Shown here: piece after piece, positions 1 to 48,451 of the stretch
How the letters are laid out: every line of letters begins with the position of its first letter
How positions within the stretch are numbered: position 1 is the stretch's first letter
NCBI GenBank assembly: GCA_002726935.1
Contig: PBTC01000036.1
Location: 1 to 48,451 of the forward strand
DNA: 48,451 nt
Source: Candidatus Saccharimonadota bacterium
Lineage (GTDB): Bacteria > Patescibacteriota > Saccharimonadia > Saccharimonadales > Saccharimonadaceae
Direction: 5' to 3'
Program-made: the position numbers and the translations under genes
Notes under the pieces: model-generated
The model's input: only the letters and a program-made list of their open reading frames with translations
Databases searched by the model: none
What the model was told of the DNA's origin: nothing

Positions 1-849
1 GAGCTTCTGCCCCTCGATCTCTGCTTTCGTAAAGCGAATGAGCGCTTTCTTGTTTACCAGGGTGGGCTGACCTATTAACCTGGCACCCTTTAAAGGACCG
101 GACGTTACTTGGACGATTACGTCCGAACGAGATGCGGTGTCGACTTGGTTGATGTAGTAACCGTAGAAGATATCCCCGGCTTTGACCGGAAATGTTTCTT
201 GAATGAGCGCATTAGCATCAGCCTCGGAGAATACTTGCGGCGCTCCATTGACCTCCCTAGGGTCTACCGGCGAGACCCCTGAATTAAGCGAGGCCACCTT
301 GCTAAAGTCTTCCAGGCTTGAAACTACCGGTGGGGCGGGTTTCATTTTCCCGGTCGTATCGTCGGTGTATAAATCTCTCAACACACTTTGGTACGAGTTC
401 ATAATCAAAGCGTATTCTTCTACGGAATAAACTTTCCTAGGCGTCTTCCTGTCTTCGTACTGAACGCGAGCACGCGCCTGTTCGAGCTGCATGAGTTCCT
501 TCTCGCGTGCCATCGCTGCAGGATCGTCAGGTTCAACGGCGACTTCAACATTACGAGGTGCAAAAGCAGGCATGGACCCCATCACATCAGGTGACTCAAG
601 AGCCTTCTTGTCCAGGGCTGCGTTGTAATCACTGAGCGATTTCTTGTATGGCTCAGGCAGGTTGTCGACGTTATCGTTAGTGTTGTCTTCTTGACGTCCG
701 CCTGGAGCCTGAACAACGGACTCCTCCACCACTGTCTGCGGAGCATCCCCAGAGATGGTGACGAACGTGTAAATGGCGATCAATGCAACAACAGCAAGAA
801 ACCCGCCAAGAATGAGGAACTGATTTTTCTTTGCTGACTTAGCTTCCAT
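1..849 (-). CDS. DotG/IcmE (TraO-like) type IVB secretion core protein, C-terminus cut by window edge
   Basis: The 283 codons present read without a stop to the window edge, so the gene continues outside. The product is the VirB10-like protein that spans inner membrane and periplasm in I-type conjugation machines. It begins with a short cytosolic tail and one membrane segment at about residues 13-35 (ILGGFLAVVALIAIY). A long hydrophilic periplasmic linker follows, and from about residue 220 the start of a VirB10-like domain (KAGDIFYGYYINQ, then LIGQPTL). The ATG shares one base with the TAA stop of the DotH gene, so the two are translationally coupled. The order DotI, DotH, DotG matches traM-traN-traO of IncI plasmids and icmL-icmK-icmE of Legionella. 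The repeat region of Legionella DotG is not seen in the part present. Confidence 0.85.
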   Translation of the reverse strand, partial: MEAKSAKKNQFLILGGFLAVVALIAIYTFVTISGDAPQTVVEESVVQAPGGRQEDNTNDNVDNLPEPYKKSLSDYNAALDKKALESPDVMGSMPAFAPRNVEVAVEPDDPAAMAREKELMQLEQARARVQYEDRKTPRKVYSVEEYALIMNSYQSVLRDLYTDDTTGKMKPAPPVVSSLEDFSKVASLNSGVSPVDPREVNGAPQVFSEADANALIQETFPVKAGDIFYGYYINQVDTASRSDVIVQVTSGPLKGARLIGQPTLVNKKALIRFTKAEIEGQKL

Positions 850-2078
850 TATTGGCGCTCCCTAATCAGAAGCTTTCGCTCAGTTCCATTCTGAGTCACC
901 AGATAGACACTCCGCATTGACATCCGGTAGGCGTAGTACCCATCTCCCGTGCTCTCCCTTTGAATCGGCCTTGGGCTCACCATTTGGAGAGCGCCGGTTA
1001 CGAGGATGTCACCTTGAATAGTCTTCCAAGCCTTGGCTTGCGCTCCGGAAACATCAAGCTGCTTAGCACCTTCTGGTAAAACACCATAGAGCACCTGTAG
1101 CAAATCAGAGTCCGACGGCTTCATGGTCGGTATTCCACTTTTTGATGCATTCGGTCCCAGCAAGGGGACCTGAATATCAACTTTGGAGTCCATTTCTTTT
1201 GCTGCTGTGGACATCATAGAAAGAATTACTGGAGATGAATAATTTTGAAGTACAACCGAAACATTACCTACGGCGTAATTATTCAGCGCCGAAATAGAAA
1301 TCATATTAGAGCCCTTTATAGGCTGATCAACAACAAAGTCTCTTCCGTTAAATGATTGGAAGGCAAGAATTGGCCAGGCGGCGCCTGAAATATCCCTGAA
1401 GCTAACCGTTGATCCATTTCCTGGAATCACCCTCACGATAGGAGGCGGTGCCTTGGGGGAAAGGTCAAGCACAACTTGAGAGGTGACAGGCGCTGGCATC
1501 TCGCCGTGAAAAGGCTGCGCCATGCTCTTTCGGTTCTGTTGGTACGTACGCTTTATCATTCGTACCTGTTCTTGCGTGAGTGGCACCATAGCTTCGGTCG
1601 CTGCAGCAAAAGGATCCTGCATGTCCGGCAACGCCTTGATTGTCACCGTTCCGTCGGGGTTGTACACCACCTCCGGTTGCATATTAAATTGAGACGCTAT
1701 TTTTGCCTCAATGCCAGGATTGCCGCCTTGCTGCTGTGAACCGAACCCTGCCGCGGGACTGAGGCGCTCATTTCCATTAGGATTTGTAATGACAGTTTTG
1801 GGATTGCCCTGCTGACCAGCAACCCCCGGCTGCGCGAAGCTATTGGCTGGAACAACTGTTCCATCAGGCCCTATTAGATCCCCATTTGGCAGCTTGTAAT
1901 AGGAACCCATGCCTGCTGATGCTCCACCTTGAGTGGGATTGGGAAGCATAACCTGACCTGGACTAGGCGAAGAGCTCACACCGCCCTCTTCTGGAAAACC
2001 AGGTATAACTCCCTGAGCCCAAGCAGTTGAGTGCGCAAGGAGGGCAACAAGCAAACCTAGTTCTGCATAACGTTTCAT
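849..2078 (-). CDS. DotH/IcmK (TraN-like) outer-membrane core protein of type IVB secretion
   Basis: A 409-aa secreted protein with a clear signal peptide (residues 1-21, ending AWA before QG). A Pro/Gly/Gln-rich low-complexity stretch follows (about 22-130), then the conserved C-terminal half. Family hallmarks there are the FRDISGAAWPI segment, the SALNNYAVGNVSVVLQNY segment and the VPLLGPNAS segment, which match DotH/TraN proteins. In the family this protein forms the outer-membrane core ring together with DotC, DotD and DotG. The ATG overlaps the preceding gene's TGA (ATGA), and the TAA overlaps the DotG start. Lipoprotein partners DotC and DotD are not in the window. Confidence 0.88.
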   Translation of the reverse strand: MKRYAELGLLVALLAHSTAWAQGVIPGFPEEGGVSSSPSPGQVMLPNPTQGGASAGMGSYYKLPNGDLIGPDGTVVPANSFAQPGVAGQQGNPKTVITNPNGNERLSPAAGFGSQQQGGNPGIEAKIASQFNMQPEVVYNPDGTVTIKALPDMQDPFAAATEAMVPLTQEQVRMIKRTYQQNRKSMAQPFHGEMPAPVTSQVVLDLSPKAPPPIVRVIPGNGSTVSFRDISGAAWPILAFQSFNGRDFVVDQPIKGSNMISISALNNYAVGNVSVVLQNYSSPVILSMMSTAAKEMDSKVDIQVPLLGPNASKSGIPTMKPSDSDLLQVLYGVLPEGAKQLDVSGAQAKAWKTIQGDILVTGALQMVSPRPIQRESTGDGYYAYRMSMRSVYLVTQNGTERKLLIRERQ

Positions 2079-2482
2079 GTACCAAACACTTTTTCAATGA
2101 AGGGATGGCTGCGGTTCTCGTCAGACAACAAAGCTAGCAGTTCTTCTTTTTGCTCAGCAAAGTGCTTGACTTCGGCAAACTTAAGCAAGTGACCCTTGTT
2201 TAGTGGCACCCTTCTCGTCAGTATCAGATCGAGCTGAGTGATTTTTTTCTTTACCATCTCAAAGGCCAAATCGAATACGTAAGAGGCGGCCTCATCGGAA
2301 GGAGCTGAAGATATCTTAGCCGTTAATTCTGATTTCAATGAGGAAATGTCCCCTGAAAACAGATTAATTTTCTCAGCCCACACCACGGTGTCGCGCGTAA
2401 GCTCAAAAGGGAAGTCAAACGGGTTAGGAAGATCTTTACTATCAACCTTTGCGAGGGCTTCATCAGAAAAACGATTAAACAT
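2075..2482 (-). CDS. unknown 135-aa soluble protein inserted between DotI and DotH genes
   Basis: No family recognised. The protein is hydrophilic and mostly helical in character, with no signal peptide, membrane segment or cysteine. It starts MFNRFSDEAL and ends in IEKVFGT. It lies 18 nt after the DotI stop and overlaps the DotH start by four bases (ATGA), so it belongs to the transfer operon. In IncI plasmids and Legionella the DotI-type gene is normally followed directly by the DotH-type gene, so an extra reading frame here is unusual. Being cytosolic and co-translated with secretion-core genes, it could be an assembly or coupling accessory; that is inference. Confidence 0.75.
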   Translation of the reverse strand: MFNRFSDEALAKVDSKDLPNPFDFPFELTRDTVVWAEKINLFSGDISSLKSELTAKISSAPSDEAASYVFDLAFEMVKKKITQLDLILTRRVPLNKGHLLKFAEVKHFAEQKEELLALLSDENRSHPFIEKVFGT

Positions 2483-2500
2483 CTACGACTCCAGTTTTGT

Positions 2501-3175
2501 TTATCTGGTTGTTAACACCAGTCTTGTAACTGCTAGATTTCTCACCCGCAAATGAGCGGGGGCTCTTTCAACTATCACGTTGGCGTTGTATGCAACGCTC
2601 TTCGCTCCATCTTTACCTTGCAACTTGATCGCCACTGGAAATTTGACCTCCCAGGCATAGGTACCCATGCGGTCACCTTCTCTAACAATCAACGGCGCCT
2701 CGATCGGCGTCGCTGTTGCAACATAAAACCCATCTACAACTTCTTTAAGAAAGCCGGCATTTCTCAAGGTGTCCAACACCGTGCGGAAAGCGTCTGGCCT
2801 AAAGTATTCTTGGGACTCGGAAAGATTCTTTTCGTAATCAACGAAAGAAACGCTCATCGTCTCTGTCACAGCTTCCACTGCAAATGCACTCACCTGTGCA
2901 TTGGAAAGCATTGGCTGGTTCATAGGCTCAATTTTCGTGATTGACCCGGTTGGTGAGGTTGCAAAGTACAAGTCCTTGGGCTCTTTCCCGCCCAGGTGGA
3001 AGTTAAGCAATATGGACACAGCCAAACCGCCCATTAGCCCATAGATGACCTTCATCAGCATCTTGTTTTTGTGATGAACCACCAGGTTTCTTGCGGAAAT
3101 AATCTCAAGGGGGGTAAGCGATGCTTCGGCTGTCGTAGCCCCTTTGTTCAGCGGTTGATTATTTTTTGCACTCAT
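2501..3175 (-). CDS. DotI/IcmL (TraM-like) inner-membrane protein of type IVB secretion
   Basis: A 224-aa bitopic inner-membrane protein. A cytosolic tail of about 42 residues precedes one membrane helix (about 43-60, VIYGLMGGLAVSILLNF). A periplasmic domain follows with the IcmL-like features FATSPTGSITKIEPMNQP, a central FVDYEKNLSESQEYF segment and the end VIVERAPAHLRVRNLAVTRLVL. In the family this domain has a VirB8-like fold and forms hexameric rings with DotJ. It is the first gene of the transfer block visible here, behind a TTGTGA/TATAAA promoter. The ATG at 3175 lacks a strong Shine-Dalgarno sequence. Confidence 0.9.
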   Translation of the reverse strand: MSAKNNQPLNKGATTAEASLTPLEIISARNLVVHHKNKMLMKVIYGLMGGLAVSILLNFHLGGKEPKDLYFATSPTGSITKIEPMNQPMLSNAQVSAFAVEAVTETMSVSFVDYEKNLSESQEYFRPDAFRTVLDTLRNAGFLKEVVDGFYVATATPIEAPLIVREGDRMGTYAWEVKFPVAIKLQGKDGAKSVAYNANVIVERAPAHLRVRNLAVTRLVLTTR

Positions 3176-3209
3176 GTAGCCAGCTTAGGAAAATTTACAT
3201 TGCTTTAAA

Positions 3210-3238
3210 TTTATACGAAAGATACTTCGAATTCACAA
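3210..3238 (-). promoter_or_regulatory. sigma70-type promoter of the DotI-DotH-DotG block
   Basis: Read on the minus strand, TTGTGA (3238-3233) and TATAAA (3215-3210) are separated by exactly 17 bp and lie 35 bp upstream of the DotI start codon. The rest of the 3176-3412 intergenic stretch shows only an A+T-rich leader and a short CCGG stem without a convincing U tract; no reading frame is supported there. Confidence 0.65.
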
Positions 3239-3412
3239 AATCGCCAGCTTAAACACTCTTTTTTTCACCGGACGCGAATAGGAGCCGGTTTTGTTAAATC
3301 GGACTTCGATCAATCCAGCGCAAATGTTACTCCAGCGATTAGACTATGGATTCAAAAATCGGGGGTAAAAAAGCACCGGACTTAAATCAAACAGAAAACT
3401 CACACCAAAGAG

Positions 3413-4000
3413 TTAATTATTGTTAATTCTTTTGTGGCCGTAATCTGACACCCCGCATATCCTTACTGGAGGCTTACAAGGGGATCCATGTAGGCGCTTT
3501 GATGCCGATTCCATCCCGCGGACAACTGGATCATGGTCGTCCTTTGATGCCAGAAGATAAACATGGAAATCAGCCTGGAGCTTTTCAAGATCATAGTCGG
3601 GTAGTGAACAGATCTTAGACCAACCTATCCGCCTAACTGCGCCGGCAATGGCTGGAGACGAAAATTCAACGCTTTGATAGGGCCCAACCAGCCTGATAGC
3701 CTTCAAAACCTCCGCCCAAGCTAAAAGCGCTCTAGAGGTAATGTCGCCTCCCTCTAGTTCGCTGATAACCACATCTGGCGTCGGCCTGCCGTAAATCTTC
3801 TTCCGGAGTGCGCCTCTCATCGCTGGAATCACTCGCTCCAGAGGGTGGTCGTCAAGCATGGCCAACCAAAAACGCTTAACTTCGAAATCGCACGCGGCGC
3901 CATATGCCGGCAACACGGTATCCAGAAAATCAAAAAAAGCTTCGATATGTTCTTCGGGCCACTTGGAATTGATTCTTTTTATCTGCTCTTTAAGTTGCAT
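3413..4000 (-). CDS. DUF6475-like protein, phage-type replication accessory
   Basis: A 195-aa soluble protein. The segment ALLAWAEVLKAIRLVGPYQS followed by a tryptophan/lysine turn (RIGWSKICSLPDYDLEKLQ) and a terminal helical part matches my recollection of the DUF6475 family. That family is common in phages and plasmids, often beside replication or helicase-loader genes. The N-terminal half (FFDFLDTVLPAYGAACDFEVKRFWLAML) fits the usual helical lead-in. It lies 6 nt downstream of the 422-aa gene and shares its promoter. Function is not established; a role in replication initiation or helicase loading is inference from neighbours in other elements. Confidence 0.6.
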   Translation of the reverse strand: MQLKEQIKRINSKWPEEHIEAFFDFLDTVLPAYGAACDFEVKRFWLAMLDDHPLERVIPAMRGALRKKIYGRPTPDVVISELEGGDITSRALLAWAEVLKAIRLVGPYQSVEFSSPAIAGAVRRIGWSKICSLPDYDLEKLQADFHVYLLASKDDHDPVVRGMESASKRLHGSPCKPPVRICGVSDYGHKRINNN

Positions 4001-4006
4001 GTTGGC

Positions 4007-5275
4007 TCACATTAATCCGTAAACATCAAACCGATCGCAGCTTTCGCGGGAGGCTAAAACATCAACCCCCTCGACACTGTGAACGACTTGAAACCTTTCT
4101 ATGTCGGAGAGTAAATCGAACATCTTTTTGTCGCGTTCTCGACCCTTTAGAGCCATGGCGCTTTTTAATCTACAGTCAACATATTCCCTTTGGTCTTCAG
4201 ATACCACTTTTGATAGTGCATTAATCAACTGCTGGGAGCTCCTGTTGTTCATATTTAACAGGGAAGACCGCACATCAATTTCGAGCCAACACACCGAAGC
4301 TAGGCTTTTGACAGAGGGGGCTAACTCGACAGCAAGCTTGGTAAAGTAAGCCAGATTAAGTGTCTCACCTTTTTTTAAGAGACAGAAGCGGTAAGAAAGG
4401 TCGATCTCCAAAAGGGTGACCCCTCCTGGGTACGCCATCGAAATCGTTTTCCAAGAGCTGTTAATCTTTGAAATCGGGTTGGTAGAAAAAAACGGAACAA
4501 CACTTCTAAACTGCTGGGCACACATAGGAGACCCCAAAGAGCCCACTGCACCCTTAGGCAATAGTGATGCGGGCAATTTTGGCTTTGGAACTGGCTCCGC
4601 GCCAAGAGCCTCTTGGCTCCATCTAACCGGGTTTTCGTCCTCAACAATGCTTTCTCCCTTGGGATCTCTTTTGCCTGGGGTACATTTGTTTGTCTCGCTT
4701 ATCAGTCGAGGGGCCCAAGTGTGAGACGGCCGGGAAAAAATATTCTCTCGGTGTAGGCCTGCCAGTTGCGATCTCTGAATGTAAACCTCTCGCAGCTCGA
4801 AGGCTTCACCATGGTGCCCTTTGGCCAACACCAGAACTTCAGTTCGGAGCAAACCTCCGGATTCACCTTCCCCGAAAGCAGCTCGAGAGATTAAGTCTGC
4901 CAAGGCCGCGATGTTGAAAGACTCAGCTATAAGCGCACAAAGTTTCGGATGGTAAATCCTATTGTCAGAACATAGCACCCAACCTTCAAATAGGGACTCT
5001 AGGTCGTCGTGATTCGTAGGCAGGCCGCCCTGCCCACTTAAGCAGGCCTCTATAAATGTCGACTCGTTTGGCAAGGAGCCCCGGTTGTTACCAAGACTTC
5101 CGGCTTGAACCAGCGCAAGTCTTTTCATATCAAGGGCAATCGAGCCCCCAATTCCTAGGAACTTCAAGTCTCGATCTATCCTAGCCCTGGGTTCAACAAA
5201 CGAATCCAAGCGCGGAAGGATAGGCTGAGCCAAGTCTCCGCAGGGGTGAAAAATGGGGGTCTTGTGTTTTCTCAT
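4007..5275 (-). CDS. unknown 422-aa protein with a winged-helix-like N-terminus, possible replication accessory
   Basis: I place the start at ATG 5275 (MRKHKTPIFHP). A longer reading frame up to 5407 would run through the promoter and over the start of the divergent gene. Residues about 30-110 (ALDMKRLALVQAGSL ... GGLPTNHDDLESLFEGW) recall DUF1376-type winged-helix domains of phage replication proteins, where a small helical unit ends in a tryptophan hairpin; this is a loose resemblance. The middle is low-complexity and rich in Pro/Lys. The C-terminal third (about 270-420) is globular and unfamiliar. It forms a two-gene unit with the DUF6475-like gene downstream. Confidence 0.6.
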   Translation of the reverse strand: MRKHKTPIFHPCGDLAQPILPRLDSFVEPRARIDRDLKFLGIGGSIALDMKRLALVQAGSLGNNRGSLPNESTFIEACLSGQGGLPTNHDDLESLFEGWVLCSDNRIYHPKLCALIAESFNIAALADLISRAAFGEGESGGLLRTEVLVLAKGHHGEAFELREVYIQRSQLAGLHRENIFSRPSHTWAPRLISETNKCTPGKRDPKGESIVEDENPVRWSQEALGAEPVPKPKLPASLLPKGAVGSLGSPMCAQQFRSVVPFFSTNPISKINSSWKTISMAYPGGVTLLEIDLSYRFCLLKKGETLNLAYFTKLAVELAPSVKSLASVCWLEIDVRSSLLNMNNRSSQQLINALSKVVSEDQREYVDCRLKSAMALKGRERDKKMFDLLSDIERFQVVHSVEGVDVLASRESCDRFDVYGLM

Positions 5276-5297
5276 AAAGTTTACATGTTGTTCTTTT

Positions 5298-5325
5298 AAT
5301 ATAAATTTGTATTCTTTCTGTTCAA
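5298..5325 (-). promoter_or_regulatory. promoter for the 422-aa / DUF6475-like gene pair
   Basis: Minus-strand TTGAAC (5325-5320) and TATATT (5303-5298) with a 16-bp spacer. Transcription would begin near 5290, leaving about 15 nt before ATG 5275, which supports that start codon over the longer frame. Confidence 0.45.
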
Positions 5326-5353
5326 ATTTGCTTTTCTTTATATTTGTTGTTAT

Positions 5354-5369
5354 TGTATACACATTGTGT
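5354..5369. promoter_or_regulatory. nested palindromes in the divergent promoter region
   Basis: Perfect palindrome TGTATACA (5354-5361) runs into the inverted repeat ACACA-T-TGTGT (5359-5369), 17 nt upstream of ATG 5386 and between two divergent operons. The position fits an operator controlling the plus-strand operon; the cognate protein is unknown. Confidence 0.35.
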
Positions 5370-5385
5370 AAAAAAAGAAATAGAA

Positions 5386-6036
5386 ATGTTTGTCCCTCCC
5401 CCACCACAAGAGAATCTTCTCATCGTTCGCAGGAGCGCAAAACGACCTCTGCCCCGGTCCGGCCTGGCGGTGGTGTTGTGCGCCTTCTGTCTTGGTAGTG
5501 GGGTGGCGTACCTTGAAGCTAAGGACTCGGAAGGCGATGGCTCTCTTGTGTTGAGCCTGGTTGAGCAGGTCGATACAAGTTCCTTTGAGGTTTTTCAAGC
5601 CAAGGGGATAGAAGCAAGCGCGCGAGATGTACGGGTCCTGATGAAGATCTTGGATGAGCGAGAAGCCCAAATAGCGAAAGAAAATGACGCGATTCTTCGA
5701 TCTCGAAGCCCGTCAGAAATGATCCGGTCCGCGCCCCAGGGTGGGAATACGCGACAAGTCGTGTCAGTGGAGCCTACCCCTACCCTCAGGTTGCCCGCAC
5801 CCGCGGCGAAGATTCCAAGCTCAGGAGAGTGGCTAAACGGCGATGTCCTTCTGAGGGATAGCGGCTTGGCCAAGATAGATCAAAGTGTAGCGGTGTTCAT
5901 TAGGGGCAAGCAGAGAGTCGACTTCAGGGTCGGCGCGGTACTCCCAAATGGGGAGGTTGTCCTACAGGTGGATCCAGCGAATCTGTCTGTAAGAACAGAC
6001 AGGCGGTTAATTCAGATAATTGACGATGGCTCGTGA
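5386..6036 (+). CDS. membrane-anchored PilP-like protein
   Basis: A 216-aa bitopic protein starting MFVPPPPQENLL at ATG 5386; an upstream in-frame ATG at 5344 lies before the likely promoter elements. A proline-rich basic tail, one membrane helix (about 25-43), a helical linker (about 60-110) and a small C-terminal beta domain follow. That domain (AVFIRGKQRVDFRVGAVLPNGEVVLQVD) has the layout of PilP proteins of IncI thin pili and related SH3-like secretion-scaffold domains. The call rests on architecture and a short motif, not on strong identity. It is the first gene of a six-gene plus-strand operon and overlaps the following bactofilin frame if the upstream ATG 6026 is used there. Confidence 0.5.
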   Translation: MFVPPPPQENLLIVRRSAKRPLPRSGLAVVLCAFCLGSGVAYLEAKDSEGDGSLVLSLVEQVDTSSFEVFQAKGIEASARDVRVLMKILDEREAQIAKENDAILRSRSPSEMIRSAPQGGNTRQVVSVEPTPTLRLPAPAAKIPSSGEWLNGDVLLRDSGLAKIDQSVAVFIRGKQRVDFRVGAVLPNGEVVLQVDPANLSVRTDRRLIQIIDDGS

Positions 6037-6043
6037 GGAAAGT

Positions 6044-6505
6044 ATGTGGCTTAAGAGTTTAAAAAAGACGTCGGAGCAAAAATCAACAGATGTGGTTTAT
6101 TCCTCTGTTTGGGAGGCAATCAAGGCTGGCTCTCTGGGAAGTGTACTGTCGGCAGGTAGCCTTTCAAAAGGGGATTACCGCTGCACCACAGGGATCAAGA
6201 TTGACAGCAGGCACTTTGGTGATCTTGTGGTCGAGGGCGCTAAGAATGCTGTCTGCTGGTTGAGCCCAGCCTCGGTTGTATCCGGACATATTGTTGCCCC
6301 TGCTGTGTATGTGGAGGGGTCGGTTAGTGGAAATATTTATGCAGACAGGGTTGTTATCAAGCCCGGTGGTGTGGTCGATGGCGATGTTTTCGCTGTTGAG
6401 GTGCTTTGTTCTCCTGCGGCTGTTTTACGGGGAAATACCATAACAACCATCCCCCTCGAATATCGAGCAAGAGCCGCCGATGTTCTTAAGAAATTAACAC
6501 GATAA
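6044..6505 (+). CDS. bactofilin (polymer-forming cytoskeletal protein)
   Basis: About 153 aa. The core (GIKIDSRHFGDLVVEGAKNA ... VVSGHIVAPAVYVEGSVSGN ... GGVVDGDVFA) is a short-period repeat of small, valine and glycine residues typical of the right-handed beta-helix of bactofilins, ending with the PAAVLRGNT turn. Bactofilins self-assemble without nucleotide and often tether membrane machines, pili or ParA-type systems. ATG 6044 has GAGGA just upstream, although spacing is short. ATG 6026 (MAREES), overlapping the previous stop, is an alternative. Lying between a PilP-like membrane protein and a ParA-like ATPase, it could position a transfer or segregation complex. Confidence 0.8.
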   Translation: MWLKSLKKTSEQKSTDVVYSSVWEAIKAGSLGSVLSAGSLSKGDYRCTTGIKIDSRHFGDLVVEGAKNAVCWLSPASVVSGHIVAPAVYVEGSVSGNIYADRVVIKPGGVVDGDVFAVEVLCSPAAVLRGNTITTIPLEYRARAADVLKKLTR

Positions 6506-6516
6506 CTGGAGACTTT

Positions 6517-6885
6517 ATGTCCGGCGAAGAAAACTTATCCGACAAGGTGCGGGTCGCTCTAGAGGATTTCCTAGAGCGCAAATCTGGATCCCCCTTGCTT
6601 ATGCCGTCAAGGGGGCCAAATCCCGCAAAGAGCCTTCTTATTTATCAACAGATGCCTTTGATACACGAGGCGCTTGGGACCTCCAATCAATCAGAAGTAC
6701 TGGATCTATTGAAAAAAATTGGCCTGCCGACATCAAGGGTCACGTTCCGACGAATCTACTTGAAGTGGGCTGAAGACACCAAAAAAGTTCCGCGGATGGC
6801 CAAAGTCGGAGAGCGTAAAAAAAAGCGTGCCGTGAAGTCAAAGACAAAAGACTTCTCAGGCCTTATTGCGAAAGTTTCAAATTAA
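6517..6885 (+). CDS. small basic helix-turn-helix-type protein of an stb/mob-like operon
   Basis: A 122-aa protein. The central segment (MPLIHEALGTSNQSEVLDLL, then KKIGLPTSRVTFRRIYLKW) has the pattern of short helix-turn-helix proteins found beside plasmid ParA/StbB ATPases and mobilisation genes. A very basic stretch follows (KVGERKKKRAVKSKTK). It is preceded by TAACTGGAGA at good spacing, the same ribosome-binding context as the ATPase gene downstream, so the pair is likely made together. The protein encoded at 14832 has a similar helix-turn-helix plus basic tail design. DNA binding at a centromere or oriT is inferred. Confidence 0.6.
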   Translation: MSGEENLSDKVRVALEDFLERKSGSPLLMPSRGPNPAKSLLIYQQMPLIHEALGTSNQSEVLDLLKKIGLPTSRVTFRRIYLKWAEDTKKVPRMAKVGERKKKRAVKSKTKDFSGLIAKVSN

Positions 6886-6897
6886 CTGGAGAAAAAA

Positions 6898-7638
6898 ATG
6901 AAATCTTTAATCTTAGTGCACGGTGATAAGGGTGGCGTAGGCAAGTCATTTACAGCGAAGATCCTGCTTGACATTCTTTATGATCCATCTGCCAAGTACC
7001 TTGGTCTGCTGGACTGTGACTTCCGAAACCCTGATGTATCTGTGGTCTATGAAGAGAAGATTCCAACTGGCAAATTCGACCTTACTCAGGGTGACGGCTG
7101 GGCAGGAATGGTCGATTGGATTCAAAATGTTGACTGCGAGATCATCGTAGCAAGCCTCCCGGCTCAAGTGGGAAAGTCGGCTGATGAATTTGGCGGCATC
7201 TTCTCTGAGGCAATGCAGTCTATTGGTGTATCTCTAAACATCGTCTGGTTGCTGGACTCTGGCAGGGATTCTGTCGTGTTGCTTTCGAACTGCTTGAAGC
7301 AGGGATGGCCATACAAGCGCTTTTTTGTAGTGCGCAACACATTCTTGAGCCGGGAATTCGACATTTGGGATTCCAGCAGCGCGAAGAAAAGCTATTTTGA
7401 GTTGCCCTATGCTGAGGATATGACAATTCCTCCCTTGGATCCGGCGATTCGAGACGCTCTAGTTAAGCGAAACTTAACCTTCTCGGAAGGCTTTGAGCTC
7501 CCTTCGGAGGAAACGGGGTTAAACGCTTTCAATAGCATCAGACTGAAAAAGTTCGTTGCTGACTCACGAAAGAGCCTTGGAACGATCGTCAAATCAGTGA
7601 TCGAAGATATCTCGGAGACCGAAGGTGAGGTCAAGTGA
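6898..7638 (+). CDS. ParA/MinD-superfamily ATPase, StbB-like
   Basis: A 246-aa protein with the deviant Walker A motif KGGVGKS (residues 11-17) and the switch-like DCDFRNPDV segment (about 38-46). A hydrophobic strand (EIIVASLPAQVG) stands where Walker B normally lies. Proteins of this type (StbB of R388/R46, MobD) act in plasmid positioning and couple it to conjugation, working with a small DNA-binding partner rather than a classical ParB. The helix-turn-helix gene directly upstream fits that partner, and no ParB appears nearby. The stop overlaps the GTG start of the next gene. Confidence 0.8.
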   Translation: MKSLILVHGDKGGVGKSFTAKILLDILYDPSAKYLGLLDCDFRNPDVSVVYEEKIPTGKFDLTQGDGWAGMVDWIQNVDCEIIVASLPAQVGKSADEFGGIFSEAMQSIGVSLNIVWLLDSGRDSVVLLSNCLKQGWPYKRFFVVRNTFLSREFDIWDSSSAKKSYFELPYAEDMTIPPLDPAIRDALVKRNLTFSEGFELPSEETGLNAFNSIRLKKFVADSRKSLGTIVKSVIEDISETEGEVK

Positions 7639-8345
7639 ACCCGGAGGCCGATGTCTTTGATAGATACTCCGAGACAGCCATAAAAGGCCAGCTCGGGGTC
7701 CAAATGGGTGAAAACCCGAAAGGTCCCGAGCTGCAAACAAAGAAGCAGTACTTTAAAAGTGATTTAAATCACGAAGAGTTGGTGCGCTCGAAGCTTTCGA
7801 GAGAAAATCTCGAGCGTGTATATAGAGAGCTTTTAGGTGTTGAGCCAACTGAAAAAGAAATTGAGGCGGCGGTTCACCTCGGCTATGTCTTGCGACTTGG
7901 CGACGGAGATCCGCTTTGGCATATTCTGTTGACCCAACAGCACTTTGCAAGCATCACCGCCGCTGCACACCAGAAGCTTAGCAAAGATATCAGTCATGTC
8001 GAAAATCTTTTGCAAGCGATCAAAAAAGCTTCCCTAGACGCCCAGGGAGATGCCAACTTGCTACCGAAATCATGGCTATTGAGAATGCCAGGACTATTTC
8101 GAGTGTTATTTACTTTTTCATCGGCCAAAATGATCCTTACTTTCGCCGCGTTCGCATTGTCGGCCATGGCGCTGCATCGCGCGGATCAAAGCGCGGGGGT
8201 CGCTCAAAGTGAGTCCGTAAAATTCCTCACAAGCTGCTTCGATGGTAGGGGCTCCATAGAGCGTCAATCCAACGGGCAAATCTATTGTGTATTTAAGCCA
8301 AACACTGAACTCAAAATAAGGATCTCAGATGAAAAAAAATCTTAG
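7635..8345 (+). CDS. membrane-anchored protein following the StbB-like ATPase
   Basis: 236 aa, starting at GTG 7635 inside the previous stop (GTGA) with a good GGTGAGG upstream. A helical domain (about 48-100: YRELLGVEPTEKEIEAAVHL then GDGDPLWHILL) resembles a domain I associate with StbC-type partners in plasmid stability and transfer operons. One membrane helix lies at about 160-178 (AKMILTFAAFALSAMALH). A small periplasmic tail carries two cysteines (residues about 196 and 213), which could form a disulphide. Tight coupling to the ATPase suggests it links the segregation or relaxosome complex to the inner membrane. No exact family name is claimed. Confidence 0.6.
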   Translation: MNPEADVFDRYSETAIKGQLGVQMGENPKGPELQTKKQYFKSDLNHEELVRSKLSRENLERVYRELLGVEPTEKEIEAAVHLGYVLRLGDGDPLWHILLTQQHFASITAAAHQKLSKDISHVENLLQAIKKASLDAQGDANLLPKSWLLRMPGLFRVLFTFSSAKMILTFAAFALSAMALHRADQSAGVAQSESVKFLTSCFDGRGSIERQSNGQIYCVFKPNTELKIRISDEKKS

Positions 8346-9114
8346 GTTGGCAGCTATCGTAATAGCCTTGTTTGCGCCTCTTAGCTCCTTTGCCTTTGAT
8401 TTGATGCCTTACGCTGAAGAGGTAGGGTCAAGCCAAGAACTCTCAAAAAGATGGTTCAAGGAGGGCGTTCTAATGGTTTACAGCAACTCCGATGACACAT
8501 CAGCCCGCGCTGGATTTCAGCTCATAGAGCGGTCTTCAAAGGTGGGCATGTCACATGCGTTGGGCGCTATGGGCCTATTTCACGAACAGGGTCTATTTGT
8601 CAAAAAAGATCTAAACCTGGCTAAGAAGTATTACGAAAATGCGGTCTCCGCGGGCTCTCCCATAGGTTTTTATGGGATGGCAAGGGTGTACGAGAATGGA
8701 TATGGCGGAGTCCAGGCGAGCCTCTCAGATCGAAATTTCTGGCTACGTAAAGGTGCAGACGCATCCAATAAGGAGTCTGTTTTCGGTCTCGCCGTCGCTC
8801 TTGAACAGGGGCAAGGATTGACCATAAACCATAGGGCAGCCGCAAGACATTATCTCAAAGCGTGCAATCAAAGAATGCTCGAGGCTTGCTATAACCTTGG
8901 AATAAAACTGGCCAAAGGAATTGATCTCCCTCAGTCTTATACCAATGCCCTGGCTTTACTCTTGTACGCTCAAGACAACGGCTTTGAGCCAGCCAAACTG
9001 GCGGTTGAAGGCTTCATCAGACATGTTCCCGACCCTGAGCTAAAAAAGGCCATTTTAAATGCATCAAAAATGACCAAATCAAAAACAGCAGAGGCTCTAG
9101 ATCTAAGCTTTTGA
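8329..9114 (+). CDS. secreted Sel1-repeat protein
   Basis: 261 aa with a signal peptide (residues 1-22, ending SFA before FDLMPYAEE). Tandem Sel1-like/TPR-type helical repeats follow (about 70-225): ALGAMGLFHEQGLFVKKDLN, then a FYGMARVYENGYGG unit, a VFGLAVALEQGQGL unit and an ACYNLGIKLAKG unit. Such solenoids mediate protein contacts in the periplasm or at the envelope. The ATG lies 17 nt inside the preceding gene, so it is the sixth member of the operon. Its 3' end overlaps the convergent FliK-like gene by 12 nt. A partner within the pilus or transfer envelope complex is plausible. Confidence 0.8.
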   Translation: MKKNLRLAAIVIALFAPLSSFAFDLMPYAEEVGSSQELSKRWFKEGVLMVYSNSDDTSARAGFQLIERSSKVGMSHALGAMGLFHEQGLFVKKDLNLAKKYYENAVSAGSPIGFYGMARVYENGYGGVQASLSDRNFWLRKGADASNKESVFGLAVALEQGQGLTINHRAAARHYLKACNQRMLEACYNLGIKLAKGIDLPQSYTNALALLLYAQDNGFEPAKLAVEGFIRHVPDPELKKAILNASKMTKSKTAEALDLSF

Positions 9115-10233
9115 GATAATCCCATCGTCAACCATGAGGTCCGTGCGATCGGTGCCGCCAATAGCATCGGTTACTTGTTCTTTGGTGGTAGCGGCCCCAT
9201 CCCGATCACTAGAGTTGCCTTGATTAGGCTGACCTTCGAAACCAAAGCTAAGCGTTAGCCCTTTTTGGGCAAGTTGGTCTTTAAGGCTTTGAATATTGCT
9301 GCCTATTAGCTGCTGAACTTCAGTGTCTTTGCTCAACAGCACCAGTTGTACCTCAGATCCATTGACATCTACCTTCATTTTAATTTGGCCGTGTCTTTCA
9401 TGGTTAACTGAAATATTGGCTGAATTGGCCTTCCGGTCAAAAAATACCTCGAAGTTCTTTTGAGTCTCATCATTCTGCAAATAAGCAGACTGAGTTTTAC
9501 CAAAAACCTCTTGCGTCAAGCTAAGCCCGTTTTTCCCGGCCGTATGAACTGAGCCGGCCGGCGCTAAAGTCGACGCGGCAACCTCTGGGCGAGATACAAC
9601 CTGGAGGGTGTAGCCTTTCTCGGAGCTCTTTAGGGCCTCTACTATTTGCCTTTGATCTTGGCGCATCGCTGCAAAACGGGCTGTAGCCAAGGATGCAAAA
9701 GATCCTGGATCTGCAGCGGATTTTTCAGTAGCGGCTTGAATCAATGCTCCGAGTTCACGCTGCTGCTTTTGAGACGTGGAGGCAACTTCTTCCCGTTTGG
9801 ACTGTCCATGGTTGACGCTTTCCGCCTCTTCTCCCTTGTTTTCGTTTTCTGTACTAGTGCTTGAAGAAGATGAGTCCGGCGATGATGGTTTGCTAACTGA
9901 GTCAGGGCCTTTTGAAAGAGGCACTTCGTTTTGGCTCGAAGCGATCGACTTGGGTTCAAATCCAGTTGGTAGGGCGCTATTTCTCTGCCCTTGTGGTGCA
10001 AAGGCAGACGCCTCGATTGCGCCCTCTGGTCGCGATTGATTGCCATCCACCACATCGCTTTCAAAGCGGCCCCCAACGCTCTCGATGAGGTCGCCTTGCA
10101 GCTCCTTTAGAACGCCTTTGAGGTTAGCGCTCAAAAAGGTTGCGAATTTAGCATCCGAAGGTGCCTCGCTGGGTTTCTGTGGGTTCTCGGCTGGCTTTTG
10201 GGAAGACAATACGCTATTGGGATTAATTTGCAT
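9103..10233 (-). CDS. FliK-like protein with a hook-length-control C-terminal domain
   Basis: 376 aa. The first 210 residues are low-complexity, rich in Ser, Gln, Glu and Pro. Residues about 270-345 form a compact domain with HGQIKMKVDVNGSEVQLVLL, a negatively charged turn, then IQSLKDQLAQKGLTLSFGF. This matches the core pattern of the FliK C-terminal (Flg_hook) domain, which in flagella and type III systems switches export specificity once the hook or needle is complete. The usual leucine-proline start of the domain is replaced by NHERHG. No flagellar or type III gene lies in the window. The gene follows a 97-aa gene by 7 nt. Confidence 0.65.
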   Translation of the reverse strand: MQINPNSVLSSQKPAENPQKPSEAPSDAKFATFLSANLKGVLKELQGDLIESVGGRFESDVVDGNQSRPEGAIEASAFAPQGQRNSALPTGFEPKSIASSQNEVPLSKGPDSVSKPSSPDSSSSSTSTENENKGEEAESVNHGQSKREEVASTSQKQQRELGALIQAATEKSAADPGSFASLATARFAAMRQDQRQIVEALKSSEKGYTLQVVSRPEVAASTLAPAGSVHTAGKNGLSLTQEVFGKTQSAYLQNDETQKNFEVFFDRKANSANISVNHERHGQIKMKVDVNGSEVQLVLLSKDTEVQQLIGSNIQSLKDQLAQKGLTLSFGFEGQPNQGNSSDRDGAATTKEQVTDAIGGTDRTDLMVDDGIISKA

Positions 10234-10240
10234 TTTGATC

Positions 10241-10534
10241 TTAATTATTCGAAGTGACTTGAGAGGCTAGTTTCAGAAGACCTACGACGAGCATCGCCGA
10301 CTCCTGGGCGTTCTCATCGAATCTCTTGCCAAACACGCAAAGTACTCTTTGATTCTCATCAAGGATGGACCACATCGCCTCCGAGTCTGGCAAAGACTCG
10401 GATTTCTTGACAAGCGCAACTGAGAACGCTTGCGAAAGCTCTTCCTTGTACAAACTAACAAGTGCTAAGAACTGATCATAAAGGTGAGCACTCGAAGCCC
10501 TTTGAGGCTTTGAAGAATCGATGCTTTTTTCCAT
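10241..10534 (-). CDS. unknown 97-aa protein upstream of the FliK-like gene
   Basis: No family recognised. It is soluble and predicted largely helical, with a single cysteine. The middle reads LVSLYKEELSQAFSVALVKK and the end ESAMLVVGLLKLASQVTSNN is amphipathic. It sits 7 nt upstream of the FliK-like gene and 37 nt from one copy of the TGTACA-centred motif, so expression is probably shared with its neighbour and regulated from that site. Size and position would suit a chaperone-type partner, but nothing in the sequence proves it. Confidence 0.6.
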   Translation of the reverse strand: MEKSIDSSKPQRASSAHLYDQFLALVSLYKEELSQAFSVALVKKSESLPDSEAMWSILDENQRVLCVFGKRFDENAQESAMLVVGLLKLASQVTSNN

Positions 10535-10570
10535 AAGAGATCTTTGGAGATAACCGAATTATTACTATAC

Positions 10571-10589
10571 GCTACAACGTACATCGTAA
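10571..10589. promoter_or_regulatory. TGTACA-type motif, copy E
   Basis: GCTACAACGTACATCGTAA; read on the minus strand this lies over a possible TATAGT -10 element for the 97-aa/FliK-like pair. It aligns with four other copies in the window: GCTA arm, (T/C)GTACA core, TA arm. It also borders the origin. Confidence 0.45.
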
Positions 10590-10650
10590 AAAAAAATAAG
10601 GTTTTTTTTTCGGGTTTTGTCGTAACGACCTTTTTGAGTCACGCCAGAAG

Positions 10651-10918
10651 TTCGTGTTTTCGATCACTGAGTGTGAAATATCGGAAAAAAAGCTCAAAGA
10701 CAGTTCGTTCTTTCGATCACTTGGTTCGTGATTTAACACACTAGGTTTCGTGTTTTCGATCACTTTATTCGTTCTTTCGCACACCATTATTCGTGATTTA
10801 AGTCACAACAGAGCTCGTTATTTCATTCACTAATATTCGTGTTCCCGGTCACTTTGACTCGGGTTTCAAGTCACAGCATTTCGTGTTTTAAGTCACCTCG
10901 ATACGTGATTTCGATCAC
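10651..10918 (+). repeat. array of eleven 17-bp iterons
   Basis: Consensus TTCGTGNTTTNRNTCAC. Copies start at 10651, 10704, 10725, 10747, 10768, 10790, 10814, 10836, 10858, 10880 and 10902, so the last ten are 21-24 bp apart (two helical turns) and lie on one face of the DNA. Copies at 10651 and 10747 are identical (TTCGTGTTTTCGATCAC). The TCAC/ACAC end is the most conserved part. These are binding sites for the Rep protein encoded downstream. Confidence 0.9.
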
Positions 10919-10964
10919 CCGGTGCCACCTATGTCATTGAAATTTAAAGACGAATCTACACTCC

Positions 10965-11019
10965 TAATCCTTTCTTTAATCATCTTTTTAATCCTTGTTC
11001 TTTAATCTTTTTTGTAATC
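10965..11019 (+). repeat. A+T-rich unwinding region with periodic TAATC repeats
   Basis: TAATC occurs at 10965, 10977, 10989, 11003 and 11015 in a T-rich strand (for example TTCTTTAATCATC). The period of about 12 bp resembles the 13-mers of DNA-unwinding elements beside iteron arrays. No coding frame is supported. Confidence 0.6.
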
Positions 11020-11085
11020 TTTGAGCTTTTCCGAACATCAAAGGCAAAAAAAAGAATGGAAAATCTCTTTGTCATGAAGTAAACT

Positions 11086-11107
11086 TTGCTACTCTGTACA
11101 CGCTACG
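11086..11107 (+). promoter_or_regulatory. TGTACA-type motif, copy A, at the rep promoter
   Basis: GCTACTCTGTACACGCTACG, preceded by TT so that TTGC-TACTCT reads as an extended -10 box. Transcription would start near the GTAC core, about 80 nt before the rep ATG. Confidence 0.45.
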
Positions 11108-11134
11108 TAATTTTGTGCGTACCTGTGTGCTTTT

Positions 11135-11151
11135 TTCGTGATTCAAGTCAC
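11135..11151 (+). promoter_or_regulatory. single iteron in the rep leader, likely autoregulatory site
   Basis: TTCGTGATTCAAGTCAC fits the origin iteron consensus and lies 27 nt upstream of the rep ATG, downstream of the likely transcription start. Rep binding here would block its own expression, as in other iteron plasmids. The array is more than 200 bp away. Confidence 0.7.
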
Positions 11152-11178
11152 CCAAAACTAGACCAGAAGCCTCGAGAC

Positions 11179-12219
11179 ATGAACTTTGACCTCTTTGATG
11201 ATTTATCAGATTTACCCCAAACCCCTTCTGTGACACATGGAAAGACCTTTAGGGTGGCCTCTGGAAGTGATTTTTTGGTAGAAGATGATGGCGCTGAAAC
11301 TGGGCTGGCTTGCCTGCCCGAGGTGCAGGAAGGCTTTTATGTCATGCCGAACTCGTTTGTGCGTGGATCGAACCTTGGGACTCTTTTTAACGCCAGGAAA
11401 GGCACCAAGGATGACCGATACGCTATCACTGGCAAGGTAATAGCTGACAACAGGCACTGCAAGTTGACCTACACAGGGTTGGAGCTGAGACAAGCAGAGC
11501 TGGATGTCTTTATCGGGGTGTTGCATTTGGCTAGCAGTACATCACATGACTTGAGAAAGCCTTTGATCTTCACTGCGCCGCGATTTTTGAAATCAATTGG
11601 TTGGGTCCAAGAGGACAAGCACCCGTCAAAAAAGGACTATGACCGTCTAACCGACAGTCTTAAGGCTCTCGCTTCAGCCAAGATTTATGTCGAGCAATAC
11701 AGGTCTATTGGTCCAAACGAAAGGATTCCTGTTGGAGAGTTTAGTGGCGGGAACCTGCTGGCTGAGTTTAAGTGGCGAAAAGAAGGGGCATCTCGCCACT
11801 ATGAGGTGAATTTGGATCCCAAAATCGCTTTGATTTTTACGAAGAACGAGTACACGATTGGCTCCCACTCACTCCGCCGAGAGCTCGATGGTCGTCAGCC
11901 ACTTGCAAAGATGCTTCTTGAGTACTACTTGACTAGCAGAGAGCCAATTCCAATTTCAATTTACGAATTAGCGGCCCGGGCGGGCCTGTGTATGACCCAC
12001 AAGAATACTTTTCGAAGGGTATTTATAGCTGCTTGCGAGCATCTCGTGAATATTAATTTCCTCGAGAGCTTCTATATTGATGACCAGAAAAGGTTGCACG
12101 TAAAGCGTCAACCCCTAAAGCGCATAGCACCTTCTTCTGGTGCTATCTATAACAATACTTACGTGGATAACGTAGTTGACGCAATATTGAAGAAGGTTAC
12201 TCCTGTTCAGGTGGCTTAA
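11179..12219 (+). CDS. plasmid replication initiator, TrfA family
   Basis: 346 aa from ATG 11179 (MNFDLFDDLSDLP). A longer frame starting at TTG 11086 would contain the promoter motif and leader iteron, so I reject it. The family signature is clear: MPNSFVRGSNLGTLFNAR, then LTYTGLELRQAELDVFIGVL, the typical TrfA stretch before the first winged-helix domain. A second winged-helix-like part follows (LLEYYLTSREPIPISIYELA). Rep binds the upstream iterons, melts the adjacent A+T-rich DNA and loads the host helicase. TrfA proteins are typical of IncP-type and related replicons. The 3' end overlaps the convergent 67-aa gene by four bases. Confidence 0.9.
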   Translation: MNFDLFDDLSDLPQTPSVTHGKTFRVASGSDFLVEDDGAETGLACLPEVQEGFYVMPNSFVRGSNLGTLFNARKGTKDDRYAITGKVIADNRHCKLTYTGLELRQAELDVFIGVLHLASSTSHDLRKPLIFTAPRFLKSIGWVQEDKHPSKKDYDRLTDSLKALASAKIYVEQYRSIGPNERIPVGEFSGGNLLAEFKWRKEGASRHYEVNLDPKIALIFTKNEYTIGSHSLRRELDGRQPLAKMLLEYYLTSREPIPISIYELAARAGLCMTHKNTFRRVFIAACEHLVNINFLESFYIDDQKRLHVKRQPLKRIAPSSGAIYNNTYVDNVVDAILKKVTPVQVA

Positions 12220-12419
12220 AGAGCATCCTCCTCGAGGATGGGTTCTTCAACCTCGGGGACAGGGCATTCGCGCAATAGGGATTTAAACCCAGCTCTCAGA
12301 ATGCGACCCTTGTCGTCTTGCATTTGATAATAAGAAGGGCCGATTCCCGTGAGAACAGCGAACGAAAGTTGCCCAAGGTGATTAATTAAGTACCTCCGGC
12401 CGTATTTTGGAAATATCAT
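12216..12419 (-). CDS. unknown 67-aa protein convergent with rep
   Basis: No family recognised. It begins MIFPKYGRRYLINHLGQLSF and ends in a strongly acidic tail (PEVEEPILEEDAL). No Shine-Dalgarno sequence is visible. However, ATG 12419 stands at the end of a segment (12460-12424, minus strand) nearly identical to one at 41538-41575, including TGCTATC, TGTAC, CATAACA and CAAATAC, which looks like a promoter and leader. It may modulate Rep or copy number given its place; that is conjecture. A hydrophobic frame on the opposite strand overlaps its start region. Confidence 0.5.
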   Translation of the reverse strand: MIFPKYGRRYLINHLGQLSFAVLTGIGPSYYQMQDDKGRILRAGFKSLLRECPVPEVEEPILEEDAL

Positions 12420-12423
12420 AGCG

Positions 12424-12460
12424 GTATTTGTATTTTATGTTATGCCGTACATGATAGCAG
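12424..12460 (-). promoter_or_regulatory. TGTACA-type motif, copy D, with extended -10
   Basis: On the minus strand: TGC-TATCAT, then GTACGG, CATAACA and CAAATAC, leading to ATG 12419. TGC-TATCAT is a good extended -10. This copy and copy B (41538-41575) share four blocks of 5-7 identical bases in the same order over about 37 bp. Confidence 0.5.
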
Positions 12461-12599
12461 TTTATGCGTGGGGTTTTGGGTACAAATCGCTCAGCACGGC
12501 CATCGGTTGCCTGGGCGTCGCTTTTTTGCTGTCGATTAAATTGGAATTGGCCTGAAAATGCTCCTACTATTTTCAGAAGATCAAGATTAGGACAGAAAA

Positions 12600-14168
12600 G
12601 TGGAAGCATTTAGACAGCGACTTCAACAAGAAGCTTCATCAAGACTGGAGCCCTACTCTCGCGAAGTTTTTCTAAGCGTGGGGATAAAAGACAGCAACAA
12701 GTTGCTAGTAAGGCCTCTGCAGTTTTCACTGATCGACTCCTATCCTGTAATGAGTGCAAAGAAATGCGCCAGGCAGGCTGAAGACGGTAGTTGGATCAGT
12801 TTAATCAAGTCCAAAGCCGTCCATCATCAAAGAAAGCCGGCAGAACCGGAAGAAAAGCAGATCCCGCCTACGTATGTTGACATATTTGCCAAAGGTGAGT
12901 TTTGCGAAAAAGCACGACTGCTACCTTTTGAAGCAAGTGTTTTCAAAAAGCACATGCTGCAGGGCAAAGACATTCCGCAGTTCTACGTAGACCTGTTTCG
13001 CAAAGAAGAGGCCTGTGGCGGTCCCAAAATGACAGACGCTATCACTTATGTTGGCTTGTCAGGGGTCTTAGACATAGATGAATTGATGTTCAATCGAGAT
13101 GTGTACCATCTCACTTTTGGTGTTGATCCAATGGAATTCTACATCTCACGGCCCTTAGAGACTCGAATTAAGATGAGCGCCGTTTTCCCTTCATCGCCTG
13201 GGCTTTTGATTTCTGATTACAACTTTGAGGCGAGCTGCCCTCCTCCTGCAACCGGTAAATACAAATCCTATTTGCCTGAAGTAATTGAAGGCGGCTCGAA
13301 AGGATCCATAGCCTATCCTGTGTTAATCGCGGATGATTTTTTTCAAGAACTCGAACTACATAAGTATCACCCCTCAAATGAAGAGTTCAGAGAAACGTCT
13401 GGTTACAGACGAGAGTTTGATTGGTCAAAGAACCCTGATTACAACAGAAATTTGAAACAATACATGCTGACCCGGGCCTCTGAAAGGCTCCAGAAACCTA
13501 CTGCTGGAATTGGCAATCAGGCCAAGACTGCGGCTCAGAATAAGAGCATTGGTTCCACATTGGGACACTCGCGGAATAACAACACAAAGCCGGGAGGACT
13601 GCTTGCAAAACTACGATCAAGCTCAGAAAGCACTAACACATCAAGCTCGGCATCGCCATCAGCCCCTCCGATCGATGTTGATGAAGTTAACAGGGATTTT
13701 TCTGAATCCATGTCAGACTTCGCATCAGATCAATCCGTATTCTTTGCGCCGCCAGAGGATGACTTGCCCCCGCCGGATCCTAGTGAATTTGAAAGGAGGT
13801 CGGTGATGGGCCTCTCCGAATTAAAAAGAGAAGGACGGTCGTTCTCCAGCGCAGCGAAAGAGATGGGGGTTGAGAAAACAGCGCCCAGTAAGCCCTGGCT
13901 TAAGGAGAAAAAACCCTTACCGGTTTTTAGCGCCTCGGTAACAAAGACGCCTAAAACTAGTTCGGCACCGTCTTGGGCTCAGCAACGAAATCTGGACCCT
14001 GGGAAATCAGGCTTGGATGCCTCTGGTCCCAAAGCTCCCGATCAAGCACAGGAAAGAGCCAAGGAGTCGAACAGCACCGCACCGAATAAGAAACCATCGC
14101 TGTTAGGTCGACTGCAAGGTTCAAGGGAAACTGGTCCGGCCACGCCGACATCGTCAATGTCGATCTGA
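12600..14168 (+). CDS. unknown 522-aa protein with a disordered C-terminal half
   Basis: GTG 12600 is preceded by AGGA at suitable spacing. Residues 1-285 look globular, without membrane segments; FEASVFKKHMLQGKDIPQFY and the DELMFNRDVYHLTFGVDPME stretch are the most protein-like parts. Residues from about 290 on are rich in Ser, Pro, Lys and Asn (for example SSSESTNTSSSASPSAPP) with short proline-directed clusters, and end in TSSMSI. No family recognised. It lies alone between rep and a 150-aa gene that has its own promoter. The long flexible tail suggests a scaffold or DNA- or membrane-tethered partner, which is inference. Confidence 0.75.
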   Translation: MEAFRQRLQQEASSRLEPYSREVFLSVGIKDSNKLLVRPLQFSLIDSYPVMSAKKCARQAEDGSWISLIKSKAVHHQRKPAEPEEKQIPPTYVDIFAKGEFCEKARLLPFEASVFKKHMLQGKDIPQFYVDLFRKEEACGGPKMTDAITYVGLSGVLDIDELMFNRDVYHLTFGVDPMEFYISRPLETRIKMSAVFPSSPGLLISDYNFEASCPPPATGKYKSYLPEVIEGGSKGSIAYPVLIADDFFQELELHKYHPSNEEFRETSGYRREFDWSKNPDYNRNLKQYMLTRASERLQKPTAGIGNQAKTAAQNKSIGSTLGHSRNNNTKPGGLLAKLRSSSESTNTSSSASPSAPPIDVDEVNRDFSESMSDFASDQSVFFAPPEDDLPPPDPSEFERRSVMGLSELKREGRSFSSAAKEMGVEKTAPSKPWLKEKKPLPVFSASVTKTPKTSSAPSWAQQRNLDPGKSGLDASGPKAPDQAQERAKESNSTAPNKKPSLLGRLQGSRETGPATPTSSMSI

Positions 14169-14174
14169 ATTTAT

Positions 14175-14203
14175 TGTTTTTTATTTTGTTAAATGGTATT
14201 ATT
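14175..14203 (+). promoter_or_regulatory. sigma70-type promoter of the 150-aa gene
   Basis: TTGTTT (14175-14180), 17-bp spacer, TATTAT (14198-14203). Predicted start near 14210, about 20 nt before ATG 14230, with AAGG as ribosome-binding site. Confidence 0.6.
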
Positions 14204-14216
14204 AAAAAATAATACT
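14197..14216. promoter_or_regulatory. perfect palindrome over the -10 box, probable operator
   Basis: GTATTATT, four A, AATAATAC: 8-bp arms that are exact inverted repeats, covering the -10 and the start site. A repressor bound here would exclude RNA polymerase. Confidence 0.5.
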
Positions 14217-14229
14217 TAAGGTAAACCCC

Positions 14230-14682
14230 ATGAGATCGAACATTAAAAATATTGCTGTTTTGTCGGTTGATGAAGACTTTCCTGCTCAGAATCGGCTGGT
14301 AAGCCCCGATCTCGATGTGTCTCAGGTGAAAATTTCATTCCATGGTGGATATTGCGTTGGAACCGCCGGTGATATTTTCACTGACTTGTCATTTGGGAAT
14401 TTACACCTGGGCCGACCACTGGTTGTGCCCGGTTGTGATGTCGGCGAGGGCAATTTAGCCTATGTTTTCCAAACCACCGAGTTATCCCTATGGCTGTCAC
14501 CGTCAGCATTGATTCGGCTTGTGGCCAGGAGCCTAAAGGCACCAGAGTATTTTTCACTTAGGAGTCGGTATGGGGTCTTTTATGAGATCAGCCATGGATT
14601 CTATGATTCCGAAACAGGGATAGCTCTAAACCCTATCGACCTTAGTCCTGAGAAATGCCTTGGTCAGTTCGAATTACGCTAA
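14230..14682 (+). CDS. unknown 150-aa protein
   Basis: No family recognised. It is soluble, about 5% aromatic, and begins MRSNIKNIAVLSVDEDF. A glycine-rich middle (FHGGYCVGTAGDIFTDLSFG and LVVPGCDVGEGNL) and a C-terminal part (YFSLRSRYGVFYEISHGFYD) suggest a compact beta-rich fold. It is a single gene with a strong promoter overlapped by a perfect palindrome, so it is probably tightly repressed and perhaps self-regulated. No DNA-binding helix-turn-helix is obvious. Confidence 0.65.
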   Translation: MRSNIKNIAVLSVDEDFPAQNRLVSPDLDVSQVKISFHGGYCVGTAGDIFTDLSFGNLHLGRPLVVPGCDVGEGNLAYVFQTTELSLWLSPSALIRLVARSLKAPEYFSLRSRYGVFYEISHGFYDSETGIALNPIDLSPEKCLGQFELR

Positions 14683-14773
14683 CTTCTCCTCTGAAATGGA
14701 GTGTTGTTAGAATCTCGTTGGACAGAAATCCGCTGACAATACGATAGTGGTTTTAGTTGAATTTTGTATCTAT

Positions 14774-14802
14774 TTGATTTAAGTAGCGTTTAAGTTTAGA
14801 AT
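14774..14802 (+). promoter_or_regulatory. sigma70-type promoter of the 161-aa helix-turn-helix gene
   Basis: TTGATT (14774-14779), 17-bp spacer, TAGAAT (14797-14802), 29 bp upstream of ATG 14832, with TAGGAG as ribosome-binding site. The preceding 14683-14770 stretch holds no supported frame. Confidence 0.6.
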
Positions 14803-14831
14803 CGCGCTATTAGGTTCAATAGGAGTTTCTT

Positions 14832-15317
14832 ATGAAGCGTACAAAATCAAGCCCCAACGGAAAATCCATCGAGACACTCAAAAAACAATTGGCGGCAATG
14901 CCCGAGAAAAGCATGAGCGAGCGCAATCTGACTCTCAAGGAGACGGTCGAGTTGTTGGTGAAGGAAATTTCAGCAATGCTTGGGAAAGGCTATACATACA
15001 AGGAGGTCGCCGACAAGCTGCGAGATCAAGGGATCGCAATCCAGCCGGCAACGCTTAACAACTACCATCGATCTGCTGTGATGGCGGCTAGCGCTCCCGC
15101 GGCTGTGAAGACCAAACGAGTCAACGCGGCCACTAAAAAGCCAGCGGTCGAGAAAGTGCAGCAAATACAAGTTAGAGTGAAGACTGATGCGATCGATCTA
15201 GCCAAGTCTTCAAAGACTAAAGTGAAAAAGCCTCTCGGCCGTCCGCCAGTCTTTAAGGCCATAGACACTGTGGCCAAGCGCACGCCAGTTCGCACTGCAA
15301 AGAAAAGAACAGCTTAA
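14832..15317 (+). CDS. basic helix-turn-helix protein, mobilisation or histone-like type
   Basis: 161 aa. Residues about 35-78 (VELLVKEISAMLGKGYTYKE then VADKLRDQGIAIQPATLNNY) form the helix-turn-helix typical of small plasmid mobilisation and stability proteins. The rest is a lysine/alanine-rich tail with GRPPVF, an AT-hook-like motif (about 135-141). The tail predicts non-specific DNA contact along the minor groove. It has its own promoter and a strong terminator, so it is probably abundant. A relaxosome accessory or nucleoid-associated role is plausible; no relaxase is nearby. Confidence 0.65.
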   Translation: MKRTKSSPNGKSIETLKKQLAAMPEKSMSERNLTLKETVELLVKEISAMLGKGYTYKEVADKLRDQGIAIQPATLNNYHRSAVMAASAPAAVKTKRVNAATKKPAVEKVQQIQVRVKTDAIDLAKSSKTKVKKPLGRPPVFKAIDTVAKRTPVRTAKKRTA

Positions 15318-15335
15318 TAGAGCCTGCCAATCCTT

Positions 15336-15370
15336 AAGCCGCCAGCGTGTATAGCCTTGGCGGCTTTTTC
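15336..15370 (+). terminator. intrinsic terminator after the helix-turn-helix gene
   Basis: Stem AAGCCGCCA (15336-15344) pairs with TGGCGGCTT (15358-15366), followed by TTTTC. Confidence 0.85.
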
Positions 15371-15441
15371 TCGTTTAATGTGTAATTTAATCCGGTGCTT
15401 TTGGGTACACGTTTCTTCTTCGGTTAGGAATTGGAGTTGCC

Positions 15442-15471
15442 TACAATAGATCAAAATTCAATTGGATCTAT
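15442..15471 (+). promoter_or_regulatory. -10 box and inverted repeat at the exonuclease gene start
   Basis: TACAAT (15442-15447) runs into ATAGATC (15446-15452) ... GATCTAT (15465-15471), exact 7-bp arms ending two bases before ATG 15474. No Shine-Dalgarno sequence is visible, so the repeat occupies the whole leader and may act as operator or as an mRNA hairpin. No good -35 box seen. Confidence 0.45.
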
Positions 15472-15473
15472 AG

Positions 15474-16490
15474 ATGAACTCCGAAGAAGCCCTTTCTATC
15501 CTCTCTGCAGACTCGAATTACAAGGTTCTACGCAGAATTGAGCCTCGCTCAGTCTTCTCCGACAAGCTCGGCACGAAGACCTGCTTGATTATCGACACTG
15601 AGACGTCTGGTTTGCTGGTAGATGAAGGCGATGTCCTCATCGAAGTCGGCGCAATACTGGTTTCCTATGACGAAACTACCGGTGAACTTTGTGAGGTCCT
15701 GGAGACGTACGAATCGTTAGAAGATCCCGGTTTCGAGTTAAGTGAAGACAATGTTGCCGTGCACGGCCTGACCAACGCTGACCTAGAAGGAAAATCCTTT
15801 AATGAAAAGGATTTAGAGTTACTTTCGAGAGACGCTTCAATTATCGTTGCACACAACTCTAAATTCGACAGGCCTTTCTTAGAGAAAAGGTTTCCTTTTT
15901 TCGAGGGAAAACTTTTTGGATGTTCGCTTAAAGACGTCGATTGGCGTAGCGATGGATATCCGAGCTCTTCACTCGAGGTTCTTGCATATAAACAAGGACA
16001 CTTCTATGACGCACACAGAGCATTAGATGATTGTCACGCTTTAGCTAGCGTGCTCTCATCTCCCATGAAGGACGGAGCCTTCCCTCTATCCAAAATCGCC
16101 CAAATAGCCCAAGAACCTCGATTTGTTATTGGTGCATACAAATCTGATTTCTCCACCAAGGATTCTTTAAAGGGTAATGGTTTTTATTGGGATACAACTC
16201 TGCGCACCTGGTTCAAAGAGGTAGTTGGGGCCGCCCAGGCAAAAGAGCTTGTGGCCTTTCTGCAGCGCGAAGTATACAAAACTACCAAACCCGTTGAGCT
16301 CCAAATTAAAACGCTGGATCCCCTACGGCGTTTCACGAATCAAAATCAAACGGCTGAATTTGTTATTCGATCTTTAACTGCTGTTGATCCGGACGCCCCC
16401 ATCATAAAAGATAACCAAGCATCCCTTTCGTTTACACCAAGGGCTAAGTCCCTACCCTCCTTTGCAAAACCAAACACTCCAAAATTTTGA
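15474..16490 (+). CDS. DEDDh 3'-5' exonuclease, DnaQ/epsilon-like
   Basis: 338 aa. The catalytic set is complete: DTETSG (D41, E43), HNSKFD (D132) and HRALDD (H181, D186), in the order of DnaQ-type proofreading exonucleases. The domain ends near residue 200. The C-terminal 130 residues are different: a segment resembling a small DUF seen after such exonucleases (NGFYWDTTLRTWFKEV, about 235-250) and a basic tail ending PKF. It cleaves single-stranded or mismatched 3' ends with two metal ions. It could proofread plasmid synthesis or process ends in repair. It lies 8 nt upstream of a 409-aa gene with a good ribosome-binding site, so the two form an operon. Confidence 0.85.
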   Translation: MNSEEALSILSADSNYKVLRRIEPRSVFSDKLGTKTCLIIDTETSGLLVDEGDVLIEVGAILVSYDETTGELCEVLETYESLEDPGFELSEDNVAVHGLTNADLEGKSFNEKDLELLSRDASIIVAHNSKFDRPFLEKRFPFFEGKLFGCSLKDVDWRSDGYPSSSLEVLAYKQGHFYDAHRALDDCHALASVLSSPMKDGAFPLSKIAQIAQEPRFVIGAYKSDFSTKDSLKGNGFYWDTTLRTWFKEVVGAAQAKELVAFLQREVYKTTKPVELQIKTLDPLRRFTNQNQTAEFVIRSLTAVDPDAPIIKDNQASLSFTPRAKSLPSFAKPNTPKF

Positions 16491-16498
16491 GGAAGAAC

Positions 16499-17728
16499 AT
16501 GAATTCTCACTTTTACAAACATGTTGTAAGTCATCAAAACAAGACCCTCAATTCATTGAAGGAACGTTTTGGTATTGAAATCACTGGTGCCGAAAAGCTA
16601 AATCTAATTCTTAAGCTCGCGGTTATTCCGTCCGCAGACTTGTTACAGGAGAAGATCGACGTCCATTTGGGGGCTTTGGTTGACGGCCTTGATGCTGAGA
16701 CCACTGAGATTGTGGTCGCTGAAAATCAGGCAGGGTACGTCGATCATGGCGAGTATGGTTACTCCTTCCGTTCCACAAACGGATTCTCATTACACACCAG
16801 TGTCAAGGAAGATGGAACGAAACACTGCTCCCTGGTTAATTCCCACGGTGCCGTTCTCATGAATCTTGATGACGACTTAGAATCCCCTTCCTCAAAGAAG
16901 ATGGGTGAAATTTTGCGAGCCATGCAGCTTGACGCCCTCTCGGCGTCATACAACGCCACTCTTGGCTCCGATCCACGAAAATCAAGTGTTATCTCCCTTC
17001 AGGCGGTGGAAATGAAACGCTTCCTTGAATATAAAGAGGTCGAGCTTGACAGCAGGGGAATGGCGGAAATATTGGCTATGATGAATGGGGCGCCAGACCT
17101 AGACTCATTTACACGGAGCTCCGGAATCAACTTAATTGCTGCTTTTGATGATATCCGTGAAGGAATTGTTGAAGGGCGACAGCAGGAAGAATCAAAATCC
17201 AAGTATTTTTTTATCCAGGCGAACGCCTTGGTTCCTTCGGTCGCTGTCGCACACTTCGATGAACAGGGCGATGTGTCGAAATTGCAGATAAGGACGCTCG
17301 ATGGTGTTGATGAAAGCGTTGTCGAATCGGCGCAGTTCCCAACCCTGTTCGCGTTTATTTCGAAAATGGCCAACGACATGAGAGGCCTGGAGTTTGACAA
17401 TCCTGCGGTTATTTCTGAATTTTATGCCTCTCTGGAGGAGGATTACGACGACTTCGAGGATGACGATGAGAACGAGGAGGACTTCGATGATGGTGCAAAT
17501 GAGCGGTTGACTATCGCTAACGACACGACCTCTGAGCGCGCCGTTTCTCAAGAAATTCTCCAACAAGATGTGCAGCCAGGCCTTGTCAATGAACCCGCTG
17601 CTCATGGCATTCAGACCGCTACAGAACAAACCCTAGAGGGCGGGAAAGAACCAGATTCAGCCCCACTGGACCAGTCAACAGAGCTGAAAAAGAACCTTTT
17701 CAAGCCAGCGGGCCGGTTCGGGTTTTAA
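16499..17728 (+). CDS. unknown 409-aa acidic protein co-transcribed with the exonuclease
   Basis: ATG 16499 has GAGGAAG just upstream; an earlier TTG in the same frame is less likely. No family recognised. The N-terminal 300 residues are globular without membrane segments (for example LKERFGIEITGAEKLNLILK). A striking acidic stretch at about 310-335 (ASLEEDYDDFEDDDENEEDF) precedes a disordered tail. The last residues, LFKPAGRFGF, form a basic, aromatic end. An acidic tail next to a nuclease could mimic DNA or bind a basic partner such as HU, but this is inference. Confidence 0.7.
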   Translation: MNSHFYKHVVSHQNKTLNSLKERFGIEITGAEKLNLILKLAVIPSADLLQEKIDVHLGALVDGLDAETTEIVVAENQAGYVDHGEYGYSFRSTNGFSLHTSVKEDGTKHCSLVNSHGAVLMNLDDDLESPSSKKMGEILRAMQLDALSASYNATLGSDPRKSSVISLQAVEMKRFLEYKEVELDSRGMAEILAMMNGAPDLDSFTRSSGINLIAAFDDIREGIVEGRQQEESKSKYFFIQANALVPSVAVAHFDEQGDVSKLQIRTLDGVDESVVESAQFPTLFAFISKMANDMRGLEFDNPAVISEFYASLEEDYDDFEDDDENEEDFDDGANERLTIANDTTSERAVSQEILQQDVQPGLVNEPAAHGIQTATEQTLEGGKEPDSAPLDQSTELKKNLFKPAGRFGF

Positions 17729-17744
17729 ATCACTTTCAACTGAC

Positions 17745-17768
17745 AAAAAGGCCCTATGGGCCTTTTTT
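17745..17768. terminator. bidirectional intrinsic terminator between convergent genes
   Basis: AAAAAGGCCC (17745-17754), loop TAT, GGGCCTTTTT (17758-17767). The A-run and T-run allow use from both strands. Confidence 0.9.
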
Positions 17769-17788
17769 CATTTCGGTGTGTTGGTGTA

Positions 17789-18547
17789 TTAGAAAAAAGA
17801 AGGTGCTGAGCTTTTCTTGGTGGGCGAAATCACACAAGCACTCTGATAAAGAACGCCAATTTCTGTAAGGTCGGTGACGCCAGAGAATTTTTTAATAATC
17901 CCATTCGAATTGAGGGAACCGAAAATCTCCCTGGAATCAAGATTCAAGCGAATCTTCAATAGCGTTTCCCCGTCCTTGACGGCCTGAGCCGCACCCATTT
18001 TGTTAAGCAAAGTGAGCCCAACCTTCTGGGCTAGCAAGAAGATATCATCGTCATTGATGAGTTCTTCCTTTTCCTCTGCGCTTTTACCGGAGACCAGGAT
18101 AGAGGGTTGAATCTGGACTTCATTGTCAATCATCTCAATCTCAAAGAACATTGACACTCCCTTGATCTTTTGAAGTCTCTGCAACAGTAAATCACCATCA
18201 ACTAGGCCCAGTGCGCGTAGCTCCTCTTCCGGTGAAAGTTGCTGAAGGTGCCCGTCGAGTCTACGAGTTTTTCCTCCCTGCTCGGAGTAGAAACCAGTGA
18301 AATTTCCTGTCTTAATGTCGAGTACGGCCGATAAGAAGTCATTTGGCTCCGTCAATTTCAGATGCTTGGTTCTATTAAGAAAAAAGAACCTTACTCGATT
18401 AACGGCCTCAACAGTTGAGGTTTCGTTGGGCTCTCGCCTGTCGGCAGTGAGCGCTTTAACCCCGACTGACCTTTGGCCGTCAGGCTGAATGCGGATATCG
18501 AAATGCACTTCCGATAATTCTGTAGATCTGACGGGTTGAAACTTCAT
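17789..18547 (-). CDS. unknown 252-aa protein
   Basis: No family recognised. It is soluble, alternating strands and helices, with no signal peptide. Recognisable pieces are the opening FQPVRSTELSEVHFDIRIQP, a central LSPEEELRALGLVDGDLLLQ and a lysine/serine end. The ribosome-binding region AGAGAAAAAC lies before ATG 18547. It follows the HAD gene by 63 nt on the same strand and shares the bidirectional terminator at 17745. Function unknown. Confidence 0.7.
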   Translation of the reverse strand: MKFQPVRSTELSEVHFDIRIQPDGQRSVGVKALTADRREPNETSTVEAVNRVRFFFLNRTKHLKLTEPNDFLSAVLDIKTGNFTGFYSEQGGKTRRLDGHLQQLSPEEELRALGLVDGDLLLQRLQKIKGVSMFFEIEMIDNEVQIQPSILVSGKSAEEKEELINDDDIFLLAQKVGLTLLNKMGAAQAVKDGETLLKIRLNLDSREIFGSLNSNGIIKKFSGVTDLTEIGVLYQSACVISPTKKSSAPSFF

Positions 18548-18610
18548 GTTTTTCTCTAGTAATGTTTGCCAGTCTGTGTGGCGAAGTTAGCAAGGGTATG
18601 TTCTATAACA

Positions 18611-19432
18611 TTAAAGACGCATTGAGGATCCCAACTGATTGAGTCTCGGCTTAATGGTGTCTCCCTGGATTTCAGAACAAAACTGAGTAGCCCAGGTGCA
18701 TGATCTCTCCCTACGCCCCTCTTCACGATGCAGGGTGAGATACCCTCCTTCATCTACGTGAAATGTTTGCACATAGGGCTCTTTCGGTGAGGCTGAAAGA
18801 GATGCTATAGCTTCCAAATTAGACACTGAGTCATCAAAGGCCACCACGCTGGCGAAATTATTGCGCTCGAGGTACTCGCTCAATACCTGATGCTTGTTCT
18901 TGCCTGTTGACCCAACGCCTCTTCGCCCTGCGCGTTCAATGTGAACCAAATCAATATCAATCCCAAGAGAATGAACGAACTCTAAAACCATATGTTTCGA
19001 ATCGAAGTCGTTTCTCGCTGTAAGCAGAATCAGTCGGCTTCCGTCTTCAAACATTTTGTCTTGAACTTTCCTTTGTACGCTCTTGAGAAGAGAAAGCATC
19101 TTCGATATTGGTTTACTTTCCTTGACAAACTTATAGCTATCCGAAAATTGTGAGAGATCGATTTGATCCCCTTCTTCTATTGTGTACTTTCCATACTCTG
19201 CAGATGTCAAAGCGTTGGTCTGTCCGGTGACCTTCTTAATGATGATCTTTGCTGAGGTATTCAGAATTGTATCGTCGACATCAAATACGAATAGCGCCCC
19301 ACCCTTCTTATCAAAAAGAATGCGATCCAGGACGTTTCTGGGTGAGATGACGGATTCCGGAGTAAAAATTCGCATGTACATCCACATGTGCTTATTAATG
19401 TCACAGAAGAAGTTTGCTTTTACAGCCGCCAT
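18611..19432 (-). CDS. HAD-superfamily phosphatase or nucleotidase
   Basis: 273 aa. Motif I FVFDVDDTI gives the nucleophile D51 and acid/base D53. Motif II LLTARNDF is followed by a lysine-containing loop (motif III region) and motif IV VVAFDDSVSNLEAI. The TAR after motif II is seen in polynucleotide-kinase-type 3'-phosphatases and other HAD enzymes that act on nucleic acids or nucleotides. The insertion between motifs I and II is long (about 80 residues). Several methionines compete as start (M1, M16, M18, M20); 19432 gives the longest. It lies divergent from the RecD2-type helicase gene, so a DNA-end processing role is attractive but unproven. Confidence 0.75.
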   Translation of the reverse strand: MAAVKANFFCDINKHMWMYMRIFTPESVISPRNVLDRILFDKKGGALFVFDVDDTILNTSAKIIIKKVTGQTNALTSAEYGKYTIEEGDQIDLSQFSDSYKFVKESKPISKMLSLLKSVQRKVQDKMFEDGSRLILLTARNDFDSKHMVLEFVHSLGIDIDLVHIERAGRRGVGSTGKNKHQVLSEYLERNNFASVVAFDDSVSNLEAIASLSASPKEPYVQTFHVDEGGYLTLHREEGRRERSCTWATQFCSEIQGDTIKPRLNQLGSSMRL

Positions 19433-19542
19433 GAGGTCAAAGAATATCGCTAGCTAAAAAGCAATGCCGATTACGAGCTTGTTTTTGTAGATCATCGAAG
19501 TGCGAAATGGAATACTTTGAATGAATTAAATTTGAGAACAGC

Positions 19543-21906
19543 ATGGCCAATCAGCAAGACCACGTAACAATCAAAGTTTCTAACCCACAATGCAAGGTCA
19601 TTAGTCCAACCTTCTGTGTGGGCTCCGCAAAGCATGAAAAGAGCCTTGTTAAACTCATGGGAAAGCCGGGGGTAATAGGTTCACTTTCTTCAGACTTTTC
19701 TTATGAGCTGACGGGAAAATTTTCAAATTCAGAAAAACATGGAACGCAATTCGAGGTCTTTGAGCAGTCTTTAATCGTTGAAAGAACTGAAGAGTGGACC
19801 ATAAAGTACCTAGCGTGTGGCGAGATATCAGGGATCGGCCCAACTGACGCTCGTCTGATCTATAAAGTCTACGGATTGGATTCGGTGAAGGTTCTTGAGG
19901 ACAACCCGGACGCCCTCTTAGAGGTCCCAGGGATTGACCCAGATCGTTGCGCACAGATTGTTGCGAAGATACATGAGTCCACAGGCCCAGCGTATTTGAA
20001 GAATAGACTGCTGGCTGCTGGACTTACTGAGCAAAGCGCTTCCAAAATCTCCAAAGCGATGAAAGCGCAGAATGCCAAGGAGGCTAAAGCGGTCCTGCAG
20101 AATTTTAAGAAGGATCCATTTAGTGTTATGTCAGTGACTGGCATAGGCTTTGAAGAAGCAGACGCCCTGTGGTCTCATATCTCGGGTCACGCCCCGGATG
20201 ACATCAAAGACGAACTTCATTATCAGAGAGCTCGTGCAGTCATCCTCGAGACGCTCTCCGGGCGCTTTCTTCGTGGTTCGACTGGCATGGAGAAACAAGA
20301 TCTGGCTCGAATCGCTGAAAAGGTCTACTCAGTCCATCTGAGTTACCTTGCACAAGCCTTTAAGGATCTCCGCGCCGACGGGAGTCTTGTCTCGATAAAG
20401 AGAGATCCCAACTCTGCTGAAGAGTATATTTTCACGAAATCTAACTATGAGGTCGAGTTAGAAATTGCAAAAAGAATTAAGGACAAAATTTACTACGATT
20501 CAACACCGTTTCAGTTGTATTCAGATCAGTCACTAAATCAGCTCGTGGACAGTGTCCAGTTGAAAAGCCATACGGGTTCTCGCATCAAGATGGATGATGC
20601 TCAAAAGCAAGCTGTCTTATTGGCGCTTAAGAATCCTGTGACAGTTATCACTGGTGGGCCCGGTACTGGAAAAACAACTATTCTCAGGGCGGTGGTCGAG
20701 ATCTACCGCAGGCACGGTTACGAACTGACCGTCTGTGCGTTTACAGGGAAAGCCGCCAAGCGCGCATCACAATCTTTTGCTGATATCGATGGCGTATACA
20801 CCTCGACCATCCACAAAACATTGGAATTCCATCAGGAGCTCGGATTCCGAATCAACGAGACCAACCCTTTAGACACTGACGTTGTTATGTGTGATGAGTC
20901 GTCCATGAACTCTCCGTCCCTCACTGTTAACCTTCTAAGAGCGGTTCGCCCTGAGGCTGCAACCATCTTTGTTGGTGACGTTAATCAGCTCGCATCTATT
21001 GATCCCGGTGCCGTGCTTAGAGACCTGATAAATAGCGGTGTTGTGCCAGTAGCAAGACTGGCTGCCTCTCAACGGTCCAAGGGAAACATCTTAAGGGCCA
21101 TCTACAGTGTTGGGGAGGGCCGGATGTTCCAGCACCCTCCAGAAGGTGCGACAGACTTCTTCCCTGTCAGGATCAAAAAGGGTGACTATTCAATGATGAT
21201 GTCGCAAGCCAAGGAGGCTTTGGCAAGACACATCCACCGAATGATTACGGAGTTCAAGGTCGATAGGGATGACATCCAAATCTATGTGCCTGAAATCAAC
21301 GGTGACTATGGATGCGAATCCTTGAACGAGTTCTGCCAGTCTCTTTTGAACCCGAATGCGCCCATGCTTGGATTCGACATGGGTAAAAAAATCAAGGTGC
21401 CTGCGAGATTGGGTGACCGTGTTATGGAAACTGATAACGATGCCGAAAAAGATGTGCAAAACGGGGAAATCGGAAAACTGGTCGACTATGACATGGTATC
21501 CGGCGTTCTCAAGGTGAAATTTCCCGACAAGGACGAGCCGGTTTCCTACGATGCGTTCGAAAAGAACCGTTTGGAAATGGCGTTTGCCGCCACTGTGCAC
21601 AAATCTCAAGGATCTGAAAGCAAATGTGTGATTACGGCATTCTTGCCGACAATTGACAAAAGTGGACGAGTTATTTTCGGAAGGAATCATTTAGAACGCA
21701 GTTTAGCTTTTACCGCTTTAAGCCGTGCAAAGGATCATTTGATCGTCATTTACGACGAAGAGACTATGGTGAAAACTATTGCAAACGTCCAAAGCACAAA
21801 GAGAGTGACCGCCCTCTCTCATGCTTTGCAGTCGGAAATCAGTAACCCACCACGAAGAAAAGTCGATCCAACCTGTGGAATGGTTCCTCTAAAAATGACA
21901 GCTTAA
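19543..21906 (+). CDS. RecD2-type superfamily 1B DNA helicase
   Basis: 787 aa, the size of RecD2 proteins. An OB-like N-terminus is followed by helix-hairpin-helix repeats (about 92-140: GEISGIGPTDARLIYKVYGL, then LLEVPGIDPDRCAQIV). The motor domain has Walker A GGPGTGKTT (371-379), motif II VMCDESSM (about 446-453), motif III VGDVNQLASIDPG, and the C-terminal ATVHKSQGSE with LSRAKDHL (motifs V and VI). RecD2 enzymes unwind DNA 5'-3' and work without RecBC, in repair and replication restart. On a plasmid it could process conjugated single strands or forks. No RecB or RecC lies nearby. A second, unrelated helicase of the Pif1 type is encoded at 34912. Confidence 0.88.
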   Translation: MANQQDHVTIKVSNPQCKVISPTFCVGSAKHEKSLVKLMGKPGVIGSLSSDFSYELTGKFSNSEKHGTQFEVFEQSLIVERTEEWTIKYLACGEISGIGPTDARLIYKVYGLDSVKVLEDNPDALLEVPGIDPDRCAQIVAKIHESTGPAYLKNRLLAAGLTEQSASKISKAMKAQNAKEAKAVLQNFKKDPFSVMSVTGIGFEEADALWSHISGHAPDDIKDELHYQRARAVILETLSGRFLRGSTGMEKQDLARIAEKVYSVHLSYLAQAFKDLRADGSLVSIKRDPNSAEEYIFTKSNYEVELEIAKRIKDKIYYDSTPFQLYSDQSLNQLVDSVQLKSHTGSRIKMDDAQKQAVLLALKNPVTVITGGPGTGKTTILRAVVEIYRRHGYELTVCAFTGKAAKRASQSFADIDGVYTSTIHKTLEFHQELGFRINETNPLDTDVVMCDESSMNSPSLTVNLLRAVRPEAATIFVGDVNQLASIDPGAVLRDLINSGVVPVARLAASQRSKGNILRAIYSVGEGRMFQHPPEGATDFFPVRIKKGDYSMMMSQAKEALARHIHRMITEFKVDRDDIQIYVPEINGDYGCESLNEFCQSLLNPNAPMLGFDMGKKIKVPARLGDRVMETDNDAEKDVQNGEIGKLVDYDMVSGVLKVKFPDKDEPVSYDAFEKNRLEMAFAATVHKSQGSESKCVITAFLPTIDKSGRVIFGRNHLERSLAFTALSRAKDHLIVIYDEETMVKTIANVQSTKRVTALSHALQSEISNPPRRKVDPTCGMVPLKMTA

Positions 21907-21953
21907 AAAAAAGACTCGATAGTTTTACTTACTCTGTATTTCTAAAGAAAATA

Positions 21954-21962
21954 TGCTAGTAT
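21954..21962 (+). promoter_or_regulatory. extended -10 promoter of the four-gene cassette
   Basis: TGC-TAGTAT, with start expected near 21968, about 23 nt before ATG 21991. No good -35 box; TGC before the hexamer is shared with several other promoters in this window. Confidence 0.4.
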
Positions 21963-21990
21963 TTTTGAAGATAAAAACCAGGTATAACAA

Positions 21991-22692
21991 ATGTCAAAAA
22001 ACAGTTTTCAAGGCGTAGTCGATGGTTTCGGTGAAGAAATCGGCAGTCTCTTGTACCGAGTATCTGCAGTAGCAGCGGCTTTGCGGGGAGTTTCTTCTCT
22101 AGAGGTTGGCCAGTGGCCCAATTGGGACAAAACAGAGGTCGTGTCGCAGGTCTGCGCTGCGCTTGAACAGAGGGAGTATCTGGCTTCGAAATTGCAGGCA
22201 GACGGCATGTCGGTGGATTCAAATCCGTTGATTCGCCATTTAGACGGTCTGGCTGCGCAGACTTCGAAATCCTTTGCTTTGTGGAAGAATAAATGCGCTG
22301 AGGTGGCCCATGAGCTTGAATTGATCGCTGCCCAATATGATGGGTCCGCGAATCTCGATCTCGCTACAAAATCGATCGAAAGCCTGAGTGGGGATTTCTT
22401 GGCTGGAGTCAATCTCTCCTCGGTTCCCGAGGGAATTTGTTCAGATTTTGGTTTCGTGTCGGATTTGAACGTGCTTCGATCTAGGCTGGCCGATCAAATT
22501 GACGACACCTTGTTCCTTAATGAAAGTGAAGTAAAAGAGTATGCGCAGAGTTATGTAAAGGAATATCCTGCTGTGGACTTATCCTCTCTGCCTGATTTTT
22601 TTGTGATTAACTGGGAAGAGACGACGGAGAGAATTAAGAAGCAATTCTTGACTGAGGTAAAGATAGGCCCCAAAGCCTACTTCTACGCATGA
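21991..22692 (+). CDS. unknown 233-aa protein, first gene of a four-gene cassette
   Basis: No family recognised. The protein is largely helical (IGSLLYRVSAVAAALRGVSS and CAALEQREYLASKLQADG) with acidic character and no export signal. The end (INWEETTERIKKQFLTEVK then IGPKAYFYA) overlaps the next start codon by four bases (ATGA). The predicted long helices could form a coiled-coil bundle. It is the cytosolic entry of a coupled unit whose next two products are periplasmic and membrane-bound. Confidence 0.7.
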   Translation: MSKNSFQGVVDGFGEEIGSLLYRVSAVAAALRGVSSLEVGQWPNWDKTEVVSQVCAALEQREYLASKLQADGMSVDSNPLIRHLDGLAAQTSKSFALWKNKCAEVAHELELIAAQYDGSANLDLATKSIESLSGDFLAGVNLSSVPEGICSDFGFVSDLNVLRSRLADQIDDTLFLNESEVKEYAQSYVKEYPAVDLSSLPDFFVINWEETTERIKKQFLTEVKIGPKAYFYA

Positions 22693-23453
22693 CGAAAATG
22701 TTTAAAGTTCATACTCATTTGATTTTATTTGTTATTTTAGGGTTAAACCTAACCCTCTTCTCGTTTGTGTCTTCTGCTGCCGAATTCTCGTCAGTTAGAG
22801 AGCGCGTAATCCGGGGGGAGGAGGTTTTTGATTACATCGCAATCAATGAGTTTTTCACCGCTAATGATGGCGACGAACTATTTAAACTTAGAAATACGTC
22901 AACAATTGTCAAGCAGGCTTTAGTTTCTGAATTAATCATCGATAATAACGTCGGAGCGGAAAAGGCAAAAATGCCTGATTTAAGTGTCGCTGCCACTTCG
23001 GTCTTGAATGGAAGGCCAACCCTTTTTGCTTGTTTCGAGTCCTGTGCCGATTTGAGCAAAGCAAAATATGCCGCATTCCAACGTCGGGGTGCCGAGAAGT
23101 ACTCCTCCCTGCCGAGTGAATATGTGCGCAGCAATGGGCAAATGCGTCCCGTCGGCCCAATTTCAAAAGAGTATGCCGGGGTTTTCTTGCTTGTTGACTC
23201 CGAGTTTGGCCGTAGGTCAGAGGTTTATGACTCTTATGTCTTAAAAGACATTTCCAAATCGGCTGATGGCGTAGAAGTGGCCACTATTGTTCAAACAAGG
23301 CTTAACCGGCAGGGTGAAGAAACCTTTGTAAAGCCTCACCAGGTAAGTGCAGGATCTTGGTTGAACGTTGGATCTCGAGCGAGACTGAAATTCATGCTCC
23401 AGGGCGGTGTGCCCCTGTTTCTAATTACAGGCATATCTAATGCGAATTACTAA
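22689..23453 (+). CDS. unknown exported 254-aa protein of the four-gene cassette
   Basis: A signal peptide covers about residues 1-30 (LILFVILGLNLTLFSFVSSAA). The mature part is mixed alpha/beta, with one cysteine pair (ACFESCADLSK, about 117-121), possibly a disulphide as expected in the periplasm. The C-terminal region (KPHQVSAGSWLNVGSRARLK then FMLQGGVPLFLITG) looks like a small beta barrel or SH3-like unit. The start ATG overlaps the previous stop, and the next gene begins 14 nt before this one ends. No family name offered. Confidence 0.7.
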   Translation: MTKMFKVHTHLILFVILGLNLTLFSFVSSAAEFSSVRERVIRGEEVFDYIAINEFFTANDGDELFKLRNTSTIVKQALVSELIIDNNVGAEKAKMPDLSVAATSVLNGRPTLFACFESCADLSKAKYAAFQRRGAEKYSSLPSEYVRSNGQMRPVGPISKEYAGVFLLVDSEFGRRSEVYDSYVLKDISKSADGVEVATIVQTRLNRQGEETFVKPHQVSAGSWLNVGSRARLKFMLQGGVPLFLITGISNANY

Positions 23454-23850
23454 CGATGATCTGGTTGCAAGCCAAAAGATAGATTTACGGAAATTGGCGG
23501 TTTTGATTGCGGGCTTCACTCTATCGGGACTTGTGGCCACCATTCTCTTAATTGCTGGAGCCGGGACCTGGTCAAGTTTTGGGTTTCTGTTATTTCTTCC
23601 TGCACTTTCGAAATACAAGGCACTGTACGACGCCCAAAAAGATGATTTGCGCGCTTTTATCGAAAAGCATGGAACAAATAGACAGGTCGTAAGGTACGTA
23701 GGGAAAGGGACCAAGCGGACGGTACATGAAATCAGTTGTCCTAGTTGCTTGTCAAAAAATTTTAGAAAACACCCAGTGCCTGGAAACCATTTGCTGGCCT
23801 CTGTTCATTGCGAACAATGTTCGCGTTTTTTGTATAACACCACGAATTAA
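23440..23850 (+). CDS. membrane protein with a C-terminal zinc ribbon
   Basis: 136 aa. Two membrane segments (about 21-40, LAVLIAGFTLSGLVATILLI, and about 44-58, TWSSFGFLLFLPALSKY) are followed by a cytosolic domain. That domain has CPSC (about 106-109) and CEQC (about 128-131) spaced as in a rubredoxin-like zinc ribbon. Such domains bind nucleic acid or protein partners; here it would be held at the inner membrane. It overlaps the exported-protein gene by 14 nt and is followed after 2 nt by a 325-aa gene. Confidence 0.7.
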   Translation: MRITNDDLVASQKIDLRKLAVLIAGFTLSGLVATILLIAGAGTWSSFGFLLFLPALSKYKALYDAQKDDLRAFIEKHGTNRQVVRYVGKGTKRTVHEISCPSCLSKNFRKHPVPGNHLLASVHCEQCSRFLYNTTN

Positions 23851-23852
23851 CC

Positions 23853-24830
23853 ATGATTGAGCACGAAACAACAGAGAGAGTTTTTCTGTTTTTTAAAGAG
23901 ATGGCAAAACAGCTATCCAATGAGATCATGGAAAGGGTTTCCAGCAAGCGCAAACCCGACGATAAAATCGGACCATTCTTTTTCGTTGGATACCGGCCCA
24001 CGGTCCAATTCAACGGTGGGCATACCCCGCTAGCCACCCCCGTTATCAGGGAGGCTGTAGACAGGGGGTCTGTGCTCCTAGAGAAACGATCGAGGCCTCT
24101 CTTGAGGTTTTTTGTACGTTCTATCCTTGAGGGTGAGGTTGACTCTCTTCAGTATCTCGACGACTTAGAAACCGTACCAGTTAACTTCACATGCCTCGTA
24201 CTTGAGGTGCCAATGAAGGTCTCGGCTACTCAAACAAAGCGATCGTTGGTCATGTCTTTCATGAGCCGAGAGGGCGCCACCATTTCATGTTTTGAGATAC
24301 TCGACGGAAAACGAGCTATCCCTTATTTCCACACTAACAATTATGATCCGGGCTCCGAGTCCGCTGAGCCGACGCTGGCTGGAGATCTTGCCTATGTACA
24401 CAGCAATTTTGAGGTCGGTGCTACCCAGTATCTAGCCAAGGGGCTGCCGTCATATGAATATTTTGTCAGACAGGTCATCCCCGAGTTTTATTTTGCGAAA
24501 CTGAAGGAAATCCCCTCTCACCTAATCAAACTCGTACTTGCAAAGAATGAGTTTACTCGCCTCACTTCATTTCTTTTCTCAAAAGAATTTGAGGAAAAGA
24601 AATACGCCCTTGCTGAGAGCTTGGGTAAGTCTTTCGAAGCTAGGTTCCCCGAGCGATTTGAAAGCCTTTGTGCAGGGCACAACCAGCTTGTGAAAATGTC
24701 GACCAAGACAGGCCTCGAGCATTACGAGATACTGATCAACTGCATGCGCCAGGGTTCTGTGGAGATGAACGCTGATAATTGGTTAACACTGGTGATGGTG
24801 GAATTTTTACTGCGACCAGAGACTTATTGA
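23853..24830 (+). CDS. unknown 325-aa cytosolic protein closing the four-gene cassette
   Basis: No family recognised. The early segment (KIGPFFFVGYRPTVQFNGGH then TPLATPVIREAV) and a middle strand-rich part (VPVNFTCLVLEVPMKVSATQ) precede a helical C-terminus (EILINCMRQGSVEMNADNWL). No signal peptide or membrane helix. It starts 2 nt after the zinc-ribbon gene and ends just before a GC-rich hairpin, so it is the last gene of the unit. Confidence 0.7.
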   Translation: MIEHETTERVFLFFKEMAKQLSNEIMERVSSKRKPDDKIGPFFFVGYRPTVQFNGGHTPLATPVIREAVDRGSVLLEKRSRPLLRFFVRSILEGEVDSLQYLDDLETVPVNFTCLVLEVPMKVSATQTKRSLVMSFMSREGATISCFEILDGKRAIPYFHTNNYDPGSESAEPTLAGDLAYVHSNFEVGATQYLAKGLPSYEYFVRQVIPEFYFAKLKEIPSHLIKLVLAKNEFTRLTSFLFSKEFEEKKYALAESLGKSFEARFPERFESLCAGHNQLVKMSTKTGLEHYEILINCMRQGSVEMNADNWLTLVMVEFLLRPETY

Positions 24831-24869
24831 TTGCCTCCTCCGTAAAGCTTGACCGATGCGCCTTGCTCG

Positions 24870-24897
24870 AGGCGGCTCTATTATTTGGGCCGCCTTT
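24870..24897 (+). terminator. probable intrinsic terminator of the four-gene cassette
   Basis: AGGCGGC (24870-24876) and GCCGCCT (24889-24895) form a 7-bp stem with a short T tract (TTT). It overlaps the 3' end of the convergent lipoprotein gene. Confidence 0.55.
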
Positions 24898-25246
24898 CCT
24901 GGATTTCCCAACCAGAGTTGGTTAGCCGAAAGTATAGGGTTTCTTTGATCGGCTTGAAGTTGCCCTGGAGATCGTACATCCGACCCATGAATCTGCACTC
25001 CGACTCTCTCTTACTGATGTAGTTACATTCGATGGTACGCAAAGATTTTGCAGACATTCTTGCGTAGCGGATGTATTCCTTCTTCACAATGGGCGTAACA
25101 GGAATAATTTCAGCTCTATCTGTTAATTTTTTCTCCATAACCCAGGATGCAATCTCTTGGGCATGGGCCTCAGAAAGCGCCGACGAGCATCCGCCAAGCC
25201 CAAGTTGACAGAGAGCGCCCAACAAAATCCAAGCTAGATTCTTCAT
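24881..25246 (-). CDS. small lipoprotein, first of three with a two-cysteine design
   Basis: 121 aa from ATG 25246 (MKNLAWILLGAL). The signal peptide ends in the lipobox LGLGGC, so Cys19 would be lipidated. The mature part holds a cysteine pair (IECNYISKRESECRF, 12-base-codon gap of eight residues) and ends with YFRLTNSGWEIQERR. The pattern C, spacer, C, then an aromatic-Arg strand and a Trp strand recurs in the lipoproteins at 27187 and 43246. An in-frame ATG at 25258 lies inside the divergent promoter and is less likely. Entry exclusion or a transfer-channel lipoprotein is possible. Confidence 0.75.
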   Translation of the reverse strand: MKNLAWILLGALCQLGLGGCSSALSEAHAQEIASWVMEKKLTDRAEIIPVTPIVKKEYIRYARMSAKSLRTIECNYISKRESECRFMGRMYDLQGNFKPIKETLYFRLTNSGWEIQERRPK

Positions 25247-25290
25247 GGTAAATTGCATACAATAAATTGATGTTGTATAATTTTACCATG
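25244..25290. promoter_or_regulatory. inverted-repeat divergent promoter with apparently leaderless start
   Basis: The segment begins with CATGGTAAA (25244-25252) and ends with its inverse TTTACCATG (25282-25290); ATACAA/TTGTAT form a second pair inside. The outer CATs are the start codons of the two divergent genes. On the plus strand TTGCAT (25253-25258), 17 bp, TATAAT (25276-25281) lies only 6 nt before ATG 25288, so transcription should begin at or next to the ATG. Confidence 0.65.
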
Positions 25291-26049
25291 GAAATTTCAA
25301 TAAAAAAAAGAATCTTTAGAGATCTGCCCGCGACTTTCGTGTTGCCAGGGGTACGGCGATCTGAAAACACACGGTCTATCGAAGCCTGGTTCTCGAGGGC
25401 CTTTCTTGAATTCTCGGGCGATGAGAATGAAACAGAAACCGCATACAGAAGTGTTTTAAAGCTGCCTTTTTTTGATCAAGCTGGCAACTCGCTAACAGAG
25501 GACGAGTTGGCTCCCGCGCTGCTGCTGTTAAAGAGGGCTGCGGCTGCTCAGCCGAACCGACTGTTCGCCTTCATAGATCCTTATTGTGGTTGCGAGGATA
25601 GTGTCCCATTGCCTATAGGCGGCCCCCTTTCGTCTCTTGGGAAAAACATTGTCCATTCGGGGGTGCTACGCGAGCGTCTCTATCCAGAAAAGTTTCCAAT
25701 TTCTATTGCGGTATTGGGCGACGTAGATGAGAACAACGCCGGGGCAGTCTTGGGCGCATTGGAGCGAAGAGTGTCCTCGTCAAAGCAAAGGAAGATTGAA
25801 ATTTGCGTGGCCGCATCAAATCCAGGTGTTTCGATTATCGAGGACATGGCCATGGCTTTGAACATGGATCTGAGGATTTTTCATGTGAATTACGCGGTAA
25901 AACGTCGCTATGCGATTTGGTGCCGAGACGTTAATCTTGCCTGGTTTTGTGGAGAGTATCTCTTGGCCGGGAGTTCAGCTAGGCTCCATCAAGAGGGTAC
26001 CGACTTGACCAGCTTAATAAATCTTCTAAAGCCGGTTCATTTGAAATGA
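25288..26049 (+). CDS. unknown 253-aa protein, first gene of a three-gene cassette
   Basis: ATG 25288 (MEISIKKRIFRDL) is chosen because the TATAAT box ends 6 nt earlier; a longer frame would start upstream of the transcription start. No family recognised with certainty. The C-terminal half (FPISIAVLGDVDENNAGAVL, then IEICVAASNPGVSIIEDMA) alternates strands and helices and could be a Rossmann-like nucleotide or ligand-binding fold. A Cys pair (YCGC, about 102-105) stands near the middle. The stop overlaps the next ATG (ATGA). Confidence 0.65.
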   Translation: MEISIKKRIFRDLPATFVLPGVRRSENTRSIEAWFSRAFLEFSGDENETETAYRSVLKLPFFDQAGNSLTEDELAPALLLLKRAAAAQPNRLFAFIDPYCGCEDSVPLPIGGPLSSLGKNIVHSGVLRERLYPEKFPISIAVLGDVDENNAGAVLGALERRVSSSKQRKIEICVAASNPGVSIIEDMAMALNMDLRIFHVNYAVKRRYAIWCRDVNLAWFCGEYLLAGSSARLHQEGTDLTSLINLLKPVHLK

Positions 26050-27197
26050 ATGCTCCCCGATTAGAAAACTTGGTTCTGCGCCCTCCTTATGTAGATCGAG
26101 TCGAAAAACTGATTACTGAGGCTAAGCTGTGCCCTAAAGGCTTAATTATGTCAGGTCCATCGCTGTCCAGAGCCATATTAAGTGCGAGAAATGGACGTGT
26201 CTCACTTGCCGAGGCTGGGTCATCATTTTGCTTCTATGCTGTAAGGAACTTCAGCGACTCCCGTCGTCCGGGCGCGGTAAGCGTTGTGCCTACGTTCTCT
26301 AGTGACTCACCGGACTCTATTTTTGTTGGATTAAGGCTTTTTGCTTTCAATCGGGTTCCGGTAGGTTATCAGTCAGAACCCTCCGATCTGCATGACGCCT
26401 TTGCGCTAGCTCTAGCCATGCCATTTGATTCTTTGTCGGTTACCTATTGCGGAACGACTCAAAAGATTATTTATACGGAGGGCTTTGAGGAATGGTTGCT
26501 GTCAGTCAGATCGGCCCCGGTCCCAATGGTGGAGTTCTTGGATTTATCATGTTCAGAGCCGCCCCGCACCCCTTCCAGAAACGTGATCAGCGCTTATTAT
26601 AAAATCCAAAAAATCGCTGCAGTTTATGGCGCCCATGAGCCTTGCAGCTTGCAGCCTTGGCTTTCATCTTTTATAAAAGTAAGCGAGCAAACAAGGGATC
26701 AAGTTCTTAGGGAAAACGGAGATTCCGAGAAATCCTTTGGGGGGATCGTGAAGCAATTACCAGATCTCCGCGGATTAACTTATGTTCAAAGACTTTTTCT
26801 TCTCAAGACAGTAGCCCTGAGAAACTTGCTTTGTAGTGACAAAGTAAGCGGTGTTGGGCTTTTCAATCACATAAAGAATGTAGGTTCTGCAAAGCTCAAG
26901 CTTGGTGCAAATAAACTAGATTGGTCAAGCCCCAAAGAAGTCATTGATATCCTCGGTAGCTGCTTTAACCTAAATTATTTCTGCGGCAATGAAGACGATC
27001 GACCTTACGCCAATGCTCACCATGAAATCGTAGCAAAGTATCCGGCCCTTATCGCTGGATGCGCGAGATCTACTCAGGAAAAATTTGGAGCCACGCTGTC
27101 TCGTAATCTGACGCTCGCTCATGCCCAAGCAGGATCCCTAGTTGGGCTTCTGAACGAACCCTTGTACTTAAAAATTTGGAGGCTCTATGAGGTCTAG
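26046..27197 (+). CDS. unknown 383-aa protein of the three-gene cassette
   Basis: No family recognised. No signal peptide or clear membrane helix. Distinct parts are a front region (CPKGLIMSGPSLSRAILSAR), a central SDSIFVGLRLFAFNRVPVGY-like strand region and a helical rear (LRGLTYVQRLFLLKTVALRN). The start codon overlaps the previous stop, and the next gene begins 11 nt before this one ends, so the three genes are translated as a unit. Being cytosolic and coupled to a lipoprotein gene, it may belong to an envelope-linked complex. Confidence 0.7.
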   Translation: MNAPRLENLVLRPPYVDRVEKLITEAKLCPKGLIMSGPSLSRAILSARNGRVSLAEAGSSFCFYAVRNFSDSRRPGAVSVVPTFSSDSPDSIFVGLRLFAFNRVPVGYQSEPSDLHDAFALALAMPFDSLSVTYCGTTQKIIYTEGFEEWLLSVRSAPVPMVEFLDLSCSEPPRTPSRNVISAYYKIQKIAAVYGAHEPCSLQPWLSSFIKVSEQTRDQVLRENGDSEKSFGGIVKQLPDLRGLTYVQRLFLLKTVALRNLLCSDKVSGVGLFNHIKNVGSAKLKLGANKLDWSSPKEVIDILGSCFNLNYFCGNEDDRPYANAHHEIVAKYPALIAGCARSTQEKFGATLSRNLTLAHAQAGSLVGLLNEPLYLKIWRLYEV

Positions 27198-27588
27198 ATG
27201 GGTCTTGAACGTAGTCGCCTCTCTGGTGCCTTTTTTGATGGTTGGATGCTCGAACTCGCTTGACTCCGATGAGGCAGCGGTCATTTTTAATGAGCACAAC
27301 GACCTCTACACCTACAATCTAGTAGCCGAAGCTCTGGAGAGGGGAGATCCCTCGGCAGCCCGAGATGCGGTGAGGAAAAGAAATTTCTTAAAACAGGCGA
27401 TAAAGATCTCTGATTGCGACGCCGTCGATGGCCGGGGTCCGGACGCAGAGAGTTTTGATTACGTGAAGTGTGTGGCAACGCTCCCTGCCACCAAGCTCAG
27501 TCCAGAGTCGGTGAGTGAGCTGCTTTTCTCTCGCGCAAAAGATTCAGAATCTTGGGTTTTCCTAAAAACAGTAGCGAAACCCCAATAA
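27187..27588 (+). CDS. small lipoprotein, second of three with a two-cysteine design
   Basis: 133 aa. The signal peptide ends FLMVGC, giving a lipidated Cys21. The mature part is helical at first (LYTYNLVAEALERGD), then has the pair ISDCDAVDG ... DYVKCVATL, followed by LLFSRAKDSESWVFLKT. This layout matches the lipoproteins at 24881 and 43246 although overall identity is low. It ends the three-gene cassette. A hairpin without a T tract lies 31 nt downstream. Confidence 0.75.
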   Translation: MRSRWVLNVVASLVPFLMVGCSNSLDSDEAAVIFNEHNDLYTYNLVAEALERGDPSAARDAVRKRNFLKQAIKISDCDAVDGRGPDAESFDYVKCVATLPATKLSPESVSELLFSRAKDSESWVFLKTVAKPQ

Positions 27589-27618
27589 TGATCGACAAAT
27601 AGTAATCCTAGAGTAAAT

Positions 27619-27636
27619 ATACTGTTGTCACAGTAT
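27619..27636. other. hairpin between convergent genes
   Basis: ATACTGT (27619-27625), four-base loop, ACAGTAT (27630-27636). It sits between two converging genes without a T tract, so it is a weak terminator or mRNA-end stabiliser rather than a promoter operator. The rest of 27589-27696 holds no supported frame. Confidence 0.35.
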
Positions 27637-27696
27637 CCTTCATTTGGTAGATTGTTAAACAAGTTTACAAGCCGGATTGTGAAAATGTACCAACCA

Positions 27697-27876
27697 TCAC
27701 CTGTGAAAAAGTTTCTCTATTAGCCCCGCGAGATCAATTCTCTGTTCCCAGAAAGGAATGATCGCGAAAAAGAAAGACAGGGCCAAGAAGGGGGCCGCAG
27801 CGGCAATAGTGAAGATTGAATAAACAAGGGCGCCCAAGACGCCAAAGAAAATAGAAAGAGTGCTTTTGATTTTCAA
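27697..27876 (-). CDS. small 59-aa membrane protein
   Basis: I take TTG 27876 as start because AGGAG lies seven bases upstream; the longer frame from ATG 27924 would run through the divergent promoter and has no ribosome-binding site. The product has two hydrophobic stretches (FFGVLGALVYSIFTIAAAAP and FLALSFFFAIIPF) joined by a short turn, and a charged C-terminus (IEKLFHR). Small two-helix proteins of this kind can be toxins, holin-like or complex stabilisers; nothing here decides. The start region is divergent from the 295-aa gene. Confidence 0.6.
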   Translation of the reverse strand: MKIKSTLSIFFGVLGALVYSIFTIAAAAPFLALSFFFAIIPFWEQRIDLAGLIEKLFHR

Positions 27877-27891
27877 AGTGAATCTCCTAAA

Positions 27892-27920
27892 TTGACTTTT
27901 GTAATTTTTTCGTTTATAAT
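27892..27920 (+). promoter_or_regulatory. near-consensus sigma70 promoter of the 295-aa gene
   Basis: TTGACT (27892-27897), 17-bp spacer, TATAAT (27915-27920), 27 bp upstream of ATG 27948. The strongest promoter match in the window. Confidence 0.8.
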
Positions 27921-27947
27921 ACATAAAAACTTACAAAAAGACAAGCC

Positions 27948-28835
27948 ATGAATTACCAAGCCTACAAGTACTCAGATAAAACAGATGGTAGCCCTTCGCT
28001 GCAGTTCTTGCGCGCGCAGATGAAGAGTTACGTTGGCTCCAGGCCTGAAGGAATGAGTGAGGAAGCCTTTGTTATATCGAAGTACGTCAATTTGCTTCGC
28101 GACAGGGTGATAACTAAGCTCTCCTCCCTTCGGACTCGACGTAAAGATTTTTCCGTAATGCTGACCGGTTTGATGAATTTAGATCCAACCGTCACGTCTT
28201 CTGTAGTTTCTCATATGGTAAAGGACCGAGATCTCTCGAAGGAGGATCGGAACCTTATATTGGCTGCCTCGGCTTTGTCTAACTATGTCAACTCCCCGTC
28301 AGCGGAGAGCCTTCGTCTTTTGGATACCGCGGCATTGCGCGAGCATGCAGGAAGGTTCGCTCTTCCTGGTGAAAACGGCCTAGGCTCGAACTCGATGAGT
28401 CGGGCTCTCTTTTATTCCAGTACTCTCGATGTGATGGAATTGTTGAAGCGTAGGAGCCCCTCGCACTATGAGCAAATTCACCGTGGCAGCTTCACTTTGG
28501 CTCTCCGTAATGCGAATGTGATCATGAAGGCTCAGAATATGCCTCCTGAGAAGCGCCATGAGTTTGTTCGTTGCTTGGTGTGGAGTACGAGGATCATGCT
28601 CTTGAAAGAGTTCTTTTCTGCGAGCACGGATCACTTTTTGGTAAGCCTAGGGAGCTTCAATGCGAAAGCGCACGATTATATCTCAAGGGGTGAAGGCCTA
28701 TGGTCGGCAGATTTAGGTTTCCAGTTAAACCTACCTAAGTTTGAAGACCATGAGCTACTTGACCTTTCGTCGTATGACCTTAATTTCTGGGATCATCAGC
28801 CGCTAGAGAAGTTAGCTAAAAGCTTAACGAACTAG
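27948..28835 (+). CDS. unknown 295-aa helical protein behind a strong promoter
   Basis: No family recognised. The protein looks all-helical (KYVNLLRDRVITKLSSLRTR, LTGLMNLDPTVTSSVVSHMV, LFYSSTLDVMELLKRRSPSH), without signal peptide or membrane span. The C-terminal 40 residues are acidic and leucine-rich (DHELLDLSSYDLNFWDHQPL). Its near-consensus promoter predicts high expression. The 3' end overlaps the convergent 136-aa gene by 20 nt. Abundant plasmid proteins of unknown role include nucleoid or establishment proteins, but this one lacks an obvious basic surface. Confidence 0.7.
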   Translation: MNYQAYKYSDKTDGSPSLQFLRAQMKSYVGSRPEGMSEEAFVISKYVNLLRDRVITKLSSLRTRRKDFSVMLTGLMNLDPTVTSSVVSHMVKDRDLSKEDRNLILAASALSNYVNSPSAESLRLLDTAALREHAGRFALPGENGLGSNSMSRALFYSSTLDVMELLKRRSPSHYEQIHRGSFTLALRNANVIMKAQNMPPEKRHEFVRCLVWSTRIMLLKEFFSASTDHFLVSLGSFNAKAHDYISRGEGLWSADLGFQLNLPKFEDHELLDLSSYDLNFWDHQPLEKLAKSLTN

Positions 28836-29226
28836 CCTTTTTCTGAGTGTTTTGACAGGCATTGTAGGCGTCGTCCGAAAACGACTCGACTGGTGTATTT
28901 AGGACCTTTTCGATTAGAGACTGTAGCAACTCGGTCTCTTTCTGGTTTAAGAGGCCCAGGGGCTTCAATATAGAACTCACCGAGTCAATTTTAGAGACCA
29001 GTGATCTAACCCTGTTGACCGGTGTGTCGGTCATCGGCATGGGGGCCCAACCGATGAAATCCTTTTTGTTTCCGCTGTTTAGTAACGCAAATACAGCCGA
29101 GTTGCCGGGGTTTAAACAAATTAACTTCGAGGCATTGGGAGCTTTCGACATGTCCATTCTGTAGAGCACGTCGCAGGATGATAGGTAGCCCTTTGCTTCG
29201 GCGATTTTTATTGCTTCTGGTTTCAT
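28816..29226 (-). CDS. unknown 136-aa protein
   Basis: No family recognised. AAGGAG stands at good distance from ATG 29226. The protein starts with a helix (EAIKIAEAKGYLSSCDVLYR), has a central GNSAVFALLNSGNKKDFIGW segment, and ends with helices (LLNQKETELLQSLIEKVLNT). Three cysteines are scattered. It shares the 29227-29372 intergenic stretch with the divergent 172-aa gene. Confidence 0.65.
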   Translation of the reverse strand: MKPEAIKIAEAKGYLSSCDVLYRMDMSKAPNASKLICLNPGNSAVFALLNSGNKKDFIGWAPMPMTDTPVNRVRSLVSKIDSVSSILKPLGLLNQKETELLQSLIEKVLNTPVESFSDDAYNACQNTQKKASSLSF

Positions 29227-29326
29227 GATCGATCTCCTTTAGCAACAATTTAATTTACCTTTGTCATGGCTCAAAGATAAATGCATAAACAAAATGCAGT
29301 GGTGTATTCAGTGATCGTTAATTTCT

Positions 29327-29354
29327 TTGCTGTCAATGGATGGCGAAATACAAT
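29327..29354 (+). promoter_or_regulatory. promoter of the 172-aa / 253-aa gene pair
   Basis: TTGCTG (29327-29332), 16-bp spacer, TACAAT (29349-29354), followed by AAGGA before ATG 29373. Confidence 0.55.
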
Positions 29355-29372
29355 TAAGAGACCAAACAAGGA

Positions 29373-29891
29373 ATGAGTATGAGAACATCAATTGAATCTG
29401 TAGACGTCGATGAAGTTGTATCCAAGATCCACTGTGAGGTGGAAGAGATTGACAGGCAGCTCGAGACCATAAAAAGTTACCTTAAGGACCCTGGAGTTGT
29501 TGAAATAGCCCAGGGCGGGGTTCGCGGTTTTTCATACTGCATTCACCTGTATTACAGCCTGGAAAACACGTTCCAGCCGGAAGATCCCGAAAAGTTTTAC
29601 GGCATCCCTCCGGGTGATTTGTTTCGGCACCTTGATGACCGATCAAAAAGCACTAACACGCCGTTGATAAACCTCTGCGGCGATTCATTGATACGCTACA
29701 TTGAGCCGCTAAACCCTAATTGGCACGAGGGGCTAGAAATGTCAGCAAATGAATTGCTTAAGTCCACCGCCAAGAAAATCGAGGGCCTTCAGAAGATGAC
29801 GCGTTCACTTCCCTTGAATATGGGGGATGAGGGTATTGTCGCCAGTCTGAGCGCCGAGGCACCGAAAAAACAAAACAGCATGGGCCTATAG
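29373..29891 (+). CDS. unknown 172-aa protein
   Basis: AAGGA lies 4 nt before ATG 29373; ATG 29379 two codons later is possible too. No family recognised. A front coiled-coil-like helix (VVSKIHCEVEEIDRQLETIK) leads into a mixed part (GGVRGFSYCIHLYYSLENTF then FYGIPPGDLFRHLDD), and a helical rear follows. It is followed after only 7 nt by the 253-aa gene, so both are probably one transcript. Confidence 0.65.
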   Translation: MSMRTSIESVDVDEVVSKIHCEVEEIDRQLETIKSYLKDPGVVEIAQGGVRGFSYCIHLYYSLENTFQPEDPEKFYGIPPGDLFRHLDDRSKSTNTPLINLCGDSLIRYIEPLNPNWHEGLEMSANELLKSTAKKIEGLQKMTRSLPLNMGDEGIVASLSAEAPKKQNSMGL

Positions 29892-29898
29892 ATTGCGG

Positions 29899-30660
29899 AT
29901 GCATCGCCACTCTCTTCTTGTTCGTGCAGAGGACTTCTCTCTGGCTTCGAGGTCCTTTTTAAAGGGCGTCTGCTATCGACGTGCTGCAGAATTGCTAATT
30001 GCTCGGCCTTGTAACCGCCTCCGCCCCTGGTTTTGCTGGGATATTGAGTTGGAGTTAATCGTTATTCTCGGTCGAGCCATGTCGACAGTAGAAAGGGCGC
30101 GTCCAGATTCCTTAAAGAAGGCGGCGTTAGATGTGTGCTCGGGTTCAATCAAAGCTATCGCAAACCTAGAGGGGGCTGACAAGATTAAGGAAGCTATTGC
30201 TAGGGTCCGGGTTAATTTGAAGAAGCAGCCTAAGCCTATGTCCGCCTTAACCGCGATGTCGATCATAGAAGGATATGAGGCAGTACTGATCGATTTGAGG
30301 AACATTACGAGCCAACATATGCTAGACAGATGTGCAGCTTTAATGTGGTTGTCTGAGGAAACCTCAAGTTCTTCCTTTGTGGATTCGTGCATCAGCACTT
30401 CCGATTGGTCACCCGAATACCTTGCCGCGGCCGTGGATCAGTCTGCCATGGTCTTGGGGCCCTCATTTTTATCAGGGGCTTTGACAGATCTCGTGGCCGC
30501 CCTGGTGGTGCTAAACGATTTCCCACTTGATGACGCCTCCCTTTATCCCGAAGAGCCAGAATCCCTGCTTGATATTGACAGACACAAGTTGATTCAAGCC
30601 ATAGCGGGGGTCAACAATGATCTGCCGGGGGTTTTTAGAGGCAAACTCGCGCCGCAATAA
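29899..30660 (+). CDS. unknown 253-aa protein
   Basis: ATG 29899 (MHRHSLLVRAEDF) is taken as start; a TTG two codons earlier is equally close to the previous stop. No family recognised. It is helical throughout (IKEAIARVRVNLKKQPKPMS, MSIIEGYEAVLIDLRNITSQ), with a hydrophobic C-terminal helix (LSGALTDLVAALVVLNDFPL) that is probably buried rather than membrane-spanning. It converges with the 144-aa gene with one base between the stops. Confidence 0.65.
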   Translation: MHRHSLLVRAEDFSLASRSFLKGVCYRRAAELLIARPCNRLRPWFCWDIELELIVILGRAMSTVERARPDSLKKAALDVCSGSIKAIANLEGADKIKEAIARVRVNLKKQPKPMSALTAMSIIEGYEAVLIDLRNITSQHMLDRCAALMWLSEETSSSSFVDSCISTSDWSPEYLAAAVDQSAMVLGPSFLSGALTDLVAALVVLNDFPLDDASLYPEEPESLLDIDRHKLIQAIAGVNNDLPGVFRGKLAPQ

Positions 30661-30661
30661 C

Positions 30662-31096
30662 TCAAGAGAAAATCTTTGGTTTCAGCTCCAGCTCACATAA
30701 AGCCTTTTGTGAAATCCCGGAAATCAACCCTAAAATTTCTTTATTGACAGACTCTACAAAAACACGAGAGTGTTTTGATGTAATCAAAAGATCACTATCT
30801 TTAAGCTCGATTGGGGCCTTAAGCACGGCGAGCGCCCCTCTAGCCTTCCAGTCCTTAAACAGCGCCTTGGCAGCAATGCCAGTGATCGCCTTAAATGGCG
30901 TGAAGGACCCTAATTTGACGTCTGCCAGGGCGCCATGGAAATCAACACCGTGTAATGTAGATCTGAGCAATGGCTCGAGTTCGTCGACAAACACACCATC
31001 AATAGTGGATTCGGTCTCTCCACCTATGAACTTTGCCATAGCAACGACAAGTGACCTATTTTGACAATCGAACGCTTTGTTTTTTGAGAGTCGCAT
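30662..31096 (-). CDS. unknown 144-aa protein
   Basis: No family recognised. It is soluble and mixed alpha/beta. The middle reads HGALADVKLGSFTPFKAITG and the end EILGLISGISQKALCELELK. AAAGAG lies just before ATG 31096. The 200-nt stretch between this gene and the divergent gene at 31297 holds an AAAAAGATCTTTTT palindrome (31227-31240) but no frame or convincing promoter. Confidence 0.6.
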   Translation of the reverse strand: MRLSKNKAFDCQNRSLVVAMAKFIGGETESTIDGVFVDELEPLLRSTLHGVDFHGALADVKLGSFTPFKAITGIAAKALFKDWKARGALAVLKAPIELKDSDLLITSKHSRVFVESVNKEILGLISGISQKALCELELKPKIFS

Positions 31097-31296
31097 GCTC
31101 TTTCTTTAGAAATGTGGATCCCTAAATCTATCAATTTCTTGGTGAAACTGGAACTCAATATGCGCTTGAATAAGCACTTGCTCATGAGCGCTGACGTCTA
31201 CTCCTCAAGAAGAACAAAGTCTCTTTGAAAAAGATCTTTTTTCCCCCCGCGAAAAAAAATGCACAGTAAAATCAAAGAAACAAACAAGGAATAAAC

Positions 31297-31632
31297 ATGT
31301 GGATTTTCTTTGAGCCTGCTAGGCTGTATCTGAATCGTACAACCGTACCGGAGAAATTGAGGGTTGCCGGCTTCTGTGACAACTGGGGCCCAGTAAGAGA
31401 TACAGACATTGAAGATTGGGCGGTGGATATTGACCTCTCAGATTTTGAAGAAAGCGAACTTGTATCACTGTTTGATGATGTCCCATTCGCATTGAGTTTC
31501 CAGCAACTAAAGGAAATCAAAACCAAACAATACGAACAGAAGTTCGATATCATTTGTGCGGCACGTCTATTTCAGCGATGTCACCAAGAAGCAGTTTTCG
31601 AAGAGCAGTCGGTGTTCATTGGAGCTCGTTAA
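31297..31632 (+). CDS. unknown 111-aa acidic protein
   Basis: AAGGA precedes ATG 31297 at good spacing. No family recognised. The front half is strand-like and aromatic (MWIFFEPARLYLNRTTVPEK, VAGFCDNWGPVRD). The middle is acidic (DIEDWAVDIDLSDFEESELV), and the rear is a basic helix (LKEIKTKQYEQKFDIICAAR). The acidic stretch gives a DNA-mimic-like charge pattern, though the protein is small. A GU-containing hairpin (31629-31654) begins at its stop codon without a T tract. Confidence 0.6.
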   Translation: MWIFFEPARLYLNRTTVPEKLRVAGFCDNWGPVRDTDIEDWAVDIDLSDFEESELVSLFDDVPFALSFQQLKEIKTKQYEQKFDIICAARLFQRCHQEAVFEEQSVFIGAR

Positions 31633-31725
31633 GTGGTATCCATGTGCCGCTTAAGTAAGTACGAAAAAGCTTCTTAACTCATCCATCCGAAATTATCCTT
31701 TAGAGATCGTCTCTAGGGGAAAAAT

Positions 31726-33294
31726 GTGGCAGCTTCTTCAGTTCATAATGATTCAGAATTTCTTTTACTGCTTGGCCGACTCGGCGTAACCAGTCTTCAA
31801 AGTAAAACTCTGGATCGCGATTTCGCTAGCGGCTTCGCATCTTTACCAGAATTGCAACGCGAGCTTTTTGTTGCAATGCTTTCTGCAAAATACAGATTGC
31901 TCTCTCCTCAATCACAAGACTTCATTAAAACCAGTATTCAAGCAATCTTTAACTCAGAAGAGAAGCAGTTTTTCATTAACAAGAATGAGTTCTGTTTGTC
32001 ATCGAAGGATATTGACGGGCTGACCCAGGCTGCTTCCTTTGATACTCGAATAAAACTCGCCCAAACAATGTTGACCAACTGGCGCTCTGGTAACGGGGAG
32101 ATTGATGCGGCCGCTCTTAAAGATCTGGAATCAGACCTCCTTGATACAGGGAGGCTCGATGAGATGCTTCGTTTCCATGCATTGCCTTTTGAGACCTCCC
32201 CTGGATTTGACAAGAAGGTAATCTCTAAGCTGGAGCGCTCAGGGCAACTGATCTCGCTTTACGACGAAGAAATCGGAGAGGCTCACAGAATCCTTACCGA
32301 AGACGCTTACTTCTTTTTCGCCAAGGAGTTTGCGAAAGCGCCATTCGACGGGATGGCTGTTGTTGATGGTATTCCGAATGGCGAGCTTAGCAATTTTTAT
32401 CTGGAACAACCCTTTGGAATCCTGGTGATAAAGTCACCGACGGATCGTTCTTTCATGTACACATCGGTCACGGATAAGCTATATTCAAATACAGGCGACG
32501 ACGTTGAGTCCTTGGTTTTTGTTCGAGATAGAGATGATCGCAAATCTTTGCTCTATGCCTTGAGCAATGAGGGTGCATACTCTTTCATTTCAAAGCATCC
32601 GAGATTCAGTCCTAAGATGATGCAGCCCTCCGCAGACGAGCGCAACCCAATTAATGCACTTTTCAGCTTGGCGAATAATCCTGCTTACGCATCGTATTTC
32701 AAAAGCGATGAGAACGGCAGCACGAAGGATCTTTTAGTTAACCTCGAGACGAGGCTTAGAGAAACTCTTTATGATTGTTTGCGATCACCTTGCAGAAACT
32801 ACTATCCGCTGTTCGGCCGTTTGCAGACCGAGGTTGAGAAGATTTCTGACCCGGTGACGTTTAAGCATGCTAGCCGGTGCTGCTTTAAGGTGGCAATGGA
32901 GAGCCCTAGCCGACTGGTCCGTGGAGCTGCCTTGAAGTTTTTTACTCCCACCGTGGAAAATATTGCTCAGTTGGAAACAATTGCCAGAACAGATGAGGAT
33001 CTCTCAACTCGAGCCATGGCGGTCGAGAAAATTCTGAGCCTTCGCGTAACCTCTGATTTGGGGATCTACGAGGACGAAGATCAGGTGGATGGCTGGCTGG
33101 AAAAATTAAATGCTATCAACATTTCAAGTCTTCTCGTATCGATAGAAAAGGATCTAAAGACAAATGACGATGTGGCCGTGTATAGCACAATGTCCACCTG
33201 CCCATCTTTAGCGAGGGCGCTCAGGTCGGCGGCGGGAATGCCAGATGTCGGTAGCAAAGCAAAAACACCAACTCGAGGCTTTGGAGTTTCCTGA
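31726..33294 (+). CDS. unknown 522-aa protein with HEAT-like C-terminal repeats
   Basis: Starts at GTG 31726 with AGGGG upstream. No family recognised for the front part, which is helical and soluble (LLLLGRLGVTSLQSKTLDRD). The region about 380-470 (SPSRLVRGAALKFFTPTVEN then LETIARTDEDLSTRAMAVEK) has the period of HEAT/ARM-type helical repeats used for protein contacts. The C-terminus is basic and ends GFGVS. It stands as a single gene followed by a strong bidirectional terminator. Confidence 0.7.
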   Translation: MAASSVHNDSEFLLLLGRLGVTSLQSKTLDRDFASGFASLPELQRELFVAMLSAKYRLLSPQSQDFIKTSIQAIFNSEEKQFFINKNEFCLSSKDIDGLTQAASFDTRIKLAQTMLTNWRSGNGEIDAAALKDLESDLLDTGRLDEMLRFHALPFETSPGFDKKVISKLERSGQLISLYDEEIGEAHRILTEDAYFFFAKEFAKAPFDGMAVVDGIPNGELSNFYLEQPFGILVIKSPTDRSFMYTSVTDKLYSNTGDDVESLVFVRDRDDRKSLLYALSNEGAYSFISKHPRFSPKMMQPSADERNPINALFSLANNPAYASYFKSDENGSTKDLLVNLETRLRETLYDCLRSPCRNYYPLFGRLQTEVEKISDPVTFKHASRCCFKVAMESPSRLVRGAALKFFTPTVENIAQLETIARTDEDLSTRAMAVEKILSLRVTSDLGIYEDEDQVDGWLEKLNAINISSLLVSIEKDLKTNDDVAVYSTMSTCPSLARALRSAAGMPDVGSKAKTPTRGFGVS

Positions 33295-33360
33295 GTCTTT
33301 TCATCCTCCTGGCCATATCCACTATGATTTTGGGCGGCAAGGTTAATATCTTGGCAAACA

Positions 33361-33385
33361 AAAAAAGCCCTTGCGGGCTTTTTTC
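33361..33385. terminator. bidirectional intrinsic terminator
   Basis: A-run, AAGCCC (33365-33370), TTGC loop, GGGCTT (33375-33380), then TTTT. It lies between converging genes. Confidence 0.9.
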
Positions 33386-33408
33386 TTCAACCTCGGACTG
33401 GAATGGTT

Positions 33409-34092
33409 TCAGCGGGATAAGGACATCTTGTTGTTTCTGGCCTCAATGCCTTGAAGGATCTGCAAGGACGCGTTGTTGCTAATCAGCTTTAGCGTGTCTC
33501 TGCAAAACGAGGATTTAATGGGCACTGACTCATGCCCGCCAGTCGCATCAAAAACATAGATTTTTGACGGTCTAGAAAAAACTGAAACTGCATCATCAAG
33601 AGCGAATCTTCCGCACCTAACAATATCATTGCCGTTGGGGCCAACTTCCTTTCGGAAAGTCGAGAGGGTTGCAGATTCTAGCAAGCGGCCCACTAAAACC
33701 ATTTCCTGGGGGTCAACCATCCCCTGCTTAAGGGCGGGGTTAATTGAATTCGTGTGTGTCAGATCGTTTGCGAACTCATATATCTTCGAGTACATGCGCT
33801 GCGCCCCAACAGATAGCTCTTGAGCCTTAACAAGGATACGGCTGTCATTAATAATGCCGACGCATGGTCTTGTGTGATCCCCGTTTGTTGGAACGACTCC
33901 CACTTTGTCAAAAACAAAGCCTACAGACTGTTTCAGACTGACCGCATTCATATAAGTAAGCTTCTGCTGTTCAGATCGCGCCAGTATCAATAAGCAACGG
34001 TTAATTTGATCCACTTCCGAAGGCTTTGGGAAGGCCCCTGTTTCATAGCTCGCGGCAAGTTTTTCTTTGACTGTTTGGATGAGATTTTTCAT
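33409..34092 (-). CDS. unknown 227-aa protein
   Basis: ATG 34092 (MKNLIQTVKEKL) is chosen because GGAGG lies five bases upstream; the frame is open to an earlier ATG at 34140. No family recognised. Main parts are a helical front, a strand-rich middle (VGFVFDKVGVVPTNGDHTRP) and a rear with CGRFALDDAVSVFSRPSKIY. No export signal. It is divergent from the two small genes at 34254 and 34529; a perfect palindrome lies between them. Confidence 0.65.
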   Translation of the reverse strand: MKNLIQTVKEKLAASYETGAFPKPSEVDQINRCLLILARSEQQKLTYMNAVSLKQSVGFVFDKVGVVPTNGDHTRPCVGIINDSRILVKAQELSVGAQRMYSKIYEFANDLTHTNSINPALKQGMVDPQEMVLVGRLLESATLSTFRKEVGPNGNDIVRCGRFALDDAVSVFSRPSKIYVFDATGGHESVPIKSSFCRDTLKLISNNASLQILQGIEARNNKMSLSR

Positions 34093-34201
34093 TTGAGCCT
34101 CCATTTGCATTGAATTTACTCGCAAGCACAAAAAAGCCAAAGAAATATGCGTGGCAAAAAAGCATCCTAAAAACCAAGCCTAAGTGGCTGGTTTTATACA
34201 C

Positions 34202-34213
34202 ATAGTCGACTAT
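34202..34213. promoter_or_regulatory. perfect 12-bp palindrome between divergent genes
   Basis: ATAGTCGACTAT, 41 bp upstream of ATG 34254 and 110 bp from ATG 34092. Its place suits an operator acting on the plus-strand pair. Confidence 0.4.
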
Positions 34214-34253
34214 TTGGATTATTGTTGAAAATCGTTTTCATAAAAGGTTCTCC

Positions 34254-34544
34254 ATGTACATAGCATCGATAATATCGTCCGACAATGGCGTCGAAATTTC
34301 ATATGATCCGACAAAAGAAGGTGCTGTAAGAAAAGCTCGTCAAAAGCTGTCAACTAAGATGGGCGTTAATTTAGAGGAAGTTGAAGGGTTCTTTTTGTTT
34401 GATGATGAGGCCCTGGCTGTGGACTTAATGCAAACCGATTTGAGCGAAGAAGAAATTGAAGGTAGATGTGCGCTGATCTCTGGTGCGACCGGCACCGATC
34501 AGATCATCCGAATGTTCGAAGCGGAGTTATGTTGCCAAGTCTAG
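34254..34544 (+). CDS. unknown 96-aa acidic protein
   Basis: No family recognised. Begins MYIASIISSDNGVEISYDPT, with a lysine-rich helix (KARQKLSTKMGVN) and an acidic helical rear (TDLSEEEIEGRCALISGATG). A CAG/AAAGG-type weak ribosome-binding site precedes the ATG. The next gene starts 16 nt before its end, so the two are coupled. Confidence 0.6.
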   Translation: MYIASIISSDNGVEISYDPTKEGAVRKARQKLSTKMGVNLEEVEGFFLFDDEALAVDLMQTDLSEEEIEGRCALISGATGTDQIIRMFEAELCCQV

Positions 34545-34915
34545 ATCAATTTAAGGCGGTTCACGGCCGCCTGCTCATGATGATGCCTGGCGAGAAGGTA
34601 ACCACAAGCGACGAGGGGTTCTGGCAGTCGTCACTTAGCCTTTTCGAGACGTCTAAAGAAGATGTCCTTGTGCTGCAGTTTTGTATTGCTGAAGCTGAGA
34701 AAGATTCGATCTCTACTCGCTTGGATCTCGTTTTCTATCAAGAAGATAAAGTATGTTGGCATACTGAAATATCGATGGCTTCCGAGGGTAAGTCGATGAA
34801 CGAGATCTTAGAGGTCTGTAAGACACGTTCCCTGCCGGTAGATGCTGCAGTCAAAGCCTCGATATTGGTGCCCGCGGCTATAGCGATTAAGCGCGCGAGC
34901 GTTCAAATCAGCTAG
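34529..34915 (+). CDS. unknown 128-aa protein coupled to the 96-aa gene
   Basis: ATG 34529 (MLPSLDQFKAVHGRL) is taken as start since the upstream part of the frame duplicates the coding region of the previous gene. The protein is mixed alpha/beta, with a strand pair (DVLVLQFCIAEAEKD, TRLDLVFYQEDKVCWHTEIS) and a small-residue helix at the end (AAVKASILVPAAIAIKRASV). No family recognised. Its stop overlaps the convergent helicase gene by four bases. Confidence 0.6.
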   Translation: MLPSLDQFKAVHGRLLMMMPGEKVTTSDEGFWQSSLSLFETSKEDVLVLQFCIAEAEKDSISTRLDLVFYQEDKVCWHTEISMASEGKSMNEILEVCKTRSLPVDAAVKASILVPAAIAIKRASVQIS

Positions 34916-36207
34916 GCGGCGTCCCTATAGAAATCAAGCGCCCGTTGGCAAACTTTTACATCACTCATCCTTAGGGGTGAGAGAAGTCTTATACCTTCAA
35001 GCTTAGTACACCTGGACAATGCAACATACGTTTGACCTGTCGCAAAGGCTCCAGTCGACAAATTTATGTTCACCTTGTCCATTGTGAGCGACTGACTCTT
35101 GTGAACTGTCATTGCCCATCCAAGAGTGATAGGCATCTGAGTAAATGTGCCTGTAGAGACTTGTTCAATTTGCCGGGATCCAGGCTCGAGAACATACTTG
35201 TATTTTTCCCAGGTCTCAGCGGTAAGAGTGTGCTCCTGCCCTGTTTTGTCGAGTTTGACGCCGATCTCAGTCGCGGTAATTGACGTAACGATGCCAGTAT
35301 CGCCATTTGAGTAGAAAGGGAAACGGTTTCTTGTCAATACGACCCTTGCGCCAATTTTGACGTCAAGGATAGCCGGTGCGATACACTGCTCTGCGGAATT
35401 CGCGAAACTACCTTGGATGTCGGCCAGGAATCGATAGGGTTCTGACTGAATCGCATTCAGGCGTTTTTGGTTAATGCTTTGAGCAAGTGCATTCGTGGGA
35501 ACTAGGCAAACGGCGTCGTCTTCGGGTTCATGCCTTCTGTCGAGATAGCATTTGTTATTCAAGAGGGCGAGATTTTCTCTGACTCTCTGACCTACCCTTA
35601 TCTCATCAAGTAGTCTGGAAAACTCAGGATCCTTCTGGCGAAAAGGCTTAGTCAACATGATGGTTGAGAGCTTGATCTCCTCGAAAGATCTGGCCATATA
35701 AAAGAGCTCGCTGGCATAGCCATTCTTGTCGTAATAGAGCGCCTCGTCTTCGCCGATCACAGGGGTTGTTTGTAGAAGGTCGCCTACAAAGACGACGGAG
35801 AGGCCTCCAAATGGTCTGTCTACGCCCCTAGCGAAACGCAAGATCGCATCGATAAGCTCCACCATGCAGGCGCTCAGCATTGATACTTCATCAATAACAA
35901 GAACATTGATGGCTTTAAGGAAATCGCGCTTTTCCTTCTTTACACCATTTAGCTGCGAGAATAGAAATACACCTATAGGTATTCCGAAAAGGGAATGAAC
36001 AGTGCTGCCACCGATGTTCAGCGCTCCAATACCGTGAGGAGCAACAAGGACTGTGTTTTTATGATGTTTCTGAATGAGCTTGATAAGAACACTCTTTCCT
36101 CGGCCCGCCCCTCCGGTTACAAAAATGGCTTGTTCCGGAGATTTCAAAAGTTCCAGAACGCGAGAATATTCTTCTGTAATCTCGATCTGATTATTATTGC
36201 TTGACAT
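34912..36207 (-). CDS. Pif1-type superfamily 1B helicase
   Basis: 431 aa. Walker A GGAGRGKS (32-39), Walker B IDEVSML (about 105-111), FVGDLLQTTPV (motif III), the Gln-rich turn TKPFRQKDPEF, and C-terminal WAMTVHKSQSLTMD with YVALSRCTKLEGI (motifs V and VI). It has the compact size of bacterial Pif1/TraA-like helicases, which move 5'-3' and remove G-quadruplexes or R-loops. The ATG lies 14 nt inside the preceding 78-aa gene. It is the last gene of the ung operon, so it would be made together with uracil repair. Confidence 0.88.
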   Translation of the reverse strand: MSSNNNQIEITEEYSRVLELLKSPEQAIFVTGGAGRGKSVLIKLIQKHHKNTVLVAPHGIGALNIGGSTVHSLFGIPIGVFLFSQLNGVKKEKRDFLKAINVLVIDEVSMLSACMVELIDAILRFARGVDRPFGGLSVVFVGDLLQTTPVIGEDEALYYDKNGYASELFYMARSFEEIKLSTIMLTKPFRQKDPEFSRLLDEIRVGQRVRENLALLNNKCYLDRRHEPEDDAVCLVPTNALAQSINQKRLNAIQSEPYRFLADIQGSFANSAEQCIAPAILDVKIGARVVLTRNRFPFYSNGDTGIVTSITATEIGVKLDKTGQEHTLTAETWEKYKYVLEPGSRQIEQVSTGTFTQMPITLGWAMTVHKSQSLTMDKVNINLSTGAFATGQTYVALSRCTKLEGIRLLSPLRMSDVKVCQRALDFYRDAA

Positions 36208-36430
36208 AAACGACCTGGAAAATATTCTCTGGCTTGGGATTGATAAAGTCTTGAGCCGGTTTCTTGGCTGCGCTGTAAGGCTTAGTCATCCACTCTTCAT
36301 TCAGGGCCAAATTAACGTATTCGAGAAATTTAGGATCACGAAGAACGCTGTCTTGGGGTATCTCAAACACCGGGTCTAAACTTTTGCCCTGTGCTAGAGA
36401 AAGCAGTGCGTTGCGTGTTCTTAAGCTCAT
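36194..36430 (-). CDS. unknown 78-aa protein of the ung operon
   Basis: No family recognised. Its front is helical and basic (MSLRTRNALLSLAQGKS); the rear holds prolines and ends VVYVKQ. It starts 4 nt after the HTTM-like gene and overlaps the helicase gene by 14 nt, so it could be a small partner of the helicase. Size and position are the only clues. Confidence 0.55.
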   Translation of the reverse strand: MSLRTRNALLSLAQGKSLDPVFEIPQDSVLRDPKFLEYVNLALNEEWMTKPYSAAKKPAQDFINPKPENIFQVVYVKQ

Positions 36431-36434
36431 ACGG

Positions 36435-38021
36435 TTATGCCCTGAGGTTGTCGTCTTGAAGCGGCGTTACTTCGACGCGTGCCGAGGTCTTCTGGAACAA
36501 CTCCCTAAAGAAAAGGCCGCTAAGGATAAGGAAAATGGCCCAGTAAACATAGGTAAGCACCTCATTGAACAGCCCAAGGGTGGGCCTATCGGAAGGCTGG
36601 ATGGGCTTTAAACCGAGATCGATGGCTAGCTGCTCATCATATAGACCGTCCCTCTCGGCATCAAAGCTCAGCATGCTAGAGGAGCCAAAGCGGTTGCCAT
36701 AGGTGTTTTGATAGGCATGAAACGATTTCATGCTTCCTACGTTCAAATTAATCCAGCTATTGCGCCCGAAGTAGTCATACTTCACCTGGCAGAGGTTCAC
36801 TCTCGAGACAATCTCGTAAAAGGGGCTGCCATTAACAGATGAGAGGAAGGTGAAAGCCAATTGAGGTTTGGGGGCCCCAGGTGGTGGCTCGACGCAATAC
36901 TGCTGCCTCGCATCATATAGGCTCTCCCAAACCGTGCAGCGATTCTGCGCGTACACGTTTGCTGCTTGAGACACAAATTTGAATTTTCTGTCCTCGCCGA
37001 CCTCTTCTATAACGCTGGCGCACTGGTGATTGGCATCGAACATGTAAAAACCCGAGGTGCTCAGCTCACCGGAAAGCTTTTCGTTGCCAGGCACCATCAC
37101 TTTCCCTACCTGGATCGCAAATAGAGCAAGGCAGACCACGAGCAGGACGTTATGGCCCCCTTGGATGCTTTTGTCGGGATTAAGGTCCCCGGTGATTTGC
37201 TTCATGGCCATCTTTAAAGGCACGTCGACTTTGCGCTGTAGGTCGAAAGCGAAAAGTACGATCAGCAAGGGAATGGTACTTAGTGGGAATCTCAGGCCAA
37301 CCACCGCCGCCGAGTAAATATGAAACAAGGAAAAAGACACGAAGGCAACCAGGCGTATCCGAGCATTCCCTGAAAGTAAGGCAAAGCCTGCGATGAGTTG
37401 AATCACGATCACCGTGTTGGTGGCCAAGATGGTCAAAGTCTCGCTATTCCCCGCGAAAGGCAGGCCTTCTTTTAATGTTAAAAAGTAGTCGCCTGAAATC
37501 CATCCCGAATCGAACTTTATAGTCGAACAAAGAAAATAGGTAAACACAAAGACTACTTTTGAAGCAAAAAATTTGTTCCGGGTGAACAGCAAGGCAAAAA
37601 GAATGACGATATCGTAGAAGTCGAAATTTAGAATTGGGAACTGAAACAATAGGGTAGGTACCGCCCGTATCAGAAACACGGCAAAAAGCATGCTCCAAGC
37701 AAGTTTTGTACGGTTTAGCGCGAGAGCTATTAGTCCAACTTCAATAGGGATCAGGGCGATAGCCATTGGTACGCGCAGATGGTTCATCCCGAACTGCGAA
37801 GTCAACCACTGGTGAGCGCTATTCAATATCGGTGCGCAGCCCTCAAAATAGGGAGGGCAGACACCGGGGCTTGCCCCCTGCACCATTGGTAATAGTATGT
37901 AGGGGCTTTGAATTATGGCACCCATCGCAATCAAGAAAAGGGCCGCGCACAATAGTCTCAAAAGAGGATGATTTAACTCCTGGTGGCCCGTCAGATTCCA
38001 TAGCCTGTCCGCATTGCTCAA
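36435..38021 (-). CDS. polytopic membrane protein, HTTM-like
   Basis: 528 aa with about ten membrane segments (for example 19-41, 80-101, 108-125, 200-222, 228-245, 250-265, 298-315 and 495-512). The N-terminal half resembles the HTTM (horizontally transferred transmembrane) domain related to vitamin-K-dependent gamma-carboxylase; SFSLFHIYSAAVVGLRFPLS is the most typical part. A large extracytoplasmic domain follows (about 320-480) with four or more cysteines, such as HQCASVIEE and RCTVWESL. The start overlaps the ung stop (ATGA). Why a membrane protein sits between ung and a helicase gene is unexplained; moderate certainty for the HTTM call. Confidence 0.65.
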   Translation of the reverse strand: MSNADRLWNLTGHQELNHPLLRLLCAALFLIAMGAIIQSPYILLPMVQGASPGVCPPYFEGCAPILNSAHQWLTSQFGMNHLRVPMAIALIPIEVGLIALALNRTKLAWSMLFAVFLIRAVPTLLFQFPILNFDFYDIVILFALLFTRNKFFASKVVFVFTYFLCSTIKFDSGWISGDYFLTLKEGLPFAGNSETLTILATNTVIVIQLIAGFALLSGNARIRLVAFVSFSLFHIYSAAVVGLRFPLSTIPLLIVLFAFDLQRKVDVPLKMAMKQITGDLNPDKSIQGGHNVLLVVCLALFAIQVGKVMVPGNEKLSGELSTSGFYMFDANHQCASVIEEVGEDRKFKFVSQAANVYAQNRCTVWESLYDARQQYCVEPPPGAPKPQLAFTFLSSVNGSPFYEIVSRVNLCQVKYDYFGRNSWINLNVGSMKSFHAYQNTYGNRFGSSSMLSFDAERDGLYDEQLAIDLGLKPIQPSDRPTLGLFNEVLTYVYWAIFLILSGLFFRELFQKTSARVEVTPLQDDNLRA

Positions 38022-38779
38022 GGCTTTTCTCCGTTGTTATTAAGTGTGTTCCAGTCAATTGCTTTCGCACCTTGGCTTTGGAGAAAGGAATTGACTTTGG
38101 AAAATGGTTTCGAACCGAAGAAGCCCCTGTTACAGGCTCCGCCTATGGGGGATGGGTGGCTTGTTTTAATGATTAGATGGCGATCAGCATTAAGGATGTG
38201 TTCCTCGTACAGTTGCGCGTGCTTGCCCCACAAAATAAAAGCCAAGTTTGCGCCCTCGCGAGCCGAAATCGCTTTAATCAGCAATTGTACGATTTCGCTC
38301 CAGCCGAGGTTGGCATGTGAGCCCGGCTCCCCGTGCCGAACGGATAAATAACTGTTTAATAGCAAAACCCCTTGTGTAGCCCAGCTTGTCAGGTCGCCAT
38401 GGTCAGGAACCGTAATCCCATTGTCGGCGTTAAGTTCCTTGAAAATGTTCTTCAAGCTTGGCGGAATCTTTGCTCCTTTGGGAACCGAAAACGAAAGTCC
38501 CATCGCTTGAGGGCGCTCAAGACCTGAAAGGTCTTTACAAAGATTGTGGTAAGGGTCCTGCCCGAGGATGACGACACGCGTGTCAGAAGGCGGGGTTAAC
38601 TCCAAAGCCTTAAATCGCTCGCAAGCCCAAGGGTAGATGCGCACCCCCTTTTCTGTCTCACCTCGAAGGGCAGCGTTGATCAATGAAAGCTGTCGATCAA
38701 TTTCCGATCCATCGTGATCCGAAAGCATTTCTCTCCATGAGCGTGGGATCTTTGTTAATGCATCGCTAGGGGTAATCAA
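38018..38779 (-). CDS. ung: family-1 uracil-DNA glycosylase with two active-site insertions
   Basis: 253 aa from TTG 38779, with GGAGA upstream. It removes uracil from DNA by hydrolysis of the glycosidic bond. Family motifs are present: GQDPYH with catalytic D75, LSFSVPKGAKIPPSLKNIF, GVLLLNSYLSVRHGEPGSHA, ILWGKHAQ and TSHPSP. Compared with E. coli Ung, about nine extra residues (LCKDLSGLE region, 79-90) follow GQDPYH. Two extra residues also lie in the loop HPSPIGGACNRGFFG, where the intercalating leucine of HPSPL is isoleucine. The first gene of an operon with the HTTM-like protein, a 78-aa protein and a Pif1 helicase; divergent from the methyltransferase gene. Confidence 0.92.
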   Translation of the reverse strand: MITPSDALTKIPRSWREMLSDHDGSEIDRQLSLINAALRGETEKGVRIYPWACERFKALELTPPSDTRVVILGQDPYHNLCKDLSGLERPQAMGLSFSVPKGAKIPPSLKNIFKELNADNGITVPDHGDLTSWATQGVLLLNSYLSVRHGEPGSHANLGWSEIVQLLIKAISAREGANLAFILWGKHAQLYEEHILNADRHLIIKTSHPSPIGGACNRGFFGSKPFSKVNSFLQSQGAKAIDWNTLNNNGEKP

Positions 38780-38843
38780 CCTGGTTTCTCCGAGAGGATT
38801 TTGGATAAATCCAATTGTAGCAGCTTTTTAATATTTGTGTTAT

Positions 38844-38857
38844 TATTTTTAAAAATA
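38844..38857. promoter_or_regulatory. perfect palindrome upstream of the methyltransferase gene
   Basis: TATTTTTAAAAATA, directly before AGGAG and ATG 38868 and downstream of a TATTAT -10-like box (38841-38846). The position fits an operator that could also act on the divergent ung operon, whose extended -10 TGC-TACAAT is about 20 bp away. Confidence 0.4.
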
Positions 38858-38867
38858 GGAGATAAAA

Positions 38868-40055
38868 ATGCAGTTAAGTCTTTTTGAGAAAAGTGTCTTA
38901 GAAGGTGTAAAAAAACACGGGACGACTGCTGGTGCCTATGAGTATGTAAGGCAATCAATGGGCTTAAGTGATCGTGACATGAGCGAAATGGTGCAAGCGG
39001 GATCTTGGGGCCAGACAAAGAAGTGGCCTCGTAAGATCCGATACCTGCAGCAAACACTAAAAGCCGCTGGACTTATCAAGTCCGGCGATAAGAGAGGCAC
39101 CTGGAGAACTACCGAAAAAGGCGACTCTGTCCTGACGAAGTCTTCGTCTGGCGACCTACAGATCGTTTTCTTCACCAATTATGGCGTAGCGCTCTGGGGT
39201 GACGGAAAAGAACTGGCAAAGCATTTCAAAGGAGAGGTGGAGATGATTATGACCTCGCCACCGTATCTGCTCAGCCGGGACCGCTCATATGGAAACTGGG
39301 GGCGAACCGAAAAAGAGTATGTTCGCAACGTTGTCCAGAATGTCGAGGCTTGGCTACCGTTATTAACCAAGAGCGGAAGCCTGGTCTTAAATCTTGGGGA
39401 GTCGACGATCCCTGGAACCGGCCAACAGAGTCTTTCAAATGAGAGGATCCTGATACAACTTGAGGACGAGCTGGGTCTACATCTGGTTCAAAAGTTTGTG
39501 TGGGAAAATCCGGTCAAGCAGCCAACGGGTTATTGGGTAACACGTGAACGCAAGCGTTGCGTGTTCTCAACTGAAAATTTATTTTGGCTTTCTTTGGATC
39601 CAAAAGTTACCAAAGCTGATAACCGCAGGGTCTTAAGGCCGTACTCCCAGGCGCAGGAACGACTAATGGGACGGTTGTCAAATTCCGATACAGAACGAAA
39701 GAGCCGACCCTCGGGGCTTACCAGTCTAGAAAAAACCTTTTATGCGGACAACGGTGGTGCCATCCCTAGAAATCTGCTTCGCATCCCGCACGAGGGTGCG
39801 AATTCGGAATACAGTCGCGAATGCAAGAAAAATAACTTGCCTCGCCACCCCGCGATGTTCCCCTACGACCTTGCTGAGTTTTTTGTGAAATTCATTACTG
39901 AAGAAAGCGACTTGGTTGCCGATCCATGTTCTGGATCTTTCAAGTTAGGTGAAGCTGCAGAAAAAAATAAGCGATTTTGGGCTGGTAGTGAACTGTTTTT
40001 AGAAAACATCTTGGGCGGTGGTCTCAGGTTCAAAGAAAAACACTTTGCAATTTAA
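38868..40055 (+). CDS. orphan DNA methyltransferase, probably N4-cytosine type
   Basis: 395 aa; TAGGAG lies before the ATG. An N-terminal winged-helix-like part (about 1-95; LFEKSVLEGVKKHGTTAGAY, and WPRKIRYLQQTLKAAGLIK) resembles Mrr/PvuII-methylase N-termini. Catalytic motif IV is TSPPY (129-133), the SPPY variant typical of N4-cytosine methylases. The S-adenosylmethionine motif lies far downstream (VADPCSGSF, about D352), giving the beta-class order. No restriction endonuclease gene is adjacent, so it is an orphan, perhaps for marking plasmid DNA or evading host restriction during transfer. Confidence 0.85.
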   Translation: MQLSLFEKSVLEGVKKHGTTAGAYEYVRQSMGLSDRDMSEMVQAGSWGQTKKWPRKIRYLQQTLKAAGLIKSGDKRGTWRTTEKGDSVLTKSSSGDLQIVFFTNYGVALWGDGKELAKHFKGEVEMIMTSPPYLLSRDRSYGNWGRTEKEYVRNVVQNVEAWLPLLTKSGSLVLNLGESTIPGTGQQSLSNERILIQLEDELGLHLVQKFVWENPVKQPTGYWVTRERKRCVFSTENLFWLSLDPKVTKADNRRVLRPYSQAQERLMGRLSNSDTERKSRPSGLTSLEKTFYADNGGAIPRNLLRIPHEGANSEYSRECKKNNLPRHPAMFPYDLAEFFVKFITEESDLVADPCSGSFKLGEAAEKNKRFWAGSELFLENILGGGLRFKEKHFAI

Positions 40056-40087
40056 CCTGAATAATTCCACTAGGAATATTATATTTT

Positions 40088-40109
40088 TTGCTGCCCTGTA
40101 CATGGTAGG
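40088..40109 (+). promoter_or_regulatory. TGTACA-type motif, copy C
   Basis: GCTGCCCTGTACATGGTAGG, preceded by TT, 30 bp upstream of the 65-aa gene. It aligns with copies A, B, D and E. Confidence 0.4.
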
Positions 40110-40138
40110 ATAAATTGTCTTCATCACTTCAGGTTCAT

Positions 40139-40336
40139 ATGACAACTACCGGTTTAGATCAGATTCTGGGCGCCGTTGGATTGGGATGCTTTGCGATCGC
40201 TTTGGCGTCTACGGTCGCCCCCTTTGCTCCCTTTGTAGGGGATATTTCGGCTTTTGGCGTGCTAGCGGTGACCGTGATTCATTCAGCAATTCCCCTTGTT
40301 GAAGAAATTGGAAGTGACGGTGACTCATTTGCCTGA
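40139..40336 (+). CDS. small 65-aa membrane protein
   Basis: ATG 40139 has AGG seven bases upstream; a TTG further up is less likely. Two hydrophobic segments (LGAVGLGCFAIALASTVAPF and ISAFGVLAVTVIHSAIPLV) joined by a short turn and an acidic C-terminus (EEIGSDGDSFA). No family recognised. It has its own motif-bearing promoter. It ends five bases before the stop of the convergent 126-aa gene. Confidence 0.6.
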   Translation: MTTTGLDQILGAVGLGCFAIALASTVAPFAPFVGDISAFGVLAVTVIHSAIPLVEEIGSDGDSFA

Positions 40337-40341
40337 GCGAA

Positions 40342-40722
40342 TTAATCCAAGGGCTTAAAATTCAGGTTACGCTGAGGGTTAAGGATGAGCTCGGGCTTTG
40401 CAATGACTTTGAGCGCTTCTTTCAGGAATTTGCTGTGCGGCTGGGGAATATCCAAGGCGTAGACCTTTTGATCGCTTGCGTCAAGGACGCCTGCCACAGG
40501 GTGGATTTGGTACTTGGCGCCGTCTTTAAGGCAGGCCACATACAACGCCTTGGCATATTTCGGAAATAAATCGATACCACTTTGAACCGTCGATGCGCAT
40601 GACCATCGCGTCCCCTCCCCTAACCTGACAGCTTCTTCACGGCTGCGGACTTTGACAACGTAGCCAATCTCGCTGGAATACGTCGCCGCGATATTTTCAA
40701 GAGGGGTTCTTTTTTGTTTCAT
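40342..40722 (-). CDS. 126-aa protein with a phage-type GxGT(K/R)W domain
   Basis: The central pattern LGEGTRWSCAS, then LYVACLKDGAKYQIHPVAG and LDASDQKV, recalls a domain frequent in phage and plasmid proteins (GxGTKWCTA, LYVI, KYQxH, D..N). I know of no established function. Here the usual WCT is WSC. Front part basic (MKQKRTPLENIAATYSSEIG). The start region is 68 nt from the end of the ankyrin-like gene on the same strand, with a second partial GTAC site between. Confidence 0.55.
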   Translation of the reverse strand: MKQKRTPLENIAATYSSEIGYVVKVRSREEAVRLGEGTRWSCASTVQSGIDLFPKYAKALYVACLKDGAKYQIHPVAGVLDASDQKVYALDIPQPHSKFLKEALKVIAKPELILNPQRNLNFKPLD

Positions 40723-40790
40723 GCTCGTTCTGCGCTTTTGTATTTTTACAGAGATTGTACGAAAAGATCAAAAAAGTAAAGATGATGTGC

Positions 40791-41522
40791 TTAATTGGAA
40801 GCAGTGGCCAACACTTTGCGAGTGCTTACAGTACTGTCTGTTAAAAGAGACTGCTGTTGCGGCTCGTTTGATGCCCCCCTGCCTTGTTGCCGTAGACCGC
40901 TTTCTAACGGAGTTTTACAGGCCTCAATTGGGATTGAGGCTCGATGCCCCATCATCCTGGTGGCAGCGAGAAAATGAGACTGCAGCAGCTCTTTTTCCCT
41001 CCGAGGTATGCTCGTGTTAAGTGCCTTTATCAAATCTCCGATGCTCATACCAGAAGCGACTTCCCTCACCTCGGGGTTCACCGTGTAATTCAATGCGGTC
41101 TTAAATACTTCGACTTTTGATTGAGCATAAGGGCGAAGTCGATAGGAATAAAAAGAATGGCAGGCCTGGTGAATCGGTGCCAGGCCGGTTGCTTTATCAA
41201 TTGAGCAAGCTGACAATCCCGATACCTCGAAGAAAATTTTCAAAAGCTCGACAGGACCCTCAAATATCAAGATTTCTATAAGCTTGGTGACCAATGTTTG
41301 CGACCCGGAGTCTATAACCGATCTCACAATATCTATTGAGTGCGCTCTGAACTGGAGAGACCTCAACGCCTGCTGCAGTGGATTTTTTCCCGCCTTGGCC
41401 TGTATAAAGATCCGCGGGTTTTGCGACATTGCAAAGCCTAAGTTCTCAGCTCGTCCCGTTAAGAGGAGCCTGGATGCATAGTCGGCGTATTTCTGACTAA
41501 CGATGTTTTCATGCATATGCAT
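40791..41522 (-). CDS. ankyrin-repeat-like protein
   Basis: 243 aa. Ankyrin-type helix pairs can be seen in the front two thirds: KNPLQQALRSLQFRAHSIDI, then LVTKLIEILIFEGPVELLKI, and ATGLAPIHQACHSF with the GxxPLHxA-like signature. The last 60 residues are polar and low in structure. No signal peptide. Ankyrin repeats bind partner proteins, often host targets, but the repeats are degenerate. ATG 41522 and 41516 both fit. Its promoter region contains motif copy B in opposite orientation. Confidence 0.6.
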   Translation of the reverse strand: MHMHENIVSQKYADYASRLLLTGRAENLGFAMSQNPRIFIQAKAGKNPLQQALRSLQFRAHSIDIVRSVIDSGSQTLVTKLIEILIFEGPVELLKIFFEVSGLSACSIDKATGLAPIHQACHSFYSYRLRPYAQSKVEVFKTALNYTVNPEVREVASGMSIGDLIKALNTSIPRREKELLQSHFLAATRMMGHRASIPIEACKTPLESGLRQQGRGASNEPQQQSLLTDSTVSTRKVLATASN

Positions 41523-41537
41523 TCAAATTCATAAATA

Positions 41538-41575
41538 TTGCTATCCTGTACATCATAACAATAAGTAGCAAATAC
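41538..41575 (+). promoter_or_regulatory. TGTACA-type motif, copy B, with extended -10
   Basis: TTGC-TATCCT, GTACAT, CATAACA and CAAATAC in order, nearly the same as copy D. In its plus orientation it leads to ATG-CAT-TAG at 41579, so it drives no protein. On the minus strand it lies just upstream of the ankyrin-like gene. Confidence 0.5.
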
Positions 41576-41610
41576 AGACATGCATTAGTTAGAGAATTTG
41601 GTTTCTTAAA

Positions 41611-41643
41611 ACAAAAGGGGCGACCCAAAACGAGTCGCCCCTT
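41611..41643 (-). terminator. intrinsic terminator of the HU gene
   Basis: On the minus strand AAGGGGCGAC (41643-41634) pairs with GTCGCCCCTT (41624-41615), followed by TTGT. The 10-bp GC-rich stem is strong; it could also stop plus-strand transcription from copy B, though the plus T tract is only two bases. Confidence 0.85.
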
Positions 41644-41660
41644 AACAGCTCAACTGGAAC

Positions 41661-41969
41661 TTACTTGGCCTTGGCTTTCGCTTTTTTCACTGGCGCTTGC
41701 AAAGCGTCCTTGAAAGCCTTGCCTGCTTTGAATTTTGGAACAACGGCGGCGGGAATCTGAATTGTCTGGCCAGTCGAGGGATTACGGCCCTCTCGTGCTT
41801 CGCGCTTTGCCGATGTAAAAGAACCAAATCCTGGAAAGGTTGCGCCTTCGCCCGACTTGACGGATTCAACGATTGATTCCAACACGAAGTCAATAATGTC
41901 TCCGGCTGCTTTCTTGGTCATGCCATCAAATTTTGCAACCAGTGCTTCTGTCAGTGAACCTTTATTCAT
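41661..41969 (-). CDS. HU-family DNA-binding protein
   Basis: 102 aa from ATG 41969 (MNKGSLTEALVAKF), with AAGAGGAAG upstream; an ATG nine codons earlier lacks a ribosome-binding site. The HU/IHF fold is clear: dimerising helices (about 4-40), FPGFGSFTSAKREAREGRNP with the family signature, STGQTIQIPAAVVPKFKAGK and a C-terminal helix. The extra C-terminal tail (PVKKAKAKAK) is lysine-rich. HU bends and compacts DNA and helps iteron origins open. A plasmid copy beside topoisomerase IV genes points to self-managed DNA topology. Confidence 0.93.
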   Translation of the reverse strand: MNKGSLTEALVAKFDGMTKKAAGDIIDFVLESIVESVKSGEGATFPGFGSFTSAKREAREGRNPSTGQTIQIPAAVVPKFKAGKAFKDALQAPVKKAKAKAK

Positions 41970-42033
41970 CTTTTCTTCCTCTTGGTAAATATCCACGTTA
42001 GTGGTCTTATGGTCTGTGCCCGATGGGCGGCTT

Positions 42034-42072
42034 ATACCTTTCGGTATTCTTTATCTGTCGAATCCCCGACAG
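42034..42072 (-). other. two hairpins upstream of the HU gene
   Basis: On the minus strand CTGTCG-GGGATT-CGACAG (42072-42055) and ATACC-GAAA-GGTAT (42047-42034), the latter with a GNRA-type tetraloop. They lie between the DUF4262-like gene and HU, so they are either the 3' end of the first or a structured HU leader. No U tract follows, so they are not a normal terminator. Confidence 0.4.
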
Positions 42073-42077
42073 GAAAA

Positions 42078-42617
42078 TCAATGGATTCTAGCTCTTTGAG
42101 TAACCTCGAAGAGGTCGAGCCCCTTTATGTCGCTTCCAGGATCCCAGGCAAATAGCCCGTTTTTATCTGGATAGCAAAGAATTGTGAGCTTTATCGGTGT
42201 AGCGGTACCCTTTTCTTCGTAATATCTTGAAATCAGATGGGGGTGGAAATCATTGACTTTAAGGGGGACCTGTCCGTTTTCTTTTTGAGCAAAGAAGTAG
42301 TCTGTTACATCAACCAGGCGCAGCGGGATACTGTTTATGTCTTGCAGCAGGAGTGTCTCGGTGGGAGATGCGCTGACTTTATCCAAATCAATAGTTCCCT
42401 CAAGGACTTTACTAACTAAGCCATAAAGGAACTGGGCCGACTTCTCTTGTGGCAGTCCAGTCACCATAAATTCTGGCAAGTTTTGTTGCGACATTCCAAT
42501 GGTGTAAGCGATACACAATTCCGTGTTTTCGACCATAAATTCGGTAAAGATCATTGTGTAGCCATATTCGTCAATCTTGTTGGCGATATATTTCATTGGG
42601 TCGATTTTGGCTTCCAT
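42078..42617 (-). CDS. DUF4262-like protein
   Basis: 179 aa. IDEYGYTMIFTEFMVENTEL then CIAYTIGMSQQNLPEFMVTG matches the DUF4262 signature (xxYTIGL...xPEL), and the rear LTILCYPDKNGLFAWDPGSD fits its typical WPD-like end. Function unknown for the family. AAGGA stands seven bases before ATG 42617, behind a TTGCAT/TACAAT promoter. It may have been exchanged with chromosomes, where the family is common. Confidence 0.7.
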   Translation of the reverse strand: MEAKIDPMKYIANKIDEYGYTMIFTEFMVENTELCIAYTIGMSQQNLPEFMVTGLPQEKSAQFLYGLVSKVLEGTIDLDKVSASPTETLLLQDINSIPLRLVDVTDYFFAQKENGQVPLKVNDFHPHLISRYYEEKGTATPIKLTILCYPDKNGLFAWDPGSDIKGLDLFEVTQRARIH

Positions 42618-42635
42618 TGGCTATCCTTTTTTATG

Positions 42636-42664
42636 ATTGTAACATATTATTGTATATTATGCAA
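42636..42664 (-). promoter_or_regulatory. sigma70-type promoter of the DUF4262-like gene
   Basis: Minus-strand TTGCAT (42664-42659), 17-bp spacer, TACAAT (42641-42636). The -35 box overlaps the stop of the preceding gene. Confidence 0.6.
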
Positions 42665-43244
42665 CCGATATGTTTGATACAAACCCGGTGACTTCAACAA
42701 TATCGATTCCTAAATTTCCATCCAGAGCCTTAATAAAATCATCGTAGGTTTCGCAAACGTACCTGAATGGGTAGGAATTATTTATGGCAGCGGAGGCGTC
42801 ACCAAAGCGTATATAGATTTCGGTTTTTGCCGCCCCGGCATAAGCAACCACCTTACACCCTACGTATTGGGAAAACTGCTCTCTTGGTAAGACGTAATCT
42901 GATTGAACTTTCAGACACCTTTTTTCCAAATCTTGTCTCTTGTTAAGGTAAAAAGACGTACAAAAACTAATGGTCCTTTCAATACCATGCTTCTTCAGCA
43001 TATACCGCAAAAAAGATTCTGTAGGCTCCTTCGTCTCCAGTAGGCGTGCGAGCCTAAAACTTGAGTTCTTGAGCTGAAACCGTTCGTAGAGCCCTTGTTG
43101 AAGGGCTTTATAGAAGCTGAAAAGATCCTCAACTCTGACGCCGTGAAATCTTGCTGACTCATAGAATGTCGCGCCCAGCATAACGCGCCTTAACGCCGCT
43201 CGAAGCTCCAGGTCGAGAACGTTCTTTGTAGGGGTATAAGGCAT
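42657..43244 (-). CDS. unknown 195-aa protein at the end of the topoisomerase operon
   Basis: No family recognised. Its front (LRAALRRVMLGATFYESARF then HGVRVEDLFSFYKALQ) has the spacing of a helix-turn-helix. The middle is basic (YLNKRQDLEKRCLK), and the rear is strand-rich (CKVVAYAGAAKTEIYIRFG). No export signal. It starts one base after the stop of the lipoprotein gene and is therefore the fourth gene of the parE-parC operon. Confidence 0.65.
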   Translation of the reverse strand: MPYTPTKNVLDLELRAALRRVMLGATFYESARFHGVRVEDLFSFYKALQQGLYERFQLKNSSFRLARLLETKEPTESFLRYMLKKHGIERTISFCTSFYLNKRQDLEKRCLKVQSDYVLPREQFSQYVGCKVVAYAGAAKTEIYIRFGDASAAINNSYPFRYVCETYDDFIKALDGNLGIDIVEVTGFVSNISVA

Positions 43245-43245
43245 T

Positions 43246-43827
43246 TTATTTTTTAGGGTTTAGATTGCTTTTGGAGCGATTAATCGAGATGGGCCTCCAA
43301 CTACCTTTCTCGGTCCCTCTGGCAAAGGCTTGAATGGTCTTTTTGTTCTGAAAGGAATTCAGGGTCTTATTCCAGTGATCTAAGCTGATTATACAAACTG
43401 CCTGTAAATTGTTGTCATGCACGTCACACTGGTGAACTTTCAAGGAATCTCGCGTTCGAGTGTAGATCACCTCAAAAGCGCGTTTTGTTTTTTCATCAGT
43501 AGCTTGATTGATCGCCGTCTTTGAGATGAGAGTCCGGCTCTCAAAAGCCATGGTAATCAGGGCTTTTGCGCTGTCATTGTTAATCTCATACACCTCCCCC
43601 CATTTGTACTTTCCGTAGCGAGTGGTTCTTAGTTGGTCTTCTGGAGAGCCGAAACCGTTGCCCTGCTGCCAGAGCATTTCCGCTCTTTCTCTTTCTTTTT
43701 GCACAATGGCCTCTCTCTCTTTTTGCTCCTTGAGCTCTCTTTGAGCGATGTCCTCCTCGTTCTCGCCAAAGCACCCGGCCAAGAGAAACGGAAGTAAAAG
43801 TGTGATTACTCTCAAATTATTGAACAT
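43246..43827 (-). CDS. small lipoprotein, third of three with a two-cysteine design
   Basis: 193 aa. The signal peptide ends LLAGC (Cys19). A charged coiled-coil stretch follows ([20 protein letters not shown]) and a globular domain with [20 protein letters not shown], then a basic [19 protein letters not shown] segment. The cysteine pair followed by an aromatic-Arg strand and a Trp strand matches the lipoproteins at 24881 and 27187. The gene starts 11 nt inside the end of parC, so it is coupled to topoisomerase IV, an odd combination. Confidence 0.75.
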
Positions 43828-46243
43828 CTTTTACTCCAGGCTCACTTAAGGGAAAGTTGATTTCTTTGGCCCAGTCGAACTTTTTCACTGAAACTGGAAC
43901 CACTCTGCCTTTTTGTCCTCTAGCACCGAGCTCGAACTGATTGTATTCAGTTCGAGTTTCGCCTTTTGCTACGATAAAGACAGGCACTTTATTTAAATCG
44001 GACACGAATTGCGGCTGAATAATCTTCTCGCCAGGCTTCAACGGGGTGATTTGGAGTCCCCGACCTTTGTCGGCGAATCGTAGTTCAGTCACTTGGAATG
44101 CTAATCCTTTGCCTGATGTGTCGTTGATACAGCAGAAATATTCTTTTAGTTTCAGAGGTCGATAAAGGCTTTCGCCGTCTTTCAGCGTAAAGAAGGCCTT
44201 GCCCGCTTTATTTCGCGTGGATAACGCGCCTACGTTGGAAATAAATCCATAGCCCGCATCACAACAAACAAAGAACTCGTCTTTTTCAGCGCCGGCGACA
44301 AGGGCTATCGGTTTAACTTTTTGTTCGAAATCGCACATTGAGGACAACGGAACTCCGTCAGTCTTTCCCGATGGGATCTGCGTTACGGAGAGCGAATATG
44401 CTCTCCCGTCGCTGGCAAGTAGATTAATGGGATTGGCAGACTCTGTTTCAATTGCCTGAAGAAGGGAGTCACCTTCTTTAAAGGTCACAGCGCTCAAATC
44501 AACCCCGTGGCCTCCCCTTTGCTTAATCCAACCCTTTTTTGAGAGCAGCAGTGTGATTTTCTCGTTAACGGTGGCTGCCTCCGATAGCGTGACTCGTTCA
44601 GATTCATACATCTTGGTTCTGCGTTCATCTGCGTACTTAGATCCGTCAGATAGAACTTCACGAGACACGAAGTCACGAAGGGATGAGTCACTAGAAAGAA
44701 TATCCCTCAGTGATTCAAGCTCTTCTTTAAGAGCTTTGATTTCCTGATCCAGCTTGAAGCCTTCCAGCCTTGCAAGTTGACGTAGCCTAATCTCAAGGAT
44801 GTCATCGGCCTGGGTATCGGAGAGACCAAAGGCATGCATAAGGTCTTCTTTTGGATTGTCGGATGCACGAATAATCGCGATCACCCGATCAATGTTTAAG
44901 AAGGCTATCTTTCGCCCCTCGAGGATATGCAATCGCTTCTCAATTTGAGAAATTCGATTGTTAATCCGATTGGTGACAGTTTGTAACCTAAAGCTACACC
45001 ATTCATCGAGCATGGTTCTCAGGCTCTTCTGCGCGGGCCTGCCGTCCAGTCCAATTGAAACGAGATTAATTGACACTGTTGATTCGAGACTTGTGTAAGC
45101 TAACAAGGTCTTAGCGAATTCTTCCCGATCTATTTTTGAGCTCTTTGGTTCGAAAACCAATCTCACTGCATAGTCCTTCCCGGACTCATCGCGAACCGTG
45201 TCGATTAAGTTCAGGAACAGAGCCTTGATTCTTTGTTGCTCTGGATCAAGTACCTTTTTCCCCGTCTTTATTTGGGGATTTGAGAGCGCTTCGATCTGCT
45301 CGAGTACCTTCGCTGCAGAAACCCCATGAGGAAGCTCTTTGACGACAAGCTTCCATTGGCCGCGACTTAATTCTTCAAATTCATAGGAGCAACGAAGTGC
45401 CAGCGACCCCCTTCCCTCCCTGTAGGCGGCAAGTATCTGGTCCCTGGGGGTTATACACAATCCTCCGCCAGGGAAATCTGGCCCAATAAACTGTTCGTAG
45501 AACGAATCATCGGTCAGTCCAGGGTTTTTAATAAGATCTGCCGCTAAACTTGAAATTTCAGAAAGATTATGGGATGGGCACTCTGTCGCCATGCCCACGG
45601 CAACGCCCGAAGCGCCGTTAAGAAGAAGCATGGGAAGACGCGCAGGTAGAACTGCCGGCTCCCGAAAAGCTCCATCGTAGTTGTCCTTAAAATCCACGGT
45701 GTTCAGATCGATTTCCGACAGCAGCAGCTCCGAGTACTTGGTCAGTCGGCTTTCGGTGTAGCGCATCGCGGCCGCGGAATCACCATCTCGACTGCCAAAA
45801 TTACCCTGCCCGTCTATTAGCGGGTATCTCAAGGAGAAGTCCTGAGCCTGGCGAACCATTGCGTCATAAACACTGGTGTCGCCGTGAGGGTGGAATTTAC
45901 CAAGTACTTCTCCAACGACACGAGCGCTTTTGACGTGTTTTGAAGAGGAGGTGAGGCCGAGATCGTGCATCGCATACAGGATTCGCCTTTGCACGGGCTT
46001 TTGGCCATCAGACACGTCCGGAAGAGCTCTGCCTTTTAATACGGCGATGCCGTAGGACAGATACGCTTTAGTGGCATAGGACTCAAGTGAGTCGTCGTCG
46101 AAATTAATCGGCTCACGTGGACCGTCGCCGTCAATGGGCGGAACAGATTGACCCGCGCTTTGAGGAAGTTCGACAATAGCTTCGGACTTTTTGAGGTTAG
46201 TCTCGTCTTGTGCTTCAAAATCGATAGAAAACTGGCTAGTCAT
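43817..46243 (-). CDS. parC: topoisomerase IV subunit A
   Basis: 808 aa, with about 50 extra N-terminal residues compared with E. coli ParC. The breakage-reunion domain has [13 protein letters not shown] and the catalytic tyrosine Y162 in AAMRYTES. The sites matching the quinolone residues Ser80 and Glu84 of E. coli ParC are T123 and D127. The C-terminal domain ([40 protein letters not shown]) follows ParC and lacks a GyrA box, so this is ParC rather than GyrA. With ParE it relaxes and decatenates daughter molecules. parE lies 36 nt upstream. Confidence 0.93.
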
Positions 46244-46279
46244 TGTTTATTCCGAATTATTTTCAGGCTTCTTTTACAC

Positions 46280-48247
46280 TTAAGATTCAGACTCGAATCT
46301 ATCTCCAAAGTCCTCAAGAAGTGCTCTCCTTGAGTGCGCTTCCTTTTTGCCCATCAATTTATTAAGTGCGGTGAACACCTCGCCGGTAAAATCTTCCGTT
46401 TGCATACGAACTAATCGCCGCGTGTCAGGATTAAGCGTGGTTTCCCACAGTTGCTCCGGGGACATCTCTCCCAAGCCTTTAAATCGGGAAACCGAATAAG
46501 AAGAGTCTTTTAGGCCTTCAAGTTGAAGCTTTTCCAGGGTGATCCTTAATTCATCTTCATCTAGGCAATAGAACTTTCGTGCGGGCTTTCCCTTGCCCGC
46601 AGCCGCCACATCTATCCTAAACAGCGGTGGTTGCGCGATGTAAATTAAGCCCTGCCGGATAAGTTCCGGGAAATGCTTATAAAACAGCGTCAGTAGCAAT
46701 ACCTGGATATGTGATCCGTCAACATCCGCGTCTGAGAGTATGCAAATTCGTTTGTACCGAAGCCCCGTCATGTCAGGCTTGTCCGTTGGAGCATGGGGGT
46801 CCACCCCAATTGCAACGGCGATGTCATGAATCTCGGTGTTGGCTAATAGCTGATCGGCAGCAGTCTCCCAGGAGTTCAACACTTTTCCCCTGAGGGGTAG
46901 GATAGCCTGGCACTCCTTGTCGCGACCCATCTTTGCAGATCCGCCCGCGGAATCGCCTTCAACAAAGAACACCTCACGAGCGTCTAAGTCGTCTGTTTCG
47001 CAGTCTGTTAATTTCCCTGGTAGAGTAGCCACGCCCGAACTCTTTTTGCGTTCAATTTTTTGAGCGGACTTCTGTCTGGCTTGCGCGGCTCGAATTGCCA
47101 TCTCAGCAATCTTTTTCGCTGCGTCGACGTTGTCCGCAAGCCAAAACTCAAAGGGAGCCTTGATTGACCAAGAGACCAGCTTTACAGCGTCTCGGCTATT
47201 CAGTTTTTCCTTGATTTGACCCTGGAATTGAGGGTCCAGGACCTTCGCTGCCAGAACGTAGCTAAGGTTCGAGCATACGTCTTCGCTAGTGACTTTAAGG
47301 CCCTTGTGAGCCATGTTGTTGGCGTCAATGAAATTTCTAACGGCTGTGAAGATTCCGTCGCGCAAGCCGGCGTCGTGGGTACCTCCAAGGGTGGTCGGAA
47401 TTAGGTTAACGTATGAGGCTCGAACCTTCGAGCCGGCTTCGGAGAAGCAGATCGCATATTCCGCCCCCTCTCCCTTAGCGATTGACTCCTGGGTTTCGGG
47501 TGAAAACTTCTCTCCTGAGAAGAATATATCGCTCTCGCTTCCCTCAAGTTGTTCCTTTAAATATTGGGTAATTCCGTTCTCGTAAAGAAATGACTGCTCA
47601 TCAAAGGCTCCGGGAGTGATCTCTCTGCAAAATACGAACTCCACGCCTTTCAATAGCGTGGCCTTTGACCTTACAAGATCACGGAGATCTTTAAGTGGCA
47701 CCGTTCCATTGTCAAAGAAGCTTGAATCTGGCCAAGCCCTAACCCTGGTACCGGTATCGGATTTCTCACACTTACCCTTGCGCTCAACAGGCTCGATTAC
47801 CTCCCCGCCGGAGAACGCTATTGTGTGGATGGCACCATCTCGATGCACCTCAACCTCAAGTCTGGTAGAAAGCGCATTGGTCACCGACACGCCTACACCG
47901 TGCAATCCACCGGAAAACCTATACGATGAATCGGCGTCGGCTTTGTTAAACTTCCCGCCCGCATGAAGCTTGGTAAACACTAGCTCGACAACTGGGACTC
48001 CTTCCGTAGGATGGATCCCGACAGGAATACCGCGCCCTTCATCCTGTATTTCAACGCTTCCGTCCAAGAAAGCTCGAACTACAATTTTTTTGCCATTCCC
48101 AGACAGAGCTTCGTCTGTCGCGTTGTCTAGGACCTCCTGCATGATGTGTAGCGGGTCATCTGTCCGCGTGTACATTCCTGGCCGAGCTCTAACAGGTTCT
48201 AGGCCTTTAAGAACCCGAATGTCGGATTCGTCATATGTTTTTTTCAT
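46280..48247 (-). CDS. parE: topoisomerase IV subunit B
   Basis: 655 aa, near E. coli ParE (630). GHKL ATPase motifs EVLDNATDEAL, DEGRGIPVG and GGLHGVGVSV are intact. The TOPRIM part has FVEGDSAGGSA, LSDADVDGSHI and SRFKGLGEMSPEQLW; the long insertion of GyrB is absent. It supplies ATP-driven strand passage. First gene of a four-gene minus-strand operon behind TTGAAT-17-TATAAT. No Shine-Dalgarno sequence is visible before the ATG. A plasmid-borne pair suggests the element handles its own decatenation. Confidence 0.94.
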   Translation of the reverse strand: MKKTYDESDIRVLKGLEPVRARPGMYTRTDDPLHIMQEVLDNATDEALSGNGKKIVVRAFLDGSVEIQDEGRGIPVGIHPTEGVPVVELVFTKLHAGGKFNKADADSSYRFSGGLHGVGVSVTNALSTRLEVEVHRDGAIHTIAFSGGEVIEPVERKGKCEKSDTGTRVRAWPDSSFFDNGTVPLKDLRDLVRSKATLLKGVEFVFCREITPGAFDEQSFLYENGITQYLKEQLEGSESDIFFSGEKFSPETQESIAKGEGAEYAICFSEAGSKVRASYVNLIPTTLGGTHDAGLRDGIFTAVRNFIDANNMAHKGLKVTSEDVCSNLSYVLAAKVLDPQFQGQIKEKLNSRDAVKLVSWSIKAPFEFWLADNVDAAKKIAEMAIRAAQARQKSAQKIERKKSSGVATLPGKLTDCETDDLDAREVFFVEGDSAGGSAKMGRDKECQAILPLRGKVLNSWETAADQLLANTEIHDIAVAIGVDPHAPTDKPDMTGLRYKRICILSDADVDGSHIQVLLLTLFYKHFPELIRQGLIYIAQPPLFRIDVAAAGKGKPARKFYCLDEDELRITLEKLQLEGLKDSSYSVSRFKGLGEMSPEQLWETTLNPDTRRLVRMQTEDFTGEVFTALNKLMGKKEAHSRRALLEDFGDRFESES

Positions 48248-48276
48248 TATATAAAAGGGCGTTATGTACTCATATT

Positions 48277-48305
48277 ATTATAACACAACACTTATAAATA
48301 TTCAA
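48277..48305 (-). promoter_or_regulatory. sigma70-type promoter of the parE-parC operon
   Basis: Minus-strand TTGAAT (48305-48300), 17-bp spacer, TATAAT (48282-48277), about 30 bp before ATG 48247. The leader contains GAGTACATAACG, a partial match to the TGTACA-type motif. Confidence 0.7.
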
Positions 48306-48317
48306 TTTCCGTGAGGG

Positions 48318-48451
48318 TTATTCAATGTTGTCAGAACTATCAACCTCTTGCCGCAACTCGAACGGAATCGGCCTCGGTTTGATCCATGATGACTTCGTAT
48401 AGGATTCCCAAGGTGTCAAAAAGCTTGGTGATATCCCCATATCCAGGAGTA
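48318..48451 (-). CDS. 3' end of a minus-strand gene cut by the window edge
   Basis: Two minus-strand frames are open from the window edge: one ends at 48340 (…QTEADSVRVAARG), the other at 48318 (…PFELRQEVDSSDNIE). Both look protein-like over the 36-44 codons present, so the frame and the family cannot be settled here. Either would stop just upstream of the parE promoter. Confidence 0.4.
   Translation of the reverse strand, partial: LLDMGISPSFLTPWESYTKSSWIKPRPIPFELRQEVDSSDNIE

Follow-up and report, generated by a model that had tools for sequence, protein, structure and literature searches.

The uracil-DNA glycosylase (Ung) encoded in the window, as we call the whole 48,451-nucleotide stretch analysed, appears from its sequence to be a genuine, uncommon, clade-conserved form of a familiar enzyme, and its function is most likely uracil repair. 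Ung is a textbook enzyme, and its active-site loops vary little across bacteria. The window Ung is probably a catalytically competent family-1 uracil-DNA glycosylase (UDG) of a proteobacterial subfamily that is so far megaplasmid-only, and it would act in uracil repair by means of altered DNA-gripping loops. The megaplasmid clade to which it belongs, together with an independent occurrence in Vibrio megaplasmids, constitutes a natural experiment on the role of the Ung loops. The same cases bear on why very large plasmids bring their own uracil repair. The features of the ung region are listed in Table 1.

Table 1 Features of the ung region (window coordinates)
Feature	Position	Strand	Remarks
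ung (uracil-DNA glycosylase)	38018-38779	-	253-aa ORF, TTG start
Loop 1, NLCKDLSGLERPQ	38507-38545	-	Residues 79-91, between GQDPYH and AMGLSFSV; +9 versus E. coli-type Ung
Loop 2 (HPSP/leucine loop)	38126-38146	-	Block pLDDT 80
Possible ung promoter, ATAACA-18-TACAAT	38814-38843	-	Consensus match only
528-aa protein	36435-38021	-	Begins with TTG; 4-nt overlap with the ung stop
78-aa ORF, putative ung operon	36194-36430	-	No family assigned
PIF1-like SF1 helicase, 431 aa	34912-36207	-	Last gene of the putative operon; PF05970, 4.3e-28
DNA methyltransferase (N6_N4_Mtase) with Mrr_N domain	38868-40055	+	Divergent from ung

The window Ung passed the NCBIfam cut-offs for the family, with 242 bits versus 223 for PRK05254.1-2 and 206.1 bits versus 185.75 for TIGR00628, and three PRK05254 models were exceeded in all. 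Among solved structures, Ungs scored best (3zoq, E = 2.7e-54), and the nearest chains include the enzymes of B. subtilis, B. thailandensis, and C. burnetii. The AlphaFold2 model had a mean pLDDT of 90.7 and was superimposed on solved Ungs by VIA-align with Z scores of 28.7-32.6. The values were about 32 for the human, E. coli, and Bacillus enzymes, DNA-bound and inhibitor-bound forms included; the human UNG-DNA structure gave Z = 32.6 (222 residues, rmsd 1.7). The motifs GQDPYH (residues 73-78), FSV, IPPSL, LLLN, and HPSP (motif list from PMC1936997) are all in place. The Asp, Tyr, and His of GQDPYH (D75, Y77, and H78), the uracil-stacking Phe (F97), the LLLN Asn (N142), the HPSP His (H208), and the IPPSL Ser are kept. 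The original prediction of a plasmid-borne Ung therefore holds, considering these family scores and the plasmid genes on the same contig, namely, those of a TrfA-type replication initiator, DotH and DotI (T4BSS/conjugation), and ParC/ParE. On the reverse strand, GGAG is found 8 nt 5' of the TTG start; consensus hits like the promoter candidate were as many in shuffled sequences, which gives no evidence of its function.

The two insertions noticed originally, about nine residues after GQDPYH and two in the HPSP loop with Ile in place of the intercalating Leu, were both confirmed. Loop 1 has 13 residues, whereas E. coli-type Ungs have only GPGQ (four residues). Loop 2 reads HPSP-IGGACNR-GFFG, in which seven residues replace the five of LSAHR and Ile occupies the position of the intercalating Leu191. 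The reading-head Arg is kept (R218), and Lys is found there in the clade relatives described below. As the two extra residues fall between R218 and the intercalating Ile, the wedge is expected to be longer. In the AlphaFold2 model, the loop-1 insert folds into a short hairpin of two beta-strands (80-82 and 88-90; block pLDDT 94); the alignment used for the model included no clade member, and the hairpin is thus inferred from a single sequence. The leucine loop was modeled less surely (pLDDT ~80). Relative to the family-1 enzymes of E. coli, B. subtilis, and human (TIGR00628), the window Ung shares the fold (Z ~32), the catalytic and pocket residues, and the reading-head Arg, but it differs in the +9 insertion after GQDPYH, the +2 insertion in the HPSP loop, Ile for Leu/Phe, and Lys for Ser in the Gly-Ser loop.

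Lengthened loops of this kind are rare. In a survey of 193 Ung sequences, nearly all were short-looped, and both loops were long in only four, all of which are megaplasmid-borne. A four-residue loop 1 was present in 89 of the 92 Ungs first examined, and loop 1 was also short in the 30 loci that scored best against the clade profile in 369 gammaproteobacterial genomes. The linkage between long loop 1 and long loop 2 was significant when sequences were counted (Fisher p = 0.0013) and marginal when lineages were counted (p = 0.055). Since plasmid records were drawn on purpose and the plasmid collection is itself biased, "megaplasmid-only" holds for this survey. A DNA pattern for loop 2, HPS..(I/M)GG..C, which does detect both clade relatives, matched none of the 369 gammaproteobacterial genomes, none of 398 genomes drawn from the phylum (a sample that overlaps with the former), and no IMG/VR contig. 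The host-group background was thus ruled out as the source of the insertions. The observation that would have spoken against the original prediction, the same insertions being common in ordinary chromosomal Ungs, was made neither in the survey nor in the genome scans. None of 60 viral Ungs had both loops long, and a phage origin of the window Ung was rejected, as no close relative was found in IMG/VR or phage records. Separately, leucine loops lengthened by six residues were observed in marine gammaproteobacterial Ungs of Neiella and Bermanella (loci L082, L087, and L091). Extensions of this loop, which are of similar size in gamma-herpesviruses, were reported to be exclusive to those viruses (PMC5934625); the bacterial examples suggest that they are not.

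Alignment with the nearest homologues, the check proposed with the original prediction, revealed that both insertions and the loop-2 motif of the window are shared by the Ungs of Azoarcus sp. KH32C plasmid pAZKH (737 kb; WP_015452068.1) and a Methylobacter sp. YRD-M1 plasmid (349 kb; WP_268120970.1). Because they are common to these relatives, the insertions are not due to chance. A loop 1 of at least 13 residues combined with a loop 2 of the form HPS(P/S)(I/M)GG(A/S)C was found in the window Ung and its two relatives (loci L135 and L134). In a maximum-likelihood tree of 88 Ungs with the loop columns removed, the window, pAZKH, and Methylobacter enzymes formed one clade (support 100/91), and the next branch was a short-loop gammaproteobacterial Ung (100/97). 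The insertions are therefore most simply explained as a derived trait of the clade. On these grounds, we propose a putative double-loop megaplasmid Ung subfamily with three members. The members are 48-53% identical overall. The relatives differ from the window Ung in overall sequence (48% identity), loop-1 sequence, and gene neighborhood, with no neighbor gene in common, and the Methylobacter enzyme also differs in loop-1 length.

The loops might have drifted neutrally, or in a lineage-specific manner, in an ordinary Ung captured by a plasmid, without gaining a new role. Indeed, the loop-1 site takes insertions sporadically elsewhere (+4 in a Helicobacteraceae MAG, +8 in a Flavobacteriales MAG, and +10 in a viral contig); Burkholderia thailandensis Ung (9pyv) also resembles the window in having an insertion there (+4), but its leucine loop is ordinary. 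Loop-1 sequences are very different among the three clade members. As the loop sequences are poorly conserved except for GG-x-C-x-(K/R), drift may account for some of loop 1. As an account of both loops, however, drift is unlikely: loop 2 keeps GG(A/S)C(N/Y)(K/R)GFFGS(K/R)PFS at the modest overall identity of the clade, and both loops were changed jointly in the clade and again in a Vibrio megaplasmid Ung.

Our preferred reading is uracil repair with altered DNA engagement. Because the catalytic and uracil-pocket residues are intact, uracil should be the substrate. The window Ung would flip and excise uracil in the same way as an ordinary Ung and thereby initiate base-excision repair on the plasmid and also on the DNA of the host. 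It would belong to an element-borne DNA-maintenance set with topoisomerase IV, an HU-like protein, and RecD2-like and PIF1-like helicases. The longer HPSP loop and the hairpin, which adjoins the water-activating loop, may alter how the DNA is wedged and held. Their effect would then be on minor-groove reach, affinity, and the preference for ssDNA or dsDNA, with the choice of base unchanged. The gamma-herpesvirus UNGs of EBV and KSHV provide a parallel, as they carry an extension in the same minor-groove loop, although it is longer (+7/8 versus +2 in the window). In KSHV UNG, the extension reaches into the minor groove, and both bases of the pair are flipped, with uracil excision retained (PMC5934625). 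By analogy with this precedent, altered DNA engagement rather than altered base choice is suggested for the window Ung.

The original prediction had also raised a shifted specificity, which the wholly canonical uracil-pocket and catalytic residues do not support. A further explanation is that the loops allow excision of a modified phage or plasmid base, as Brig1 does on glucosylated hydroxymethylcytosine. Enzymes of the UDG superfamily can become antiphage glycosylases (PMC11078745), and a DNA methyltransferase gene divergently adjoins ung. Nevertheless, a changed substrate is highly improbable. Brig1 has a predicted enlarged pocket and a family-4 UDG as its best structural match (PMC11078745), whereas the pocket of the window Ung is canonical, including the Tyr of GQDPYH, and its insertions are located at the DNA-gripping rim, outside the pocket.

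Escape from inhibitors was the other possibility raised originally. According to this explanation, the lengthened loops would keep the enzyme active against DNA mimics of the Ugi, SAUGI, and p56 types produced by a phage or a competing mobile element, so that invaders with uracil-containing DNA are still attacked. Both loops lie beside the cleft occupied by such inhibitors in Ung-Ugi structures (PMC1936997), the inhibitors are carried by phages and SCC elements (PMC10303552), and a Wadjet-type defence operon is present on the same element. The usual inhibitor target is a Leu or Phe residue (PMC10303552). In poxvirus UDG, which has an apical Arg, inhibition is lost; the Arg of the vaccinia enzyme is the charged residue of the known non-inhibited case (PMC1936997), and a Tyr in the mimivirus enzyme has been proposed to weaken Ugi binding (PMC5538708). 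The apical residue of the window Ung, however, is Ile, which is hydrophobic, and loop-extended enzymes are still bound, as observed for EBV UNG with Ugi (2J8X; PMC5934625) and KSHV UDG with SAUGI (6lyv). Moreover, PADLOC matched none of ung, the 528-aa ORF, and the 78-aa ORF, and the clade relatives share no defence neighbors. It is possible that the modeled loop-1 hairpin could obstruct an inhibitor, but escape as the role of the loops is improbable, and uracil repair with modified loops is preferred.

Four Vibrio megaplasmids (882-939 kb) also encode a divergent Ung. The gene read in detail, on V. parahaemolyticus pVP-19-VB00998 (L176, 4001-4720), specifies an enzyme with both loops lengthened, and near copies are found on the three other plasmids. 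The Vibrio parahaemolyticus/V. vulnificus enzyme (WP_258667826.1) resembles the window Ung in being megaplasmid-borne with two long loops, but it differs in having loop 1 extended by eight and loop 2 by six residues, and in the replacement of the His of GQDPYH by Ile (as read in one of the four). Its branch is long and separate, and the placement of this branch is unsure. A broader conjecture is that megaplasmids repeatedly evolve an Ung of their own with both loops rebuilt, which would engage DNA distinctly (by a deeper wedge or by double flipping like that of KSHV UNG) and remain active when inhibitors from phages or rival plasmids silence the host Ung; we regard it as quite doubtful.

Downstream of ung, the 528-aa protein gene, the 78-aa ORF, and the helicase gene follow on the same strand. 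The 528-aa product looks like a multi-pass membrane protein when judged by eye; it had no Pfam, NCBIfam, or PADLOC match and nothing meaningful in the PDB. An operon of the four genes is plausible from their close spacing on one strand. The original prediction that ung heads an operon with a helicase is supported to this extent by the spacing and the 4-nt overlap, but its association with the helicase does not extend to the clade: in the stretches around ung of the clade relatives, none of the 528-aa ORF, the 78-aa ORF, and the helicase was found, so the helicase link is local. A conserved functional link of ung with the helicase, the methyltransferase, or the 528-aa ORF was likewise rejected, as none of them is a common neighbor in the pAZKH, Methylobacter, and Vibrio stretches. 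The sole neighbor in common with the Vibrio plasmids is an HU/IHF-type gene. No restriction partner of the methyltransferase was recognized among the scanned neighbors, and there is at present no evidence linking it functionally to ung.

The window is the entire contig C36 of a 1.34-Mb MAG, and Ung was absent from all 16 genomes of the same genus that were searched (0.6-0.9 Mb). The MAG is apparently chimeric, as contigs C13, C14, C19, C26, C37, C41, C42, and C43 share the tetranucleotide profile of C36. The correlation with the window is 0.86-0.95 in this megaplasmid-like set and 0.3-0.7 for most contigs, with two intermediate values (0.70 and 0.84). The contigs of window-like composition sum to ~0.54 Mb. 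Their simplest reading is a conjugative megaplasmid, one or a set, that came from another host and was mis-binned; a single replicon is inferred from the composition and the complementary gene content, and a circularity check gave no overlap between the ends of C36. The set also carries a coupling protein (on C26) and a RecD2-like helicase. The topoisomerase IV subunits ParC and ParE are encoded in the window at 43817-48247, and ParC is closest to betaproteobacterial ParC (~50-52% identity). The host is thus probably a proteobacterium, not the small-genome organism after which the bin is named. Only one dUTPase was detected in the bin, and its contig, C30, has the other composition.

Several other loci of the window-like contigs deserve mention. 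An array of 21 tRNAs covering most amino acids is located on C42 (L098, 5931-16721), and three more tRNAs are on C41 (L097, 8283-8547); such a near-complete tRNA set is unusual on plasmid-like DNA. The Wadjet-type (Jet) operon is on C14 (L112, 6224-13341) and encodes JetD_C, SbcC/SMC-like ATPase, and DUF3375 proteins in consecutive genes. On C26 (L106, 9878-15586), a gene for a 1902-aa Strawberry-notch-type helicase is followed by one for an SNF2 helicase.
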